Source: Comamonadaceae bacterium
GTDB taxonomy: Bacteria > Pseudomonadota > Gammaproteobacteria > Burkholderiales > Burkholderiaceae_C
DNA: 64,000 bases
Assembly: GCA_027486495.1 (NCBI GenBank)
Contig: JAIXOZ010000028.1
Span: 1-64,000, forward strand
Direction: 5' to 3'
Below the pieces are notes generated by a model. The model ran no database searches. It saw only the letters and a program-made list of their open reading frames with translations, and was not told the DNA's origin. Position 1 is the stretch's first letter. Each line of letters begins with the position of its first letter. Made by a program: the position numbers and the translations under genes. This document shows, piece by piece, positions 1-64,000 of this stretch.

Positions 1-993
1 GATTTCGATGGGGCGCACAGTGCGTGTGTCGCGGCCGTCGATGCGGGGCTCACCGGCCAAAATCTGGCTGCGCACGATGCGCGCTTCGATTTCGAACATC
101 AGGCCGTCGAGCTTGACGCTGTCGAAAACCACGCCCTCTTCAGCCAAAGCGACTTTGACGGAAGCGTAGGCTTCGCGGCAAGCGTGTGTGCGGGCTTGTT
201 TGTTGCGGATTTGGTAAGCCGCGCGCAGTTTTTCTTCTGCCAGTGTGGCCAGCTTGGCTTCGAAAGCCGTGTCGCGGGCAGGCGCTTGCCAGTCCCACAC
301 GGGCTTGCCGGCTTCGCGCACCAACTCGTGGATCGCGTTGATGGCAATGGCCGATTGCTCGTGGCCGTACACCACACCACCCAACATGATTTCTTCGGAC
401 AGTTGCAGGGCTTCGGATTCGACCATCAACACAGCGGCTTCGGTACCAGCGACCACCAGGTCCATCACGCTGTCTTTGCGCTGGGTCTGGCCGGGGTTCA
501 GGACGTATTCGCCGTTGATGTAACCCACGCGAGCAGCGCCAATAGGGCCGTTGAACGGGATGCCCGAGATGGACAAGGCGGCAGACACGGCGATCATCGC
601 GGCGATGTCGGCGTCCACTTCAGGGTTCAAAGACACGGTGTGGATGACCACATGCACGTCGTTGTAGAAGCCTTCGGGGAACAGGGGACGGATGGGGCGG
701 TCGATCAGACGGCTCGTCAGAGTCTCGTGCTCGCTGGGCTTGGCTTCACGCTTGAAGAAGCTGCCGGGGATCTTGCCTGCAGCGTAAGTCTTCTCGATGT
801 AATCCACCGTGAGCGGGAAGAAGTCTTGACCGGCTTTGGCGATCTTGGAACCCACGACAGTGGCCAGCACCACGGTGCCCTCCATGTCGAGCAGCACAGC
901 GCCGCCGGCTTGGCGAGCAACTTCGCCAGTTTCCATCTTGACCGTGTGCTGGCCCCATTGGAAGGTTTTGGTCACTTTGTTAAAAATAGACAT
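1..993 (-). CDS. pnp: Polyribonucleotide nucleotidyltransferase (PNPase), 5' part only
   Basis: Phosphorolytic 3'-to-5' exoribonuclease of the degradosome type. The visible 331 residues begin [11 protein letters not shown] and cover the first RNase PH domain (about 1-145, including the [15 protein letters not shown] stretch typical of PNPase) and the helical linker. The window edge cuts the gene at the start of the second RNase PH domain ([14 protein letters not shown]). The ATG at 993 is preceded by AGGAG at good spacing. It lies downstream of rpsO on the same strand, the widespread rpsO-pnp arrangement, separated by a terminator and a leader hairpin. The KH and S1 RNA-binding domains would lie outside the window. 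Confidence 0.97.
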
Positions 994-1067
994 GTTCAGA
1001 ACTCCTGAAAACAAAAGCGCATGAGGCTGCACTGTGGGCCCGGAAGATGACGCTCTGAACTCGATGC

Positions 1068-1116
1068 CATTCCACAAAACCTTGCAAAAAACTTTGCTGT
1101 AAAGCCTTGTGGAATG
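1068..1116 (-). promoter_or_regulatory. Long stem-loop in the pnp leader
   Basis: A perfect 10-base inverted repeat (CATTCCACAA at 1068-1077 and TTGTGGAATG at 1107-1116) encloses a smaller CTTT/AAAG hairpin. It sits between the rpsO terminator and the pnp start, about 75 bases upstream of the ATG. In enterobacteria the pnp leader folds into a long duplex that RNase III cuts and PNPase then degrades, giving autoregulation. Position and shape suggest the same role here; that is inference. Confidence 0.55.
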
Positions 1117-1161
1117 ACACAGCGCGAGGTCGCCCTGACAAATTCCGACAGAAAAAAGAAT

Positions 1162-1197
1162 AAAGCGCCTGAGCTAGTGAACTAACTCAGGCGCTTT
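1162..1197 (-). terminator. Intrinsic terminator after rpsO
   Basis: Read on the minus strand, AAAGCGCCTGAG at one arm pairs perfectly with CTCAGGCGCTTT at the other. Four more pairs (one G-U) close a short UUCA loop, and a T-rich tail follows (ATTCTTTTTT). It begins 17 bases past the rpsO stop codon. It should end most rpsO transcripts, leaving pnp to read-through or to its own promoter. Confidence 0.85.
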
Positions 1198-1213
1198 TCA
1201 TCTGAGGAGACGA

Positions 1214-1480
1214 TTACTTACGCAGGCCAAGCTTGGCGATCAGCGCAACGTAACGGTCAGCATCACGGGACTTGAGGTAGTCCAGCAATTTGCGGCGACG
1301 GCTCACCATGCGCAGCAAACCGCGGCGACCGTGATGGTCTTTGGCGTGTGTTTTGAAGTGGGGTGTCAGCTCGTTGATACGGGCTGTGAGCAAAGCCACT
1401 TGGACTTCTGGGGAGCCAGTGTCATTGGCTGCACGTGCGTTGGCCTTAACGACCTCTGCCTTGATTGAAGATGCAATCAT
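1214..1480 (-). CDS. rpsO: 30S ribosomal protein S15
   Basis: Small-subunit ribosomal protein that binds the central domain of 16S rRNA. The product is 88 residues, against 89 in E. coli, and contains the S15 landmarks [27 protein letters not shown] and RRRKLLDYL. The reading frame is open further upstream, but the ATG at 1480 ([12 protein letters not shown]) matches the family start and has an AAGGAAAA ribosome-binding site. It is followed by a strong terminator and then pnp. Confidence 0.98.
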
Positions 1481-1595
1481 GGTGTTTTCCTTGTTGTTTC
1501 GCTTGTATTCAAAAATGAATTTCAGCGGATTAATGACTTGCGCCAGCGGCCGGAAAAGCCAATGGCGTGCGCTTTGCAAATCGCAAAACATGCAG

Positions 1596-1624
1596 ATTAT
1601 AGACCGAAACGCGGGACAAACTTC
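1596..1624 (-). promoter_or_regulatory. Probable rpsO promoter
   Basis: A perfect TATAAT (minus strand, 1596-1601) lies about 115 bases upstream of rpsO. At 17-base spacing the -35 hexamer is a poor GAAGTT; a TTGTCC is present but only 12 bases away. The -10 match and position support a sigma-70 promoter; the -35 is weak. Confidence 0.5.
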
Positions 1625-1860
1625 GCCTCTCTAACGGCCAAGCAACCAGACAGGCCCTTCATCACAAGCCTCTTAAACCCCAAGTCGAACATCACTGCGC
1701 GCTGCACTTAATCTTTGATGTCCAAGGCGTCAACAATGCCCTCGTGATTTCCCTGAATCTGTTTGCCCTTGATCGCTTGCAAGTGCTTACAAAAGAATAC
1801 AGAGGCTCAGTGCCAAAGCGACCGGTTTTCGTAAACTTGCCTACCACCCCTCCTCTGCGC

Positions 1861-2481
1861 ATGAAAAAACAAACAAGCCTTCGCATCCTTTTCAGCAGTA
1901 CCCTGGTCACCCTGGGCCTGTGGTCCATCCCGGCGGCCCAAGCCCAATTGTGCACCCGCGAATATGCCCCCATCTGCGGCCAAATCGCAAGTCAAGCACC
2001 ACAAACATTCCCCAACCGCTGCGTACTGGACCACGCCCAAGCCCGCTTGATCGCCCAAGGCGAATGCCCGAACACCGGGTTTCCACAATCGCCGCCCGTG
2101 CCCCAACCACAACCCCTGCCACAACCTCAGTCCATGCCCGGCAGCGGCAGCGACGCGCACGGCTGCAAAGGCTCAACGGGTTTCGTCTGGAACGCCGAAA
2201 TGGACAGCTGCATCCGCCCCTGGATGAGCAGCGCCATCACGCTCGAAGTGGCCGCCCAGCGCCAAAAATGCACAGGCCTGATCCTGATGCAATGCCTGAT
2301 GGTGCGTGAGCTGCAAGAAGGCCAGAAAAAGACACGCTGGATGCCGCTGCACGGTGAAATCCAAGACTACCAACACCAAGCCGGCAAACGCCAACTTTTG
2401 CGCGTGCGCATGGACCGACAAGAAAACGTGCCAGCCAACGCCCCCAGCATCACCTACCAACTTATCAAAAAACTGCCCTGA
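1861..2481 (+). CDS. Secreted Kazal-like / DUF4377 protein
   Basis: A 206-residue exported protein. The ATG at 1861 gives a good signal peptide (MKKQTSLRILFSS... ending PAAQAQ), while the longer open frame does not. After cleavage comes a Kazal-like module (CTREYAPICG with further cysteines in NRCVLD and GECPN). A Pro/Gln-rich linker follows, then a C-terminal part resembling DUF4377 (ITLEVAAQRQKCTG, CLMVRELQ, a W, and a final SITYQLIKKLP). Kazal domains inhibit serine proteases in eukaryotes; in bacteria they occur on envelope proteins of uncertain role. Target and location (periplasm or exterior) are unknown. Confidence 0.75.
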   Translation: MKKQTSLRILFSSTLVTLGLWSIPAAQAQLCTREYAPICGQIASQAPQTFPNRCVLDHAQARLIAQGECPNTGFPQSPPVPQPQPLPQPQSMPGSGSDAHGCKGSTGFVWNAEMDSCIRPWMSSAITLEVAAQRQKCTGLILMQCLMVRELQEGQKKTRWMPLHGEIQDYQHQAGKRQLLRVRMDRQENVPANAPSITYQLIKKLP

Positions 2482-2654
2482 TCCAGCCAACTGCGCTGCC
2501 AGAACGACTCCAAGGCCGAGGTGGTGATCGGCCCGTTATGCCTCGCACCCGATCGCGTCCATCAACGTCCACGATGCGAACACCCTTGCCGCAAACCATG
2601 CGATGGTGCTGCCTTTGTTGGCGTGAAAGACTGAAATGGACACACGAAGACCGA

Positions 2655-2660
2655 TAAAAT
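2655..2660 (+). promoter_or_regulatory. Candidate -10 box of argH
   Basis: TAAAAT within GATAAAAT lies 9 bases before the argH ATG; no clear -35 is visible. If used, transcription would begin almost at the start codon, giving a nearly leaderless mRNA. A similar GATAAAAT stands about 30 bases before the TPR gene that starts at 13437. Confidence 0.3.
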
Positions 2661-2669
2661 CAGGGGCTT

Positions 2670-4118
2670 ATGACAAACCAACTCGACACCAAATCCCAAG
2701 CCTGGTCCGCGCTCTTTTCTGAACCCATGAGCGAGTTGGTCAAGCGCTACACCGCCAGCGTGTTCTTTGACAAGCGCCTGTGGCAAGCCGACATCCAGGG
2801 CTCTTTGGCCCACGCCGAGATGCTGGCCGCGCAAAACATCATTGGCGCGCAAGACCTGGCCGACATCCAGCGCGGCATGGCGCAGATCACCCAAGAGATC
2901 GAATCTGGCGCTTTTGAATGGAAGCTCGATCTGGAAGACGTGCACCTGAACATCGAAGCGCGACTGACCCAGCTGGTGGGCGACGCGGGCAAGCGCCTCC
3001 ACACGGGCCGCAGCCGCAACGACCAAGTGGCCACCGACGTGCGCCTGTGGTTGCGCAGCGAGATGGACCTGATCATCGATTTGCTGGTGGACCTGCAAAA
3101 GTCGCTGGTCGATGTGGCCGAGAAGAACGTCGAGGTCATCATGCCCGGCTTCACCCACCTGCAAGTGGCCCAACCGGTGAGCTTTGCGCACCACCTGCTG
3201 GCCTATGTCGAGATGTTTGCCCGCGATGCCGAGCGCATGAGCGACGTGCGCCGCCGCACCAACCGCCTGCCGCTGGGCTCTGCCGCCTTGGCAGGGACGA
3301 CCTACCCACTGGACCGCGAACGCGTGGCGCACACATTGGGCATGGTCGATGAACATGGCAACGCGCAGGTTTGCCAAAACAGCCTGGACGGCGTGAGCGA
3401 CCGAGACTTCGCCATCGAGTTCACCGCCGCCGCTTCGCTGTGCATGGTGCACATCAGCCGCTTCTCTGAAGAGTTGATCTTGTGGATGAGCCAGAACTTC
3501 GGTTTTGTGCGCATTGCTGACCGCTTCACCACGGGCAGTTCCATCATGCCGCAGAAGAAAAACCCCGACGTGCCCGAGCTGGCACGCGGCAAAACCGGCC
3601 GCGTGGTCGGTCACCTGATGGGCCTGATCACCCTGATGAAGGGCCAGCCCTTGGCCTACAACAAAGACAACCAGGAAGACAAAGAGCCGCTGTTTGACAC
3701 GGTGGACACGCTCAAAGACACCCTGCGCATCTTCAGCGAAATGGTGGGCGGCCAAATCAACCCAGCAACGGGTCAAAAAGAAGGCGGCATCACCGTCAAC
3801 GAGGCCGCGATGGAAGCCGCCGTCAAAAAAGGCTACGCCACCGCCACCGACCTCGCCGACTACTTGGTCAAAAAGGGCTTGCCTTTCCGTGACGCGCACG
3901 AAGTGGTGGCGCACGCCGTCAAAACCGCCCAAGGGCTGGGTGTGGATTTGTCCGAGCTGCCGCTGGCCACCTTGCAACAGTTCGACAGCCGCATCGAAGT
4001 CGATGTGTTCGGCCCGCTGAGCCTGCAAGGTTCGCTCAACGCCCGCAACACGCTGGGCGGCACAGCGCCTGCGCAGGTGCACATGCAGCTTGCACGGCAT
4101 CACAGCCGTTTAGGCTGA
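2670..4118 (+). CDS. argH: Argininosuccinate lyase
   Basis: Last step of arginine biosynthesis: cleaves argininosuccinate to arginine and fumarate in the cytoplasm. The 482-residue product belongs to the fumarase/aspartase superfamily. It shows the lyase signature [12 protein letters not shown] near residues 289-300, [13 protein letters not shown] near 110, and the TH motif in [11 protein letters not shown]. Length is slightly above the usual 460-470. The gene stands alone; the next gene is on the opposite strand. Confidence 0.98.
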
Positions 4119-4125
4119 AGCATAA

Positions 4126-4240
4126 ATAGATCCCGGGGCCAACTCGGGATGACGCTGACAGCAAAGCCCCAGGCCATAACCACAGTAACGCAGCAGACAT
4201 AGATCCCTGCCTATGCCACGCTTGGGCTGGCGTGACAGTT
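4126..4240. repeat. Short palindromic dispersed-repeat remnants
   Basis: The argH to SRAP-like interval holds two units of the form ATAGATCCC...GGGATGAC-like. The first contains ATCCCG (4130-4135) paired with CGGGAT (4145-4150). The second begins ATAGATCCCTGCC near 4199 and ends GGCGTGACAG. The pattern (GATCCCG...CGGGATGAC) resembles the repeats at 32687-32795. I see no gene here. Confidence 0.4.
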
Positions 4241-4247
4241 GCGCCTT

Positions 4248-4970
4248 TTATTTCTTTGGCACTGGATTGGCCAGCAGAAAATGGGCAGGGTAGGCGCGCA
4301 TGAACTCGCGGGCTTTGTCGATCGGGGCGCTCAGCCAAGCGCTCCAAGCCCCTTCGTTCAATATGGCGGGCATGCGCTTTTCGTTGCCATTTTGGCCATA
4401 ACGGTTCATCAGTGCGTGACTGTTGGCGTTGACCGTGAGCAAGGTGAAGCTGGTGATTTCTTCACCGTCTTTGGCCCAGCGTTCCCACAAGCCTGCAACC
4501 CCCATGGGCTTGCCGTCCACCCGGGCGATGCGGGTGGGCACGGCTTTGCCGCTGCGCCAGTCGTCTTCAAAGAAGGCCTGCATCGGGATGATGCAGCGTT
4601 TGCCGCTGAGCCATGTATCCCGGGTGTTGGTGGATGTGCTCATGGTTTCGTAGCGCGTCACGGCCAGCTTGGTCGATCGCAGTTTGGCATCTGAGGCCGA
4701 TTTGACCCAAGTGGGCACCAGCCCAAATTGGCCCTGCGCCAGTTCCATGACCCGCGGCGCTGCTTGGGGCGCAAGGGCTGACGCGTCTGCACCGGACGTG
4801 GCGGGCTCCGAGGGCTGCGCCGTCGCCGGGGTAGACAGCAGCACTTTGCGGATGAAAAAGCCCTGTTTGCGAGGCCAGACTTGTTTGTCCAACATGTTTG
4901 AAGGCGCCTCGACGCCAAAGGCATCGGCGTAAAGATCGGGGGTTTTCAGACATTCATATTGGGTGCTCAT
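4248..4970 (-). CDS. Divergent SRAP (YedK/HMCES-like) protein
   Basis: Resembles the SOS-response-associated peptidase family, whose N-terminal Cys2 forms a thiazolidine crosslink with abasic sites in single-stranded DNA. Family features in its 240 residues are FGLVPTWV (82-89), RCIIP (125-129), a Glu in FFEDDW (135), SGKAVPTRI, GVAGLWERW and EKRMPAIL (197-204). The usual MC start is MS here, the NAR-type stretch reads AVTRYET, and the His expected just before the RMP segment is absent. Residues about 43-72 are an Ala/Pro-rich insertion. The chemistry may therefore be lost or changed, although a Cys is present at position 7. Confidence 0.8.
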   Translation of the reverse strand: MSTQYECLKTPDLYADAFGVEAPSNMLDKQVWPRKQGFFIRKVLLSTPATAQPSEPATSGADASALAPQAAPRVMELAQGQFGLVPTWVKSASDAKLRSTKLAVTRYETMSTSTNTRDTWLSGKRCIIPMQAFFEDDWRSGKAVPTRIARVDGKPMGVAGLWERWAKDGEEITSFTLLTVNANSHALMNRYGQNGNEKRMPAILNEGAWSAWLSAPIDKAREFMRAYPAHFLLANPVPKK

Positions 4971-5060
4971 GCCGGGGATGCTACCCCAGTACCCCCGCCG
5001 CGTTGTGGGCGGCAGTCGTCAACATGCCCCCAAGCCGCAACGGGGCTCAAAGCACAGCGC

Positions 5061-5600
5061 TCAATAGTCTTTGAGGCTGCGCTCAATGTGGGTGGCAATT
5101 TGATGTGCAGAGGGGACGATGCCCCATTTGAAGAGGCGTTCCAATGAAAATCCCGTGCCCCCGGCAAATCCATTTAGCCAATTGATGCCTCCTGTCAAAA
5201 TTCGGGACTGGCCTTTGTAAAACCGTACCGACACGGACTCTGGACTTTCAAAATCCTGCCCCAAACCATCGACCACGAGCTCAATCCAGGGACTGTTGGC
5301 TTGCGGGTTTTGTTCATGCTCCGAAGTCCTGAGTGCATCAGCATCTGACTGGCTGTCAAAACGCTGTACCAGGTGGCCCCGATTGGCCAACTCGACCGCC
5401 AAGGCTGTGGCCATTTGATGGGGTTTTCTGGAGACTACCCGCAAATGAAAAACGCGCTCCGGCTTGGCACTGGCATGCGTGCCCAAAGCCACACGCAGAC
5501 TGGCACAAGCGCTGAGCCACAGGCTGGCACAAACGAGCAGCAGCGACCCGGCTGCACGCCAAGTGTCAAGCGGTTGTGCCCGGGTCGATCGCATGTCCAT
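5061..5600 (-). CDS. Predicted lipoprotein of unknown function
   Basis: A 179-residue protein with a hydrophobic signal segment ending in a lipobox-like LSAC, so probably an envelope lipoprotein. The rest (FHLRVVSRKP..., WIELVVDGLGQDF, a Gly-rich INWLNGFAGGTG near the C-terminus) matches no family I recognise. The start at 5600 is chosen because GGAG precedes it; a start at 5630 would lengthen the overlap with the upstream gene. It is the last gene of a four-gene minus-strand run with overlapping ends. Confidence 0.65.
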   Translation of the reverse strand: MDMRSTRAQPLDTWRAAGSLLLVCASLWLSACASLRVALGTHASAKPERVFHLRVVSRKPHQMATALAVELANRGHLVQRFDSQSDADALRTSEHEQNPQANSPWIELVVDGLGQDFESPESVSVRFYKGQSRILTGGINWLNGFAGGTGFSLERLFKWGIVPSAHQIATHIERSLKDY

Positions 5601-6006
5601 GGGATGGCTCCGATTGTGCGGTGTCGGCATTCTGGAAAGGCTTGGCCTGTGCCGACTGGCGTTGATCGCGCTGCGCTGCCCAAGTGGCTGACCATTGCTC
5701 GATTTGATCTAGGGCATGGCTGAGCCATGAACGCCAACTCCAGGGATCAAGCGTCGGCCACAGGCGCTGGATCAGAGGCAAAAGGCTCAGCAACCACCAC
5801 GCGGGGGTGGCGTTGCGACCCGAGCGGTCCATCACAACTCGCACCAACCCGAAAACGGCGGGCCAAGGCTCCCCCCAGACGCTGCTTTGTCGCCACTGCT
5901 CAAGCAAGTGCACCATGGCGGCCCGCTCTTGACCGGCCTGCGCGATCAAACGCCACTTTTCCTGTTCTCGGCCCAAACGGCTGTGGCTCACTTTGTCCTG
6001 ACTCAT
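5566..6006 (-). CDS. Hypothetical protein downstream of the YqjE-like gene
   Basis: A 146-residue protein beginning MSQDKVSHSRLGREQEKWRLIAQAG. It has an amphipathic N-terminal helix, a Trp-rich middle (WWLLSLLPLIQRLWPTLDPWSW) and a polar Gln-rich tail. Its ATG overlaps the stop of the YqjE-like gene by four bases, indicating translational coupling. In other proteobacteria yqjE is followed by yqjK, which also encodes a small charged helical protein. By position it may be the equivalent, but sequence similarity is not obvious. Confidence 0.6.
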   Translation of the reverse strand: MSQDKVSHSRLGREQEKWRLIAQAGQERAAMVHLLEQWRQSSVWGEPWPAVFGLVRVVMDRSGRNATPAWWLLSLLPLIQRLWPTLDPWSWRSWLSHALDQIEQWSATWAAQRDQRQSAQAKPFQNADTAQSEPSHGHAIDPGTTA

Positions 6007-6404
6007 CGCTGGCTCCAGGCTTGTTTGTCCTGTTCCAGGACGGTCAAGGTGGCCTGCAGGAATCGGTCGCCTTGGCGCAATGTGTGGCGCACCCACCAGG
6101 CCGCGCACAGTGCCAACACCATGTAGGCCACCGACAAAGCCAGCAAGGCTTGCCAACGCCAGGTGTCCCAAAACAGCAACGTCACTGCGATCGACAGCGT
6201 CAGCAAACCCAGGCCCAAAAACAGCAGCCCCAGCGCTGCCCCCAACAAGGAAGAGACCAGCTTGTCACGGGCTTCGCTCATTTCCAGACCGGCCAGGGCC
6301 ATGCGGGTGTGCAGCCACGAAGACGCCAGCGCCAATGTGGGTTGCAAGAGCAAATCCTCCGTGTGCGAAACCGGTGTCGTTGAGCTCTTGTCTTTATTCA
6401 TCAT
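6003..6404 (-). CDS. YqjE-like / phage-holin-family membrane protein
   Basis: A 133-residue inner-membrane protein with a polar N-terminus, a helix with ALAGLEMSEARDKLVSSL, and two hydrophobic segments (LLGAALGLLFLGLGLLTLSIAV and WQALLALSVAYMVLALCAAWWV). This is the layout of the YqjE (holin superfamily III) proteins. The start at 6404 (ATGATGAATAAA) overlaps the end of the AI-2E gene. Function is not established for the family; it is often linked to envelope stress genes. Confidence 0.7.
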   Translation of the reverse strand: MMNKDKSSTTPVSHTEDLLLQPTLALASSWLHTRMALAGLEMSEARDKLVSSLLGAALGLLFLGLGLLTLSIAVTLLFWDTWRWQALLALSVAYMVLALCAAWWVRHTLRQGDRFLQATLTVLEQDKQAWSQR

Positions 6405-7539
6405 GGGATTGGAGAGGCTGATGGTCAACGGTGGAGGCCTGAACGGTGATGAACAAATCCCACACCGCAAAAAACATGGCGGCAATCAAGGGGCCCACCA
6501 CAAAACTGTGGATGCCAAAAAAAGGCAGCCCCCCCAGGGTGGACAGCAGGACCAGAAAATCAGGAATGCCTGCATCCTTGCCCACCAGCACAGGTCGCAG
6601 CAAGTTATCGACCATGCCAATCACCACCGCACCCCATGCGGTCAACAAGGCGGCATCGACCGCGTGCCCTGTTGCAAACAGGTACAGCGCCACAGGCAAC
6701 CAAATGAGCGCCGCGCCCACAGCAGGGATCAAGGAGCACATGGCCATCATGACGCCCCAAACCATGGGCGCGGTGATGTCCAGATACCAAAATGCCATGC
6801 CGCCCAAAATGCCTTGCGCCAAAGCCACGGCAAAACCGCCACGCACTGTGGCTTTCAGGACATCATTGAACTTTTGGGCAAGCGCACGCTTGTGCTGCGC
6901 CTGCAGCGGCAATGCGCGAAACACCACCGCCTTCATGTCTGCGCCATCTCGCGTGAAAAAATAAGCCAGATACAAGGTGATGAACACATTCATCAAGACG
7001 TTGAAGGTGTCTTGCCCGACACTCAAGGTCTGCGCTGCAATCAATTGACTGCCGGCCGTCAGAATGGACAGCGCTTTGTCCTGCAGCTGCGAAAAATCAT
7101 CGATGCCCATGACACTCAGGATTCGCACCAGAGCCTCAGGCAAGGCTTCATAAATTTGCCGCGCAGTGGACAGCACATGCAGCTGGCCACTTTGCACTTT
7201 GCTGATCATGCTGGCCACTTGCTGGGTCAAGATACCGGTCACGAACCCCAGAGGCAGGATCACGCACAGCATCATGCCCAACAAAGGCGCGACGCTGGCC
7301 AGCCACATTTTCCGGGGCCAGCGGCGCAGACAGACCTGTCGCAAGGGCTGAAACAGCATGGTCAGAATGCCCGCCCACAAAATGGGCGCATGAAACGACC
7401 ACAGCAGACTGGCAAAGGCCAGCGTGACACCTGTGAGCAACAGCAGCAAGGCTTTGTACTCTCGGGCTTTCTCGGTTTTTGCAGTAGACACGTCGCAAGG
7501 CAGATCGACGGGTGGGTGGGCTTTCAGAGGATCATTCAT
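6394..7539 (-). CDS. AI-2E family transporter (PerM/YhhT type)
   Basis: A 381-residue membrane protein with about eight hydrophobic segments in the AI-2E permease pattern: pairs of helices at both ends and a soluble portion in the middle (QIYEALPEALVRILSVMGIDDF). Family motifs include YFFTRDGADM, ATVRGGFAVALAQG, WLPVALYLFATG and DNLLRPVLVGKDAGIPDFLVLLSTLGG. Some relatives export autoinducer-2 or act as ion antiporters, so the substrate cannot be assigned. The ATG at 7539 is preferred over an upstream alternative. It heads the run toward 5061. Confidence 0.88.
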   Translation of the reverse strand: MNDPLKAHPPVDLPCDVSTAKTEKAREYKALLLLLTGVTLAFASLLWSFHAPILWAGILTMLFQPLRQVCLRRWPRKMWLASVAPLLGMMLCVILPLGFVTGILTQQVASMISKVQSGQLHVLSTARQIYEALPEALVRILSVMGIDDFSQLQDKALSILTAGSQLIAAQTLSVGQDTFNVLMNVFITLYLAYFFTRDGADMKAVVFRALPLQAQHKRALAQKFNDVLKATVRGGFAVALAQGILGGMAFWYLDITAPMVWGVMMAMCSLIPAVGAALIWLPVALYLFATGHAVDAALLTAWGAVVIGMVDNLLRPVLVGKDAGIPDFLVLLSTLGGLPFFGIHSFVVGPLIAAMFFAVWDLFITVQASTVDHQPLQSHDE

Positions 7540-7687
7540 GAAGTGATGCACAGGCCATAGGCTGTCGTGGAACGCAATCAAGCATTCTATTAATATTCAC
7601 ATTTGAAATTTAAAATAATTATTTGTAACTAAAATACATTCAAAAACTCTCGTGCCGATTCATTGTTCGATTCATGAAAGAAGACAG

Positions 7688-8206
7688 ATGAAAAAATCCA
7701 CCAGCGTGCAGGTTTTGGGCGCCATGTCATTGGTGCTGGGCCTGATGGCACTGTTCAACCCGGTCAAATTCACAATCACGGCTGAACTGATCGCCGCATG
7801 GTCCTTGATTTTTGTGGGGGCCAGTCAAATCGCATCGGCTTTTGCCCAAGGCCCCTGGAAAGCGCGCACCAGCGTGTCGGCATTGGGCCTTTTGACTTTG
7901 TTGCTGGGTGTTTACTTGTTGTCCCGCCCTGTGATGGGGGTGCTGACCATGACCATGATCGTGGCCAGCTTTTTGCTGCTTCAAGGTGTGGGCAAAGCAC
8001 TTTTGGCCTTTCGCTTCACAAAGACTTCGGCTTTCTGGACCATTTTGATCTCCGCGCTGCTGTCGCTGGTGCTGGCCCTGATGATTTTCAACAACTTTCC
8101 AGAGTCGGCCTTGACCCTGTTGGGTGTGTTCTTGGCCATCGAATTGATCGCAGTGGGCATCAATTTGCTCGCCGTAGGCCAACTGATCCGACGCGACCAC
8201 TCTTGA
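7688..8206 (+). CDS. HdeD-like (DUF308) membrane protein
   Basis: A 172-residue integral membrane protein with six short hydrophobic helices arranged as three similar pairs. This is the layout of HdeD, an acid-resistance membrane protein of E. coli; conserved-looking pieces include GLMALFNP and LLQGVGKALLAF. The ATG at 7688 follows AAAGAAGACAG. It is divergent from the AI-2E gene; the 150-base interval is very A+T rich (7580-7640) and probably holds both promoters. A potassium channel gene follows 24 bases later. Confidence 0.8.
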   Translation: MKKSTSVQVLGAMSLVLGLMALFNPVKFTITAELIAAWSLIFVGASQIASAFAQGPWKARTSVSALGLLTLLLGVYLLSRPVMGVLTMTMIVASFLLLQGVGKALLAFRFTKTSAFWTILISALLSLVLALMIFNNFPESALTLLGVFLAIELIAVGINLLAVGQLIRRDHS

Positions 8207-8230
8207 CATGGCCAGTTGGCCAGACCAGTC

Positions 8231-8677
8231 ATGACCACACACGCCCTCATCCAATGGCTTCACAAGCGCTTCAAACGCAGCTTTGTCTATGCCCTGGTCC
8301 TGAGCATGATCATCTTGCTCGGTGGGGGCATCGGTTTTTGGATTCTGGACCCGGCCATCGCCACATTGGGGGATGGTGTGTGGCTGGCCTTCACCACGGC
8401 GGCCACGGTCGGCTATGGCGATTTGGTGCCTTCGACCTTCGCTTCACGTTTGTTTTCGGTGCTTGTTTTCTTGCTCGGCCTGGCCGTCTTATCGCTGGCC
8501 ACCGCCGCCCTGACGGTGGCCCTGACCCCCTCTGAGCCGCCCGCCGAGATCCCTGCTCAACGGCATTGCAGCGACCCCCAACTGCTGGAGGAACTGCGCA
8601 TACTGCAAGCACAGGTCCGCCAATTGCAAACCGAACTCCACACGATCAAGGATCGATGGCCTGAACGGCCGTTTTGA
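8231..8677 (+). CDS. Two-transmembrane potassium channel
   Basis: A 148-residue ion-channel protein: transmembrane helix 1 (about 15-35), a pore helix with the selectivity filter TVGYGD near residues 58-63, transmembrane helix 2 (about 75-95), and a cytoplasmic tail predicted as coiled coil (LLEELRILQAQVRQLQTEL). There is no RCK/TrkA-N domain, so it resembles minimal KcsA-like channels. The ATG at 8231 is preferred to an earlier TTG. It is probably cotranscribed with the HdeD-like gene. Confidence 0.88.
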   Translation: MTTHALIQWLHKRFKRSFVYALVLSMIILLGGGIGFWILDPAIATLGDGVWLAFTTAATVGYGDLVPSTFASRLFSVLVFLLGLAVLSLATAALTVALTPSEPPAEIPAQRHCSDPQLLEELRILQAQVRQLQTELHTIKDRWPERPF

Positions 8678-8743
8678 GTACCTGAATGCTGTGCCCAGCC
8701 GCCTTACTTGGCGCGCCATAACAGGGCCAGAAAGGCAATGATT

Positions 8744-9910
8744 TCAATGCTCAACGGGACAAGGCCAACGTCGCAACACCCCATAGCCCAGCAAGACACC
8801 CACACACACAGCGGGCAAAGTGTGAACACCGGCCACGAACACCAAAATCAGCGCCGCCACCAGGGGCTTGCCCATGCCCACCGTGGCGGCCCCCGACATG
8901 CCTGCCACCAAGGCCAAAGACACGGGCATGCCGGGCAAGAGCGCCGTCGTGGCCAAACCTGCACAAGCACCGGCCATCAAGAGCGGGAAAATGGCCCCAC
9001 CCAGCCAGCCACTGGCCAAGCAAATGCTCAAGGCCAGGACTTTCAGGCATGCCAGGGCCAACACCGCAGCGGCGCCCCATTGGGCCAACCAGTTGGGCAG
9101 CAAAGCCAGTTCATGGTGCCCGGAAAACCGCAACTCCGGCACCGCAGCCGCCAGCCCCGCAAAAATGGCTGAGCCGAGCAAGGTTTGTCGGACCGGTCCG
9201 CCCGCCCGCGCCAGCAGGGCACGGCACTGCGGCAAGAGCTTGGCAAACAGGACACCCGTGAACACCCCCATCAAAGCAGGCAACACCGACCACAACAAAT
9301 CCGTGCCGTCTGCCGCTGGCGTGTGTGCGGGCAGCTCCAGCCGATGCATGCCGCCGCCCAACAGATGCTGAGCCGTCAGGCCAAAACCCAGCAAGCCCAT
9401 CAATGCGGCCCACCACAACAGGGGCACGGGCAAGCGCTCGTCGGTCTGCACCTGCGATGCAGCCGCAGGCGGTGACCCATACCAAGCGGACAAGCTGGCC
9501 GCCACCGCCACCTCGCTCAAGGCCCGCTGCTGGGCGCGATCGCGGCTCAAACGCATCACCACCAAGGAGGAAATTTCAAGCACCACCGCGATCAAACCCG
9601 CCTCCGGTCCCACGGCCCCGCCAAAAGCCACCGCCACGATGGCCGTCAACGCTACGGACAACACCCATTTGCGCTGCAACTGCACTGGGTGCTGTGACGC
9701 AAGGATCAAGGCCTGCAAGGATGCCTTCGGAAAAAAATGACGCAGCCAAGCAATCAGCATGCCGCCCGTCGTTACCACACACACAATCTGCAAAGGGCCG
9801 CTGCCCCAGGCCCAAACGGCCTGCTCCAGGAACTTCATGGCCCACAAGGTGATCGCCGTGACAACACCTGCCATAGCTCCGTAAAGACCGGCTTTCACGA
9901 TCCAAAACAT
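8744..9910 (-). CDS. Shortened ClC-family chloride channel/antiporter
   Basis: A 388-residue membrane protein related to ClC transporters. Visible signatures are GAVGPEAG (Glu103 matches the gating glutamate of GREGP) and GWLGGAIFP (the GxFxP element), plus FSGHHEL. The GSGIP chloride-coordinating motif is not found in the N-terminal part. The stretch normally reading F-x-x-P-x-x-G with the internal proton glutamate is replaced by AWYGSPPAAASQVQ. It is shorter than typical ClCs (420-470). Chloride selectivity and proton coupling are therefore uncertain. The 60 bases upstream are A+T rich and probably hold its promoter. Confidence 0.8.
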   Translation of the reverse strand: MFWIVKAGLYGAMAGVVTAITLWAMKFLEQAVWAWGSGPLQIVCVVTTGGMLIAWLRHFFPKASLQALILASQHPVQLQRKWVLSVALTAIVAVAFGGAVGPEAGLIAVVLEISSLVVMRLSRDRAQQRALSEVAVAASLSAWYGSPPAAASQVQTDERLPVPLLWWAALMGLLGFGLTAQHLLGGGMHRLELPAHTPAADGTDLLWSVLPALMGVFTGVLFAKLLPQCRALLARAGGPVRQTLLGSAIFAGLAAAVPELRFSGHHELALLPNWLAQWGAAAVLALACLKVLALSICLASGWLGGAIFPLLMAGACAGLATTALLPGMPVSLALVAGMSGAATVGMGKPLVAALILVFVAGVHTLPAVCVGVLLGYGVLRRWPCPVEH

Positions 9911-10123
9911 GCAAAACCCCGAATCAAAATAATGAATTTTATGTAATTAAAAAGAATTCTTAAATTCCATCCTGATCCGAGATGCGGACTTCTGAAAAGT
10001 AGGTGCCAAGTCCCCTGTCGATCGGCGTCTGGAACCCCAAGAACACGCCTCAACAAAGCGCGACGGCAAAACTGATAGTCTCCCTTTTCACGCCATGTTC
10101 ACACCCCCATCCCTCTTCTTGCC

Positions 10124-10654
10124 ATGTTGATCCGCTTCAACAAGCCCTATGGCGTGCTCAGCCAGTTCACCCCCGAAGGGCGCTGGAACGGGTTGATCGA
10201 CCACATCGACCTGCCCGGCGTGTACGTAGCCGGGCGCCTCGACGCCGACAGCGAAGGCTTGCTGCTGCTCACTGACGATGGACAGCTCCAGGCCCGCATT
10301 GCCGACCCGCGCTTCAAGATGGAAAAAACCTATTTGGTGCAGGTGGAGGGCGTCGTGGACGACCAGGCTCTGACCGCCTTGTGCCGTGGCCTGATGCTCA
10401 ACGACGGCCCCACCCTGCCCGCCCGCGCCAGCGCGGTGCAGCCGCCCGCTGAGCTGTGGCCGCGCAACCCACCGATTCGCGAGCGCAAGAACATTCCGAC
10501 TTCTTGGCTGGAGTTGGTGATTCGCGAGGGCCGCAACCGCCAGGTGCGGCGCATGACCGCTGCCGTGGGCTTGCCCACATTGCGCCTGATCCGCACCGCC
10601 ATTGGCCCTTACACCCTCGACGCGCTGCCCACGGGCACTTGGCAGCAAGTCTGA
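10124..10654 (+). CDS. rluE: 23S rRNA pseudouridine synthase, RluE type
   Basis: Isomerises a uridine (2457 in E. coli 23S rRNA) to pseudouridine. The 176-residue protein opens [19 protein letters not shown] and contains the catalytic motif [14 protein letters not shown] (Asp near residue 41) and the C-terminal [15 protein letters not shown], both typical of the RsuA/RluE branch. It lacks an N-terminal S4 domain, as RluE does. An RluA-type enzyme is encoded 1 kb downstream. Confidence 0.92.
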
Positions 10655-10743
10655 GCTTTACTCAGTGTCTTGCGCCAACGCGACGCCGGCGCCCCACGTC
10701 TTCCTGCACAATCGCGCATCTTTCAACCTCAAAGTGAACCCCC

Positions 10744-11382
10744 ATGTCTGACTTGCTGAACAAACTCGAATGGCGCTATGCCTGCAAAAAAATGGATCCG
10801 ACCAAGTCCGTGCCCCAAGACAAGGTCGATCGCATTGTCGAAGCCGCACGTCTGGCCCCCACTTCCAGCGGTCTGCAGCCCTTCGAAATCATCGTCGTGA
10901 CCAACCCCGCTGTGCGCGAGCAGATCAAGCCCAAGGCCTGGGGCCAGGCCCAGATCACCGATGGCTCTCACCTTTTAGTGTTTGCCGCTTGGGACAACTA
11001 CACCGCCGATCGCATCAACATGATGTTTGATCTGACCAACGCACAGCGCGGCGGCACCAACGAAGGCTGGGAAAACTACCGCCAGATGTTGCTGAAAAAC
11101 TACCCCGCGCGCACGCCCGAAGTCAACTATGAGCACGCTGCACGCCAGGCTTACATCGGCTTGGGCGCAGCCCTGATCGCTGCGGCTTTTGAAGAAGTGG
11201 ACGCCACGCCCATGGAAGGCTTTGACCCCAAAGCTGTGGACGAGATTTTGGGCCTGAGCGCCCGCGGCCTGCGCAGCGTGGTCATCGTGCCCCTGGGTTA
11301 CCGCGCGGCCGAAGGCGATTGGTTGGCGAACCTGAAAAAAGTGCGTCGCCCCACCGCGCAGTTTGTGACCGAAGTCAAATAA
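10744..11382 (+). CDS. Nitroreductase family NAD(P)H oxidoreductase
   Basis: A 212-residue flavoprotein resembling NfsB/YdgI-type nitroreductases, which use FMN and NAD(P)H to reduce nitroaromatics, quinones or related acceptors. Motifs include WRYACKKMDP (FMN-binding Arg region), AARLAPTSSGLQPFEIIVV and the C-terminal GYRAAEGDWLANLKKVRRP. The physiological substrate cannot be told from sequence. Stem-loops downstream end the transcript. Confidence 0.9.
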   Translation: MSDLLNKLEWRYACKKMDPTKSVPQDKVDRIVEAARLAPTSSGLQPFEIIVVTNPAVREQIKPKAWGQAQITDGSHLLVFAAWDNYTADRINMMFDLTNAQRGGTNEGWENYRQMLLKNYPARTPEVNYEHAARQAYIGLGAALIAAAFEEVDATPMEGFDPKAVDEILGLSARGLRSVVIVPLGYRAAEGDWLANLKKVRRPTAQFVTEVK

Positions 11383-11389
11383 TGACCAC

Positions 11390-11453
11390 GCCCGCTGAAG
11401 GCGGGCAAGTTTCCCACCCCCACAAAGCCGCAGTTTCTGCGGCTTTGTGCTTT
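11390..11453 (+). terminator. Tandem hairpins after the nitroreductase gene
   Basis: Two stem-loops follow the stop codon. GCCCGC/GCGGGC (11390-11406) is followed by AAGTTT. A 13-bp perfect stem, CACAAAGCCGCAG (11421-11433) and CTGCGGCTTTGTG (11437-11449), has a TTT loop and a weak T tail (CTTTAAC). Together they probably end transcription before the small gene at 11498. Confidence 0.6.
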
Positions 11454-11497
11454 AACATCAAGCCTTCCCAAGTCGGGATGCAAACCAAGGAAACACC

Positions 11498-11638
11498 ATG
11501 GCCAAAGGCGAACAACGCAGCAACAAAATGGCCAAGAAGCCAAAGAAGGACACAGCGCCCCCCAAGACCTTAACGTCCGACCGCCCCATGGCCCCATCCA
11601 CCTTTGTGGCGCCTCGCGGCAAAGTCAAAGACAAGTGA
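11498..11638 (+). CDS. Small basic conserved-type protein (46 residues)
   Basis: A complete small reading frame with AAGGAAA eight bases upstream. The product starts MAKGEQRSNKMAKKPKKD and ends GKVKDK. It is strongly basic, Lys/Pro rich, has no hydrophobic segment and is probably disordered, perhaps binding nucleic acid. I recall similar MAKG...RSN...KKPKK proteins in other proteobacteria, so it is likely real although short. Function is unknown. It lies 40 bases before an RluA-type synthase gene. Confidence 0.65.
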   Translation: MAKGEQRSNKMAKKPKKDTAPPKTLTSDRPMAPSTFVAPRGKVKDK

Positions 11639-11678
11639 TTTTTTCGGCCAACCACTCTGCTCGCTTGGCCCGCTCTGC

Positions 11679-12365
11679 ATGATTCCGATCCACGAAGACG
11701 AGCACCTGCTGGTGCTGGAAAAACCCAGCGGCTTGTTGTCGGTGCCTGGACGCGGGCCGGAAAAGCAGGACTGCCTGTCCAAACGGGTGCAAGACCGCTA
11801 CCCCGAAGCCCTGATCGTGCACCGCTTGGACCAGGACACCTCTGGCCTGCTGGTGATGGCTCGGGGCATTGAAGCCCAACGCCGCCTGAGCAAACTGTTT
11901 GAAACCCGCCAGGTCAAAAAACGCTACGTGGCGGTCGTGTTTGGACAGCCTTCGCAATCGCAAGCGGCCACGGCACCAGACGAAGACGGCTGGCGCACCA
12001 TCGATGGCCCGATCTTGCTCGACTGGGAACGCCGCCCGCTGCACATCATTCACCCTGACGGCAAAGCCAGCCGCAGCCGCTGGCGTGCCCTGCAAACCAG
12101 CGCCAGCGCCAGCCTGATCGAGCTCGAACCCGTGACGGGCCGCACCCACCAGCTGCGCGTGCACCTGCAAAGCATTGGTCACCCGATGCTGGGCGACTCG
12201 CTGTACGCGCCGCCGGACATCAAGGCGCAGAGTCCCCGCTTGCTTCTGCATGCGCAAGAGTTGGCCTTTGTGCACCCGTTCACCGAGCAAGCTTTGGCAT
12301 TCAAGGCCCCGGTCGAGTGGTCTGCCCTGTCGCCGTACTTGGCTGTTCATCACCCCCAGCCCTGA
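11679..12365 (+). CDS. RluA-family pseudouridine synthase
   Basis: A 228-residue pseudouridine synthase of the RluA branch. It shows LEKPSGLLSVPGR near the N-terminus, the catalytic HRLDQDTSGLLVMA, VKKRYVAVVFG, and GRTHQLRVHLQSIGHPMLGD. The reading frame is open upstream, but the ATG at 11679 (MIPIHEDEH) fits the family start. There is no S4 domain, so it is closer to RluA/TruC-like single-domain enzymes; the exact RNA target (23S rRNA or tRNA) is not assignable. Confidence 0.88.
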   Translation: MIPIHEDEHLLVLEKPSGLLSVPGRGPEKQDCLSKRVQDRYPEALIVHRLDQDTSGLLVMARGIEAQRRLSKLFETRQVKKRYVAVVFGQPSQSQAATAPDEDGWRTIDGPILLDWERRPLHIIHPDGKASRSRWRALQTSASASLIELEPVTGRTHQLRVHLQSIGHPMLGDSLYAPPDIKAQSPRLLLHAQELAFVHPFTEQALAFKAPVEWSALSPYLAVHHPQP

Positions 12366-12369
12366 GCGC

Positions 12370-13269
12370 TCAGGCCTTGGCTGCGCCCTTGATGCGGCCC
12401 GACACCACACCGCACAACACCACCAAGCCCATGCCCGTGAAGGCCAGCGCGTCGGGGATGTGGTCAAACAACCACCAGCCCATCACCGTCGAAAAGGCCA
12501 CCCCGGTGTAGAGGAATGGCGAGACCACAGAGGCCTGGGCTTTGGAAAAGGCCACGATCAGCAGGTATTGGCCCAGCGTGGCGGCCAGGCCCACCAAGAG
12601 CAGCAGCGTCCATTCGGTCAGGCTTTGCGGCGTGACCCAGGCGTTGAACACCAGCAGCGTGCTCACCGCCCAGCCCACCCAGCCTGTGTAGAGTTGCATC
12701 ACGGCCGGGTCTTCGGTCCGCGTCATGTGGCTGGTCACAGCCTGAAACACGGCGTAAGTCAGCACGACCGTGAGCGCCATCCAGCCCACCGAGCTGTCGA
12801 CCTGGCCGCCGGGACGGATGACCAGCAGGGCCCCAATCAGCCCGCCCAGCACCATGAGCCAACGCAGCGGCGAGACCTGCTCCTTCATGACAAAGCGGGC
12901 CAGCGCCGTGAGCACCAAGGGCGTGAGCATGACGGTGGCGGTGAACTCGGCGACCGGCATGCGCTGCAGGCAATAAAAAGCCAGCAAACTGCACGACACC
13001 ATGAGCAGGCCACGCAGCAACTGCCAGCGCAGGCTGTGGGTGCGCCACATGGCCCGTCCCCGCAACGGGGAAAGCACCAATGCAGTGCCCACAGCCTGCA
13101 CCGCATAACGAAACCACAGCACCATGACGGGGGTGACACTGACCATGACCCACTTGCTCGTAGCGTCGCTGAAGCTCAGGCTGGCCATGGCCAGCACGGC
13201 AAAGACGATGCCGGGCCCGGCCCAGGCGGCTTGGACTGGTGTTTGGCCAGCGTTCGGTGTGGTGTGCAA
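12370..13269 (-). CDS. DMT-superfamily (EamA) transporter
   Basis: A 299-residue membrane protein with ten predicted helices in two EamA repeats. The first has SFSDATSKWVMV and TPVMVLWFRYAVQ; the second has TYAVFQAVTSHMTRTEDP and SPFLYTGVAFSTVMGWWLF. Members export amino acids, metabolites or drugs; the substrate is unknown. It converges on the RluA-type gene with only 4 bases between the stops. Confidence 0.88.
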   Translation of the reverse strand: MHTTPNAGQTPVQAAWAGPGIVFAVLAMASLSFSDATSKWVMVSVTPVMVLWFRYAVQAVGTALVLSPLRGRAMWRTHSLRWQLLRGLLMVSCSLLAFYCLQRMPVAEFTATVMLTPLVLTALARFVMKEQVSPLRWLMVLGGLIGALLVIRPGGQVDSSVGWMALTVVLTYAVFQAVTSHMTRTEDPAVMQLYTGWVGWAVSTLLVFNAWVTPQSLTEWTLLLLVGLAATLGQYLLIVAFSKAQASVVSPFLYTGVAFSTVMGWWLFDHIPDALAFTGMGLVVLCGVVSGRIKGAAKA

Positions 13270-13436
13270 GCTTTATCCCTTGGGTGACTCGGCTTATTTT
13301 TGCATGATCCGCCCGCCACCAGAGTCACCTGTGCAAGGGCGAGGCAGGGACCATTTCCCTAAATGTCCATCAGCACAGAAGCCCTTAAGGCATTCGCCCG
13401 ATAAAATACTCAGCTTTGCATTGGGTCCAACCGTTC

Positions 13437-14612
13437 ATGTTGCTTTCCCCTTTTGAGCCAAGGCGCTTGGCCTTTTTGCGCCCTGCCTGCCGCTTGGCCA
13501 CACTGGCCCTGTCGGTGGTTCTGATCGGGTGGTCCTTGGCCACGTTGGCACAAACCCCAACAGCCGCCGAAGAAGCCATCAAAAAAGCCATTCAGGCAGG
13601 CCAATTGGATCAAGCTCGCCAACTGGTTCTAAATGAACGCAAAAACGCACCCCAAGCCGTGCAATGGCGCTTCATGGAGGGGGTGATTCAAGCCCAACAA
13701 GGTCAGATCGACAAGGCTATCGAGACCTTCAAGCAAATCACCCAAACGCATCCCGAGCAATCCGAGGCCTACAACAATCTGGGGGTGTTGTACGCCGCCA
13801 AAGGCCAGCTCGAGGCCTCCAAAGACTTTCTGGAAAAAGCCCTGCAAACCCACCCCAGCTATGCAGCAGCACACCGCAACTTGTCCGATGTGCACAGCCA
13901 ACTGGCCAAACAAAGCTACGCCCGAGCCCTGCAGGTCGACCCCAAAGCCAAAGCCAGCGCGCCTCAATTGACCTTGCTGGGCAGCATGGCCACCGATCAG
14001 CGTGGCCAGCCACCCGCCCAGCCTGTGGCTTCACTCCCGCGGCCTTTGACCCAGGCTCCAGGCCAAGCCGCCAGCCAAGCGGCAACGGCGGCCAACGCAT
14101 CAGCTTCAGCACCGCCAGCCGCCGCCTCTGCGCCTGCCGCTGCCGCCAAAGCAGCCGGCAGCGTGAGCTTGCCGCCTTCGGCACCCACTGCGAGCGCTTC
14201 GGCAGCGCGTGCTGCCCCAGCCGCATCTTCACCCACCCCACCAGCGGCCAGCCCTTCGGCTGATGCCCGACAAGCCGACCGCGCCGCCATTGAAAAAGCG
14301 GTGCAGGAGTGGGCCAAAGCATGGAGCGACAAAGACATGGCGCGTTATTACGCGGCCTACGCCAGCAATTTCACACCCGCCAATCAGGCCAGCCGTGCCC
14401 AATGGGAGAGTGACCGCCGAATCCGCATCGTGTCCAAAAAATCGATTTCGGTGAAGGTGCGTGAGTTGCAAATCAGCTTGACTGGCGAGACGGCATCGGC
14501 GCGCTTCCAGCAGCTGTACAACTCAGACAATTTGAAAGGCAGCAGCCGCAAAACCTTGGACATGGTGCGACAAGGTAACCGCTGGCTGATTGTGCGCGAG
14601 TCGGTAAATTGA
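13437..14612 (+). CDS. Exported TPR protein with NTF2-like C-terminal domain
   Basis: A 391-residue protein with a signal peptide (hydrophobic LATLALSVVLIGWSLATLA, cut near AQT) and three or so TPR units (about 60-160; KAIETFKQITQTHPEQSEAYNNLGVLYAAKGQLEA is typical). A long Ala/Pro/Ser-rich linker (about 185-285) leads to an NTF2/SnoaL-like domain (WAKAWSDKDMARYYAAYASNF ... MVRQGNRWLIVRES). GATAAAAT upstream (13401) may be the -10. Its stop overlaps the start of the L,D-transpeptidase gene, whose protein ends in a similar domain, so the two probably act together in the periplasm. Confidence 0.82.
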   Translation: MLLSPFEPRRLAFLRPACRLATLALSVVLIGWSLATLAQTPTAAEEAIKKAIQAGQLDQARQLVLNERKNAPQAVQWRFMEGVIQAQQGQIDKAIETFKQITQTHPEQSEAYNNLGVLYAAKGQLEASKDFLEKALQTHPSYAAAHRNLSDVHSQLAKQSYARALQVDPKAKASAPQLTLLGSMATDQRGQPPAQPVASLPRPLTQAPGQAASQAATAANASASAPPAAASAPAAAAKAAGSVSLPPSAPTASASAARAAPAASSPTPPAASPSADARQADRAAIEKAVQEWAKAWSDKDMARYYAAYASNFTPANQASRAQWESDRRIRIVSKKSISVKVRELQISLTGETASARFQQLYNSDNLKGSSRKTLDMVRQGNRWLIVRESVN

Positions 14613-16015
14613 GATCCAGACTGAGCTTGCCACCACCCGATCACTCCGGTCAAAAGGTTGGCAAAGCATCTACACCTGAACGCCATCAGCGTCCGTGGCG
14701 ATTCCAAAAGCTGGGCTGGCTTGGCGTGCTGATGGTGCTGTCGGCTGTCCTTTGGTGGGCGCTAGACAAAGCTGGGCCAAAGGCCAATATGGCCTGGAGC
14801 GAACTGAGCATCAGCATGGGCATGTCCACCTCGACCAGCCTGTCCTGGCAACTGGCGTTCGAGCCGCAAACACCCTTGGCAACGGCGACACCCGAGATAG
14901 GGGCGGAGCCGCTGTTACGGCAAATTTACGCCCAACTGGGCGAGGGTGAACGGGCCCAAGCATTGGCGACGGCCAGCGTGCTGGCCGAGCGCTTTCCCAC
15001 TTTTCAACTGGGCCAGCTGCTGTACGCCGATTTGCTAAACATCAGCTCAGCCAACCCTGTACCTTGGTCCGATGCGGACGAGCTCAACGCGCCGTCTTTA
15101 CGCAAACGTCTGGACGAGCTGCTTTTGGAGTCAAAGCGCAGACTCCAGCGAGACAGTGTGCAAAGCTTACAGGGCAAAATCCCGTCTGCGCTGGCCTTCC
15201 TGAGCCCGCAGCAAGCCTATGTGGCGGCTGTGGACGCCTCCAAATCGCGTCTGTATTGGTTCGAAAATCGCACTGACAGCGATGGTCGTTTGCAGCTGCA
15301 TCTTGTCAAGGAAAGCTACATCTCGGTGGGCATCAACGGGGTGGGAAAGGACAAAGAAGGCGACGGCAAAACCCCTCTGGGCGTTTACTTCATCCTGCGC
15401 CATTTGCCAGGCGAGGGTCTGCCTGATTTGTTTGGCGAAGGGGCCTTGACACTGAACTACCCCAATGCATTGGATCTGATGCGCAAAAAAACCGGCTCTG
15501 GCATCTGGCTGCACGGCACGCCCAGCGCCCAGTACGCCAGAGCTCCGGAGTCCACCGATGGCTGCGTGGTGCTCTCCAATCCTGAAATGGGGCGCTTGCT
15601 GCAGATGCCCGATTTGCGTATGACCCCGGTGATCATTGCCGAGCAACTCGAATGGGTCAACGCAAACCAAGCCGGACAGACGTGGGCCGCCTTCAAGCCC
15701 GTTTTGGACAAGTGGCTGCAGGCACGCAACGACCGCGACCCCGAGGCCTTAAGAACACATTACAGCCCGCGCTATGAACAAGACGGCATGGGCCTGACGC
15801 AGGTCTGGGCCCGGCTGGCCCAAACCACGCTGGGACAAAACCAAAGCCAACCACTGGAGTTGGTGTCCGTTTTTAACTGGAAAGACCAGGACCAGACCAT
15901 GGTCGTGACGATGAAAGACCCCAACCAAAACCACCCCCAAGGTACGGCTTATTTGCGCACTTATTGGCAAAAAGAAAATGGCCAATGGCGGTTGGTTTTC
16001 CAGGGCCACACCTGA
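14609..16015 (+). CDS. L,D-transpeptidase (YkuD) family protein with NTF2-like tail
   Basis: A 468-residue periplasmic enzyme of the L,D-transpeptidase fold, which links peptidoglycan stems or attaches proteins to them. Features are an N-terminal membrane anchor (LGVLMVLSAVLWWALDKAG, about 34-53), a helical region, then the catalytic domain with KEGDGKTPLGVY, WLHGTP (His near 302) and STDGCVVLSN (Cys near 319). The C-terminal 110 residues form an NTF2-like domain like that of the preceding protein. The start is TTG at 14609, overlapping the upstream TGA; no in-frame ATG precedes the anchor. Coupled expression with the TPR gene is likely. Confidence 0.9.
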   Translation: MRSRLSLPPPDHSGQKVGKASTPERHQRPWRFQKLGWLGVLMVLSAVLWWALDKAGPKANMAWSELSISMGMSTSTSLSWQLAFEPQTPLATATPEIGAEPLLRQIYAQLGEGERAQALATASVLAERFPTFQLGQLLYADLLNISSANPVPWSDADELNAPSLRKRLDELLLESKRRLQRDSVQSLQGKIPSALAFLSPQQAYVAAVDASKSRLYWFENRTDSDGRLQLHLVKESYISVGINGVGKDKEGDGKTPLGVYFILRHLPGEGLPDLFGEGALTLNYPNALDLMRKKTGSGIWLHGTPSAQYARAPESTDGCVVLSNPEMGRLLQMPDLRMTPVIIAEQLEWVNANQAGQTWAAFKPVLDKWLQARNDRDPEALRTHYSPRYEQDGMGLTQVWARLAQTTLGQNQSQPLELVSVFNWKDQDQTMVVTMKDPNQNHPQGTAYLRTYWQKENGQWRLVFQGHT

Positions 16016-16071
16016 TTGACCCCGCTCACCAAACGAAGGCAATCCAACCAACGGCACTGTGCCCAACCCGC

Positions 16072-16362
16072 ATGAACACCGAGATCCCGTTTTTCCAAGC
16101 CCGCATCGCCCCTGACGGCGGCAGTTTTGACGCATGGAAGTCTCAGAGTTTGCTCGATTCGTTGGAACAAAGCGGCCTGCAATGGCCCAGCTCCTGCCGA
16201 TCCGGCACTTGCCGCACCTGCATCGGGCAACTGGTCTCGGGCCAGGTGCACTATGAGATGGCCTGGCCCGGCCTAACGGCCGAAGAAAAAGCCGAGGGCT
16301 GCGTGCTGCCTTGCGTGGCCAAACCTCTCAGCGATATGGTGCTTCAAGACCCCTTTGCTTGA
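16072..16362 (+). CDS. Plant-type [2Fe-2S] ferredoxin
   Basis: A 96-residue electron carrier. Cluster ligands follow the plant-type pattern: Cys42, Cys47, Cys50 in SCRSGTCRTC, with Cys81 in CVLPC about 30 residues later. It resembles the ferredoxin domain of oxygenase reductases (LLDSLEQSGLQWPSSC) but has no reductase domain attached. The ATG at 16072 gives the family start; the frame is open earlier. The partner reductase is not in the window. Confidence 0.88.
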   Translation: MNTEIPFFQARIAPDGGSFDAWKSQSLLDSLEQSGLQWPSSCRSGTCRTCIGQLVSGQVHYEMAWPGLTAEEKAEGCVLPCVAKPLSDMVLQDPFA

Positions 16363-16525
16363 CCCATTGATCCGGCCCCTTGAAGTCGTTCACCCTGTTC
16401 ATGAACCGGCTTTCTTGTAGGCGTCCACCGCGTGGGCGATAGGCAGGCCAAGGCGTTGCAAATGCAATCGCCCACAGGGGTGGGCGCCTGCAAAGAAAAA
16501 ATAGCCGAACAGGCACCAGAGTGCT

Positions 16526-18088
16526 TCATGCCTCGTCCAGGCCCAATTCCTGGATTTTGCGGGTGATGGTATTGCGGCCGATGCCTAGTTTTTGCGCCGC
16601 CTCAATGCGGCGACCCCGGGTGGTGGAGAGTGCCGCCTGAATCATGCTAGTTTCAAAACGCCGGGTGAGCGCGTCCCACACATCGGTGCGGCCTGCGTTG
16701 AGCAAGGCCAGGGCCTCTTGCTCCAGGCCGGGCTCCCAGCCCATGACACCCGGATTGGACGCGGTGGCGTCAAAGGGCGATGCCACGCTGTGCGCATCCA
16801 CCGGGCGGTCATGGCTGGCAATTTGGCTCGGCTCGGGCAGCCCCAGTGAGGTGTCGGCCACGCCGCCCCCCGCGCCAGAAGACAAGGCCGTGAACGTGGC
16901 AGGCGCGGCCGTCGCAGCCCCTGTCGGGGCCAGCACTTCGGGCGGAAGATCCTTGACTTCAATCACCTGGGTAGGTGCCATCACCGTGAGCCAGTGGCAG
17001 ATGTTTTCCAGTTGGCGGACATTGCCCGGAAACTGGAATTGACTCAAACGATCGAGCGCGGCGTCAGCCATGCGTTTGGGCTCCACGCCCAGTTGTTGGG
17101 CGCTGCGCTGCAGGAAGTAGCGCGCCAGCACGGGCACGTCTTCACGCCGCTCGCGCAGTGCCGGCAGGCGCAGGCGAATCACGTTCAGGCGGTGGAACAA
17201 GTCTTCGCGGAACACGCCTTCCTTGACGCGCTGCTCCAGGTCTTGGTGGGTGGCGGCGATCACGCGCACATTGGCCTTGACGGCGCTGTGCCCACCCACT
17301 CGGTAAAAGTTGCCATCCGACAGCACGCGCAGCAATCGGGTTTGCAAATCAAAAGGCATGTCGCCAATTTCGTCCAGAAACAAGGTTCCGCCATCGGCCT
17401 GCTCAAAGCGGCCCCGGCGCGAGGCTTGTGCGCCGGTGAAGGCGCCGCGCTCATGGCCAAACAATTCGCTCTCGAGCAGGTCTTTGGGTATGGCCGCCGT
17501 GTTGATGGCCACAAAGGGCTGGTTGGCACGCGGCGAGTGTTTGTGCAGCGCGTGCGCCACCAGCTCCTTGCCCGAACCCGACTCGCCCGTGATCAGCACC
17601 GTGACGTGGCTTTGTGCCAGGCGACCAATGCCGCGAAACACGTCCTGCATGGCCGGGGCCTGACCCAACATTTCAGGAGCATCGGCGATTTTTTCTTCGG
17701 CCACATCCTCGCGCTGGCTCTCGCCCACCGCGCGGCGGATCAGCTCCACCGCCTTGGGTAAATCAAAGGGCTTGGGCAGGTACTCAAACGCCCCACTTTG
17801 AAAGGCCGAAACAGCGCTGTCCAGATCGGAGAACGCCGTCATGATGATGACCGGCAAACCGGGCATGCGCTGCTTGATGGCGGCGAGCAAATCCAGACCC
17901 GAGCCACCAGGCATGCGGATGTCGCTGACCAACACCTGCGGGCCGTCGCTCTCACCCTCGGCCTCTAGTGCTTTCATCACCTCGCGTGGGTTGGTGAAGC
18001 TGCGCGTGGGCAATCCCTCGCGCAGCAGTGCTTTTTCGAGCACAAAGCGGATGGATTGGTCATCGTCTACGATCCAGATCGGCTTCAT
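16526..18088 (-). CDS. ntrC: Nitrogen regulation response regulator NtrC (NR-I)
   Basis: Sigma-54-dependent activator controlling nitrogen-assimilation genes. Domains of the 520-residue protein: receiver (PIWIVDDDQ; phospho-acceptor Asp56 in VSDIRMPGG), AAA+ domain (Walker A GESGSGKE, sigma-54 loop GAFTGA, Walker B GGTLFLDEIGD), an Ala/Ser-rich linker, and a Fis-type helix-turn-helix at the end (AAQKLGIGRNTITRKIQELGL). The ATG at 18088 (MKPIWIV) is chosen; a TTG at 18112 would add 8 residues. It follows ntrB closely. Its predicted binding sites stand upstream of glnA. Confidence 0.97.
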   Translation of the reverse strand: MKPIWIVDDDQSIRFVLEKALLREGLPTRSFTNPREVMKALEAEGESDGPQVLVSDIRMPGGSGLDLLAAIKQRMPGLPVIIMTAFSDLDSAVSAFQSGAFEYLPKPFDLPKAVELIRRAVGESQREDVAEEKIADAPEMLGQAPAMQDVFRGIGRLAQSHVTVLITGESGSGKELVAHALHKHSPRANQPFVAINTAAIPKDLLESELFGHERGAFTGAQASRRGRFEQADGGTLFLDEIGDMPFDLQTRLLRVLSDGNFYRVGGHSAVKANVRVIAATHQDLEQRVKEGVFREDLFHRLNVIRLRLPALRERREDVPVLARYFLQRSAQQLGVEPKRMADAALDRLSQFQFPGNVRQLENICHWLTVMAPTQVIEVKDLPPEVLAPTGAATAAPATFTALSSGAGGGVADTSLGLPEPSQIASHDRPVDAHSVASPFDATASNPGVMGWEPGLEQEALALLNAGRTDVWDALTRRFETSMIQAALSTTRGRRIEAAQKLGIGRNTITRKIQELGLDEA

Positions 18089-18122
18089 CAAAGTGGCACT
18101 TTCTGTGGTCAATGGAGAGGCT

Positions 18123-19184
18123 TCAAGGCAAGGGAATCAAAATCTTGAAGTCCGTACGACCCGGCTCGCTTTCACACTCGATCAGGCCATGGTGTTGTTG
18201 CACAAAGGTTTGCGCCAATGTGAGCCCCAGGCCCGAGCCGCCTTCGCGCCCCGAAATCAACGGGAAGAAAATGCGGTCCTTGATCGAGTCTGGAATACCA
18301 GGCCCGTTGTCCATCACATGCAATTCCAATGCCAGGCGATAACGCTGCTTACCAAACGTGACTTGCCTCAAGATCCGGGTCTTGAGCGTGATCTGTGCGT
18401 CGCCTTGCGCTACGCGCTCTTGCAAGGCTTGCGCCGCGTTGTGGGCGATGTTGAGCACCGCCTGAATGAGCTGCTCGCGGTCACCACGGAACTCGGGGAT
18501 CGAGATGTCGTAGTCGCGCACCACACGCAAGCTCCGTGGGAACTCGGCAAGGATCAAAGCCCGCACGCGCTCGCACACTTCGTGGATGTTCACGTCGCCC
18601 ACCACATGCGGCCTGCGGTGCGGTGCCAGCAAGCGGTCCACCAGGGTCTGCAGCCGGTCAGCCTCGTGGATGATGACCTGCGTGTACTCGGTCAGCTCCT
18701 TGTCGTCGAGCTCCATCTCCAGCAATTGCGCCGAGCCACGAATGCCGCCCAGCGGGTTCTTGATCTCATGCGCCAGGTTGCGGATCAGCTCCTTGTTGGC
18801 TTGCGCCTGGTCGAGTAAGCGCTCCTCGCGCTCTTGCCGGGTTTGCTGCTCCACCGGGAGCAACTCCACGATCACCTCGTCGGGCAGATCGGTCAGTGCC
18901 ACGATGACGTGCACGGGCAAAGGCTCGTCGTGGTGCATGCGGCGCAGCTGGGCTTCGTAGCGCAGCGCGGCAAACTCGTTGGATTGCGCCCCGGACAAAG
19001 CCATGATCAAGGGCTGCGGGTCGACGAAATAGTCGGGCAAATACGCGTTGTGCAGCGTGCGCCGGGACAGGCCCAAAGCATCTTCGAGCGCGGCGTTGAC
19101 AAAGCGCACACGGCCTTGGCCTTGCATCACGGCCACGGGCGTGGCCAGCAGGTCAAAGGCCTGGAATCGGTGGGGTGTGCTCAT
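18123..19184 (-). CDS. ntrB: Nitrogen regulation sensor kinase NtrB (NR-II)
   Basis: Cytoplasmic histidine kinase/phosphatase that phosphorylates NtrC and is controlled by P-II. The 353-residue protein has an N-terminal PAS domain (about 10-110), the dimerisation/phospho-acceptor helix with His139 in NLAHEIKNPLGG, and an ATP-binding domain with N-box (LNIAHNAAQ), G1 (DNGPGIP) and G2 (GSGLGLTLAQTF). There are no membrane segments, as expected for NtrB. Its ATG overlaps the upstream stop by four bases. Confidence 0.97.
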   Translation of the reverse strand: MSTPHRFQAFDLLATPVAVMQGQGRVRFVNAALEDALGLSRRTLHNAYLPDYFVDPQPLIMALSGAQSNEFAALRYEAQLRRMHHDEPLPVHVIVALTDLPDEVIVELLPVEQQTRQEREERLLDQAQANKELIRNLAHEIKNPLGGIRGSAQLLEMELDDKELTEYTQVIIHEADRLQTLVDRLLAPHRRPHVVGDVNIHEVCERVRALILAEFPRSLRVVRDYDISIPEFRGDREQLIQAVLNIAHNAAQALQERVAQGDAQITLKTRILRQVTFGKQRYRLALELHVMDNGPGIPDSIKDRIFFPLISGREGGSGLGLTLAQTFVQQHHGLIECESEPGRTDFKILIPLP

Positions 19185-19789
19185 GGCGTGCGGCGGCTGG
19201 TCTGCACCGGGCGACGCGACAGCTCGCGTTGCAGGCTGTCGATGTCGCGCTCGGTGCGGTCAATGGCCGCCTTCATCTCAGCCACACGGTCCAGGTATTT
19301 TTGGTGGTTGCGGGTTTCGGCGGCCCACTTCTCGGGCTCGCCTTGGTTGTAGTTTTGCACCAACTGCGCTAGCTTTGCACGGGCTTTGTCCAGCTCCTGC
19401 GCCAAGATGGTGCGCGCTTGCGCATCGCGCTCGCTTTGCTGCACATCGGGGGTGCGGGCAAGCACGGAGGATGTGCGGGGCTGTCCCGCCAATGCGGGTT
19501 CTGTGGCACCGGGTTCGGCTGGGGCGCTGCGGGTTGACGCGGCAGCGGATGTGGGCAATGGGAAAGAGGGCGCCAGGGTGGCTGGACGGGTGCCGCCAAT
19601 CACGGTGATGGCTTGGGGGGCCAGCGGCTCGCACAGGCTGGGCTCACGCGGAGCATTGGTGTATTCGTGGCCGCAGCGGTACACGGCTTGCTGGGCTTGC
19701 GCGGCCAAGCCTGCAGTCAACAGCAAAAAAAGGACGGCCGAGGCCGTCCTTTTTGAGCATTGCACAGGTGCGTGTGCAATGGTGGTCAT
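19181..19789 (-). CDS. Exported coiled-coil protein between glnA and ntrB
   Basis: A 202-residue protein with a signal peptide (SAVLFLLLTAGLAAQAQ), then a short Cys-containing section (AVYRCGHEYTNAPREPSLCEPL) slightly reminiscent of DUF4124 proteins. An Ala/Pro/Ser-rich linker follows, then a C-terminal coiled coil (AQELDKARAKLAQLVQNY, RTERDIDSLQRELSRRP). Function is unknown. Its ATG lies five bases past the glnA stop, and its stop overlaps the ntrB start. The codons of its signal peptide contain a perfect terminator hairpin (19727-19754), so it is translated only from transcripts that read through. Confidence 0.75.
   Translation of the reverse strand: MTTIAHAPVQCSKRTASAVLFLLLTAGLAAQAQQAVYRCGHEYTNAPREPSLCEPLAPQAITVIGGTRPATLAPSFPLPTSAAASTRSAPAEPGATEPALAGQPRTSSVLARTPDVQQSERDAQARTILAQELDKARAKLAQLVQNYNQGEPEKWAAETRNHQKYLDRVAEMKAAIDRTERDIDSLQRELSRRPVQTSRRTP
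19725..19754 (-). terminator. Intrinsic terminator of glnA inside the next gene
   Basis: On the minus strand AAAAAGGACGGCC pairs with GGCCGTCCTTTTT around a 2-base turn (or a 4-base loop if the inner pair opens), followed by a run of seven T. It begins about 40 bases after the glnA stop and is entirely inside the first 22 codons of the downstream exported-protein gene. It should stop most glnA transcripts and let a fraction pass to ntrBC. Confidence 0.88.
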
Positions 19790-19794
19790 GGTGC

Positions 19795-21210
19795 TTAGAG
19801 CGAGTAGTACATGTCGTATTCGACAGGGGACACTTCCACGCGGCTGCGGTTGACCTCTTGCATCTTCAATTCGATGTAAGCGTCGATCCACGAGTCGGTG
19901 AACACGCCGCCCTTGGTCAGGAAAGCGCGGTCCGCGTTCAGGCAGTCCAGAGCCTGGTCCAAGCTGGAGCAAACAGTCGGGACCAACTTGTCTTCTTCTG
20001 GAGGCAGGTGGTACAGGTCTTTGGTGGCTGCTTCGCCGGGGTGGATCTTGTTCTCGATACCGTCCAAGCCCGCCATCAACAAGGCAGCGAAGCCCAGGTA
20101 GGGGTTGCACAATGGATCGGGGAAGCGGGCTTCCACGCGGCGGCCCTTGTCGCTGGCGACGTTGGGGATGCGGATCGAGGCGGAGCGGTTTTTGGCCGAG
20201 TAAGCCAACTTGACCGGGGCTTCGTAGTGAGGAACCAAGCGCTTGTAGCTGTTGGTGCCGGGGTTGGTGATCGCGTTCAGGGCACGGGCGTGCTTGATGA
20301 TGCCGCCGATGTAGAACAAGGCGAATTCAGACAAACCAGCGTAGCCATTGCCTGCGAACAGGTTCTTGCCGTCTTTCCAGATGGACTGGTGAACGTGCAT
20401 GCCGGAACCGTTGTCGCCAGCGTAAGGCTTGGGCATGAAGGTGGCGGTCTTGCCGTAAGCGTTGGCCACGTTGTGGATCACGTACTTTTGCAGCAGGGTC
20501 CAGTCAGCGCGCTCAACCAAGGTCGAAAAACGTGTGCCGATTTCGCACTGACCCGCGCCCGCCACTTCGTGGTGGTGCACTTCGACCGGGATGCCCACGG
20601 ACTCGAGGATCAGCGACATTTCGCTGCGCATGTCGTGTGTGCTGTCGACGGGGGGCACTGGGAAGTAGCCACCCTTGACGCGGTTGCGGTGGCCTTTGTT
20701 GCCGCCGTCCATCTTGGTGCCGCTGTTCCATGGGGCTTCGGCTTCGTCGATGGCGTAGAAAGTGTTGTTCGGCTCGGTGCTCCAACGCACTTCGTCAAAC
20801 AAGAAGAACTCTGGCTCGGGACCGAAGTAGGCGGTATCGCCCAAGCCCGATTGCTTGAGGTAAGTCTCGGCACGCTTGGCGATCGAGCGGGGGTCACGCT
20901 CGTAAGCCTTGCCGTCGGTGGGTTCGATCACGTCACAAATCAGGACCAGGGTGACTTCTTCGAAGAAGGGGTCGATGATGGCGCTGTTGGGATCAGGGAT
21001 CAACAGCATGTCGGAGGCTTCGATGCCCTTCCAGCCGGCGATCGAAGAGCCGTCGAAGGCTTGACCGTCTTCGAACTTGCTTTCGTCAAACTGCGACACG
21101 GGCGCCGTAATGTGTTGCCACTTGCCACGGGTATCGGTGAAACGGAAGTCAACGAACTTGACTTCGTTGTCTTTCACCATGTTCATCACATCTGCGACGG
21201 TCTTGGCCAT
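19795..21210 (-). CDS. glnA: Glutamine synthetase type I
   Basis: Makes glutamine from glutamate, ammonia and ATP; the main ammonium-assimilation enzyme, a cytoplasmic dodecamer. The 471-residue product carries [18 protein letters not shown], the [10 protein letters not shown] signature and [10 protein letters not shown], and the adenylylation loop DLYHLPPEE whose Tyr is the target of GlnE in GSI-beta enzymes. The ATG at 21210 follows CAGGAGAATTTG. A sigma-54 promoter and two NtrC sites lie upstream, and ntrB-ntrC lie downstream past a terminator. Confidence 0.98.
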
Positions 21211-21373
21211 CAAATTCTCCTGAAGGAAAAGGGGTTAAATAGTTGACGCACAACTCTTGCAGTTTCTGTGCCAACCGGCCCAGTCCACCCAAGCTGAACA
21301 GACCCAAATTGTGCCTTGAGCCATGTGTTTTGGGCGCTTTGAGTCAGAAAAAACAAGCTGTCTGGGTGTCGGC

Positions 21374-21388
21374 GCCTTGTCAGTGCCA
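21374..21388 (-). promoter_or_regulatory. Sigma-54 promoter of glnA
   Basis: Minus-strand TGGCAC-TGACA-AGGC matches the sigma-54 consensus TGGCAC-N5-TTGC. It keeps both essential dinucleotides (GG at -24 and GC at -12) at the right spacing; only two non-invariant bases of the -12 element differ. The expected start of transcription is near 21362, giving a leader of about 150 bases before glnA. Tandem NtrC sites lie 90-125 bases further upstream. Confidence 0.8.
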
Positions 21389-21449
21389 GACAAAAAATCC
21401 GTCATGCTCAGAAATTGATCACCTCAAGTGGGTTTCAGTGCGCTCGCAA

Positions 21450-21466
21450 TGCACTTTTATGGTGCA
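21450..21466. promoter_or_regulatory. NtrC-binding site 1 (glnA enhancer)
   Basis: TGCACT-TTTAT-GGTGCA is a near-perfect dyad matching the NtrC consensus TGCACC-N5-GGTGCA with one mismatch. It is about 95 bases upstream of the predicted sigma-54 start site, a normal enhancer distance. Confidence 0.85.
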
Positions 21467-21470
21467 ATCA

Positions 21471-21487
21471 TGCACTATTTTAGTGAA
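21471..21487. promoter_or_regulatory. NtrC-binding site 2 (weaker)
   Basis: TGCACT-ATTTT-AGTGAA is a second dyad whose distal half is degenerate. Its centre is 21 bases from that of site 1, two helical turns, so two NtrC dimers would sit on the same face of the DNA. It lies only 8 bases from the end of the upstream gene. Confidence 0.7.
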
Positions 21488-21494
21488 TTAAAAA

Positions 21495-22322
21495 TCAACG
21501 CACCAATTCAGGGCCGTATTCCAGACTGAAGGCCTGAAGGCCTTGGCGCAACGCGAGGTAGGCCGTATCGGCATGGGCGGGCTCGCCTTTGACGCCCAAC
21601 TCGATGTGGCGACCCCACTGCGGGTGGTCCACACTGGGCAAACTGAACACTTTCACGCCTGGGTGCGCGGCTTCGATGGACTCCATCAGTGGCGTCAGCG
21701 TGGCTTCCATTGCGCCCAAAACGATCACCGACTTTTCAACATAAGCGTCTTGCCGGAAGAAGGCACTGTAGTGCGTGTCCAGCACCGACTCGATCATGGG
21801 CCAGGCCATGACCGGAAAGCCGGGCACAAAGTGCACAGCGCCGCCGCCAGGGCCGATGCAACTGAACCCGGGGATCTTGTTGTAAGGGTTGGGGATGATG
21901 GCCGCGCCCTGGGGGAAGGTGCCCATGTTCAGGCGGTGCAGGTTGTCCGCTCGCTCGGGCTCGTAGGGCAGGCCTTGCTCTTTGGCCGTGTCTTGCATGC
22001 GCTCCTGAATCAGGCGCTTGGCTTCGGGGTGCAGCGCCAAAGGCACCCCCCAAGCCTTGGCGGCGCATTGGCGGGTATGGTCGTCGGGCGTGGCCCCGAT
22101 GCCGCCGCAGCAAAACACCGCGTCCGCCGAAGCAAATGCCCGCTGCAAGGTGGCGGTGATGCGCTCGGGCGAATCGCCTACGTACTCGGACCAACTCAGG
22201 CTCAGGCCTCGCGCGTTCATGAACTCGATGACTTTGGGCATGTGCTTGTCCTGGCGCTTGCCGGACATGATTTCGTCGCCAATGATGATGAGGCCAAAGG
22301 TGGGGGTCATAGGAAAACTCAT
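21495..22322 (-). CDS. CinA-like molybdopterin-binding-domain protein
   Basis: A 275-residue protein with the MoCF/CinA N-terminal fold (FGLIIIGDEIMSGKRQDKHMP, CCGGIGATPDDHTRQ, PGGGAVHFVPGFPVMAWPM). It matches the competence/damage-inducible CinA N-terminal domain but lacks the C-terminal NMN-deamidase domain of full CinA. Such stand-alone proteins are sometimes annotated as nicotinamide-nucleotide or ADP-ribose metabolism enzymes; activity here is unproven. ATG at 22322 or 22310 are both possible. Its 3' end abuts the glnA enhancer. Confidence 0.8.
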   Translation of the reverse strand: MSFPMTPTFGLIIIGDEIMSGKRQDKHMPKVIEFMNARGLSLSWSEYVGDSPERITATLQRAFASADAVFCCGGIGATPDDHTRQCAAKAWGVPLALHPEAKRLIQERMQDTAKEQGLPYEPERADNLHRLNMGTFPQGAAIIPNPYNKIPGFSCIGPGGGAVHFVPGFPVMAWPMIESVLDTHYSAFFRQDAYVEKSVIVLGAMEATLTPLMESIEAAHPGVKVFSLPSVDHPQWGRHIELGVKGEPAHADTAYLALRQGLQAFSLEYGPELVR

Positions 22323-22332
22323 GGGTCAGTTG

Positions 22333-23268
22333 TCAGAATTTAGGGCGTGCAAGGACATCGGTGATGCCGTCACTGGATTCAGCGGTGTCGCCCCCCAACC
22401 GAGCTGCAGCATGCGGCGCCCCCCCCGCCACGGCAGGGGCAGCAGGCAAGACCTCGTCCACGGCCGCTTGCCGGGGCTCGTCGCGCAGGGCCTGCAAGGC
22501 AGCCAGGCCGAAATGCGCGAACCACATCGAAGAAAAGGCAAACACCAGCGTGTAAATCCAGATGGCCACGGGCACCAAAATCACAAAGGCCGCGGCAAAC
22601 AAGGCCCCGGAAGCCCACACCAAGCTGGGCGCTGCGCCCATAAGGCCAGTGACCACGCCCATGGCCAGAAAGCTCATGCGGTGGCGAGCCATGAGGGTGT
22701 GGCGCTCGTTGGCGCTGGCAAATTCGGCCAAAACGTCAAACGCCATGACCCGGTAAGTGAGCCAACCCCAGATGAAAGCGGGCAGCACCAGGGCCAGCGG
22801 CGGCACCAGCCACATGGGCAAAGTCAAAACCAACGCCCCCAGCGCCAGCACGAGAGAGAAAAAGGTCCACCACAAGCTCAAAAGCAAACTGCCGCCGTGC
22901 TTGCGCTGCAAACCGGCAAAACGCCGCTCGGCCACCATGCGGGTGAGGGACGGGGTCATCATGAAGGACACCGCCAGCAAAGACGCCACCACCACCAAGG
23001 GCGTGAAAGCAAAGATCACGAGCAAGGGGGCCACCACGGTTTTGAGGTTGCCCAAACCCACGCCTTCGAACCAGCGCCAGACCACATCGAGCCAAGCGGA
23101 GGCGTCCAACCAGCCCCGCACAAAGGTGACCGCCACGTCCCAATAAAAGTACCCCAGCAGCCAGGACAAGCCCACGATCAACACCAAGGGCAAAATTGAC
23201 AGACCGATCACACGGGGATAAAGACAATACAGCCCTGCACGCCAAAAGGAATCAATCAACAGTTTCAT
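22333..23268 (-). CDS. EI24/CysZ-like membrane protein
   Basis: A 311-residue inner-membrane protein opening MKLLIDSFWRAGLYCLYPRVIG, with about six hydrophobic segments separated by charged loops (MTPSLTRMVAERRFAGLQRKHGG). The pattern fits the EI24 domain family, which includes the sulfate permease CysZ. Specific function is not assignable. The ATG at 23268 is used rather than an earlier alternative. It ends 10 bases before the CinA-like gene and is probably cotranscribed with it. Confidence 0.75.
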   Translation of the reverse strand: MKLLIDSFWRAGLYCLYPRVIGLSILPLVLIVGLSWLLGYFYWDVAVTFVRGWLDASAWLDVVWRWFEGVGLGNLKTVVAPLLVIFAFTPLVVVASLLAVSFMMTPSLTRMVAERRFAGLQRKHGGSLLLSLWWTFFSLVLALGALVLTLPMWLVPPLALVLPAFIWGWLTYRVMAFDVLAEFASANERHTLMARHRMSFLAMGVVTGLMGAAPSLVWASGALFAAAFVILVPVAIWIYTLVFAFSSMWFAHFGLAALQALRDEPRQAAVDEVLPAAPAVAGGAPHAAARLGGDTAESSDGITDVLARPKF

Positions 23269-23415
23269 GGGCGAAAGCTTAACATTTGAAGTGGCATAGG
23301 CCTGCCAGCTCATACAGCAACAAACCTCTCAATCAGCCCAAGAACGAGCCCACTGGGCCCAAAACCCGCCACACAGCACTCAAGCGGCACAAGCCGCTGT
23401 CAACAAGGATGACCC

Positions 23416-24234
23416 GTGCACCAAGCCGAACTTGAAAAAATCCATATCGACTCCGTCCAACTGGAAGTGCTGCACCTGCCGGGGCCTGCCGAAGCGGGGC
23501 AACCCACACTGGTTTTTTTGCACGAAGGACTGGGCAGTGTGCGCATGTGGCGGGACTGGCCTGCCCGCTTGTGCGCGCAAATCGGTTGCTCCGGTTGGGT
23601 CTATTCGCGTCAGGGCTACGGGCAATCCGACTCCGTGGTGGATGTGCGCGGACCGTCCGTGCAAATTGGCACGCAAAGACGGGGGCGTTTGCTGCCAGAC
23701 TACATGCACCGGGAAGCACTGGATGTTTTGCCCAAAGTGCTCAAGTCTCTCGGCATAAAGCGGCCCGTTTTGCTCGGCCATTCAGACGGAGGCACCATCG
23801 CCTTGCTGCACGCCGCGCACCATGACGTGCATGGCTGCATCGTGATGGCTCCGCACCTCATGGTGGAGGAGTTGTCTGTGCAAGCCATTGCCCAGGCCCG
23901 CGAAGCTTTTCTGAACGGGCCTTTGCGCGAACGTCTGTCCAGTTACCACGCTGATGTCGACGGTGCTTTTTGGCAATGGAACGATGTCTGGCTCAGCCAG
24001 GCGTTTCGCACTTTTGATATCCGCCCCGAGTTGGGAACCATCCGGGCTCCGCTGCTGGCCATCCAGGGCGTTGACGACGCTTATGGCACCTTGGCACAGA
24101 TTGATGACATCGCAGCGCAGGTGCCCCAAGCCCAATTGGTGAAGCTGCTCCGCTGCGGACACTCGCCGCACCGCGACCAGCCAGAACTCGCAGTGCAGGC
24201 CATCAAGACGTTCTGGGCACAACTCAGGGCTTGA
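23416..24234 (+). CDS. Alpha/beta hydrolase
   Basis: A 272-residue alpha/beta-hydrolase-fold enzyme. Visible elements are the oxyanion region FLHEGLGSV, the motif SRQGYGQSD, the nucleophile elbow GHSDGG (Ser near 120), an acid region (GVDDAYG) and the catalytic His in LRCGHSPHRDQPE. The start is GTG at 23416 with AAGGA upstream; no suitable ATG exists. It probably hydrolyses an ester, lactone or C-C bond; the substrate is unknown. Its 3' end overlaps the convergent rsuA-like gene by 11 bases. Confidence 0.88.
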   Translation: MHQAELEKIHIDSVQLEVLHLPGPAEAGQPTLVFLHEGLGSVRMWRDWPARLCAQIGCSGWVYSRQGYGQSDSVVDVRGPSVQIGTQRRGRLLPDYMHREALDVLPKVLKSLGIKRPVLLGHSDGGTIALLHAAHHDVHGCIVMAPHLMVEELSVQAIAQAREAFLNGPLRERLSSYHADVDGAFWQWNDVWLSQAFRTFDIRPELGTIRAPLLAIQGVDDAYGTLAQIDDIAAQVPQAQLVKLLRCGHSPHRDQPELAVQAIKTFWAQLRA

Positions 24235-24967
24235 GCAAGGCCAAGTCGTCCTGGGTCAGCCAGCGCCATTGACCGGGGGCCAGATCACCCAGCACCAAAC
24301 CGCCGATTTGTGAACGGTGCAAACCCTCCACCCGGTTGCCCACGGCCGCCACCATGCGCTTGACTTGGTGGTATTTGCCCTCGGTCAGGGTGAGTTTCAG
24401 GTGCAGCTCGCCCACGGCCTCGCAGGCCGCTGCCTTGACCGGCTGAGGGTCGTCGTCCAGCACCACACCGCTCAGCAGTTGGTCTACCATCTCGGGCGTG
24501 ATGGGGTGTTTGGTGGTGACCTCGTAGACCTTGGGCACATGGTGCTTGGGTGAGCTCATCTTGTGGATGAACTGGCCGTCGTCGGTCAGCAGCAGCAAGC
24601 CGGTGGTGTCCTGGTCGAGACGGCCCACGGCTTGAACGCCCTGCACCGCCGCTTTTTGTGGGCGCTGGCGCAAAGGTGCGGGCAGCAGGGTGTAGATGCT
24701 CGGCCAGGACGAAGGTTTTTGCGAACACTCGGTGCCAGCGGGCTTGTGCAGCAGCACATAGGCCTTGTCCAGGTAGGGCCAAGCCGTGCCTTGCACCGAA
24801 AATTGCAGACCCTCCAGGTCAAAGAATTCGCCCGCGTCGGTGACGGTTTCGCCCTGGACTTGGACATGGCCTTGCTGGACCAGGCCTGCGCACACGCGGC
24901 GGGTGCCAAAGCCCTGGCTGAACAAGATGTCTTCCAGGCGCATGGGTTTGAGAGGTTTGGCTTTCAT
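24224..24967 (-). CDS. rsuA: 16S rRNA pseudouridine synthase, RsuA type
   Basis: A 247-residue enzyme with an N-terminal S4-like RNA-binding segment (RLEDILFSQGFGTRRVCAGLV) and a catalytic domain with [28 protein letters not shown] and EGKYHQVKRMVAAVGNRV. These match RsuA, which modifies U516 of 16S rRNA. ATG at 24967. It is divergent from the small gene at 25023 (55 bases apart). Confidence 0.9.
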   Translation of the reverse strand: MKAKPLKPMRLEDILFSQGFGTRRVCAGLVQQGHVQVQGETVTDAGEFFDLEGLQFSVQGTAWPYLDKAYVLLHKPAGTECSQKPSSWPSIYTLLPAPLRQRPQKAAVQGVQAVGRLDQDTTGLLLLTDDGQFIHKMSSPKHHVPKVYEVTTKHPITPEMVDQLLSGVVLDDDPQPVKAAACEAVGELHLKLTLTEGKYHQVKRMVAAVGNRVEGLHRSQIGGLVLGDLAPGQWRWLTQDDLALLKP

Positions 24968-25022
24968 GGGGCATGATTGTCGCCTCGAAACAGACCCCTA
25001 TCGCTTGCAGGAGACATGGCCC

Positions 25023-25316
25023 ATGAGTGCTGCCCTTGAAACGCTCGATCGCATGAACACCGCCCTGGCACGCAGCCAAAACGGCCAATTGCCACAAAGC
25101 GAGATGGTTCGCCTGTGGCGCGCAGAGTCGGCCTCTTTGGCGCTGCCCACACGCTTTGACGAGGTGTTGCAGCCTTTGCTGGACCGCATCGAGGCGAGCG
25201 TTTTGTTCAGCGAAGAAAGCTGCTCGTTCAGTCAAAAAGATCTGCTGGCCAGTCTGCAAATGTGGGCCGACAAAGCGCGACTGCGGCTGACCAGCCCCAG
25301 CGCTGCGCAGCCCTAA
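25023..25316 (+). CDS. Small hypothetical protein (97 residues)
   Basis: Soluble, mostly helical 97-residue protein starting MSAALETLDRMNTALARSQNG, with GAGACATGGCCC as a weak translation-start context. No known domain is evident; there is no signal peptide, cysteine cluster or membrane segment. I take it as real because it fills the gap between rsuA and dusC and ends exactly at the convergent dusC stop (4-base overlap). Confidence 0.6.
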   Translation: MSAALETLDRMNTALARSQNGQLPQSEMVRLWRAESASLALPTRFDEVLQPLLDRIEASVLFSEESCSFSQKDLLASLQMWADKARLRLTSPSAAQP

Positions 25317-26302
25317 ATCGCAGGAGCGAGGTCCTGAGCTGGTGCCGTGTGCAGCGCCAGCCAGCGCTCGATGTGGCCCGCGTCGTGCACCAGACGCAAC
25401 TCATCAAACGCTTGCTGCGCCTCGGGGTAGACCCGGCGCATGTAGTTGAGCCACTGCTTGAGCCGCCCCGCCCGGTGGCGAGTGGCCACGCGGGCGCTCA
25501 CGCCCAGCCAAAACACCTGCATCAAAGCCACCAAGGTGGCCCAGGGCACCGCCTGACCCGGTGTGCGAGTTTGCCCTGTGGCCAACTGGTGCGCAATGGC
25601 CACGGCCAAGCCCGGGTCGGTGACCATGCCACGCCCGATCATGAGGCGGTCACAGCCCGTCACCTCGCGGCAGCGCAGCGCGTCGGCCACCGTCCAGATT
25701 TCGCCATTGGCCACCATGGGCAAGCGCACATGCTGGCGCAAGTCGGCAATGCGATCCCAGTAAGCAGGCGGTCGGTAACCGTGCGCCTTGGTGCGGGCGT
25801 GCACCACCAGCTCGCTGGCCCCGGCCGCCTCGATGGCCAGGGCGCAGTCCTCGGCGCGGCTGTCGTCGTTGTAGCCCAGGCGCATCTTGGCCGAGACCGG
25901 AATGTGCGATGGCACGGCCCGGCGCACCGCCGCCACAATCTGCCCCACCAGCTCGGGCTCGTCCAGCAGCACGGCGCCGCCCCGGTGCTGGTTCACGGTT
26001 TTGGCTGGGCAACCAAAGTTCAAGTCAATGCCGTAGGGCTCGAGCTCAGCCAACGCAGCCGCGTTGTCGGCCAGGCACACCGGGTCCGAGCCCAGCAGCT
26101 GCACCTTGACCGGTACGCCGGCCTGGGTGCGGCTGTGGTTGAGCAACTCCGGCGCCACCCGAATGAAAGCGCGGCGTGGCAAAACCGTGTTGGTCACGCG
26201 GATGAATTCGGACACACACTCGTGCACCCCGCCTACGCGCGTGAGCACATCGCGCAGTGTGTGGTCGAGCAGCCCCTCCATGGGGGCCAGCATGATGTGC
26301 AT
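25313..26302 (-). CDS. dusC: tRNA-dihydrouridine(16) synthase
   Basis: FMN enzyme reducing uridine 16 in tRNA with NADPH. The 329-residue protein starts MHIMLAPMEGLLDHTLRD and has NFGCPAKTVNQHRGGAVLL with the catalytic Cys (residue 98 or so), SAKMRLGYND, VVHARTKAHGY and MIGRGMVTDP. The N-terminus APMEGLLD and the C-terminal helical domain fit DusC rather than DusA or DusB. Confidence 0.93.
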   Translation of the reverse strand: MHIMLAPMEGLLDHTLRDVLTRVGGVHECVSEFIRVTNTVLPRRAFIRVAPELLNHSRTQAGVPVKVQLLGSDPVCLADNAAALAELEPYGIDLNFGCPAKTVNQHRGGAVLLDEPELVGQIVAAVRRAVPSHIPVSAKMRLGYNDDSRAEDCALAIEAAGASELVVHARTKAHGYRPPAYWDRIADLRQHVRLPMVANGEIWTVADALRCREVTGCDRLMIGRGMVTDPGLAVAIAHQLATGQTRTPGQAVPWATLVALMQVFWLGVSARVATRHRAGRLKQWLNYMRRVYPEAQQAFDELRLVHDAGHIERWLALHTAPAQDLAPAI

Positions 26303-26329
26303 GGTGGGCCTGAAAACGCAGCGGGTCGT

Positions 26330-26848
26330 TCAGCCGATCTTGCGCTTGAGGCGAACTTCCTCGACCTTCACGCCGCCCAAGGGCACGGTGCGTGCGGTGT
26401 TCATCTCGCGCTTGAAGCCAGCCAGGTCGTGAAAGCGCAAAGTGCGCTCGTGCAACAACGGCAACCAGACCGTCACATCGGTGCAGTCCTCGTCTTCCAG
26501 GCCTTCGCGGGCGGCGTCCCACAAGGCCAGGCCAATGCCCTGGCCAATGCGGTCCGGTGCAGCATAAATGGCCCAGATTTCGCCCGTGGTGTTTTTGCTC
26601 TTGGGGTCACGCGAGCGGTCAAAGCCCACAAAGCCCACGATCTCACGGCCATCCACCGCCACCATGACTTGCGGCTCGCCGTATTCGATCGCTTCTTTCC
26701 AGAACGACACGCGTTTGGACATGGGCGTGGCATCCCAATGGGCATCGGGCAACTGGCCCGCGTAGGCGGCGCGGCAGGCGCTCACATGCAAAGCCGCCAC
26801 GGCAGGGGCGTCTTGGAGGGAGGCAAATCGGACTTGGATATCGGACAT
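26330..26848 (-). CDS. GNAT-family N-acetyltransferase
   Basis: A 172-residue acetyltransferase with the GNAT fold: IQVRFASLQDAPAVAALH at the start, the acetyl-CoA region IWAIYAAPDRIGQGIGLALWDAA (motif A), and WLPLLHERTLRFHDLAGFKRE (motif B with the characteristic F..AGF). The acceptor substrate is unknown. It lies 27 bases upstream of dusC on the same strand and may share its transcript. Confidence 0.88.
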   Translation of the reverse strand: MSDIQVRFASLQDAPAVAALHVSACRAAYAGQLPDAHWDATPMSKRVSFWKEAIEYGEPQVMVAVDGREIVGFVGFDRSRDPKSKNTTGEIWAIYAAPDRIGQGIGLALWDAAREGLEDEDCTDVTVWLPLLHERTLRFHDLAGFKREMNTARTVPLGGVKVEEVRLKRKIG

Positions 26849-26942
26849 GGCTTGAACAGATAAAAGAAAAAACAACGCACTGGAGCCGCTGGGCTTTCAG
26901 CGCAAAACCCGACATTGTCGCCGCATCGGTTATCTTCAGCGG

Positions 26943-27818
26943 ATGAGGATGTTTAAAAGTAGTCAGAATTTCACCGCCCCCAGACCAGCCGCCCCCCTGG
27001 ATTACCCGCCCCCCTCCCATTGTTGTCAGCCCAGCGTCTGGTGGGTCAAAGGCCTGTTCAAAGGCTTGTTTTGGGCCGCAGCCGCCTTGTGTGCAGGCCC
27101 ATTGAGCGCCCAAGCCCCGGCCCCGGCCCCCAAGCGCTTTGCCGACGACATGGCCGAGCGCACCCGTGCCTGCACCGCCTGCCATGGCGAACAAGGTCGC
27201 GCCGGTCCCGACGGTTACTACCCGCGCCTGGCGGGCAAACCAGCCGGATACCTGCACAACCAGCTGCGCAATTTCGCGCAAGGCCGCCGCCACTACGACC
27301 TGATGGCCCGCTTGGTTGACCCTTTGACCGATGCCTATCTGGGCGAGATGGCCCAGTACTTTGCCAACTTGCAGCTGCCCTACCCCGCCCCCACCGCGAA
27401 CAATGCCATCACGCCCGAGCGCCTGGCCAAAGGCCAGCAATTGGTCACGCAAGGCGACACCACACGCGGCCTGCCCGCCTGCACCCAGTGCCACGGCGTG
27501 CGACTAACGGGGGTCCAGCCCAATGTGCCGGGGCTGCTGGGTTTGCCGCTGGACTACTTGAACGCTCAGTTAGGGGCCTGGCAAACCGCGCAGCGCCGCG
27601 CTCATGCCCCTGACTGCATGGCCGAAATCGTCCAGCGCATGCCCGCACAGGACCTGATCGCGGTGTCCAGCTGGCTCGCACGCCAGCCACTGCCTGCCGA
27701 CACCCGGCCTGCCGAGCGGCCCCCAGCGGGCCCAGCTTTGCCCGATGCCTTGCGCTGCGGCAGTGCACCGGAGTTGACGGCTACCACCGCCAAACCCCTG
27801 AATGGAGGCAAGCCATGA
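26943..27818 (+). CDS. Diheme cytochrome c
   Basis: A 291-residue periplasmic electron carrier with two CXXCH haem motifs, CTACH (about residues 78-82) and CTQCH (about 181-185), and Met-containing segments as possible axial ligands. Two tandem class-I domains resemble cytochrome c4. The signal sequence (GLFKGLFWAAAALCAGPLSAQA) is preceded by an unusually long polar stretch of about 35 residues from the ATG at 26943; no alternative start is visible in between. Its stop overlaps the next cytochrome gene by four bases. Confidence 0.9.
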   Translation: MRMFKSSQNFTAPRPAAPLDYPPPSHCCQPSVWWVKGLFKGLFWAAAALCAGPLSAQAPAPAPKRFADDMAERTRACTACHGEQGRAGPDGYYPRLAGKPAGYLHNQLRNFAQGRRHYDLMARLVDPLTDAYLGEMAQYFANLQLPYPAPTANNAITPERLAKGQQLVTQGDTTRGLPACTQCHGVRLTGVQPNVPGLLGLPLDYLNAQLGAWQTAQRRAHAPDCMAEIVQRMPAQDLIAVSSWLARQPLPADTRPAERPPAGPALPDALRCGSAPELTATTAKPLNGGKP

Positions 27819-29158
27819 AGCGCCCTTGGCAAGGCATGCACCCGGTCAAGCGGCTGGGCTGGGTCACCCTGATCAGCCTGCTGATGCTGGCCACGGGCGT
27901 GGTCTGGGACAACTGGGGCGACCAGGTTCTGCCCACCTCAACCACGGCCACCGTGGCACCTCCAAGCCCGCAGGCCAGTGCCGCCCAAATCGAACAAGGC
28001 CGCTACCTGGCCCTGGCGGGCAACTGCATGGCCTGCCACACCACCCGGGGCGGTACGCCTTTTGCGGGGGGGCGCCGCATCGACACCCCCTTTGGCGGCG
28101 TGTACAGCAGCAACCTCACGCCTGACCCTGAGACGGGCCTGGGGCAATGGACGGCGCAAGACTTCTGGCAAGCCCTGCACCGTGGCCGCTCCAAAGATGG
28201 GCGCTTGCTGGCCCCGGCTTTTCCCTATAACCACACCAGCGTCATCACGCGCCAGGACAGCGATGCCATCTTGGCTTGGCTCAAGACCCTGCCTCCGGTG
28301 GTGCAAGCCCAGCCTGCCCACACCCTGGTCTGGCCCGTAGGCACGCAGCCTGCGCTGGCCCTGTGGCGCAGCCTGTTTTTTGAGCCCAGCCCGTTCCAGG
28401 TCGACAAGTCGCAAACCGCCGAATGGAACCGGGGCGCCTATTTGGTGCAAGGCCTGGGCCACTGCGCCGCTTGCCACAGCCCACGCAACGCCCTGGGGGC
28501 CAGCGGGCCTGTCAGCGATTTGTCCGGCGGCCTGATGCCGGTGGTCAACTGGTACGCCCCCGACCTGACACGCGATGCCGAATCGGGCCTGGCCAGCACC
28601 CCTTTGTCCGAGATCGTGCGCCTGCTGCGCACCGGCGGCTCGGCCACGGCGCAAACCAGTGGCCCCATGGGCGAAGTGGTGCAGCACAGCCTGCAGCACT
28701 TGAAAGAAACCGACTTGCAAGCCATGGCCCTTTACCTTCAGTCGCGTGCCCAAAGCACGCCCCAGCCTGCACCCAAAGCCGCCACACCCGCCCGCATCAG
28801 CCTTCAAGTGGCCACCCAGGGCGCCAAAGTCTATGAAAACCATTGCCTGCAGTGTCACGGCGAACAAGGCGAGGGCGTGAAAACCGCCTCGGGCGAGGTG
28901 GCTTACCCCGCCTTGGCCGGCAACCGCGCCGTGCTGCTGAATGACTCCACCAATTTGGTGCAGCTGGTGCTGTACGGCGGCTACGGCCCTGCCACCGAAG
29001 GCCACCCCCGACCTTTTGGCATGCCGCCGGCGGTGCTGGACCTGCAAGACCGCGACATCGCGGCTGTGCTGACGCATCTGCGCACCCGCTGGGGCAACCA
29101 AGCCAGCGAAGTCACACCCTTGCAGGTCAACCGCATTCGGGCAGCGCAGGGGCAATGA
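27815..29158 (+). CDS. Triheme cytochrome c (dehydrogenase cytochrome-subunit type)
   Basis: A 447-residue protein with an N-terminal membrane anchor/signal (GWVTLISLLMLATGVVW) and three haem motifs: CMACH (about residue 70), CAACH (about 216) and CLQCH (about 345). Sections such as FAGGRRIDTPFGGVYSSNLTPD and ALHRGRSKDGRLLAPAFPYNH are typical of the cytochrome subunits of membrane alcohol, aldehyde or gluconate dehydrogenases. No dehydrogenase subunit is encoded nearby. It probably receives electrons from or passes them to the diheme cytochrome made just upstream. Confidence 0.9.
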   Translation: MKRPWQGMHPVKRLGWVTLISLLMLATGVVWDNWGDQVLPTSTTATVAPPSPQASAAQIEQGRYLALAGNCMACHTTRGGTPFAGGRRIDTPFGGVYSSNLTPDPETGLGQWTAQDFWQALHRGRSKDGRLLAPAFPYNHTSVITRQDSDAILAWLKTLPPVVQAQPAHTLVWPVGTQPALALWRSLFFEPSPFQVDKSQTAEWNRGAYLVQGLGHCAACHSPRNALGASGPVSDLSGGLMPVVNWYAPDLTRDAESGLASTPLSEIVRLLRTGGSATAQTSGPMGEVVQHSLQHLKETDLQAMALYLQSRAQSTPQPAPKAATPARISLQVATQGAKVYENHCLQCHGEQGEGVKTASGEVAYPALAGNRAVLLNDSTNLVQLVLYGGYGPATEGHPRPFGMPPAVLDLQDRDIAAVLTHLRTRWGNQASEVTPLQVNRIRAAQGQ

Positions 29159-29166
29159 GCCCCCAA

Positions 29167-30432
29167 TCAGCGCAAAACCTCCACGCGCCAAACGCCATCG
29201 CCGATCAATCTGGCATAAGGCCCGGGAATATCGGCGCGCCATTGGCCCTGGCGTACCGTGCTGGTGTATTGGCAAATGGTCTGCTGCTGTGCATCCACGA
29301 TTTTCCAGCCCACCTGCTGACCGTCGGGCAAGGCCGATTCGGCGCCAATGCTGCTGCTCGACAGGTTGCAGCCCACATGAAACTCCTGCCCCATGTCCTG
29401 CGCTTCGTGCGGTGGAAAATCCTGCCCTTGCATGAAACCAAATACCGGATCGTGCGAAAGCAGACTTTGGCGCACCGTAGGCCAAATGTGCATGCGCAGG
29501 AAATGCTGGTCCACCACCCGCTGGCCCAAATACTGGCCTTGTGCCACAAAATCCACCATCTGCTGACGCAGGTTTTTGAACACCCCACCGCAGCCGCCCC
29601 ACATGCCCGCCAACAGCAGCTCGGTGTGCGAAAAATAATCGCGCATCAAATGAAAAAACCGGTCACTTTGCAGCCAGGCCTCGATGGCCGCCACCTCGCG
29701 CCTTGAAATCAGCGAATCGGCATCCCGTATCAAGAACCGGTCCACGCTGTCGTCTTCCAGCACCAAAAAGCGCCACATCAAACCGCTCAACGCCTGCCGA
29801 TCGGCCGCCGACACATCCAGCACCTGCGCACCCAGGGTCCGCAAAGACGCTCTCACCGCAAGCGGCACGGTGTCATCCACATAAAAGCGGCACGTCCATT
29901 GGGGCAACAATTGCTGAGCCGCCGTGACGTTCAGCTTGGCGGTTTCACAGTAACGCGGGTGGTCGCCAAACAGGCTAAAAGCAATCACCTGGCGGCGCGC
30001 ATCCCTGCTGGGTGCGGGCAGGTTGGCGGGCAAAGGCTGGGCCGCGTGCGCTTGGGTTTTCTGGTCCTTGAGCGTCAGGCTGTACAGCCCATGCTGACGC
30101 ACCTCGGCCATGCGGCCCAGATGCCCGCAGGTCTCGGTCAGGCCGTCCCACAGGTTCACGTCTTGCGGCCCCAACTTGCAGGCTTGCAGGTAAATGTCGC
30201 GCGCCTTTTCCCGGTCACCCAGACGCAAATGGCAAAGCGCCGCATCGCCCAAAATTTGAGGATGCCCAGGCACGATGCGGCGAGCCTGCTCGTTCACCGC
30301 CAGGGCGGCGGCAAAGTCCCCTTGCGCAGACAACTGCACAAAGCGCTGGCCCAAATCGGTCAAACGCAGGTTCAGCGCCTGCAACTGAGCGGCGGTTTGG
30401 GGCGGCGCTTTGCGGTGATGGGTTTTTTTCAT
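29167..30432 (-). CDS. TPR protein with glycosyltransferase-like C-terminal domain
   Basis: A 421-residue soluble protein. Residues about 15-130 form TPR-like helices (FAAALAVNEQARRIVPGHPQILGDAALCHLRLGDREKARDIY in outline). The C-terminal two thirds contain CRFYVDDTVP, WRFLVLEDDSVDRFLIRDADS with a DxD-type motif, and FHLMRDYFSHTELLLAGMWGG, which suggest a nucleotide-sugar glycosyltransferase fold. Acceptor and sugar are unknown. The start at 30432 is used; a TTG lies two codons upstream. Confidence 0.7.
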   Translation of the reverse strand: MKKTHHRKAPPQTAAQLQALNLRLTDLGQRFVQLSAQGDFAAALAVNEQARRIVPGHPQILGDAALCHLRLGDREKARDIYLQACKLGPQDVNLWDGLTETCGHLGRMAEVRQHGLYSLTLKDQKTQAHAAQPLPANLPAPSRDARRQVIAFSLFGDHPRYCETAKLNVTAAQQLLPQWTCRFYVDDTVPLAVRASLRTLGAQVLDVSAADRQALSGLMWRFLVLEDDSVDRFLIRDADSLISRREVAAIEAWLQSDRFFHLMRDYFSHTELLLAGMWGGCGGVFKNLRQQMVDFVAQGQYLGQRVVDQHFLRMHIWPTVRQSLLSHDPVFGFMQGQDFPPHEAQDMGQEFHVGCNLSSSSIGAESALPDGQQVGWKIVDAQQQTICQYTSTVRQGQWRADIPGPYARLIGDGVWRVEVLR

Positions 30433-30606
30433 GCCCAAAGTTCCTCACAAATAAATCTGACTAAACCACAAGATTACACAATAGCATCCCATGCCCACAG
30501 CGCCATGTCCCACCCAGGGCGCACCCATCACACCACTGTCATCTGCGCTACTCTCGTCAAGCTCGCGCCTTTGCCAAGGCACGCCGAAGCCCCTAACATG
30601 CCCGAG

Positions 30607-31362
30607 ATGAAAAAACACCTGTACATCCTCACCGGGGCTTCGCGTGGCATGGGGCTGGCCATGGCAGAGCAGCTCCTGCAGCCTGGCAACGCCTTGTTGT
30701 GCATTTCGCGCCATGCCCACCCCGATCTGGCCGCTGCCGCTGCCAAAACCGACTTGCACCTGACGCAATGGACCCTCGACCTGGCCGACGGCGAAGGCGC
30801 CAGCGCCCGTCTGCGCGAGTGGCTGCACAACCAAAACCCGACCGATTTCGCCAGCGCCAGCCTGATCAACAACGCGGGCGTCATCCCGCTGATCGCCCCT
30901 CTGCGCCAGTCCCAACCTGCCGATCTGGCATGGGCTCTGCGAGTGGGCCTGGAAGCGCCCATGGCCTTGACCGCTGCATTTCTGGGGGCCACAGACAGTT
31001 GGGCCCTGACCCGCAAAGTGCTCAACATTTCATCGGGCCTGGGTCGCTACCCCATGGCCTCGCAAGCGGGCTATTGCGCTGCCAAAGCGGGGATGGACCA
31101 CTTCACCCGCTGCCTGGCGCTGGACGAGGCCCTGCACCCCAACGGCGCCAAAGTTTGCTCGCTGGCACCCGGCGTGATCGACACCGACATGCAGGTGCAG
31201 TTGCGCGGTGCCGCAGGCGAGGCGTTTCCGGACCAATCGAAATTCTTGCAACTCAAAGCCCAGGGCCAGCTCAGCTCGCCCGCACAAGCAGCCGAACAGG
31301 TGCTGCGCTTTCTGGCCAGGCCCGACTTCGGGCGCGAACCGGTGGCCGATGTGCGGGGCTGA
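30607..31362 (+). CDS. Short-chain dehydrogenase/reductase
   Basis: A 251-residue NAD(P)-dependent SDR. It has the cofactor glycine motif TGASRGMG near the N-terminus, a structural INNAG, a Ser in NISSGLGR, and the catalytic YCAAK (Tyr near 158). It resembles benzil/sepiapterin-reductase-like SDRs; substrate unknown. ATG at 30598 would add three residues. A possible weak hairpin lies downstream at 31402-31430. Confidence 0.9.
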   Translation: MKKHLYILTGASRGMGLAMAEQLLQPGNALLCISRHAHPDLAAAAAKTDLHLTQWTLDLADGEGASARLREWLHNQNPTDFASASLINNAGVIPLIAPLRQSQPADLAWALRVGLEAPMALTAAFLGATDSWALTRKVLNISSGLGRYPMASQAGYCAAKAGMDHFTRCLALDEALHPNGAKVCSLAPGVIDTDMQVQLRGAAGEAFPDQSKFLQLKAQGQLSSPAQAAEQVLRFLARPDFGREPVADVRG

Positions 31363-31488
31363 AAGGCCTGAGCTCATCCCATCGAACCCAACCGCCACCG
31401 TGTCAGGCCGCTGTAGCCATTGCGGCTGACACTGATTGGCGTTGTCAACCACCCCCATTTGTCAATTTTTTAAATCTGGAGATCCCCC

Positions 31489-32673
31489 ATGAGCCGTGAA
31501 GTTGTTGTTGTCAGCGGTGTGCGCACCGCCATTGGTACCTTTGGCGGCAGCCTCAAGGACATCCCCCCCACCGAGCTGGCCGCACAAGTTGTGCGCGAAG
31601 CCCTGTCCCGCGCAGGCACAGACGGCAAAGACGTTGGCCATGTGGTGTTTGGCCATGTGGTCAACACCGAACCCAAAGACATGTATTTGTCACGCGTGGC
31701 GGCCATCAACGGCGGCTGCGCCGAAGGCACGCCCGCCTTCAACGTCAACCGCCTGTGCGGCTCGGGCCTGCAAGCCATCGTGAGTGCCAGCCAGTCCATC
31801 TTGCTGGGTGATTGCGACATCGCCATTGGCGGTGGTGCAGAAAACATGAGCCGCGCGCCTTACGCCAGTCTGGCCACCCGCTTCGGCGCTCGCATGGGCG
31901 ACACCAAGATGATCGACATGATGATCGGTGCCCTGCACGACCCCTTCCACAACATCCACATGGGCGTGACCGCCGAAAACGTGGCGGCCAAGTACGGCAT
32001 CACCCGCGAAATGCAAGACGCGCTGGCCCTCGAAAGCCACAACCGCGCCGAACGCGCCACCACCGAAGGCCGCTTCAAGGACCAGATCATGCCGGTCATG
32101 CTGAAAAGCAAAAAAGGCGATGTGGCCTACACCACCGACGAGCACTTCCGCCCTGGCTGCAAGCTCGAAGACATGGCCAAACTCAAGCCGGTGTTCGTGA
32201 AAGAAAACGGCACCGTGACCGCGGGCAACGCCTCGGGCATCAACGACGCCGCAGCCGCCGTGGTGCTGATGGAAGCCGGTGCCGCCAAGGCGCGTGGCGC
32301 CAAGCCCATGGCCCGCTTGGTCGGTTACGCCCACACGGGTCTGGACCCCAAGATCATGGGCGTGGGCCCGATCTCGGCCACGCACGCCGTGCTCAAGAAA
32401 ACCGGCCTCACCGTGAACGACCTGGACGTGATCGAGGCCAATGAAGCCTTTGCCGCACAAGCCTGCGCCGTGACCCGCGAGTTGGGTCTGGACCCCGCCA
32501 AGGTCAACCCCAACGGCTCGGGCATTTCGCTGGGCCACCCGATTGGCGCAACGGGTGCATTGATCACTGTGAAGGCACTGTACGAGCTGCAGCGCGTGAA
32601 CGGCCGATACGCGCTGGTGACCATGTGCATCGGCGGCGGTCAGGGCATCGCGGCGATTTTTGAGCGCATGTGA
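31489..32673 (+). CDS. bktB: Acetyl-CoA C-acyltransferase (beta-ketothiolase)
   Basis: A 394-residue thiolase that condenses or cleaves acyl-CoA. Motifs include the acylated Cys90 in NRLCGSGLQ, NEAFAAQA, the catalytic GHPIGATGA and the C-terminal CIGGGQG. Its start (MSREVVVVSGVRTAIGTFGG) is that of Ralstonia-type BktB, which accepts C4-C6 substrates and supplies precursors for polyhydroxyalkanoates; the exact chain-length preference is inferred. GGAGATC precedes the ATG. Palindromic repeats follow the stop. Confidence 0.92.
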   Translation: MSREVVVVSGVRTAIGTFGGSLKDIPPTELAAQVVREALSRAGTDGKDVGHVVFGHVVNTEPKDMYLSRVAAINGGCAEGTPAFNVNRLCGSGLQAIVSASQSILLGDCDIAIGGGAENMSRAPYASLATRFGARMGDTKMIDMMIGALHDPFHNIHMGVTAENVAAKYGITREMQDALALESHNRAERATTEGRFKDQIMPVMLKSKKGDVAYTTDEHFRPGCKLEDMAKLKPVFVKENGTVTAGNASGINDAAAAVVLMEAGAAKARGAKPMARLVGYAHTGLDPKIMGVGPISATHAVLKKTGLTVNDLDVIEANEAFAAQACAVTRELGLDPAKVNPNGSGISLGHPIGATGALITVKALYELQRVNGRYALVTMCIGGGQGIAAIFERM

Positions 32674-32686
32674 TCCAGTTGGCATG

Positions 32687-32795
32687 TCACCCCGGACTCG
32701 ATCCGGGGTCCATGCCTTTTTGACTTTATCACCCCCGACTCGATGGGGGTCCATGCCTTCGGTCACCATGGATACCCGCCTGCGCGGGTATGACA
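32687..32795. repeat. Cluster of three short palindromic dispersed repeats
   Basis: Three related units stand in tandem between bktB and the RidA gene. Unit 1 is CCCCGGA (32690-32696) paired with TCCGGGG (32702-32708), followed by TCCATGCC. Unit 2 is ACCCCC (32731-32736) paired with GGGGGT (32745-32750), followed by CCATGCC. Unit 3 is TACCCGC (32773-32779) paired with GCGGGTA (32784-32790), inside ATGGATACCC...GGGTATGAC. Such REP-like elements are known between genes in many proteobacteria; they may also stop transcription from both sides. Confidence 0.7.
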
Positions 32796-32845
32796 ATTCC
32801 AGACAGAAACAACAAGTATCGCGCGGGGGGTAACCAAACGCCCTT

Positions 32846-33202
32846 TTACGCCACCGCCGCCGTGACCACCACCTCGATCAAATAGCTTGGATTGGCCAAC
32901 GCTGCCTGAACCGTGGCACGGGGTGGCGCTGTGCCTGCCACCACCCACGCGTCCCACACCTCGTTCATGGCGGTGATGTCGGCGATGTCTTTCAGGTAAA
33001 TCTGGGTGCGCAGGATGCGGGTTTTGTCGCTGCCCGCCTCGGCCAGGCGCAGATCGATTTGCTGCAACACATCGGCCGTTTGGCTGCGGATATCGGTGGC
33101 CTCACATTCGGGGACCATGCCCGCCAGGTACACCACGCCATTAAAAACAGCCGCTTCGCTGTAACGGGCCGCCACATGCAGACGCTGGATGTCGGGGGTC
33201 AT
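32846..33202 (-). CDS. RidA family protein
   Basis: A 118-residue protein of the YjgF/RidA family, which hydrolyses reactive enamine/imine intermediates. The key arginine is Arg95 in APPRATVQAAL, with GMVPE and NGVVYLAG in the pocket region. It ends ...VVVTAAVA. Its ATG overlaps the plsY stop by four bases, so the two are translationally coupled. The subgroup may not deaminate 2-aminoacrylate. Confidence 0.9.
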   Translation of the reverse strand: MTPDIQRLHVAARYSEAAVFNGVVYLAGMVPECEATDIRSQTADVLQQIDLRLAEAGSDKTRILRTQIYLKDIADITAMNEVWDAWVVAGTAPPRATVQAALANPSYLIEVVVTAAVA

Positions 33203-33828
33203 GGTTTTTTTCCACCAAATTTCGACTCACTGCCGTCCAGCAGGCGGTGGATATTTTCACAGTGCCGCCACACCAGCAGCAAGGCCATGGCCGACAGGCT
33301 CAAGACCTCAGCGGCCGATGCTTGCCAGGCCACACCGTCGCCAAACAGGTAAAAAACCGGCGCAAAAACCGCCGCCACCATGGAGGCCAAAGAGACGTAG
33401 CGGCTGAAATACAAGACGATGGCGAAACTCAGCACCGTGGCCAAAGCCAGTGAGCCGTGCACGCCAATGACCACACCCACCGCGGTGGCCACGCCCTTGC
33501 CCCCCACAAACCCGAAAAACACTGGGTACAGATGACCCAAAAACGCGGCCAGACCTGCCAAGGCCGCAATCTCAGGGCCCAGACCGTGTTCAGGCCCCCA
33601 AACCAGCACCATCGCCACAGGCAGCCAGCCTTTGAAAGCGTCCAGCAACAAGGTCAGGATCGCCGCCTTTTTACTGCCCGAGCGCAGCACATTGGTGGCC
33701 CCTGGGTTTTTGCTGCCGTAGCTGCGCGGGTCGTTGAGGCCCATCACGCGGCTGACAATCACCGCAAAGCTGAGCGAGCCCAGCAAGTAACTGACCAGCA
33801 CCACGGCCACCGGAATCAAGGCATCCAT
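33199..33828 (-). CDS. plsY: Glycerol-3-phosphate acyltransferase PlsY
   Basis: Inner-membrane enzyme that acylates glycerol-3-phosphate from acyl-phosphate, the first step in phospholipid synthesis. The 209-residue product has five hydrophobic segments and the PlsY motifs YLLGSLSFAV, GSKNPGATNVLR and FGFVGGKGVATAVGV. The ATG at 33828 is chosen because GGGAG lies six bases before it; one at 33834 would sit directly on that site. Confidence 0.95.
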   Translation of the reverse strand: MDALIPVAVVLVSYLLGSLSFAVIVSRVMGLNDPRSYGSKNPGATNVLRSGSKKAAILTLLLDAFKGWLPVAMVLVWGPEHGLGPEIAALAGLAAFLGHLYPVFFGFVGGKGVATAVGVVIGVHGSLALATVLSFAIVLYFSRYVSLASMVAAVFAPVFYLFGDGVAWQASAAEVLSLSAMALLLVWRHCENIHRLLDGSESKFGGKKP

Positions 33829-33856
33829 CCACATCTCCCTCTGTCTTGTATGGGCG

Positions 33857-34348
33857 TCATTCTGCCAGTGCGCAGTTCACCGGCTGGGCGTGCAGCAGTT
33901 GCACACACACCTGCGGGTCGATGCCCACCAGGTAACCACGCCTGCCGCCATTGATGCAAATGCGGGGCAAGGCGAGGATGGTCTCTTCGATGAAAACGGG
34001 CATGACCCGCCGCGTGGCAAAGGGCGAGGTGCCGCCCACCATGTAGCCGCTGTGGCGGTTGGCCACTTCGGGTACACACGGCTCGATGGATTTGAGACCC
34101 ACTTGCCGCGCCAGATTTTTGGTCGATACCTTGCGGTTGCCGTGCATCAGCACCACCAGCGGCTTGGCGTCCTGGTCCTGCATGATCAGGGTTTTGACCA
34201 CGGCGAACGGGTCCATGCCCAGCACTTGGGCGCTGTGCTGGGCACCGCCGTGCTCCAGGAACTCGTAGGGGTGCTCGGTGAAGCTCACCCCGTGCTGGCG
34301 CAAAAGCGCCGTGGCCGGGGTTTCACTGACTTTGTCTTTTTTGGCCAT
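33857..34348 (-). CDS. ybaK: Cys-tRNA(Pro) deacylase YbaK/EbsC
   Basis: A 163-residue editing enzyme that hydrolyses Cys mischarged on tRNA-Pro. Typical features: TPATALLRQHGVSFTEHPYE, the conserved Lys in VVKTLIM, KNLARQVG, and SGYMVGGTSPFATRRVMPVF. It lies 28 bases upstream of plsY on the same strand, probably in one transcript with the aldo/keto reductase gene. Confidence 0.93.
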   Translation of the reverse strand: MAKKDKVSETPATALLRQHGVSFTEHPYEFLEHGGAQHSAQVLGMDPFAVVKTLIMQDQDAKPLVVLMHGNRKVSTKNLARQVGLKSIEPCVPEVANRHSGYMVGGTSPFATRRVMPVFIEETILALPRICINGGRRGYLVGIDPQVCVQLLHAQPVNCALAE

Positions 34349-34363
34349 GCGCCAAAACCCCCA

Positions 34364-35422
34364 TCACAAGGACGGATCGCGGATTTCCCAGCGGATCTGG
34401 TCAATGGCCTTAAGCACCTCGGGCGAGAGTTGCACCGACCAGGCGGCCAGGTCTTCGTCCAGCTGCGCCACCGAAGTCACGCCGATGATCGTGCTGGACA
34501 CATGCCAACGGTGGTAACAAAACGCCAGGGCCATTTCAGTGGGCGTCAGGCCGTTGTCACGCGCCAACTGGTTGTAGCGGCGTGCAGCGGCCAAGGACTC
34601 GGGGCGCGACCAGCGCTGCTTGCGCACCGACTCGTAGCGAGACACGCGGCCCTCAGGAGCTGCGGGGCCTTCGAAGCCGGTTTCGTCGTACTTGCCGGTG
34701 AGCAAACCAAAACCGAGCGGCGAATAAGCCAACAAAGACACATTCAGGCGGTGGCAGGTCTCGTCCAAACCGTTGTCATACACCCGGTTGACCAGCGCAT
34801 AAGGGTTTTGCACCGTGGCCACACGGGGCAATCCGTGCTGCTCGGCCAGGCGCACGAACTCGTGCACGCCGTAGGGCGATTCGTTGGACAGACCAATGTG
34901 ACGCACCTTGCCCGCCTTGACCAGTTGGGCCAGGGCTTCGAGTTGTTCATGGATGGAGGTGGCCGACTTGTCCTTGCTCGGATCGAAATAATGAAAGCCC
35001 AGGGCCATCACATGGCGCTCGGGCCAATGGATCTGGTACAGGTCAATCACATCGGTCTGCAGGCGGCGCAGACTGCCTTCGCACGAAGTCAGGATGTCTT
35101 GCGCCGTCATGCCCGAGCCCTCACGCACCCAGGGCATGCCACGTGAAGGCCCAGCCACCTTGGTGGCGAGCACCAGTTTCTGGCGGGCGTCAGGGTTTTT
35201 GGCGAACCAGTTGCCGATGTAGGTTTCGGTCAGACCACAGGTATCGGCCGTGGCGGGCACTGCGTACATCTCGGCGGTGTCGATGAAATTGATGCCAGCG
35301 GCCAAAGAGCGATCCAGGATGGCGTGGGCCCCCTCTTCGCTCACTTGCTGGCCAAAGGTCATGGTGCCCAGGCAAATGGGCGTGACATGGAGGTCGGATT
35401 GACCAAGTTGTACTTTTTTCAT
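34364..35422 (-). CDS. Aldo/keto reductase (Tas-like)
   Basis: A 352-residue NADPH-dependent aldo/keto reductase. The catalytic residues appear as Asp-48-like in NFIDTAEMY with the tetrad Tyr, the Lys in LATKVAG, and the His in DLYQIHWPER. The C-terminal cofactor region reads IIGVTSVAQLDEDL. It is close to the E. coli Tas protein, which has a broad but poorly defined role. It ends 15 bases before ybaK. Confidence 0.9.
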   Translation of the reverse strand: MKKVQLGQSDLHVTPICLGTMTFGQQVSEEGAHAILDRSLAAGINFIDTAEMYAVPATADTCGLTETYIGNWFAKNPDARQKLVLATKVAGPSRGMPWVREGSGMTAQDILTSCEGSLRRLQTDVIDLYQIHWPERHVMALGFHYFDPSKDKSATSIHEQLEALAQLVKAGKVRHIGLSNESPYGVHEFVRLAEQHGLPRVATVQNPYALVNRVYDNGLDETCHRLNVSLLAYSPLGFGLLTGKYDETGFEGPAAPEGRVSRYESVRKQRWSRPESLAAARRYNQLARDNGLTPTEMALAFCYHRWHVSSTIIGVTSVAQLDEDLAAWSVQLSPEVLKAIDQIRWEIRDPSL

Positions 35423-35514
35423 GGGCTTGTCTTTGGCTGCGTCTTAAATGTCTTATTTTGGCATGTGGAGCGTTTGGGCTTGGGCGTTGAAGGTCCACTG
35501 GCTCGGCCACACGC

Positions 35515-37335
35515 TCAAGGCTCCATGCGCTTTTCATCACGCGCCTCTTCTTGCAAGCGCAGCACGCGGCGCTGCACCTTGCCGGTCGTGGTCATCGGCA
35601 ACTGGTCGATGAATTCGATCTCTTTGGGGTATTCATAAGGGGCGAGCAAACCGCGCACATGGGCTTGTAGTTCGCGGCGCACCTCGTCGTCAAAAGCTCT
35701 CTGCCCTGGCCCAGTGGGCCTATGGCTTTGCCAGTCGGGCGACATGACCACATAGGCTTTGACAAGCGCCCCCCGGTCTTTGTCGGGCTTGGGCACCACG
35801 GCAGCATTGGCCACAGCCGGATGTTTGACCAGGCAGTTCTCGATCTCGCCGGGGCCGATGCGGTAACCGGCGGCTTTGAACATGTCATCGGTACGGCCTT
35901 GGTACCAAAGGTAGCCATCCTCATCCGCCACCGCCATATCGCCCGTGCGGCACCAATCGCCGGTGTATTTGGCCTTTGTGGCTTTCTCATTGTTCCAGTA
36001 GCCCAAAAAGAACACCGGGTCAGGCTGACCGTGCACATCGAAGCGGTTCACCGCCACTTCGCCGGGTGTGCCTGGCGGGCACAGCTGGCCCGCCTCGTCG
36101 ATGACCGCCACTTGGTGGCCGGGGTAGCCCTTGCCCATGCTGCCGGGCTTGGCGGGCCACAAGCGGGCGCAGTTGCCGACCACATAGTTGATCTCGGTCT
36201 GGCCGAACATCTCGTTCACCGTGACGCCCAACTGTTGCTGACAATAGCCAAATACCGCGTCACCCACCGCCTCACCCGCGCTCATCATGGCTTGGAGCTT
36301 GAGGCGGTAGTGGGCCTTCACCTCAGGCACGGCCTTCATCATGGCTTTGAGCGCGGTGGGGAACAAAAAGGTGTGCGTGACTGCATGACTTTGCAAAATC
36401 TCGAACGCGACCTCGGGCGAGAAGCGCCCATTAAAGGCCACGATGGGACGGCCAAAGTAGAGGCTCGGCAGCAAGGCATCCATCAGCCCGCCCGTCCAAG
36501 CCCAGTCGGCAGGCGACCAAAACACGGCTTTGGAGGGCCGCTCGACTTTGAAAGGGTCAAAGCCAAACCAATTTTGGCTGCACACAAAGCCCGTGAGGTT
36601 GCCGATCAGCGCACGGTGCGGGATCAAGGCCCCCTTGGGGTTGCCGGTGGTGCCGCTGGTGTAGATCAGCACTGCCGGCTCTTCAGCCCAAGTGGACACG
36701 GATTTGAACGTGCTCGCGCTGGCCGCCATAGCTTGATTCAGGTCCAGATCGGCCAAGGTGCCAGCATCTCCAAACCCCAACAGCGTCTGCAAACCGGGGC
36801 AATCGGCTCTGGCCTGCAGCAAGGCCTGGACAGTGGATTCATCGCACACCGCCACACGCGCTTGGCTGTCGATGATGCGAAATGACAAGGCCTCGGGGCC
36901 AAACAGCATCGACAAAGGCATGGCCACCGCGCCCATCTGCAGCACGGCCATATAGGCCACCGCTGTCTCATAGCGCTGGGGCATGACGATGGCCACGCGG
37001 TCACCACGCTGCACGCCTTGAGAACGCAGCAGTCGGCTCAGCCGATTGGCATCTTGCTGCAGCTGCCCGAAGGTCCAGCTGCGCCCCAGGCCCTGCCCTG
37101 CCACGTGCTCGCGCACGGCGTGGCGTTTGGCGGTGCTCGCTTGCGCTGCCCATTGCCCGCAACATGCCTGTGCCATGTTGAAGCGCTTTGGCACTTTCCA
37201 GACAAAACCCTGGTGGATGGTCGCATAGCGGTCAGTGGCACCACTGCGGGCCGGGCGCATGGCTGCAGGGGGTGGCTGCGAGCCAACGGGTTCCTGAGGG
37301 GCGGCTGGTCGGTCCTGGTGGCGACTTATGTTCAC
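35515..37335 (-). CDS. AMP-forming acyl-CoA synthetase
   Basis: A 606-residue acyl-adenylate-forming enzyme. Motifs are the P-loop YTSGTTGNPKGALIP, NEMFGQTEINYVVG (A5), TGDWCRTGDMAVADEDGY (A7), GRTDDMFKAAGYRIGPGEIE (A8) and the C-terminal catalytic Lys in TTTGKVQRRVLR (A10). It activates a carboxylic acid, perhaps a medium-chain or aromatic acid; the substrate is unassigned. The start is GTG at 37335 with AAGGAG seven bases upstream; an ATG at 37260 would shorten it by 25 polar residues. It is divergent from the hydrolase gene. Confidence 0.9.
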   Translation of the reverse strand: MNISRHQDRPAAPQEPVGSQPPPAAMRPARSGATDRYATIHQGFVWKVPKRFNMAQACCGQWAAQASTAKRHAVREHVAGQGLGRSWTFGQLQQDANRLSRLLRSQGVQRGDRVAIVMPQRYETAVAYMAVLQMGAVAMPLSMLFGPEALSFRIIDSQARVAVCDESTVQALLQARADCPGLQTLLGFGDAGTLADLDLNQAMAASASTFKSVSTWAEEPAVLIYTSGTTGNPKGALIPHRALIGNLTGFVCSQNWFGFDPFKVERPSKAVFWSPADWAWTGGLMDALLPSLYFGRPIVAFNGRFSPEVAFEILQSHAVTHTFLFPTALKAMMKAVPEVKAHYRLKLQAMMSAGEAVGDAVFGYCQQQLGVTVNEMFGQTEINYVVGNCARLWPAKPGSMGKGYPGHQVAVIDEAGQLCPPGTPGEVAVNRFDVHGQPDPVFFLGYWNNEKATKAKYTGDWCRTGDMAVADEDGYLWYQGRTDDMFKAAGYRIGPGEIENCLVKHPAVANAAVVPKPDKDRGALVKAYVVMSPDWQSHRPTGPGQRAFDDEVRRELQAHVRGLLAPYEYPKEIEFIDQLPMTTTGKVQRRVLRLQEEARDEKRMEP

Positions 37336-37360
37336 AGTGTTTCTCCTTATGATGGAAAGT

Positions 37361-38275
37361 ATGTACCAAGTTTTATGCCCTTCACAAAGTCTCTGGGTGC
37401 CTCTGCGCGGCTGTCGTTACCACGTTCGCCAATGGGGACAGGCCCAAGCAGGCGCGACGCCACTTGTTTTGGCCCACGGCTGGATGGACGTGGCCGCCTC
37501 ATACCAGTTCATGGTCGACGCCTTCAGCGAGGCTTTTGTCAGCCAGCGACCCATCATCTCGATGGACTGGCGCGGCTACGGCTTGACCGAGACCCCGCCC
37601 ACCGACAGCTACTGGTTTCCCGATTACCTGGCCGATCTGGACGCCTTGCTCGACGCACTCTACCCCGGTCAAGCCATTGACCTGGTCGGCCACAGCATGG
37701 GCGGCAATGTGGTCATGATGTACGCGGGGACCCGACCCGAGCGCATTCGCCGGCTGGTCAATTTGGAAGGTTTTGGCATGCCCGCCACCCAAACGAGCCA
37801 AGCGCCCACGCGCATGGCCCAGTGGCTGGACGAACTCAAGGCGCAGCGTGCTGGCAGCAACGACCTCAAACCCTATGCCGATGCAGCGGGCGTAGCCACG
37901 CGCCTGATGAAAACCAACCGCCGCTTGAGCCAGGACAAGGCCGACTGGCTCGCCCTGCACTGGGCCAGCCCCGGCCCAGATGGTCAGTGGCGCATCTTGG
38001 GGGACTCGGCGCACAAGGTCATCAACCCCTACCTTTACCACGTCGACGAGGCGCTGGAAATGTACCGCCGCATCACCGCCCCGGTCCTGGCCGTGGAGGC
38101 GGCAGACGACTCGCTTGGTCAGTGGTGGAAAGGCCGTTACAGCCTGGCCGAATACCATAAGCGCCTGCAAGCGGTGCCCCACCTACAGAAAACGGTCATT
38201 CAGGATGCAGGTCACATGATGCAACACGACCAACCCGAAACTTTGGCCCGTTTGATTGAGAAATTCTGTCAATGA
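37361..38275 (+). CDS. Alpha/beta hydrolase
   Basis: About 304 residues in the alpha/beta-hydrolase fold: VLAHGWMDVAASYQF near the N-terminus, MDWRGYGLTE, the nucleophile elbow GHSMGGN, an acid in AVEAADDS and the His in DAGHMMQHDQPE. Function unknown; such enzymes often sit beside acyl-CoA ligases and may act as thioesterases or esterases. The start is uncertain: ATG codons at 37328, 37349, 37352 and 37361 are in frame; 37361 is chosen because homologue-like sequence (LWVPLRGCRYHVRQWG) begins soon after. Confidence 0.85.
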   Translation: MYQVLCPSQSLWVPLRGCRYHVRQWGQAQAGATPLVLAHGWMDVAASYQFMVDAFSEAFVSQRPIISMDWRGYGLTETPPTDSYWFPDYLADLDALLDALYPGQAIDLVGHSMGGNVVMMYAGTRPERIRRLVNLEGFGMPATQTSQAPTRMAQWLDELKAQRAGSNDLKPYADAAGVATRLMKTNRRLSQDKADWLALHWASPGPDGQWRILGDSAHKVINPYLYHVDEALEMYRRITAPVLAVEAADDSLGQWWKGRYSLAEYHKRLQAVPHLQKTVIQDAGHMMQHDQPETLARLIEKFCQ

Positions 38276-38313
38276 AAAGACCTAGAATCGGCTTTTTTTG
38301 ATGTTGATCCAAC

Positions 38314-38844
38314 ATGCAGGCCGTGTACATTTCCCGTTTTTTTCTGATGGCAGTTTTGTCGGCTTGCGCGTCTTTGGCACAAGCACAAACCAGCAACCGC
38401 TATTGCCCAGACTTTTTGTCCGTCAAAGGGGCGCCAGAACCTGCACACCGGGGTGAGTTCACGTTGTCCCCTTACACCCACCACTGGAACCACAGCTCAG
38501 AGCACAAATCCGTGGTCTTGGTGGCGATTGATGAGCAACTGCCCGGCGACCGTTTGTGCGGTGTCAGCTTTTTCAGCAACTCTTTTGGCCAGCCATCGCT
38601 TTATGTTTACGCGGGTCTACAGTACAACAAGCTGCTGGGCGTTCCTGAATTGTTCGCCAAAGTCACGGCTGGGTTGATGTACGGCTACGTGGCCCCTTAC
38701 GAGAACAAGGTGCCCCTCAATTACAAGGGGTTCAATCCGGCCATCATTCCCTCCTTGGGCTACAAATTAACGCTGCACGACTCGGTTCAAGTCAAATTAC
38801 TGGGCAGTGCCGGCCTGATGTTCTCTTATGGGCGGCAGTTTTAA
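38314..38844 (+). CDS. Predicted small outer-membrane beta-barrel protein
   Basis: A 176-residue exported protein with a signal peptide (FFLMAVLSACASLAQAQ). The mature part is rich in alternating aromatic/polar stretches and ends SAGLMFSYGRQF, with a terminal Phe as in many outer-membrane barrels. Segments such as FFSNSFGQPSLYVYAGLQYNK and LFAKVTAGLMYGY suggest a PagP-like barrel; relatives have been annotated variously. Catalytic residues of PagP cannot be identified confidently. TAGAAT at 38283-38288 may be its -10 box. Confidence 0.65.
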   Translation: MQAVYISRFFLMAVLSACASLAQAQTSNRYCPDFLSVKGAPEPAHRGEFTLSPYTHHWNHSSEHKSVVLVAIDEQLPGDRLCGVSFFSNSFGQPSLYVYAGLQYNKLLGVPELFAKVTAGLMYGYVAPYENKVPLNYKGFNPAIIPSLGYKLTLHDSVQVKLLGSAGLMFSYGRQF

Positions 38845-38884
38845 GCTCTGGCAGGGGCATGCGCCACATCAACTCATGAGAAAA

Positions 38885-38907
38885 TGTCCGGTTTACCGAA
38901 CCGGACA
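38885..38907 (+). terminator. Hairpin between the barrel gene and prfB
   Basis: TGTCCGGTT (38885-38893) pairs with AACCGGACA (38899-38907) around a 5-base loop, followed by CTTTCCCC and then the prfB ATG. The stem is strong but the T tail is poor, and the second arm is only eight bases from the prfB start. It could terminate the preceding gene or affect prfB initiation. Confidence 0.4.
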
Positions 38908-38915
38908 CTTTCCCC

Positions 38916-40020
38916 ATGGACGCAGAACGCATCAACCAAATCGGCGCATCCCTCACAGACCTGACCGCTCGTACCCACGAGTTACGGGGGTATCTTTGAC
39001 TACGATGCCAAATCTGAACGGCTGAGAACCGTCAACGCATCCCTCGAAGATCCCTCGGTCTGGAACGACCCGAAAAAAGCCCAGGAGCTGGGCAAAGAGA
39101 AAAAAGCCTTGGACGGCGTGGTGGTGACCATCACCAACCTGACCAGTGAGCTGGCCGACAACCTTGAACTCTTTGAAATGAGCAAGGAAGAAGGCGATGA
39201 CGATGGCCTGATGACCATCGAGGCCGAAGCCGCCAAATTGACAGCGTTGGTGGAAGACCTCGAATTTCGCCGCATGTTCCGACACGAGGCCGATCCGCTC
39301 AACTGCTTTGTCGACATCCAGGCCGGCGCCGGTGGCACCGAAGCTTGTGACTGGGCCAGCATGCTGTTGCGCCAGTACATCAAGTACGCCGAACGCAAAG
39401 GCTTCAAGGCCACCGTGGAAGACGAAACCCCGGGCGACACCGCAGGCATCAAGGGTGCAACCATCAAGATCGAAGGCGAATACGCTTTTGGCCTGCTGCG
39501 CACCGAAACTGGCGTGCACCGTTTGGTCCGAAAGAGCCCCTTCGACTCGTCGGGTGGCCGCCACACCTCGTTCGCCTCGCTGTTTGTTTACCCCGAAATC
39601 GACGACTCGATCGAAATCAACATCAACCCGTCTGACGTGCGCACCGACACTTTCCGAGCCAGCGGCGCGGGAGGTCAGCACATCAACAAGACCGACTCGG
39701 CCGTGCGCCTGACGCACATCCCCACCGGCATCGTGGTGCAATGCCAAGACGGCCGCAGCCAGCACAGCAACCGCGACGTGGCTTGGCAACGCCTGCGCTC
39801 GCGCCTGTACGACTTCGAGATGCGCAAGCGTCTGGAAGAGCAGCAAAAGCTGGAAGACACCAAGACCGATGTGGGTTGGGGTCACCAGATCCGAAGCTAT
39901 GTGCTGGACAACAGCCGCATCAAGGATTTGCGCACCAACGTCGAAATTTCGGCCACCCAAAAGGTGCTCGATGGCGACCTCGATGCGTTCATCGAAGCCT
40001 CACTGAAACAAGGCCTCTGA
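38916..40020 (+). CDS. prfB: Peptide chain release factor 2 (programmed +1 frameshift)
   Basis: Recognises UGA and UAA stop codons and releases the peptide. The first frame (38916-38999) encodes 27 residues, [10 protein letters not shown]...HELRGYL, and stops at an in-frame UGA at 38997-38999. A +1 shift at CTT-TGA-C continues in the frame 38998-40020, giving a total of 367 residues, normal for RF2. The stop-recognition tripeptide SPF ([10 protein letters not shown]) and the GGQ motif near residue 252 are intact. A contiguous frame visible from 39109 alone would lack the N-terminus. The gene precedes pepN. Confidence 0.97.
38983..39000 (+). promoter_or_regulatory. prfB recoding site
   Basis: The site has a Shine-Dalgarno-like CGGGGG (38985-38990) three bases before the slippery CTT (38994-38996), followed by TGA and C. 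This is the classical RF2 autoregulatory arrangement: when RF2 is scarce, slow reading of UGA allows slippage of the Leu-tRNA into the +1 frame. Confidence 0.96.
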
Positions 40021-40053
40021 GCTGCTCAGACCTCAACAAAAATGGAGTTAGTG

Positions 40054-42765
40054 ATGCGTGAAGGACAACCCACCGCGATCCAGCGCGAGGCGTACACCGC
40101 CCCGCCCTTTTGGATCGATACCGTCGATCTGACCTTTGATCTGGACCCGGCCAAGACCCGCGTGTTGAGCAAAATGCGCCTGCGCCGCAACCCCGACGTG
40201 GCGGCCCAGCCGCTGCGTCTGGATGGCGAAGACCTGAACCTGGCGCGCGTGCTGGTCAACGGCGGTGGCACCTCGTTCAAGATGGACGGCAACCAACTGG
40301 TGTTGGAGAACTTGCCCGAAGGCCACGAGACCATCGATCTGGAAATCTTCACCACCTGCTACCCCGAGAAAAACACCCAGTTGATGGGCTTGTACGTGAG
40401 CCAGGGCACCTTCTTCACCCAGTGCGAGGCCGAGGGTTTTAGACGCATCACCTATTTCTTGGACCGCCCGGACGTGATGGCCAGCTTCACCGTCACGCTG
40501 CGCGCTGACAAAGCCAAATACCCTGTGCTGCTCTCCAACGGCAACTTGGTCGAGCAAGGCGCGCTGGACGACGGTCGTCACTATGCCAAGTGGGTCGACC
40601 CGCACAAAAAACCCTGTTACCTGTTTGCTCTGGTGGCCGGTCTGTTGGTCGCTCGCGAGCAACGCATCGTCAGCCGCAGCGGCAAAGATCACTTGCTGCA
40701 AGTGTTTGTGCGTCCCGGCGATCTGGACAAGACCGAACACGCGATGAATTCGCTCATGGCCAGCGTGGCTTGGGACGAGGCCCGCTTTGGTCTGCCGCTG
40801 GACCTGGAACGCTTCATGATCGTCGCCACCAGCGACTTCAACATGGGCGCGATGGAAAACAAGGGCCTGAACATCTTCAACACCAAGTACGTGCTGGCCA
40901 ACCCCAACACCGCCACCGACATGGATTTTGGCGGCATCGAAAGCGTGGTTGGCCATGAGTACTTCCACAACTGGACGGGCAACCGCATCACCTGCCGCGA
41001 TTGGTTCCAGCTCTCGCTCAAAGAGGGCCTGACGGTCTTTCGCGATCAAGAGTTCAGCCAGGACATGGCGGGCGAGGCCAGCGCCCGCGCCGTCAAACGC
41101 ATCGAAGACGTGCGCGTGCTGCGCACCGTGCAGTTTGCCGAAGACGCCGGCCCCATGGCCCACCCGGTGCGCCCCGACAGCTACGTCGAAATCAACAACT
41201 TTTACACCGTCACCATCTACGAAAAAGGCTCCGAAGTCGTTCGCATGATGCAGACCCTGGTGGCCACGCCATCAGACAGCCTAGGTCGCGACGGTTTTGC
41301 CAAGGGCATGAAGCTTTACTTCGAGCGCCATGACGGCCAGGCCGTGACCTGCGACGATTTTGCGCAAGCCATTGCCGACGCCAACCCCGGCTCGGCCCTT
41401 GCCAACCACCTGAGCACCTTCAATCACTGGTACAGCCAAGCAGGTACGCCGCGCTTGCGAGCGGTGGGTGAATTCAATGCGGCCGAGCGCAGCTTCACCT
41501 TGACGCTCAGCCAAAGCTGCCCTTCGACCCCTGACCAGGAACGCAAAGCCCCCTTTGTGATCCCCGTCACGCTGGGCCTGCTCAGCCGCGACGGACAGGC
41601 CCTGCCAATGCAGTTGTCCGGCTCTGCCGACAGCGCGCTTCAGCAAACCCTGGTGCTGACCGAGGCCAGCGCCCGCTACACCTTTGCCAACATCGACAGC
41701 GAGCCCGTGCCTTCATTGCTGCGCGGTTTCAGCGCGCCGGTGGTTCTGGAGGACGGCCTGAATGCCAACGACCTTCTGATCTTGCTGGCCCACGACGGCG
41801 ACCCCTTCAACCAATGGGAGGCCGGCCAGCGCCTGATGCTGCAAAGCGCCCTGGAGGCCATCCACCAGAACAAAGACCTGACGGGCCAGCCCGTGCTGTC
41901 CGATGCCTTGGTGGCCGCCCTGCGCAACGTGCTGCGCCACCCTCAACTCGACGCGGCATTCAAGGACCTGGCGCTCACATTGCCGTCTGAAAACTACATC
42001 GCCGACCAACTGGACGTGGTAGACCCTCAGCGCGTGCATGCGCTGCGCGAAACCATGCGCCTGCAATTGGCCACAGCCCTGCAATCTGACTGGCAGTGGG
42101 CTTGGGATGCGCACAAACACAATGGGGCTTATTCCCCTGATGCCAAGTCCAGCGGCCGCCGTGCCCTGGCGGGCCTGTCCATGACCATGTTGTGCTTGGC
42201 CGCCGTTCAAAACGGAGATGCCGTGACCCCTGGCCGTGTTTACCAGCAGTTCAAGGACGCAGGCAACATGACCGACCGCTTCAACGCCTTATCGGCGCTG
42301 GTGGTCAGCGGACATGCCTTGGCGCAAGACGCACTGGCCTTGTTCCACAAGCTGTTCCAGCACGAAGCCCTGGTGATCGACAAATGGTTTGCCCTCCAAG
42401 CCGGTGCGCCCGACCGTGCGGGCGACATCCTGCCGCGTGTGCGCCAACTCATGCAACACCCTGATTTCAGCCTGCGCAACCCCAACCGCGCGCGCAGCCT
42501 GATCTTCAGCTACTGCAGTGCCAACCCGGCAGGTTTTCACCGCGCCGACGCGGCAGGCTATGTGTACTGGAGCGAACAGGTGCTGGCGCTCGATGCCATC
42601 AACCCGCAAGTGGCCGCACGCCTGGCCCGTGCCATGGACCGCTGGAGCCGCCTGGCCGAGCCTTACCGCAGCGCGGCCCGCGTGGCCATTGAGCGCGTAG
42701 CCTCCAAATCAGACTTGTCGAATGACGTGCGTGAAGTGATCAGCCGTGCGCTGAGTGCGGCTTGA
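40054..42765 (+). CDS. pepN: Aminopeptidase N (M1 family)
   Basis: Zinc aminopeptidase that removes N-terminal residues from peptides in the cytoplasm. The 903-residue product has the substrate-binding GAMEN near residue 264 and the zinc motif HEYFHNW near 299, with the third ligand Glu in LKEGLTVFRDQEF. Its length and long helical C-terminal part are typical of E. coli-type PepN. The ATG at 40054 is preferred because GGAG precedes it by six bases; one at 40042 is upstream. It lies 33 bases after prfB. Confidence 0.96.
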   Translation: MREGQPTAIQREAYTAPPFWIDTVDLTFDLDPAKTRVLSKMRLRRNPDVAAQPLRLDGEDLNLARVLVNGGGTSFKMDGNQLVLENLPEGHETIDLEIFTTCYPEKNTQLMGLYVSQGTFFTQCEAEGFRRITYFLDRPDVMASFTVTLRADKAKYPVLLSNGNLVEQGALDDGRHYAKWVDPHKKPCYLFALVAGLLVAREQRIVSRSGKDHLLQVFVRPGDLDKTEHAMNSLMASVAWDEARFGLPLDLERFMIVATSDFNMGAMENKGLNIFNTKYVLANPNTATDMDFGGIESVVGHEYFHNWTGNRITCRDWFQLSLKEGLTVFRDQEFSQDMAGEASARAVKRIEDVRVLRTVQFAEDAGPMAHPVRPDSYVEINNFYTVTIYEKGSEVVRMMQTLVATPSDSLGRDGFAKGMKLYFERHDGQAVTCDDFAQAIADANPGSALANHLSTFNHWYSQAGTPRLRAVGEFNAAERSFTLTLSQSCPSTPDQERKAPFVIPVTLGLLSRDGQALPMQLSGSADSALQQTLVLTEASARYTFANIDSEPVPSLLRGFSAPVVLEDGLNANDLLILLAHDGDPFNQWEAGQRLMLQSALEAIHQNKDLTGQPVLSDALVAALRNVLRHPQLDAAFKDLALTLPSENYIADQLDVVDPQRVHALRETMRLQLATALQSDWQWAWDAHKHNGAYSPDAKSSGRRALAGLSMTMLCLAAVQNGDAVTPGRVYQQFKDAGNMTDRFNALSALVVSGHALAQDALALFHKLFQHEALVIDKWFALQAGAPDRAGDILPRVRQLMQHPDFSLRNPNRARSLIFSYCSANPAGFHRADAAGYVYWSEQVLALDAINPQVAARLARAMDRWSRLAEPYRSAARVAIERVASKSDLSNDVREVISRALSAA

Positions 42766-42807
42766 CCCACCGCATCTGACTTCGATGCCCGAACCCAAGG
42801 AATGAAC

Positions 42808-43815
42808 ATGAGCAGCAAAATCTCCCTGTCCCGCTATTTGGTGGAGCAGCAACGCGACAAAGGCCACATTCCGGCCGACTTGCGTCTGTTGTTGGAAGTG
42901 GTGGCCCGCGCCTGCAAAAGCATCAGCCACGCTGTCAACAAAGGCGCTCTGGGTGGTGTACTGGGCACGGCCGAAAGCGAGAACGTACAAGGCGAGGTCC
43001 AAAAGAAGCTGGACATCATCGCCAACGAGGTGCTGCTCGAAGCCAACGAATGGGGTGGCCACTTGGCAGCTATGGCCTCTGAGGAGATGGACAGCATTTA
43101 CCTGGTGCCCAACCGCTACCCACAAGGCGAATACCTGCTCATGTTTGACCCACTCGATGGTTCATCCAACATCGACGTCAATGTCAGCATCGGCACCATC
43201 TTCAGCGTGCTGAAAAAAGCGGACGACAGCCAAGGCGTGACCGAGCAAGACTTTTTGCAACCCGGCAAAAACCAAGTGGCTGCAGGGTATTGTGTTTACG
43301 GCCCTCAAACCACGCTGGTGCTCACCGTGGGCGATGGCGTGGCCATGTTCACGCTCGACCGCGAACAAGGCTCCTTTGTACTGACGCAAGAAAACGTGCA
43401 GGTGCCCGCCGATACCAAAGAATTCGCCATCAACATGAGCAATATGCGCCACTGGGATGAACCGGTGCGCCGCTACATCGACGAATGCCTGCAAGGCAAG
43501 GAAGGCCCGCGCGGCAAGGACTTCAACATGCGCTGGATCGCCAGCATGGTGGCCGATGTACACCGCATCTTGACCCGTGGCGGCATCTTCATGTACCCCT
43601 GGGACAAGCGCGAGCCGCACAAGGCTGGCAAACTGCGCCTGCTCTATGAAGCCAACCCCATGAGCTGGCTGATCGAACAAGCTGGGGGGGCTGCCACCAA
43701 TGGCAAAGTGCGCATTTTAGATATGCAACCCAGCCAACTGCATGAGCGGGTCAGCGTGGTCCTGGGTTCCAAAAACGAAGTGGAGCGCGTGACCCAATAC
43801 CACGCCAAAGTTTAA
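42808..43815 (+). CDS. fbp: Fructose-1,6-bisphosphatase class I
   Basis: Gluconeogenic and, in autotrophs, Calvin-cycle enzyme that dephosphorylates fructose 1,6-bisphosphate. The 335-residue protein shows the metal-binding [30 protein letters not shown] and the C-terminal [20 protein letters not shown] signature. The ATG at 42808 is chosen since AAGGA lies at proper distance from it; one at 42802 is too close. A strong bidirectional terminator follows. Confidence 0.97.
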
Positions 43816-43855
43816 GCGCCATGCCTTGCGGCTTGTCTGCTGCACGCCACAAATC

Positions 43856-43891
43856 AAAAGGCCCCTGAGACTCGCGTGTCAGGGGCCTTTT
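43856..43891. terminator. Bidirectional terminator between fbp and the NYN gene
   Basis: AAAAGGCCCCTGA (43856-43868) and TCAGGGGCCTTTT (43879-43891) form a perfect 13-bp stem with A and T runs at the ends, so it works on both strands. It separates two convergent genes. Confidence 0.92.
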
Positions 43892-43929
43892 GCCATTCAG
43901 GACCGCAAGCCCTTGGCTTGCGTGGTGAA

Positions 43930-44850
43930 TCATTCGTCGCTGTCTGGCGGAAAGCCATCTCGAGCAGACGAAGGCGCTGTAGCCACCGCAGGCTCGGAAA
44001 CCACGGCACGCAGAGTTTCACGCAACATTTTCTTCTCGGGCAAGCTCAATGCGCGTGCCAAGCGCTGGCGCATGCGCAGCAAGAGTTGGCGATCGACTTC
44101 CTGAGGAATGCCACGGCTGACCTGCAGCGCATCGCGCAGGTCTTCGCGCAGATCCTCGGGCTCGTCGGCCCACCAGGCGGTGATGACTTCATGCATCGAT
44201 TTGCGCAACTCTTCGACGTCTTCAACGGCCAAGCCCATTCCGGTGGGCAGCTTGCCTTGCAGCATGTCGGCCAGGGCTTGCGAGTTGACCACCACACGGC
44301 GGTCGGCCTGGGACAACAAACGGGCCCAGCCCGGATCGGTGCGCACCATTTGCGGCATGTTGCGGGCCGACTCGTCGGCCAGCAAGTGCACACTCAGACC
44401 GCTGAGTTGGGCCTCGTCGATGGTCGCCAAAAAGCGCTCGTCGTCGCTGGCCACCAGTACATGGTCGCACGCATGGTGCTCGGCCAGTTGCTTGAGATCA
44501 TGACCCAGTGAGCGCAGCAGCGACGCACCGCCATCGGCATCGTGGGCCTGCACCAGACGAACGATCTGGTCATCGATGACCAGACCATCGGACCGGTCGC
44601 TGTACCAGTAGATGCGGCGAAGATCCACATCCAGCGCGGCGTGAGAAAGTGCTTGGGAGAGCAAGCTGAGCAAGCCTTGGCGGTTGACCGATTCACCCGT
44701 GGCGCCCATCGCACCTTGCTGGGCCAGCCAAATCAGGAAGCGGCCGTCGATCAAGGCCATGCAAGTGCCGCCACGGTGTTCACCAAAGCGGCGTTCAGGA
44801 CGGCTGTCGTGAGAAAAATAATCGCGTTTCATGAAATGACCTGTATCCAT
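43930..44850 (-). CDS. NYN-domain (PIN-like) protein
   Basis: A 306-residue soluble protein. Residues about 30-180 resemble the NYN domain (FLIWLAQQG, RIYWYSDR, HVLVASDDERFLATIDEAQLSGLSVHLLA), a PIN-like nuclease fold using clustered acidic residues, here including Asp-Asp in ASDDERF. The C-terminal helical part (WWADEPEDLREDLRDALQVSRGIPQEVDRQLLLR) is acidic then basic. It probably acts on RNA; the target is unknown. The start may instead be the ATG at 44832 (MKRDYFSHD). Confidence 0.8.
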   Translation of the reverse strand: MDTGHFMKRDYFSHDSRPERRFGEHRGGTCMALIDGRFLIWLAQQGAMGATGESVNRQGLLSLLSQALSHAALDVDLRRIYWYSDRSDGLVIDDQIVRLVQAHDADGGASLLRSLGHDLKQLAEHHACDHVLVASDDERFLATIDEAQLSGLSVHLLADESARNMPQMVRTDPGWARLLSQADRRVVVNSQALADMLQGKLPTGMGLAVEDVEELRKSMHEVITAWWADEPEDLREDLRDALQVSRGIPQEVDRQLLLRMRQRLARALSLPEKKMLRETLRAVVSEPAVATAPSSARDGFPPDSDE

Positions 44851-44983
44851 ATGTGTAAAACCAGTAACGTTGCTAAATAGGGCAACCCGTTTATTTTACG
44901 GCCACGCCCTGCACGCCCCTGCACCCAGACGAAAGCGTGTGCCACGCCAGCGTGCTGGCCCTTGTCGGTTATAAATACCGCCT

Positions 44984-45709
44984 GTGTCCAAAAATTCACT
45001 CTTTGATCCCCGACAAGTCCCGGTTTGGCAAATCGACCATGCCATGCCCGCTGTGCCGAATGCCTGTTTGCAGCCCGAAGCCCTCAAGGCCCGGTTTGCG
45101 CAGCCGCCTGAGTGGCAGCCGGAAGTGGTGCGGGAAAGCTTCACCTCAGACCGCGCCCCGGCGCAAGCAGCCGTGTTGGTGCCCATTGTGATGCGCGGGC
45201 CCCAAGCTTCATTGCCCACGGTGCTGCTGACGCGCCGCGCCGCGCACATGAAGACCCATTCGGGCCAAATTGCTTTCCCTGGTGGCAAGGTAGATCCCGA
45301 AGACGCCAACATGCAGGCCACGGCCTTGCGCGAGGCCGAAGAGGAAGTGGGCTTGGCGGCCCGCCATGTGCAGGTCATTGGCGAGTTGCCGGTTTACATC
45401 ACGGGCACCTCGTTTTGGGTAACGCCAGTCATTGGACTGGTCTCGCCCGATTTCGAGCTGCGCCTGAATGCTGACGAGGTGGCCGATGTGTTTGAAGTGC
45501 CCCTGTCTTTTTTGATGAATCCGGCGAACCACCGGCGGCACGCCTTCGAGTGGCAAGGTTCTCAGCGACAATGGTTTTCCATGCCCTATGAGGAACGCCG
45601 AACCGCCTCCAATGGCGAAGTCCAGGCGGTGGAACATTTCATCTGGGGTGCCACGGCAGGGATGCTGCGCAATTTCTACCGTTTCCTGGCTGCCAACCCT
45701 TCAACATGA
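44984..45709 (+). CDS. CoA pyrophosphatase, Nudix (NudL-like)
   Basis: A 241-residue hydrolase. The Nudix box appears as GGKVDPEDANMQATALREAEEEVGL, with the NudL-type lead-in THSGQIAFPGG and the CoA-specific pattern VLLTRR upstream. It probably hydrolyses CoA or acyl-CoA to 3',5'-ADP and phosphopantetheine. The start is GTG at 44984 (MSKNSLFDPR); no ATG in frame is better placed. Seven bases separate it from the next gene. Confidence 0.9.
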   Translation: MSKNSLFDPRQVPVWQIDHAMPAVPNACLQPEALKARFAQPPEWQPEVVRESFTSDRAPAQAAVLVPIVMRGPQASLPTVLLTRRAAHMKTHSGQIAFPGGKVDPEDANMQATALREAEEEVGLAARHVQVIGELPVYITGTSFWVTPVIGLVSPDFELRLNADEVADVFEVPLSFLMNPANHRRHAFEWQGSQRQWFSMPYEERRTASNGEVQAVEHFIWGATAGMLRNFYRFLAANPST

Positions 45710-45716
45710 GAATGCC

Positions 45717-46682
45717 ATGAGTTTTTTTGCCATCTTGCTGGCCCTGGTGCTGGAGCAAGCCCGCCCCCTCAAGACCGACAACCGGGTCTTTGCCGCTGTC
45801 GAGCACTGGACGGCCTGGGTGGTGCGCACCTTTGACGCAGGCACCCGGCCACAGGCTTGGGTGACATGGGGCATCGCCGTTTTGTCCCCCGCCTTGCTGG
45901 CAATGTTGCTGCATTGGTTGCTCGATTGGACACTGGGCTGGTGGGTGGCTGTGCTGTGGAATGTGGCCCTGCTGTATGTGACCCTGGGTTTTAGGCAATT
46001 CAGCCACCACTTCACCGGCATCCGCGAAGCCCTGGAAAACGGCGACGAAGACCAGGCCCGCGAGTTGCTGGCCCAGTGGCAACAGGTGCAGGTGGGGCAA
46101 ATTCCGCGCAGCGAAATCGTGCGGCATGTGATCGAGTACTCGGTGATCGCCGCGCACCGCCATGTGTTTGGTGTGTTTTTTTGGTATGCCGCCTTGTCCA
46201 TCATCGGCTTGGGGCCCGTGGGCGCGGTGATTTACCGCCTGACCGAATTCGCTCAGCGCCGCTGGCAGGAGCCATCAGCCGATGGCTCCTTGCCCAGCGA
46301 GGTGCTGCGCTCGGTTTCGGCAAGGGCTTGGCAGGCCATGGACTGGCTGCCCTCGCGCATGACGGCCTTGGGCTTTGCCATCGTGGGCAGCTTCGAAGAC
46401 GCCATGGACGGCTGGCGACACCACGCACAAAATTTTCCGCAAGACAACGATGGCGTGATCCTGGCCGCCACGGCAGGGGCCATCAACATCCGCTTGGGCG
46501 GCGCTGCCCTGCAACCCGCCGCCGAGGGCGTGCCCCCCCCCGACAACCCGGACAGCAGCAGCACCCCCGGGCGCGTGGCCAGCGTGGCGCATTTTGCCCA
46601 GGTGGTGGGCCTGGTCTGGCGCACCGTCATCATGTGGTTGGTGCTGGTGGCCTTGCTGACCATGGCCAATTTGGTGGGCTGA
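45717..46682 (+). CDS. CobD/CbiB-like membrane protein
   Basis: A 321-residue inner-membrane protein starting MSFFAILLALVLEQARPL, with about four to five hydrophobic helices, a soluble loop (IREALENGDEDQARELLAQW) and the CbiB-like HVIEYSVIAAHRHVFGVFFWYAALSIIGLGPVGAVIYRL. It is the form present in many Burkholderiales outside cobalamin operons, also resembling AmpE. A role in cobinamide synthesis is doubtful since no cobalamin genes are nearby. It is probably cotranscribed with the Nudix gene. Confidence 0.8.
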   Translation: MSFFAILLALVLEQARPLKTDNRVFAAVEHWTAWVVRTFDAGTRPQAWVTWGIAVLSPALLAMLLHWLLDWTLGWWVAVLWNVALLYVTLGFRQFSHHFTGIREALENGDEDQARELLAQWQQVQVGQIPRSEIVRHVIEYSVIAAHRHVFGVFFWYAALSIIGLGPVGAVIYRLTEFAQRRWQEPSADGSLPSEVLRSVSARAWQAMDWLPSRMTALGFAIVGSFEDAMDGWRHHAQNFPQDNDGVILAATAGAINIRLGGAALQPAAEGVPPPDNPDSSSTPGRVASVAHFAQVVGLVWRTVIMWLVLVALLTMANLVG

Positions 46683-46696
46683 AATCGCCCTGCCCG

Positions 46697-47701
46697 TCAC
46701 CAGCGCTGCTGGCCCAACTCCTCAAACAGCTGCGCATAAATGCGGTGTCGGCGAACGCTGATGGTGCCGGGATGCTCAGCGGTTTCGACTTGCGCCAACA
46801 CGGCACAGCCGGGTTCGTGCAAATGCGTGCAGTTGTAGAACTTGCAGCCCCCCAAATGCTGGCGCAAATCGGGCATACATTCGGCCAAGCGTGTGGGTTC
46901 GATGTGGTGCAGTCCAAACTCCTGAAAGCCGGGTGAGTCGATCAAGGCCGTGGGTGCAGCGCCCTTTTCAGCCACATTTTCAGCACCCGTTTCAGTTGAT
47001 GCATCGAGCGCGGGCACCCAGTACCATCGCGTGCTGGTCGTGGTGTGCTTGCCCGAGTTGAGGGCCAGTGAAATTTCGCCCGTCTCGACCAGAGCACCCG
47101 GCACCAAGCGGTTGATCAGCGTGCTTTTGCCGCTGCCGGACGGCCCCAGCACCAAGGTGGTCAGGCCTTGCAAATGCGCACACAAGGCGGCCACGCCATC
47201 GTCGGCCACCGGGCTGCGCGGGCTCAAGCTGATGGGCATGACGCTGTAGCCCATGGCACGGTAAGGGGCCAAACGCTCCCAAGCCTGGGCAAAAGGCTGG
47301 GCCAGATCGCTTTTGTTGAGCGCGATGATGGGGGTGATGCGCTCGGCTTCGGCCGCCACCAATGCGCGTGAAAGCTGGCTTTCTGAGTATTCAGGATCGG
47401 CCGCAATCAAGATCAGCACGCGGTCCAGATTGGCCGCAAAGGATTTGGTGCGGATTTCGTCTTGCCGGTAAAACAGGTTGCGGCGCTCCTGCAGCTTTTC
47501 GATGCTGCCCTCGTCGCCCGCGATTTGCCACAGCACCTGGTCACCCACCACAACCTGGTTTTTCTTGCCCCGGGGGTGGCAAATCAGTCGGCGGCCTTCG
47601 GGGGTCTCCACCAGACAATGGCGGCCGTAGGTGGCCACCACCAAGCCTGGCTCCAGATCGTTGGCTTGGGGCAAGGCCGGGCGCGCTTTGGGTTTATTCA
47701 T
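46697..47701 (-). CDS. rsgA: Ribosome small-subunit-dependent GTPase A
   Basis: Assembly GTPase for the 30S subunit. The 334-residue protein has an N-terminal OB fold, a circularly permuted GTPase domain (G4 NKSD precedes G1 GPSGSGKST and G3 DSPG), and a C-terminal zinc-binding region with Cys/His ligands (GGCKFYNCTHLHEPGC). A roughly 15-residue insertion (DASTETGAENVAEKG) lies before G3. ATG at 47701. It is convergent with the CobD-like gene. Confidence 0.96.
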   Translation of the reverse strand: MNKPKARPALPQANDLEPGLVVATYGRHCLVETPEGRRLICHPRGKKNQVVVGDQVLWQIAGDEGSIEKLQERRNLFYRQDEIRTKSFAANLDRVLILIAADPEYSESQLSRALVAAEAERITPIIALNKSDLAQPFAQAWERLAPYRAMGYSVMPISLSPRSPVADDGVAALCAHLQGLTTLVLGPSGSGKSTLINRLVPGALVETGEISLALNSGKHTTTSTRWYWVPALDASTETGAENVAEKGAAPTALIDSPGFQEFGLHHIEPTRLAECMPDLRQHLGGCKFYNCTHLHEPGCAVLAQVETAEHPGTISVRRHRIYAQLFEELGQQRW

Positions 47702-47707
47702 GCCGCA

Positions 47708-48019
47708 TCATGCCGGTAACAAGGCATCGGTTTGTGTGGCCGCTTCAAAATCCAAGCGGCTCAAGCCGCGCACATCGTGCGTGTTCCACCGCACCACACA
47801 ACGTTTGTAGGTCAGCAAAATTTCCGGGTGGTGGTTGAGCTTTTCAGACAACCAGCCCACGCTGTTGACGAACAGCAACGCGTGTGCGTGCTGCTCAAAA
47901 GAGAATGTTTTTTCAATCGCAACGTTTTCACCATCACCCGTCAGTCCCCAACCGACAAGTTGGCCCAGCGCCATGATCACCTCGGTGGGCTTGAGGGCGC
48001 GAACTTCTGGCGTGCTCAT
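47708..48019 (-). CDS. Pterin-4-alpha-carbinolamine dehydratase
   Basis: A 103-residue enzyme that dehydrates 4a-hydroxytetrahydropterin, recycling the cofactor of aromatic hydroxylases; it may have other roles in bacteria. The active-site motif is EKLNHHPEILLTYKRCVVRWNTHDVRGLS. Its ATG overlaps the stop of the M48 protease gene by four bases, and rsgA begins six bases after its own stop. Confidence 0.93.
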   Translation of the reverse strand: MSTPEVRALKPTEVIMALGQLVGWGLTGDGENVAIEKTFSFEQHAHALLFVNSVGWLSEKLNHHPEILLTYKRCVVRWNTHDVRGLSRLDFEAATQTDALLPA

Positions 48020-49275
48020 GCGGATTTCATCCTCAGCAAACGCTCGCTGGCAGGGGGGTGCGAGTAATAGAACTTCACATACCAGGGGTCAGGTGTGAGG
48101 GTCGAAGCGTTGTCTTGATACAGCTTGAGCAAGGCCGAAGACAAGTCCTTGCCCGGGGTTTGCGACACCGCATAGGCATCGGCCTCAAACTCTTGCTGGC
48201 GTGAGCGCCAGGACGAGACGGGCGCGAAAAACAAAGTGAACACGGGCGTGATCAGCATGAACAAAACCAGCGCCAGCGCATCGTTGCTGCCTGACAAATT
48301 GGGCAGCACGCCCAGGCCGGTGTAAAACCAAACCTGCTGCGCCAGCCAGCCCAGCAGCGCCAGACCTGCCAGCGTCATGGCAAAGCTGGTGGCCATCATT
48401 TTGACGATGTGCTTGTGCTTGAAGTGGCCCAACTCGTGGGCCAGCACCGCTTCCATTTCGGCCGGACTCAGCTGCTTGAGCAAGGTGTCAAAAAAGACCA
48501 CGCGCTTGCTGGCCCCAAAGCCTGTGAAAAAAGCATTGGAATGCGCCGAGCGGCGGCTGCCGTCCATCACAAAAAAACCTTTGGCGGTGAAGCCCGCGCG
48601 TTGCATCAGGCCTTGCACGCGGGCTATGAGCGACTCATCTTCCAGCGGTGTGAATTTGTTGAACAGCGGCATGATCACATTCGGGGCTATGGCCATCAAA
48701 AACAACTGCCAGCCCACCAACACACCCCAGGCCCACAGCCACCACCACTGGCCACCGGCTTGCATCAACCACAGCACCACCCACAACAATGGCAGGCCCA
48801 ACACCAAACCCAGCGCCAGTCCTTTGGCCATGTCGGCGAGCCACAGGGCCGGCGTGATCTTGTTGAAGCCAAATCGCTGCTCCACGCCAAAGGTTTGCAT
48901 GAGCGACAAAGGCAGCCCTATCACGCCGCCCACCAGCGTGAAACCCAGCACCAGCGCGATTTGCTGCGCCATGCCCTGACCCATCCAGCCCAGCAACACC
49001 TGGTTGAGCGCATCGAGCCCGCCCAACAACGTCCAGCCCAGCAACACGGCGGCATCCACAGCGATGTCGATTTGCGACAAACGGGCTTTGGCCAAGGTGT
49101 AATCGGCCGCTTTTTGGTGGTCGGCCAGGGCCATGGTGTCGGCGTAAGCCGCAGGCACGGCACTGCGGTGGCGTGCCACATGCCGCACTTGGCGGGCATT
49201 GAGCCAAAATTTAAGCGCCACATGCGCCAACAAGGCGAGCACCAGCGTCAATGTCAAAGTCAGGGAAGGGTTCAT
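48016..49275 (-). CDS. M48-family membrane metalloprotease (Ste24-like)
   Basis: A 419-residue zinc endopeptidase with N-terminal membrane helices and a larger set in the middle, as in Ste24/CAAX prenyl proteases. The zinc motif is HELGH (in AVLAHELGHFKHKH), with the third Glu in RQQEFEADAYAV. FFVMDGSRRSAHSNAFFTGFG is highly typical of this subfamily. Bacterial relatives are thought to act in membrane protein quality control. The ATG at 49275 is taken; the frame is open further upstream without family similarity. Confidence 0.92.
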   Translation of the reverse strand: MNPSLTLTLTLVLALLAHVALKFWLNARQVRHVARHRSAVPAAYADTMALADHQKAADYTLAKARLSQIDIAVDAAVLLGWTLLGGLDALNQVLLGWMGQGMAQQIALVLGFTLVGGVIGLPLSLMQTFGVEQRFGFNKITPALWLADMAKGLALGLVLGLPLLWVVLWLMQAGGQWWWLWAWGVLVGWQLFLMAIAPNVIMPLFNKFTPLEDESLIARVQGLMQRAGFTAKGFFVMDGSRRSAHSNAFFTGFGASKRVVFFDTLLKQLSPAEMEAVLAHELGHFKHKHIVKMMATSFAMTLAGLALLGWLAQQVWFYTGLGVLPNLSGSNDALALVLFMLITPVFTLFFAPVSSWRSRQQEFEADAYAVSQTPGKDLSSALLKLYQDNASTLTPDPWYVKFYYSHPPASERLLRMKSA

Positions 49276-49411
49276 CGGCGTATTGTAGAAGCGGCCTTGT
49301 CTGGTTGAACTTGGCAAGGGCTTGAGTCCACAGGGCCTGGCCAGCAAAAAGGGGCGCGCGCATGCCCCTGTTGGGTCAATGCAGCGTGCACGCATCAGCG
49401 ACAATCCTGGC

Positions 49412-49996
49412 ATGTCTGATGTGAACACCCCCCCCCAAGAAGCCGCTGAGCTGCCCAAATCCGACCAAAACCTGGTCTGGATCGATTGCGAAATGACGGG
49501 CCTGGACCCTGAAAAAGAACGCTTGCTGGAGATCGCCGTCATCGTCACGGGCCCGCACCTCACGCCCCGCATCGAAGGGCCTGTGCTGGTGATTCACCAA
49601 AGCGACGAATTGCTCAACCAGATGGACAAGTGGAACAAGGGCACCCACGGCAAAAGCGGGTTGATTGACAAGGTCAAGGCCTCCACTACCAGCGAGGCCG
49701 ACGCCGAAGAGCAAATCCTGACCTTTCTGAAAAAATATGTGCCCAAAAACAGTTCGCCGTTGTGCGGCAACACCATCAGCCAGGACCGTCGTTTTCTGGT
49801 CAAGTTCATGCCCAAGCTTGAAACGTTTTTCCATTACCGCAACTTGGACGTGAGCACACTCAAAGAACTGTCTCGCCGCTGGAAGCCCGAGGTTTATGCC
49901 AACTTCAAGAAGCAGCAAAAGCACACTGCCTTGGCCGATGTGCACGAATCCATCGACGAACTGGCGCATTACCGCGAGCATTTCATCCGTTTGTGA
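49412..49996 (+). CDS. orn: Oligoribonuclease
   Basis: Essential 3'-to-5' exonuclease degrading 2-5 nt RNAs and pGpG. The 194-residue protein is a DEDDh enzyme: acidic residues in [22 protein letters not shown] and [14 protein letters not shown], and the His in that last motif. The frame is open 30 codons upstream, but the ATG at 49412 gives the usual length plus a short N-terminal extension. It is divergent from the M48 gene (136 bases). Confidence 0.96.
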
Positions 49997-50256
49997 TTTT
50001 TCAGGGAAAACCCTAGCGATTTGTTCTGATCCGTGTCATAATCGACGGCTCGCTGCACACAAATGCGGCGTTTCATACATCTCCCTTCATGCCTTGACCC
50101 ACCGATAGGGTCACTCTCAGCGGCCAGGCCCCACGCCCAGCGCCACTCGCGAGCACCGTTTGATGGTTGATGTTTTTTCAACCTTGCGGTGCCTGCGGCC
50201 ATCAGCAACAGTTTTCTGTTAGCGGCCGTTGTTCCGTGCGAGTTTTATACATACAC
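49997..50256 (+). promoter_or_regulatory. Long structured leader of the DEAD-box helicase gene
   Basis: A 260-base gap without a gene lies between orn and the helicase. It contains a CATAAT -10-like box (50037-50042) without a clear -35, and a two-tier stem-loop at 50153-50192. The outer stem is GCACCG (50153-50158) with CGGTGC (50187-50192); the inner stem is GGTTGA (50165-50170) with TCAACC (50178-50183) around a T-rich loop. The start codon is 64 bases further on. This suggests post-transcriptional control, perhaps cold- or self-regulation. Confidence 0.45.
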
Positions 50257-52341
50257 ATGACTGACACTTTGAACACAGTGCAGAGCGACTTGTCGCCTGC
50301 CGAAATCACATCCATCGTCACCGAGTCGACTGCACAGCGCGCTGCGACCAATTTGGCCACTGAAATCATGGTCGCAGCTGCGGCAGAAATCACTCAAGAG
50401 GCAGCACCTGAAGTCGACGCCGAAGTGACCGCAGAAACCGAAGAAATCGAAGCCATCGCCGATGTGCCCAATGGTTTCGTTGAACTGGGCCTGGCGCCGG
50501 AGCTGGTGCAAGCCGTGGCCGATTTGGGCTACACCCAGCCCACCGCCGTGCAGTTGCGCGCCATTCCTCTGGCACTGCCCACCGCAGGCGGCTCGAAAGA
50601 CGGCAAGTCCAATGGCTACACAGACCTGATGGTCTCCAGCCAAACCGGCAGCGGAAAAACCGCCGCCTTTTTGTTGCCCGTGCTGCACACCTTGATTCAG
50701 CAAATGGCCGAGCAAGAAGCCGCTGAACGCGCCGAATTCGATCAAGCCTGCGCCGACGCTGCGGCCAAGGGTGAGCCCGCCCCCAAGCGCTCCAAGCGCA
50801 AAGACCCCACCAACCCACGAAATTTCAAGGCCCCCACACCCGGCGCCTTGATCGTCTGCCCCACGCGCGAATTGGCCCAACAGGTGGCGCAAGACGCCAT
50901 CGAATTGGTCAAGCACACACGCGGACTGCGCGTGGCCAACGTGGTCGGCGGCATTCCTTACCAATTGCAAATCGCCAAGCTGCAAAACGCCAACTTGGTG
51001 GTGGCCACCCCAGGCCGTTTGCTCGACCTGCAGCGCTCCATGCAAATCAAGCTGGACAAGGTTCAGTTCTTGGTGGTGGACGAAGCCGACCGCATGCTCG
51101 ACCTGGGCTTCTCGGACGACCTGGCCGACATCAACGAGCTGACCAGCCAGCGCCGCCAGACCATGATGTTCAGCGCCACCTTTGCGCCGCGTATTCAGCA
51201 ACTGGCCATGCGCGTGATGCACGACGGCGGTTCATCGGTCCAGAAAATCCAGATCGACAACCCACAAGAAAAGCACAACAACATCAAGCAGGTGCTGTTC
51301 TGGGCCGACAACGCCCAACACAAGCGCCAGATGCTCGACCACTGGTTGCGTGACGCCACGATCGACCAAGCCATCGTGTTCTCCAGCACCCAAATCGAGT
51401 GTGACGGCCTGGCTGCTGACTTGCAGCAAGACGGCTTCTCGGCCGTGGCTTTGCATGGCGCTTTGAGCCAAGGCATGCGCAACCGCCGCCTGATGGCCCT
51501 GCGCAATGGCCAGGTCCAAATTTTGGTTGCGACCGACGTCGCCGCTCGCGGCATCGACGTGCCCACCATCACCCACGTCTTCAACTTCGGCTTGCCGATG
51601 AAGGCCGAGGACTACACCCACCGCATTGGCCGCACAGGCCGCGCTGGCCGCGATGGACTGGCCGTGACCTTTGCCGAAATGCGCGACCGCCGGAAAATTG
51701 GTGACATCGAAGCCTACACCCGCCAGCCTTTCAAGGCAGAAGTGATTCCAGGCATGGAGCCCAAAGCGCGCATGCCCGAAGCACGCAAGCCCATGGGCCG
51801 TGGCGGTGACCGCTTTGGAGGCGAGCGCAATTACGCCAATGCTGGCGGTGGCTTCCGTGGTGGCCGTCCAGCCGCTGGTGGCCGCGACTTCGGTGGCAAC
51901 CGTGATCGCGATGGCGGTGGTTTTGACAACCGCGCCCCGCGTGGCAATTTCCGCGAAGAGCAGCCACGCTTCGAACAGCGCGCCGAACCCCGTTTCGAAC
52001 GCAAAGAAGGCGGACGTTTTGACGCCCCCCGGGGTGACCACCGTGGTGGTGACCGCTTTGAGCAGCGCGGCGCACCCGCTCACCCATGGGACAAAGGCGA
52101 CAGCCGCCCTGCTCCACGTCAAGATGCACGCCAAGACGGTCCACGTCAAGGTGGTCGCTGGGAAGAGCGTGGCGGTGACAACCGCAACGCAGCACGTCCA
52201 GCTCCACGCGGTGCAGCAGGTGACAAGTTCGCCCGCGGACCCAAGCAGTTTGGCGCCGGCAACTTCAAACCCCATGCTGCTGGCGAAGGCCCTGCAGGCA
52301 AGCGTGGTGGCACCCGCGTGCTGAAAATCACACGCGCTTGA
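50257..52341 (+). CDS. DEAD-box ATP-dependent RNA helicase
   Basis: A 694-residue RNA helicase. An acidic N-terminal extension (about 1-70) precedes the core: Q motif (GYTQPTAVQLRAIP), motif I (SQTGSGKTAA), Ia (PTRELA), DEAD, SAT, ARGID and HRIGRTGR. A 45-residue charged insertion (including KRSKRKDPTNPRN) lies between motifs I and Ia. The C-terminal 150 residues are Gly/Arg-rich with RGG-like repeats, an RNA-binding tail as in RhlE/DeaD-like proteins. The ATG at 50257 is taken after a long leader; the exact orthologue (rhlE or deaD) is not clear. Confidence 0.95.
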   Translation: MTDTLNTVQSDLSPAEITSIVTESTAQRAATNLATEIMVAAAAEITQEAAPEVDAEVTAETEEIEAIADVPNGFVELGLAPELVQAVADLGYTQPTAVQLRAIPLALPTAGGSKDGKSNGYTDLMVSSQTGSGKTAAFLLPVLHTLIQQMAEQEAAERAEFDQACADAAAKGEPAPKRSKRKDPTNPRNFKAPTPGALIVCPTRELAQQVAQDAIELVKHTRGLRVANVVGGIPYQLQIAKLQNANLVVATPGRLLDLQRSMQIKLDKVQFLVVDEADRMLDLGFSDDLADINELTSQRRQTMMFSATFAPRIQQLAMRVMHDGGSSVQKIQIDNPQEKHNNIKQVLFWADNAQHKRQMLDHWLRDATIDQAIVFSSTQIECDGLAADLQQDGFSAVALHGALSQGMRNRRLMALRNGQVQILVATDVAARGIDVPTITHVFNFGLPMKAEDYTHRIGRTGRAGRDGLAVTFAEMRDRRKIGDIEAYTRQPFKAEVIPGMEPKARMPEARKPMGRGGDRFGGERNYANAGGGFRGGRPAAGGRDFGGNRDRDGGGFDNRAPRGNFREEQPRFEQRAEPRFERKEGGRFDAPRGDHRGGDRFEQRGAPAHPWDKGDSRPAPRQDARQDGPRQGGRWEERGGDNRNAARPAPRGAAGDKFARGPKQFGAGNFKPHAAGEGPAGKRGGTRVLKITRA

Positions 52342-52381
52342 TCGTATCCTGGGTTTCTCCCAGGAATTCGAGATCCCCACC

Positions 52382-52413
52382 AAGGTCTTGCCCTCACCGG
52401 CAAGGCCTTTTTT
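52382..52413 (+). terminator. Terminator of the helicase gene
   Basis: AAGGTCTTGCC (52382-52392) pairs with GGCAAGGCCTT (52399-52409), with one G-U pair and a 6-base loop, followed by a run of six T. It starts about 40 bases after the helicase stop. Confidence 0.9.
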
Positions 52414-52456
52414 CATGGCAGGGCGAAACGGATGCACCTTTTGAAGCGCCCATAAA

Positions 52457-52492
52457 AAAAACCGCCCAAGGCGCAAACCCGGGCGGTTTTTT
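52457..52492 (-). terminator. Terminator of the rplS operon
   Basis: On the minus strand AAAAAACCGCCC and GGGCGGTTTTTTT enclose a 13-base loop, 17 bases past the rplS stop. The stem also has T's on the plus strand, so it may act in both directions and backs up the helicase terminator. Confidence 0.9.
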
Positions 52493-52508
52493 CGTAAGCC
52501 GAAAAGCT

Positions 52509-52892
52509 TTACGCTTTGGCAGCAGGAGCTGCTTTGCGCTGAGGCAACTTTTCTTTGATACGTGCCGACTTGCCGCTGCGGTCACGCAGGTAGTACAGCT
52601 TGGCGCGGCGAACATCACCACGACGCTTGACTTCGATGCTGGCGATCACGGGGCTGTAAGTTTGGAACGTACGCTCCACACCTTCACCACTGGAGATCTT
52701 GCGCACAGTGAAGCCGCTGTTCAGGCCACGGTTACGCTTGGCGATGACAACACCTTCGTAGGCTTGGACACGCTTGCGCGCACCTTCCACCACGTTGACG
52801 CTGACAATCACGGTGTCACCGGGGGCAAATTCAGGAATCACTTTACCCAAACGGGCAATTTCTTCCTGCTCAAGAGTTTGAATCAAATTCAT
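52509..52892 (-). CDS. rplS: 50S ribosomal protein L19
   Basis: Large-subunit protein at the subunit interface. The 127-residue product has the L19 signature [19 protein letters not shown] and starts [17 protein letters not shown] short Ala/Lys tail (RKAAPAAKA) is added at the end. It is the last gene of rpsP-rimM-trmD-rplS; 117 bases separate it from trmD. A TATAAT on the minus strand at 53009-53014 may be an internal promoter. Confidence 0.98.
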
Positions 52893-53009
52893 TTTTTGAA
52901 CTCCGTCCGATCATGCCTCGCTACACAAGGGGCGTTCTGTGTTGTAAGGGCCATGCCCAAAGCATGACTGAACCAGATCGCGGCGGGTAGAGGATCGAAA
53001 AGCCCTTAA

Positions 53010-53807
53010 TTATAGCTTTTTCGACGCCGTACCGCTGCTGGCTTCGGACGATCCATGTGGCAGTTGCTTCAAGAAGGACTCATCTTGCCGACTCAGCTTG
53101 CCGGAAAGACGCGCTGACTCCAACAGCTCGGGGCGGCGCTGCGCAGTCAGGCGCAGGCTTTGTTCACGTCGCCAACGCGCAATGTGCGCGTGGTGGCCCG
53201 ACATCAATTCAGGCGGCACCGTATGCCCTTGCCAGACCTCGGGGCGGGTGTAGTGCGGGCTGTCCAGCAAGCCGTCCAGCGCAGGGTTGAAACTGTCGAG
53301 CTGGTGGCTGCCCTCGTCGCCCAGCACACCCGGCTGCAATCGGGCCACGGCATCCAGCAAGGCCATGGCCGCGATTTCACCGCCCGAAAGCACAAAGTCG
53401 CCCAGGCTGATTTGCTGGTCCACATACTCGTCGATGAAACGCTGGTCGACACCTTCATAGCGCCCACACAACAACACAGCGCCCGCGCTGGATGACCATT
53501 GCTCAACGGATCCATGGTTCAGCGTTTGACCAATGGGTGAGAAGAACACCACAGGAGCCGGATGCGTTTCCTGGCGCGCGGCACGAATAGCCGTGAGGCA
53601 CCTGAACAAGGGCTCGGCCAGCATGACCATACCGGGGCCACCGCCGAATGAGCGGTCATCGACACGGCGGTAATTGCCTTCGGCGTGGTCGCGTGGATTC
53701 CAAAAATGCACCTCGACCAAACCACTTTCGTAAGCACGGCGCGTGATGCCGCTGGTCAACAGCGGGGCAAACACTTCGGGAAACAGGGTGATGATGTCAA
53801 AGCGCAT
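53010..53807 (-). CDS. trmD: tRNA (guanine-N1-)-methyltransferase
   Basis: Methylates G37 of tRNAs read by CNN codons, preventing frameshifts. The 265-residue protein has the SPOUT-fold knot motifs: [60 protein letters not shown] in outline, and [11 protein letters not shown]. The ATG at 53807 is the family start; the frame is open upstream. It follows rimM by 28 bases. Confidence 0.98.
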
Positions 53808-53835
53808 GGGGATGGCCCTCCACGGCCGGGGCGGC

Positions 53836-54447
53836 TCAGTAGTCGGGCTGCCAATCGACCGTGATGCGCTTGCTGGGCAAATCAACACCGTCGACGAAAG
53901 CCGCCACAAACGGGATCATGCGCTCGACAGGTTTGACGCCTTCAGCTTCGGCAGCGGCTTCGATGACCAGAACGGTTTGCGGCCCGGTGGACATGAGGTC
54001 ACGCACTTGGCCCAGATCCACACCTTCGCGGTTGAACACTTGCAGGCCGATCAGGTCGACCCAGTAGTACTCACCTTCAGCTGCCGCAGGGAAGCTGGCG
54101 CGTGACACAAAAATTCGGCCACCGCGCAAGGATTCTGATGCGTTGCGGTCGTCAATGCCTTGGGCACGCGCCACGACGGTGTCGGAATGGTCTTTGACTT
54201 CGAGGACATTGAGGAGCAAAGGCTCAAGCCAAGCCTGTTGTGCAGAGGCTGCTGCCTCTTGGCCACGCTGGGGTTTCATGGGCCGATCGGGCGGCAACAA
54301 AAACCAGCTTTTGGCAGAAAAAAGCGCCTCGGGCGAGGCGCTGTGGGGCAAGACCTTGAACCAGCCTTTGATTCCCCAGGCATCGGTGATGCGCCCTATT
54401 TCGATGGCGTCAGCCGGCAGTGCGGCTGTTTCCAAAGGCGGGCGCAT
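53836..54447 (-). CDS. rimM: Ribosome maturation factor RimM
   Basis: Binds S19 and helps 30S head assembly. The 203-residue protein has the N-terminal RimM domain ([22 protein letters not shown]), a middle section with an Ala/Gln-rich insertion ([10 protein letters not shown]), and the PRC-barrel domain ([18 protein letters not shown] ... [13 protein letters not shown]). It lies 16 bases after rpsP in the canonical operon. Confidence 0.97.
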
Positions 54448-54463
54448 GACCTGAGAGAACCGA

Positions 54464-54715
54464 TCAGGCGGCTGCTTTGCCGGCTTGACGGATCAGGCGT
54501 TCCACGGTGGGGGAAGCCTGAGCGCCAACACCTTGCCAGTAAGTCAGGCGGTCTTGCGCGATGCGCAGACCTTCTTCGCCGCCTTTGGCTGTGGGGTTGT
54601 AGAAACCGATGCGCTCTAGGAAGCGACCATCACGACGCACGCGCTTGTCAGCGACGACGATGTTGAAGAAAGGACGTGCTTTAGAGCCGCCGCGGTTCAA
54701 ACGAATAACAACCAT
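54464..54715 (-). CDS. rpsP: 30S ribosomal protein S16
   Basis: Small-subunit protein needed for 30S assembly, 83 residues. It starts [25 protein letters not shown] and contains [14 protein letters not shown], the S16 landmark. It is first in the rpsP-rimM-trmD-rplS operon. Confidence 0.98.
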
Positions 54716-54830
54716 GATTTATCCTTGGGTGGTTGGGTTTCTCCGGAACAAACGCCGGGAAGCCCGTTTTCTTTCAGCGTTTGAGACACGCAACTGGCCA
54801 CCCGGCCAGTGACACACTGAAAAGCCTACT

Positions 54831-54836
54831 ATTATA
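54831..54836 (-). promoter_or_regulatory. -10 box of the rpsP operon promoter
   Basis: A perfect TATAAT on the minus strand lies 115 bases upstream of rpsP. No convincing -35 hexamer is seen at 16-18 bases (CCTGCG at 17). The position in front of a ribosomal operon supports it. Confidence 0.5.
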
Positions 54837-54950
54837 CAACGGGCCAACCCCTGCGCAGGGACTGCTGTGGCCGCTGGTTCCGAAAACCAATCTGTTGCTT
54901 CAAAAGCCTTGGGCCTGTGACCCCAACTGGGCTCCGCAATAATCAGCACC

Positions 54951-55397
54951 ATGAAAAACAAAACTATCGCCACTTGGTTGGCATTTTGGGGCGGCCCCAT
55001 GGGCTTGCACCGCTTTTACATGCACGGCTTCACGGACATGGGGGCCTGGCTTTTGCCCATTCCAACGGCACTGGGCTTTTACGGCCTGGAACGTGTTCAG
55101 CAATTCGGCCAGGACGACACACTCAGCTGGTTGCTGATTCCCTTGTTGGGCTTCACCATCGCTGGCTGCGCTGTGAACGCCATCGTCTATGGCTTAACGC
55201 CCATTGAGAAATGGAATGCCCTCTTCAACCCCAAAGCCGACAGCGTGAACCCGGCAGGCCGCACCCAATGGGGCACCATCATCGGCATTGTCATTGCATT
55301 GTTGCTCGGCACCACCGTGATGATGTCCAGCCTGGTCTTCAGCCTGCAACGTTACTTCGAATACCAAATCGAGGCTGCCCGGCTGATCAGTCAATGA
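54951..55397 (+). CDS. TM2-domain-like membrane protein
   Basis: A 148-residue membrane protein with WLAFWGGPMGLHRFYMHGF at the N-terminus, which matches the TM2 pattern (hydrophobic stretch, then G-x-HRFY, then a helix pair). Three or four hydrophobic segments follow, including IIGIVIALLLGTTVMMSSLVF. The function of TM2 proteins is unknown. It stands alone between the rpsP promoter and the convergent folK gene. Confidence 0.75.
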   Translation: MKNKTIATWLAFWGGPMGLHRFYMHGFTDMGAWLLPIPTALGFYGLERVQQFGQDDTLSWLLIPLLGFTIAGCAVNAIVYGLTPIEKWNALFNPKADSVNPAGRTQWGTIIGIVIALLLGTTVMMSSLVFSLQRYFEYQIEAARLISQ

Positions 55398-55444
55398 AGC
55401 CAAAACCTTAAGCTTTCAGGCCAGCAAGAGCAGGCCTGAAATCA

Positions 55445-55921
55445 TCAACATGCGGCTCCATCACGTTGAATAGCCTGACCCGCCACGCGGGCAAGGTATT
55501 CAGGACTCACACGCTGCGGCCACACCTCGGCCAAGGGGAGCAGCACAAAAGCCCGCTCGCGCCAGCGCGGGTGGGGCAGGGTCAGGCGGGGGCTTTGCAT
55601 CCATGCATCGCCGTAAAACAGCAGATCCAGGTCCAGGCTTCGCGGCGCATTCACATAAGGACGCACACGGCCCGCCCGGTACTCGATGGCTTGCAAAGCG
55701 TCCAGCACATCGGGTGCGGTCAAGCCTGTTTCGATGCGGGCCACCGCGTTGATGAAGTCAGGCCCCTGGGCTTCATGGGGCGCTGTGCGGTAAAGCGCGG
55801 AACGGCCTGTGACTTGCGTCTCGGGCAAACTCGCCAGCGCCTCAAAGGCCTGCAGCACAGCCGTTCGGGCATCGCCCAGGTTAGCCCCCAAGGCCACGTA
55901 AGCGGTGACGGGGTCTCTCAA
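55445..55921 (-). CDS. folK: Hydroxymethyldihydropterin pyrophosphokinase (HPPK)
   Basis: Transfers pyrophosphate from ATP to 6-hydroxymethyl-7,8-dihydropterin in folate synthesis. The 158-residue protein shows AYVALGANLGD at the start, YRTAPHEAQGPDFINAVARIET, and the HPPK signature RSLDLDLLFYGD. It lies 28 bases downstream of pcnB, the common pcnB-folK pair. Confidence 0.96.
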   Translation of the reverse strand: MRDPVTAYVALGANLGDARTAVLQAFEALASLPETQVTGRSALYRTAPHEAQGPDFINAVARIETGLTAPDVLDALQAIEYRAGRVRPYVNAPRSLDLDLLFYGDAWMQSPRLTLPHPRWRERAFVLLPLAEVWPQRVSPEYLARVAGQAIQRDGAAC

Positions 55922-55949
55922 AATTGCCCCTCGCTGTCAAATCACAGAT

Positions 55950-57503
55950 TCATACGGCACTGCCGCCGTCGCCCGCCTGATCGCCTGCAGTTCCGGGCTT
56001 GCGGCGACGACGGCGGCGTTTTTTGGCGGCACCCTCATCGGCGCCTTCAACCTCTGGTGCAGGGCGGCTCTCGACTGGCGCTGCTGCGCCTTCAGGTCGG
56101 GGTGCACGGCGTACGCGGGGCTTGGCCGCTTGCGAGGCCTGCTGCTCGGCCTTGGCCGCTTGCACCAAGTCTTCCCGCTCTGAATCGCTGGCCATGCTGA
56201 ACTCTTGCCACCAATCGGCCAAGCGAATGTCAACTTCTTCAATATCGGCACGCAAACGCAAAAAGTCAAAGCCTGCGCGAAAGCGTGGCTGCTCAACCAA
56301 GCCAAAGGGTGTGCTGCCCACGCGCTTTTCAAAGCGCGGCTGCATCATCCAGATCTCGCGCATGTCAGCCGCCAACTTGCCGCGGCCCGAGACATCGCCA
56401 ATGCGGGCGTCAAACACCTCGTCGATCGCGTCCTGCAAAGCCGGGTGCGGGTGTTCCTTGCGCGTCAAGCGTTTGGCCCAGCCCTCGCGCACGTCGGCCC
56501 ACAACACACAGGCCAACAAGAAACTGGGGGCAACCGGCTTGCCTTCGCCGACTCGGCGGTCGGTATCGGCCAAGGCCACTTGCACAAAGGCACTGTCCGC
56601 CCGCTCCACCACCACATCCAGCAAGGGGTAAATGCCGGTGGCTAAGCCCAGATTTTTCAGCTGCGCAATGGACGCCAAGGCGTGTCCGGTCTGCAGCAGC
56701 TTGAGCATTTCGTCAAACAAACGGCTTTGCGGCACATCGGCCAGCAAGGTGGCTGACTGCGTCAGGGGCTTGGCGGTTTTGGCTTCGAGCTTGAAACCCA
56801 AGGGGCTGAGTTTGGCCGCAAAACGCACAGCGCGGATGATGCGCACCGGGTCTTCGCGGTAACGCGCCACCGGGTCGCCGATCATGCGCAGCACGCGCTT
56901 TTTCGAATCCTGAATGCCGCCGTGGTAATCCACCACGATCTGCGACTCGGGGTCGTAGTACATGGCATTGACGGTGAAGTCGCGGCGCGTGGCGTCTTCG
57001 TCTTGCGGGCCCCAGACGTTGTCGCGCAGCACACGGCCACTTGAATCGACCGCGTGCTGCATGCCTTCGAGTTGGCGCTTGCTGGTGCGCTCATTGCCTT
57101 TGACCTGCTCTGCAGCCACGTTGTCCAGGTGCGCCCGGAAAGTGGAGACCTCGATCACCTCGTTGTCGCGCCCCCGGCCATAGACAACGTGCACGATGCG
57201 AAACCGCCGCCCAATGATGAAAGCGCGGCGAAACAGGCCCTTGACTTGTTCGGGTGTGGCATCTGTGGCCACATCAAAGTCTTTGGGTCGCAAGCCCAAC
57301 AGGAGGTCGCGGACCGCGCCGCCAACGATGTAGGCCTCGAACCCGGCTTGTTGCAAGGTACGCGTCACGTTGATCGCGCGTTCGTCCACCAAGTTGGGGT
57401 CGATGCCATGCACAGAGGCTGGCACCTCGGTGCGGCGGCCAAAGTGGGGCTTGCTGCTTTTGGGCGATTTGCCCATCAGCTTGTCGATGAATTGTTTGAT
57501 CAT
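55950..57503 (-). CDS. pcnB: Poly(A) polymerase I
   Basis: Adds poly(A) tails to RNA and promotes decay. The 517-residue protein is a class II nucleotidyltransferase: FEAYIVGGAVRDLLLGLRPKDFDVATDATP carries the GG and DxD motifs, followed by RRDFTVNAMYYDP and the RNA-binding head (GDPVARYREDPVRIIRAVRFAAKLS). The C-terminus is a basic, Arg-rich tail (KKRRRRRRKPGT). It overlaps the HAD gene stop by four bases. Confidence 0.96.
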   Translation of the reverse strand: MIKQFIDKLMGKSPKSSKPHFGRRTEVPASVHGIDPNLVDERAINVTRTLQQAGFEAYIVGGAVRDLLLGLRPKDFDVATDATPEQVKGLFRRAFIIGRRFRIVHVVYGRGRDNEVIEVSTFRAHLDNVAAEQVKGNERTSKRQLEGMQHAVDSSGRVLRDNVWGPQDEDATRRDFTVNAMYYDPESQIVVDYHGGIQDSKKRVLRMIGDPVARYREDPVRIIRAVRFAAKLSPLGFKLEAKTAKPLTQSATLLADVPQSRLFDEMLKLLQTGHALASIAQLKNLGLATGIYPLLDVVVERADSAFVQVALADTDRRVGEGKPVAPSFLLACVLWADVREGWAKRLTRKEHPHPALQDAIDEVFDARIGDVSGRGKLAADMREIWMMQPRFEKRVGSTPFGLVEQPRFRAGFDFLRLRADIEEVDIRLADWWQEFSMASDSEREDLVQAAKAEQQASQAAKPRVRRAPRPEGAAAPVESRPAPEVEGADEGAAKKRRRRRRKPGTAGDQAGDGGSAV

Positions 57504-58168
57504 TCTTGAAAGAGGTCGAGGATGCGCCAGCCACGCTCTGTGGCCAGTTGACGCAACCGAGCGTCAGGGTTCGTTGCCACCGGATGGTGGGCTTTTTCCA
57601 GAAGCGGTAAGTCGTTCATGGAGTCCGAATAGAAGGTCATCTCCACATCGCCCCAGTCCAGGCCTTTTTGGCCCAACCAATGCGCAACCCGGGTGACTTT
57701 ACCCTCACGAAACGACGGGGTGCCGTGGATTTCGCCCGTGATCCAGCCACTGGCATCGCGTTCGAGGTCGACCGCGATCAACTCGCTCACGCCGAAGGCC
57801 TGGGCAATCGGACGGGTCACGAACTCGTTGGTGGCGGTCACGATCATGACCGTGTCGCCCGCGTGTTGGTGTGATCGTACCAGCGCCAGCGCTTCGGGCG
57901 TGATGCGGGGGCGGATCACTTCGTCCATGTAACGGGCATGCGCCTGGGCCGCTTCGGCTGCGCCACGCTCTCGCGCTGCGCGGGTAGCAAAACGCACGTA
58001 CTCATGGATGTCGAGCGTGCCCGCTTGGTAGTGGGCATAAAACTCGTCGTTGCGCTGGCTGAACACCGCAGGATCGGTCCATCCCATGTCGGTGGTGAAC
58101 ACGCCCCAGGTGTAGTCAGAGTCCAGCGGCAGCAAGGTGTGGTCGAGGTCAAACAGAGCAAGTTTCAT
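57500..58168 (-). CDS. HAD-IB family phosphatase (SerB-like)
   Basis: A 222-residue hydrolase with HAD motif I FDLDHTLLPLDSD, motif II in MIVTATNEFVT, and motif III/IV in FYSDSMNDLPLLEKAHHPVATNPD. The large helical cap and QRNDEFYAHYQAGTLDIHEYVRF fit the HAD-IB, phosphoserine-phosphatase-like group (also seen as histidinol-phosphatase-like HisN-type); the substrate is unknown. It overlaps both neighbours by four bases. Confidence 0.88.
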   Translation of the reverse strand: MKLALFDLDHTLLPLDSDYTWGVFTTDMGWTDPAVFSQRNDEFYAHYQAGTLDIHEYVRFATRAARERGAAEAAQAHARYMDEVIRPRITPEALALVRSHQHAGDTVMIVTATNEFVTRPIAQAFGVSELIAVDLERDASGWITGEIHGTPSFREGKVTRVAHWLGQKGLDWGDVEMTFYSDSMNDLPLLEKAHHPVATNPDARLRQLATERGWRILDLFQE

Positions 58169-58851
58169 TCGTTCTCCAGCATCGCCCGCACCAAAGGAAT
58201 GGTCAGGGCGCGTTGTGTTTGCAGTGCGTAGTGGTCCAGGTGATCGAGCAGTTGCATGAGGCTGCCCAAATCACGCGAAAAGCGCTTGAGCATGTAAGAC
58301 ATGACTTCGTCGCTCAAAAACAAACCCCGGGCATCGGCCTCTTGACGCAGCACGGCACGACGCTCGAGCTCGCCTAAAACCTGCAGGGCGTCGATGTGGC
58401 CCCAGCCTAGGCGGCTGCGCAAGTCGTCGCGCAACTTCAGATCAGACGGGGGAAACGCCCCTGCGGCCAAGACCCAGCGCGGCGAGCCACTTCGGGGCGT
58501 CAAGGCGTTCACAAACCAGTTAAAGGCGGTGTGCTGCTGCTCTGCGTTGTACAGATGCACATCGTCCATCAGCACAGCAGCCCAATCGTCGTTGAAATCG
58601 GGGGGGTCCATGCTGTGGGCGTCGAGCCAACCGACCTGCGTGCCCAGATCATGCAGCGCCCGGTGCACCGCATGCAACAAATGGGTTTTGCCCGAACCGC
58701 TCTCACCCCACAAATAACTGGGCACGGGCGAGCGGTTGGCCGAGGCGGTCCACAAACGCAAATGGCTCAAGGCGGCTGCGTTGGGTCCTGCAAAGAAATT
58801 GTCCAGCGTGGGCGTGCTGGCCAAGCCGATGTCCAAAGCCAGTTGCTTCAT
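58165..58851 (-). CDS. hda: DnaA regulatory inactivator Hda
   Basis: A 228-residue AAA+ protein homologous to DnaA domain III. With the DNA-loaded clamp it triggers ATP hydrolysis on DnaA and so limits replication initiation. It begins [11 protein letters not shown] with a potential clamp-binding QLxLx motif, has Walker A GESGSGKTHLL (49-59) and an MDDVH-type Walker B (VLMDDVHLYNAEQQ), and lacks the DnaA DNA-binding domain. It is flanked by four-base overlaps on both sides. Confidence 0.94.
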   Translation of the reverse strand: MKQLALDIGLASTPTLDNFFAGPNAAALSHLRLWTASANRSPVPSYLWGESGSGKTHLLHAVHRALHDLGTQVGWLDAHSMDPPDFNDDWAAVLMDDVHLYNAEQQHTAFNWFVNALTPRSGSPRWVLAAGAFPPSDLKLRDDLRSRLGWGHIDALQVLGELERRAVLRQEADARGLFLSDEVMSYMLKRFSRDLGSLMQLLDHLDHYALQTQRALTIPLVRAMLENE

Positions 58852-59939
58852 GCCTGGTCCGAGTCCTGCTCTGACCGTCCAGTGCCGCTTTTGTGGTACA
58901 GATCACTTTGCAAATACTGGCGGCGCAAACGGCGCAAGGCCACCAACAGCACCGCACTGGCTGGCAAGGCAATCAACACCCCTACAAAGCCCAACAACTG
59001 ACCAAAGGCCATCAAGGCCAAAATCACGGCCAATGGGTGCAGGCCAATGCGCTCACCCACCAAGCGGGGCGTGAGCACAAAACTCTCGATCAGCTGCCCC
59101 ATGCCGTACACCACGGCCACCATAATGACCGCCTCTGAAGGTGTCATTTGCAGCAAACCCGCCAGCAAGGCCAACACCAGCCCCAAGCCAAAACCCAAAT
59201 AAGGCACAAACACCGCAAGACCAGTGAACACGCCAATCGGCAGCGCCAAGTCCAAGCCAAACAAGGCCAAACCCACGGCATAAAACACCGCCAAAGACAG
59301 CATCACCAGCAGCTGCCCGCGCAAGTACTCACCCAGCACCTCGTCGCTTTCGTGCATGAAGCTGTCAAAGCTGGCACGCCAGGCAGGCGGAACCAACTCG
59401 ACCACCTGGTTGACCAAACGGGTCCAGTCGTAGAGCATGAAAAACAGCGCCACAGGCACCAGCACCGCATAGCCCACCAAAGCCAAGGCCACGCTCCCCC
59501 CCAGCTTGAGCGATGACATCAGTGGTGCCAACCAGTCCTCGCGGTTGGCACTCAGGTAAGCCACCAACTGCGCTTTAAGGTCCCCCAAATCAAGTGAAAT
59601 ATCCAAGCCCAACTGTGCCAACAAAGGGTTGATGGCATCACCCAAGCGGTCCAGCAGCAAGGGCAATTGTTGCTGCAGCAAAGGCCATTCGCGCACCAAA
59701 ATTGGCACCAGCAGCAAAAACAAGCCCAAAAGCGCCAACAGCGCCAGCGCCTCCACCATCACCACCGCCAAAGTGCGCGGCAAACGTCCACCTGCCACGC
59801 CTTCAAGGCGCAAGACCAAAGGGTGCAGCACATAGGCCATGACGGCAGCAATCACAAACGGTGCCAACACCGGGGCCAGCAACCAGAATACCCAGACTGC
59901 AAGCAAAGCCATGCCCAGCCAAGCGGCCAAGCGGGTCAT
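58848..59939 (-). CDS. AI-2E family transporter (PerM-like)
   Basis: A 363-residue membrane protein with about eight helices and the AI-2E family core: [49 protein letters not shown] in outline, [33 protein letters not shown]. It is the second AI-2E protein in this window; this one sits in the conserved purM-perM-hda neighbourhood. The substrate is unassigned. The ATG at 59939 is chosen; a TTG at 59963 would add eight residues. Confidence 0.9.
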
Positions 59940-60095
59940 GAAAAATGGAAGGGGGGTTTGCAAATCGGTCTCGTTTTTACGGCGGTTTGGCCCAAGCGCT
60001 CAGGGCTAACCCTTAAAATAAGTTTTGATTTTAGTCTGCCAGCCCGTTTATTGGCCCCCCGTTATCCAATTACAAGCCCCATTCGGGCCGAAACC

Positions 60096-61127
60096 ATGAC
60101 TCAAACCCCTCTTTCCTACAAAGACGCCGGCGTCGACATCGTTGCGGGCGACGCGCTGGTCGAGCGCATCAAGCCACTGGCCAAGAAAACCATGCGCGAG
60201 GGTGTGTTGGCTGGCATCGGTGGTTTTGGCGCCCTGTTTGAAGTGCCCAAGCGCTACAAAGAACCTGTGCTGGTCAGCGGTACCGACGGCGTGGGCACCA
60301 AGCTGAAACTGGCGTTTGAATGGAACATGCACGACACCGTGGGCATCGACCTGGTGGCCATGAGCGTGAACGACGTGCTGGTGCAAGGCGCAGAGCCCCT
60401 GTTCTTTCTGGACTACTTTGCCTGTGGCAAGCTGGATGTGGACACCGCCGCAGCCGTGGTGGGCGGCATTGCCAAGGGTTGCGAGCTGTCGGGCTGCGCG
60501 CTGATTGGCGGCGAAACAGCCGAGATGCCAGGCATGTACCCCACTGGCGAATACGACTTGGCTGGTTTTGCGGTCGGCGCGGTCGAAAAGTCCAAAATCC
60601 TCACCGGCCAGAACGTCAAGGCGGGCGATGTGGTGCTGGGTCTGGCTTCGAGTGGCGTGCACTCCAACGGTTTTTCTCTGGTGCGCAAATGCATCGAGCG
60701 CGCAGGCGCCAACGCCCCCGCCTCGCTGGACGGCAAGCCCTTTAAGCAAGCCCTGATGGAGCCCACCCGCCTGTACGTGCTCAACATGCTGGCTGCACTG
60801 GCTGCTCACCCGATCAAGGCCCTGGCCCACATCACCGGCGGCGGCTTGCTCGAAAACATTCCCCGCGTGCTGCCCGAAGGTTTGGCCGCTCACCTGCAAA
60901 AAGGCAGCTGGCCCCAGACCGAACTGTTCACCTGGTTGCAACAAACGGCAGGCATCGACGACGCCGAAATGAACCGCACCTTCAACAACGGCATTGGCAT
61001 GGTGGTGGTGATTGACGCGGCCCAAGCCGAAAGCTGCGCCGCCACCTTGCGTGCGCTGGGCGAGTCGGTATACACCATCGGTCGCATCGCGCCCCAAGGC
61101 GATGGGGCCCAGGTGGTAGTGGCCTGA
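60096..61127 (+). CDS. purM: Phosphoribosylformylglycinamidine cyclo-ligase
   Basis: AIR synthetase of de novo purine synthesis. The 343-residue protein starts [25 protein letters not shown] and has [51 protein letters not shown] and [18 protein letters not shown], all standard. The frame is open much further upstream, but homology starts at the ATG at 60096. It is divergent from the AI-2E gene (156 bases). Confidence 0.98.
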
Positions 61128-61170
61128 TCTTTCAGGCACTCAGCCCCAAACGGTCTGCTTGAGCACGCTG

Positions 61171-62031
61171 TCAAAGCGCCGAAAGCTCGATCACCCGGTT
61201 GCGCAGGGCCACGGTGTCGGGCCCTGCGGGCACCGCCTCCAGGTAAAGCCTCAGGTCCTGCAAGGCTTCGTGGACGTGCCCCAACTCGGCATGCACCAGA
61301 CCCCGGTCGCGCCGCTCGGACCAAACCTCGGGCAGCAAAATCACCAACCGGTCCAGCACCTGCAGCATGCGCGGCCAGTCTTCCTGGGCTCGAAAAATTT
61401 CTTTCAGGTTGCGCAGCATGCGGGCCAACATGTCCCGGGGCGGGCAGGCTTGCAAATACAAGCCCAAAGGGGTCTCACCCTCGTCCAAGTCGGGCGCAAC
61501 AGCTTGGTCTGCGGGGTCACGGTACGGGCTTAAGCGCTCGGACAAACTGTCCAGACCCAAGGACTCGCCCGTGAGCGGATCCAGCACGACCAGCCCCCCC
61601 TCGAGTGAGACTTTGACCAAAAAATGACCCGGAAAAGAGATGCCCTGCGCTTGCAACTCCAACGCCCGGGCCAGCTCCAGCCAGATCACCGCCAATGAAA
61701 TCGGAATGCCCCTGCGCGTGCGCAGCACCTCGAAGAGGTAGCTGTTTTCCGGAGCGAAATAGTTATTGGCGTTGACCCCAAAGCCCAGGTCCGTGTAAAA
61801 AACCCGTGTCAAAATGGCCAGTCGGGTCAGGTCATCGGCCTCGTCGGGCATGCGCGCCGTGACCCGTTTGAGCAAGCGCTCTACATCGTCGAGCACCTGC
61901 TGCACGTCCATGCTGGGCTCTTCGTCCTGCGCCAAGCTGGCAGCCGCTTCCAGCAAGGGAAAGTGCTCATCGCTTTGCACCAAGCTGGCAAAGTAGCCCA
62001 AGGGGGTCGGGGCAGAGAAAGTCAGCGCCAT
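61171..62031 (-). CDS. SirB1-family transglutaminase-like/TPR protein
   Basis: A 286-residue cytoplasmic protein. The N-terminal two thirds match the SirB1 domain (transglutaminase-like fold; NYFAPENSYLFEVLRTRRGIPISLAVIWLELARAL in outline, then ISFPGHFLVKV). The C-terminal third forms TPR-like helices (PRMLQVLDRLVILLPEVWSERRDRGLVHAELGHVHEALQDL). No catalytic triad can be assigned. The ATG at 62031 is the family start. It lies 10 bases after murJ. Confidence 0.88.
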   Translation of the reverse strand: MALTFSAPTPLGYFASLVQSDEHFPLLEAAASLAQDEEPSMDVQQVLDDVERLLKRVTARMPDEADDLTRLAILTRVFYTDLGFGVNANNYFAPENSYLFEVLRTRRGIPISLAVIWLELARALELQAQGISFPGHFLVKVSLEGGLVVLDPLTGESLGLDSLSERLSPYRDPADQAVAPDLDEGETPLGLYLQACPPRDMLARMLRNLKEIFRAQEDWPRMLQVLDRLVILLPEVWSERRDRGLVHAELGHVHEALQDLRLYLEAVPAGPDTVALRNRVIELSAL

Positions 62032-62041
62032 GAGTAATCCT

Positions 62042-63607
62042 TCAACGCTTGAGGAAGGCCTTGAGCCGCAAACCCGTGGCCCACAACACCCCAAAATAAA
62101 GCAAAGCCGAGCCCGCCAAAACTGCCACCATCCAGCCGATGCGCAGCCAAGCCTCTTGGCGCATGGCCACCCAAGGCAAATGTTTGGCCGCGAACCACAG
62201 CAAGGCGGTCAACAAACTCGTGGCCAGCAGCACCTGCAAACCAAATCGCCACCAGCCGGGCTGCGGCTTGTAACTGCCCCGGCGCAGCAGACCCACCAGC
62301 AGCCACAAAGCATTGACCAAAGCGCCCAAGCCAATGGACAGCGCCAGCCCGGCATGGGCCAGATAAGGCACCAACAGCACGTTGAAAATTTGCGTGAGCA
62401 CCAGCACCACCACCGCGATGCGCACCGGGGTGCGGATGTCCTGGCTGGCGTAATAACCCGGGGCCAGCACCTTGATCGCCACCAGGCCCAGCAAGCCCAC
62501 GCCGTAGCCCGTCAGGGCCAAGGTGGTTTGCTGCACATCGCGGTCGGTGAAGGCCCCGTAGTGGTAAAGCACCGACACCAGCGGCTGCGAAAACACCAGC
62601 AAAGCCGCCGCACAAGGCAAGGCCAACAGCAAGACCAAACGCAAACCCCAGTCGAGCATGGCCGCATAGCGCTCCGTGTCTCCTGTGGCTTTGGCCGCCG
62701 CCAATTGAGGCATCAACACCACGCCCAGTGCCACACCCAAAATCGCGGTTGGAAACTCCATCAAACGGTCGGCATAGGTCAACCAGCTGACGCTGCCCGG
62801 GGCCATGTAAGAGGCGATCTGGGTGTTGATGAGCAGGGAAATTTGGGCCACGCCCACGCCCAGCAATGCAGGCCCCATCAGGCGCAGGATGTTCAAGGTG
62901 GCGGGGTAGGTCCAGGCTTTCTTGACGGCGCGAGGCCGCACACCCAAACGGGGCAACAATCCCAACCGGGACAAGGCCGGAATCTGCACCGCCAACTGCA
63001 AAACACCCCCCACCATCACACCCACAGGCAAGGCATAAATGGCCTGCACGCCTTGCTTGGCCAACCACGGCGACAAAAACCAAGTGGCGGCGATCACGCT
63101 CACATTCAGCAGTACGGGCGTGGCCGCGGGCACGGCAAAACGCTTCCAAGTGTTCAAAATACCGGCCGACAAGGCCACCATGGACATGAAGGCGATGTAG
63201 GGAAACATCCAGCGCGTCATGTTGACAGCCGCACCGTAACCCCGTGCGTCTTGCTGCAAGCCACTGGCCAGCGCCCACACCAACCAAGGTGAGGCCAACA
63301 CACCCAAGACCGACAAGGCCAGCACCGACCAGGCCAAGGCCGTGGCCACGCTGTCGATCACTTCCTTCGTGGCCTCGTCGCCATGCTGGGCGCGGCTGGC
63401 GGCCAGCACTGGCACAAAGGCCTGGCTGAACGCCCCTTCGGCAAACAGCCGGCGAAACAAGTTGGGAATGCGAAAGGCCACATTGAAGGCGTCGGTCAAG
63501 GCGCTGGCCCCAAACATGGACGCCATCAGCAGCTCGCGCACCAAACCCGTGACCCGGGAGGCCAGGGTAAAAATTGACACAACAGAAGCAGATCTAAGAA
63601 GGCTCAC
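62042..63607 (-). CDS. murJ: Lipid II flippase MurJ
   Basis: Essential inner-membrane flippase of lipid II for peptidoglycan synthesis. The 521-residue protein has about 14 helices and the MurJ N-terminus SVVSIFTLASRVTGLVRELLMASMFGASALTDAFNVAFRIPNLFRRLFAEGAFSQAFVPVL in outline, with conserved Arg and Asp residues of the cavity. It is divergent from rpsT (174 bases), as in many proteobacteria. Confidence 0.97.
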   Translation of the reverse strand: MSLLRSASVVSIFTLASRVTGLVRELLMASMFGASALTDAFNVAFRIPNLFRRLFAEGAFSQAFVPVLAASRAQHGDEATKEVIDSVATALAWSVLALSVLGVLASPWLVWALASGLQQDARGYGAAVNMTRWMFPYIAFMSMVALSAGILNTWKRFAVPAATPVLLNVSVIAATWFLSPWLAKQGVQAIYALPVGVMVGGVLQLAVQIPALSRLGLLPRLGVRPRAVKKAWTYPATLNILRLMGPALLGVGVAQISLLINTQIASYMAPGSVSWLTYADRLMEFPTAILGVALGVVLMPQLAAAKATGDTERYAAMLDWGLRLVLLLALPCAAALLVFSQPLVSVLYHYGAFTDRDVQQTTLALTGYGVGLLGLVAIKVLAPGYYASQDIRTPVRIAVVVLVLTQIFNVLLVPYLAHAGLALSIGLGALVNALWLLVGLLRRGSYKPQPGWWRFGLQVLLATSLLTALLWFAAKHLPWVAMRQEAWLRIGWMVAVLAGSALLYFGVLWATGLRLKAFLKR

Positions 63608-63725
63608 AGTGGGCGAGTGTAGCGGCCACTTCCCGGCATTCAGGCAATGCCATGGCTGCGTGACGGATTGAAACGCAGCCCCACCCTCGTGGTCTTCTGT
63701 AAGCGCCGGGCACCGTTTTCGGGTC

Positions 63726-63734
63726 TGCTAGAAT
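63726..63734 (+). promoter_or_regulatory. Extended -10 promoter of rpsT
   Basis: TGC-TAGAAT forms an extended -10 element (TGn then TAGAAT) 46 bases before the rpsT ATG; no good -35 is present, which is usual for extended -10 promoters. A related TAGAAT stands before the small barrel gene at 38283. Confidence 0.5.
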
Positions 63735-63780
63735 GCTGGGTTCGCTGGACATCATCCTCAGACACTGAAAGAACTTATAC

Positions 63781-64000
63781 ATGGCATCCGCTAAACCCAA
63801 AAAGAAAAACCCCCGTCTTGCTTCTGGCCGTAAACGCGTCCGCCAAGACGTCAAAATCAATGCCGCGAACTCCTCGCTGCGCTCCAAATACCGCACTGCT
63901 GTGAAAAACGTCGAAAAGGCGGTCTTGGCAGGCGACAAGACCAAAGCCACCGAGTTGTTTGCCAAGATGCAAACCGTGGTAGACACCATTGCCGATAAGG
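63781..64000 (+). CDS. rpsT: 30S ribosomal protein S20, 5' part only
   Basis: Primary 16S rRNA-binding protein. The 73 visible residues start [22 protein letters not shown] and contain [19 protein letters not shown], typical of S20; the window ends before the stop (about 15 more codons expected). The ATG at 63781 follows AAAGAACTTATAC. It is divergent from murJ. Confidence 0.97.

Follow-up and report, generated by a model that had tools for sequence, protein, structure and literature searches.

Because termination inside a gene yields an mRNA without a stop codon, terminators and coding regions usually lie apart. In E. coli and Salmonella, a Rho-independent terminator of moderate strength follows glnA and precedes glnLG (ntrBC) (PMC9731577), as it does at the locus described here. 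According to the same source, deletion of the glnA terminator in E. coli left NtrC nearly constant (PMC9731577), which argues against a major role in that species, although ntrBC there has its own promoter, glnLp. The enteric terminator, however, sits in a non-coding 3' UTR upstream of glnLp, whereas the one studied here falls within the first codons of an extra gene, with no such promoter recognised. A terminator or stem-loop within a coding sequence that gives rise to stop-less mRNA is also described for arfA and brfA (PMC8012679). There, the frame has 72 residues with the element near its end, and the truncated mRNA yields the active protein; here, in contrast, the signal peptide contains it, and truncation would leave a product of ~22 residues. 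Judged by position, with the terminator preceding the mature protein, such a product is unlikely to be functional in Limnohabitans.

In the pyrBI leader (pyrL) and in bmrB, a translated frame likewise runs over a terminator, and translation is described as affecting readthrough (PMC5021804, PMC4191407). Those frames encode short leader peptides, whereas the frame here opens a complete exported protein, and an unsystematic look revealed no antiterminator. A similar layout was built in the synthetic plasmid W48 of Li et al., in which an upstream gene is followed by a short gap, an AUG and a terminator 30 bp on inside a second ORF (PMC4824070). W48 is artificial and its AUG has its own ribosome-binding site, while the start here has none. 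The section on W48 names no natural case beyond leader peptides and predicted sites (PMC4824070). Many 3' ends in 5' UTRs and ORFs have been reported for E. coli (PMC7815308), and the term signal peptide does not occur in the text of that paper. Among the open-access titles, abstracts and passages covered, we found no account of a terminator encoding a signal peptide. ORF-internal terminators are already known; one that serves as code for a signal peptide appears to be a new form of them.

The glnA-ntrBC locus and its terminator

The window, that is, the whole stretch of DNA analysed here, comprises 64,000 nucleotides. Its minus strand carries glnA, an exported-protein gene, ntrB and ntrC in this order, with candidate regulatory sites 5' of glnA:

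21450..21466, plus strand: NtrC-type site TGCACTTTTATGGTGCA, 5' of glnA (0.3 expected by chance in the window)
21258..21273, minus strand: sigma-54-like promoter TGGCACAGAAACTGCA, 5' of glnA (0.7 expected by chance in the window)
19795..21210, minus strand: glnA, type I glutamine synthetase (Pfam and NCBIfam TIGR00653 above cut-off), stop codon TAA at 19797-19795
19184..19789, minus strand: exported-protein ORF, 202 amino acids without the stop, signal peptide probably at about residues 1-33
18123..19184, minus strand: ntrB (NF008293 above cut-off)
16526..18112, minus strand: ntrC (TIGR01818 above cut-off), ORF listed from a TTG

The two regulatory sites were called with the sigma-54 and NtrC-type consensus sequences, and the weight of the sigma-54-like site lies in its position upstream of glnA. 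The translation of the exported-protein ORF begins MTTIAHAPVQCSKRTASAVLFLLLTAGLAAQAQQAVYRCG, ends at 19184 and contains a conserved YRCG motif near the mature start; no family model matched it above cut-off, PF12118 scoring below its own. The true start of ntrC may lie further in than the listed TTG. At 19184-19181 (minus strand), the exported-gene stop TGA overlaps the ntrB start in an ATGA, which suggests that ntrB is translationally coupled to the exported gene.

The elements at the junction of glnA and the exported gene are as follows:

19787..19789, minus strand: ATG start codon, 5 nt past the glnA stop, without Shine-Dalgarno pairing
19758..19781, minus strand: hairpin 1, CATTGCACA-CGCACC-TGTGCAATG, 9 bp, between the ATG and the terminator
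19750..19754, minus strand: A5 tract preceding the stem, inside codons S12-K13-R14
19732..19749, minus strand: terminator stem-loop GGACGGC-CTCG-GCCGTCC with a 7-bp stem, inside codons R14-T-A-S-A-V-L20
19725..19731, minus strand: T7 tract of the terminator, inside codons L20-F-L22

Stem and T run make up codons 14-22 (R-T-A-S-A-V-L-F-L) of the exported-protein gene. An earlier note on this DNA had described a perfect hairpin whose T tail overlaps the first codons of an exported-protein gene, and an ATG five bases past the glnA stop. Both descriptions are borne out, with the stem at 19749-19732, the T7 reaching 19725, and the ATG at 19789-19787 following the TAA at 19797-19795.

The site has the G+C-rich stem and directly following T run of an intrinsic terminator. 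A loose terminator scan of the window came near chance in number (10 found versus 8.4 expected), with the glnA site as the longest match. A strict rule, which asks for a stem of 7 or more perfect pairs (5 or more of them G-C) and for 6 or more T among 8, leaves 2 sites in the window, versus 1 in total over twenty 64 kb first-order Markov sequences; the glnA-terminator site is more than chance. The other strict site lies at 54341-54324 (minus strand) and reads GCGCCTC-GCCC-GAGGCGC followed by T6. The 141 nt around the glnA terminator fold with a z of -4.0. In the 3.78-Mb genome assembly, the stem pattern GGACGGC-N4-GCCGTCC is single-copy, which rules out a repeat element, and a search of 15000-24000 gave no Rfam match at the gathering threshold.

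We compared this locus within the genus and the family. Among 90 genomes of the freshwater genus Limnohabitans, 80 had a match to the exported protein, giving 81 loci; three of these, which carry no glnA end (L015, L060, L081), were excluded. The remaining 78 consist of 48 core loci and two side groups of 9 and 21. For the outgroups, 140 genomes (2 of them of the genus) were searched at family level, and the first 40 others by GlnA score were taken. L139 and L141 were added to these, giving 42 outgroup loci; L140 had already been included as the Limnohabitans locus L072.

The stem pattern with a T run of at least 5 is present in all 78 Limnohabitans loci, 22-45 nt past glnA, two of which (L020, L038) the automatic terminator rule had missed. 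Among the outgroups, a relative of the exported protein is present in 41 of 42, and ntrB lies downstream in every one of the 42 loci. A terminator rule gives a site within 100 nt in 34 of these 42, versus 0 of 42 in an equal control stretch inside glnA, and the 34 stems carry compensating changes, with two to seven pair types per position and variation on both sides. Because all 78 Limnohabitans loci and 34 of the 42 outgroups carry the terminator, and the outgroup stems show paired changes, the comparison indicates that both the terminator and the gene order are old. The stem is kept in the 50 of 78 Limnohabitans loci whose exported gene starts past it, and the outgroup mature motif lies 125-275 nt past the terminator (23 measured). 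Since the stem is thus retained in loci and outgroups with a later gene start, its conservation is independent of the frame.

In 21 of the same-genus loci (L045-L047, L049-L052, L054, L056, L058, L064-L071, L074, L077, L080), the last 120 GlnA residues are 78-83% identical to those of the window, which is below some outgroups, e.g. L083 with 95% over 120 residues. This could possibly reflect glnA replacement or a wrong genus grouping.

Overlap of the exported-protein gene with the terminator

In 28 of the 78 Limnohabitans loci, the exported gene appears to begin ahead of the stem and thus to overlap it; L040 and L044 have a possible later start with R, hence 26 overlaps are strict. The overlap is in phase 1 in 17 loci, in phase 2 in 8 and in phase 0 in 3. 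Among cultured strains, Bal53 and 2KL-51 have the overlap and 2KL-1 lacks it. The figure of 28 comes from manual sorting, which relied on where the mature motif lies and on the missing charged n-region; a mechanical rule that accepts any TTG or GTG past the hairpin gives 7 forced overlaps, 33 ambiguous loci, 37 with the start after the hairpin and 1 unclassified. The distance from the stem to YRCG agrees with the sorting, with a clean gap between 50-104 nt in the 28 overlap loci and 124-177 nt in the 49 others with the motif.

Read from the ATG through the terminator, the frame in the window yields KRTASAVLFLLL, a stretch that resembles the last part of an n-region followed by a signal-peptide core. 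A TTG is the earliest in-frame start past the stem; it would leave LLLTAGLAAQAQQ, with no charged n-region. In L008, L011, L012 and L055, the signal peptide contains a tandem in-frame partial copy of the terminator segment, ~45-110 nt past the glnA stop, and ASAVLF or a near copy occurs in it twice (e.g. ASAVLFSWLPSASAVLF in L008).

The starts of the overlap loci lie 4-8 nt past the glnA stop. None of the 28 forms a Shine-Dalgarno duplex of -3 kcal/mol or lower, versus 24 of the 50 first in-frame ATGs of the other loci, and the mean energies are 0.14 and -3.1, respectively. An alternative measure that takes the best of up to 4 ATGs in the non-overlap loci gives a mean of -4.8 (3 loci without a value) and is biased toward the overlap reading. 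The lack of Shine-Dalgarno pairing suggests that the overlap starts are coupled to glnA translation. In the window clade, the codons before the stem have a pN/pS of 1.31, that is, no amino-acid constraint, so the case for use of the 19789 ATG rests on the kept frame and not on conserved residues.

All 48 core Limnohabitans loci, including the 20 without overlap, have an ATG no more than 13 nt past the glnA stop (3.0 expected in those 20, a figure that serves as a guide, as the genomes are related). Elsewhere, it is found in 0/21 and 3/9 loci of the side groups and in 5/42 outgroups. Among 34 distinct contexts, the ATG alone is invariant. The frame opened by it would reach the stem in 46 of the 48 core loci and run past the T tract in 42. 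It is open into the exported protein, with a second start present, in 7 of the 20 core non-overlap loci; in L034, L042 and L075, the stop of the ATG frame overlaps the ATG of the exported gene. We looked for selection on this ATG-led mini-ORF frame in the non-overlap species and did not find it: the frame is open through the T tract in 16 of the 20 core loci versus 17 and 19 for the other frames, and hence not beyond chance.

Between the ATG and the terminator, the GCAC...GTGC of hairpin 1 occurs with 4-8 nt between its halves in 47 of the 48 core loci. Folding at this place falls in the lowest 5% of its own shuffles in 28/48 core Limnohabitans and in 9/31 outgroups (with other sequences), and in 0/21 and 0/4 loci of the side groups. 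An NtrC operator needs fixed spacing. Hairpin 1 is disfavoured as such an operator because its GCAC/GTGC spacing varies over these 4-8 nt in the 47 core loci and the motif is missing in one.

Synonymous sites in the stem hardly vary. In the window clade (12 loci), stem and T tract have a pS of 0.07 and a pN of 0.01, versus 0.38 and 0.11 for the mature part. The mature pN/pS is 0.29-0.39 in the four overlap clades tested, with the pair L040/L044 outside this test, which rules out a decaying exported gene. Low pS alone is no proof of an element, because glnA also has low-pS windows (down to 0.07); at 20140-20175 (minus strand), codons 126 to 115 before the glnA stop, a 12-codon window has a pS of 0.07 in the window clade. 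In 28 of the 78 loci, the terminator lies within a conserved coding frame, whose mature part is under purifying selection in the four overlap clades. The comparison indicates that the stem DNA is under both RNA and protein constraint in the window species and its clade.

The proposal of the earlier note that the same DNA encodes a signal peptide and acts as a terminator therefore stands in part: both constraints apply in this species and clade, where frame and ATG are kept and the stem pS is 0.07, but the conservation of the terminator does not depend on the frame. That note had also asked whether relatives keep hairpin and frame together, and took a hairpin kept without the frame as evidence against its idea. 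The hairpin is kept in 78/78 loci and the frame overlap in 28/78, the other 50 retaining the hairpin with a later start, which partly contradicts the idea.

For tree building, the sequence flanking 9 of the 121 loci was too short. Both the protein tree (81 rows, 12 of them outgroups labelled as starting past the hairpin) and the DNA tree (54 rows, without 15 loci of the most divergent Limnohabitans group that are present in the protein tree) require 5 changes among the four states. When only well-supported branches are counted, switches between overlap and non-overlap number at least 3 by the DNA tree and at least 2 by the protein tree; for phase 2, the DNA tree calls for at least 2 changes. 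Gain within Limnohabitans is the simpler direction because the outgroups are taken to start past the hairpin. From these trees, the overlap appears to be younger than the terminator and to have arisen several times, in all three frames; some reversals are possible. By the measures used, the overlap does not visibly lower terminator strength: mean stem energies are -11.7 to -12.4 kcal/mol in three overlap groups versus -12.2 in the rest, and the T run averages 7.1-8.0 in overlap groups versus 6.6 in the other loci.

Promoter motifs and probable readthrough behind the terminator

The motif [N]ATACT occurs at +25 to +200, between terminator and gene, in 30 of the 42 outgroups (4.4 expected) and in none of the 48 core Limnohabitans loci (4.2 expected). 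In the two side groups, it is at chance level (1/9, 1.1 expected; 3/21, 3.1 expected), and it is absent from the last 200 nt of glnA in every group. Inside the exported gene, a single core overlap locus of 27 carries [N]ATACT, as do 4 of the 9 loci of one side group (1.5 expected). TTGGCG precedes it by 17 nt in 5 of the 23 outgroups scored for promoters, and a looser -35 plus -10 pattern is present in 9/42 outgroups versus 0/78 Limnohabitans loci. A sigma-70 rule gave no site in 17000-24000 of the window (1.6 expected by chance). We infer that the exported gene and ntrBC have probably lost this promoter in Limnohabitans and rely on readthrough.

The motif is absent also from 12 of the 42 outgroups, including L083, which has the highest outgroup GlnA identity. 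Its absence therefore leaves room for another promoter, and one of another kind may lie behind the terminator in Limnohabitans. Just past the T tract, a tract within 3 mismatches of CTGGTTCAATGTNGTTTTG is present in 12 of the 20 core non-overlap loci (L013, L014, L016, L019, L021, L022, L024, L025, L034, L042, L043, L075), in 0/28 overlap loci and in 0/30 other Limnohabitans loci; it could be such a promoter. A hidden promoter inside the exported gene is weakly disfavoured, as no 10-codon window there has a pS as low as the 0.14 of the stem window, but some come to 0.20-0.21. Whatever the position of the promoter, any mRNA for the whole protein in the overlap species includes the terminator.

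Proposed origin of the overlap and what it may mean

Our preferred reading, to which we give a probability of roughly 0.63, is that an old glnA terminator feeds the exported gene and ntrBC by readthrough and that a signal peptide has been laid over it. The hairpin would be the old, conserved intrinsic terminator of glnA. With the outgroup-type promoter motif missing in Limnohabitans, the exported gene and ntrBC would most likely owe their transcription to a minority of RNA polymerases that pass the terminator, and a partial terminator would give high GlnA and low levels of the exported protein and NtrBC. The exported gene in several lineages, that of the window among them, would also lack a start of its own past the terminator. 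Translation would then begin at the ATG 4-8 nt past the glnA stop, probably through ribosomes coming straight from glnA, and the coding region would cross the terminator, whose A tract gives K or R and whose T tract gives F or L in any frame, as a signal peptide needs. At most as a side effect, the trailing ribosome might also increase readthrough. Sequence comparison supports this reading through the conserved hairpin, the occurrence of the overlap in three frames, the two constraints acting on the same DNA, the lack of Shine-Dalgarno pairing at the start and the absent promoter motif. Counting against it, the perfect stem with its T7 looks strong and would leave little readthrough.

Translation might instead set the level of readthrough itself, as the earlier note proposed, with ribosomes that reinitiate at the ATG past glnA holding the hairpin open and so gating ntrBC, as in the pyrBI leader. 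This would fit the ATG within 13 nt of the glnA stop in 48/48 core loci, the sole invariant in the 34 contexts, and the suppression of E. coli terminators by nearby ribosomes described in PMC4824070 and PMC5021804. In the system of Li et al., termination is almost lost when a stop codon lies near the terminator, an effect gone beyond 27 nt (PMC4824070), and the glnA stop in the window is 45 nt from the terminator. In their reporter of like layout, moreover, translation from an AUG 30 bp before the terminator, within the first 100 bp of the gene, reduced termination by only ~10% (PMC4824070), although a coupled start could act differently, the ribosome perhaps being close already. The ATG frame is also no more open through the T tract (16/20) than the other frames (17, 19) in the non-overlap loci, and the minimum-energy fold, as one fold, has no pairing between hairpin 1 and the stem. 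We consider such gating possible but doubtful. Rather unlikely, in our view, is plain genome compaction, in which the terminator would be fully efficient, ntrBC and most of the exported protein would come from an unrecognised promoter, and the overlap would have no regulatory meaning. The stem lies 50-104 nt from the mature motif in overlap loci, against 124-177 nt in other Limnohabitans and 125-275 nt in the 23 outgroups measured, in keeping with compaction, and candidate promoters are the CTGGTTCAATGTNGTTTTG-like tract past the T tract (12/20 core non-overlap loci) and the [N]ATACT within the exported gene (4/9 loci of one side group, 1.5 expected). However, this tract is missing from 28/28 overlap loci, the sigma-70 rule is without a site in 17000-24000, and the overlap-species mRNA for the whole protein must carry the terminator.

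Control through non-stop mRNA, of the arfA/brfA kind, would have terminated glnA mRNA carry the ATG frame without a stop, so that ribosomes stall at its 3' end and tmRNA lowers the glnA mRNA. The frame does run past the T tract in 42/48 core loci, and in the W48 layout upstream expression was about half, which its authors ascribe to non-stop decay (PMC4824070); this consequence should also apply to the window locus. Yet the frame in non-overlap loci is not better open than other frames, and a steady cost would be odd for a gene expected to be highly expressed, which makes this form of control improbable. We give still less credence to a small RNA freed from glnA mRNA, with the two hairpins as its 3' end. 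Its model would be enterobacterial GlnZ, which derives from the glnA 3' UTR and ends at the glnA terminator (PMC9731577), and in the window neither hairpin is more than 70 nt from the glnA stop; but 15000-24000 has no Rfam match, and the spacer before the terminator is only 22-45 nt in the 78 loci.

Beyond this locus, intrinsic terminators may be ready-made signal-peptide seeds, such that a gene losing its start beside one can gain an export signal without harming the terminator. We hold this generalisation tentatively, at somewhat less than even odds; if true, secreted proteins may commonly acquire or restore signal peptides in this way, and operons may become readthrough-dependent by it. An element of ~30 nt with both RNA and protein function, present in many species and in three frames, makes the two constraints separable by comparison. 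The loci also form a natural series for the interplay of ribosome and RNA polymerase at a terminator, from no ATG, through an ATG only and a frame with a second start, to full overlap. The finding bears on how ntrBC, a global nitrogen regulator, could come to rely on readthrough from the very gene it is expected to control.
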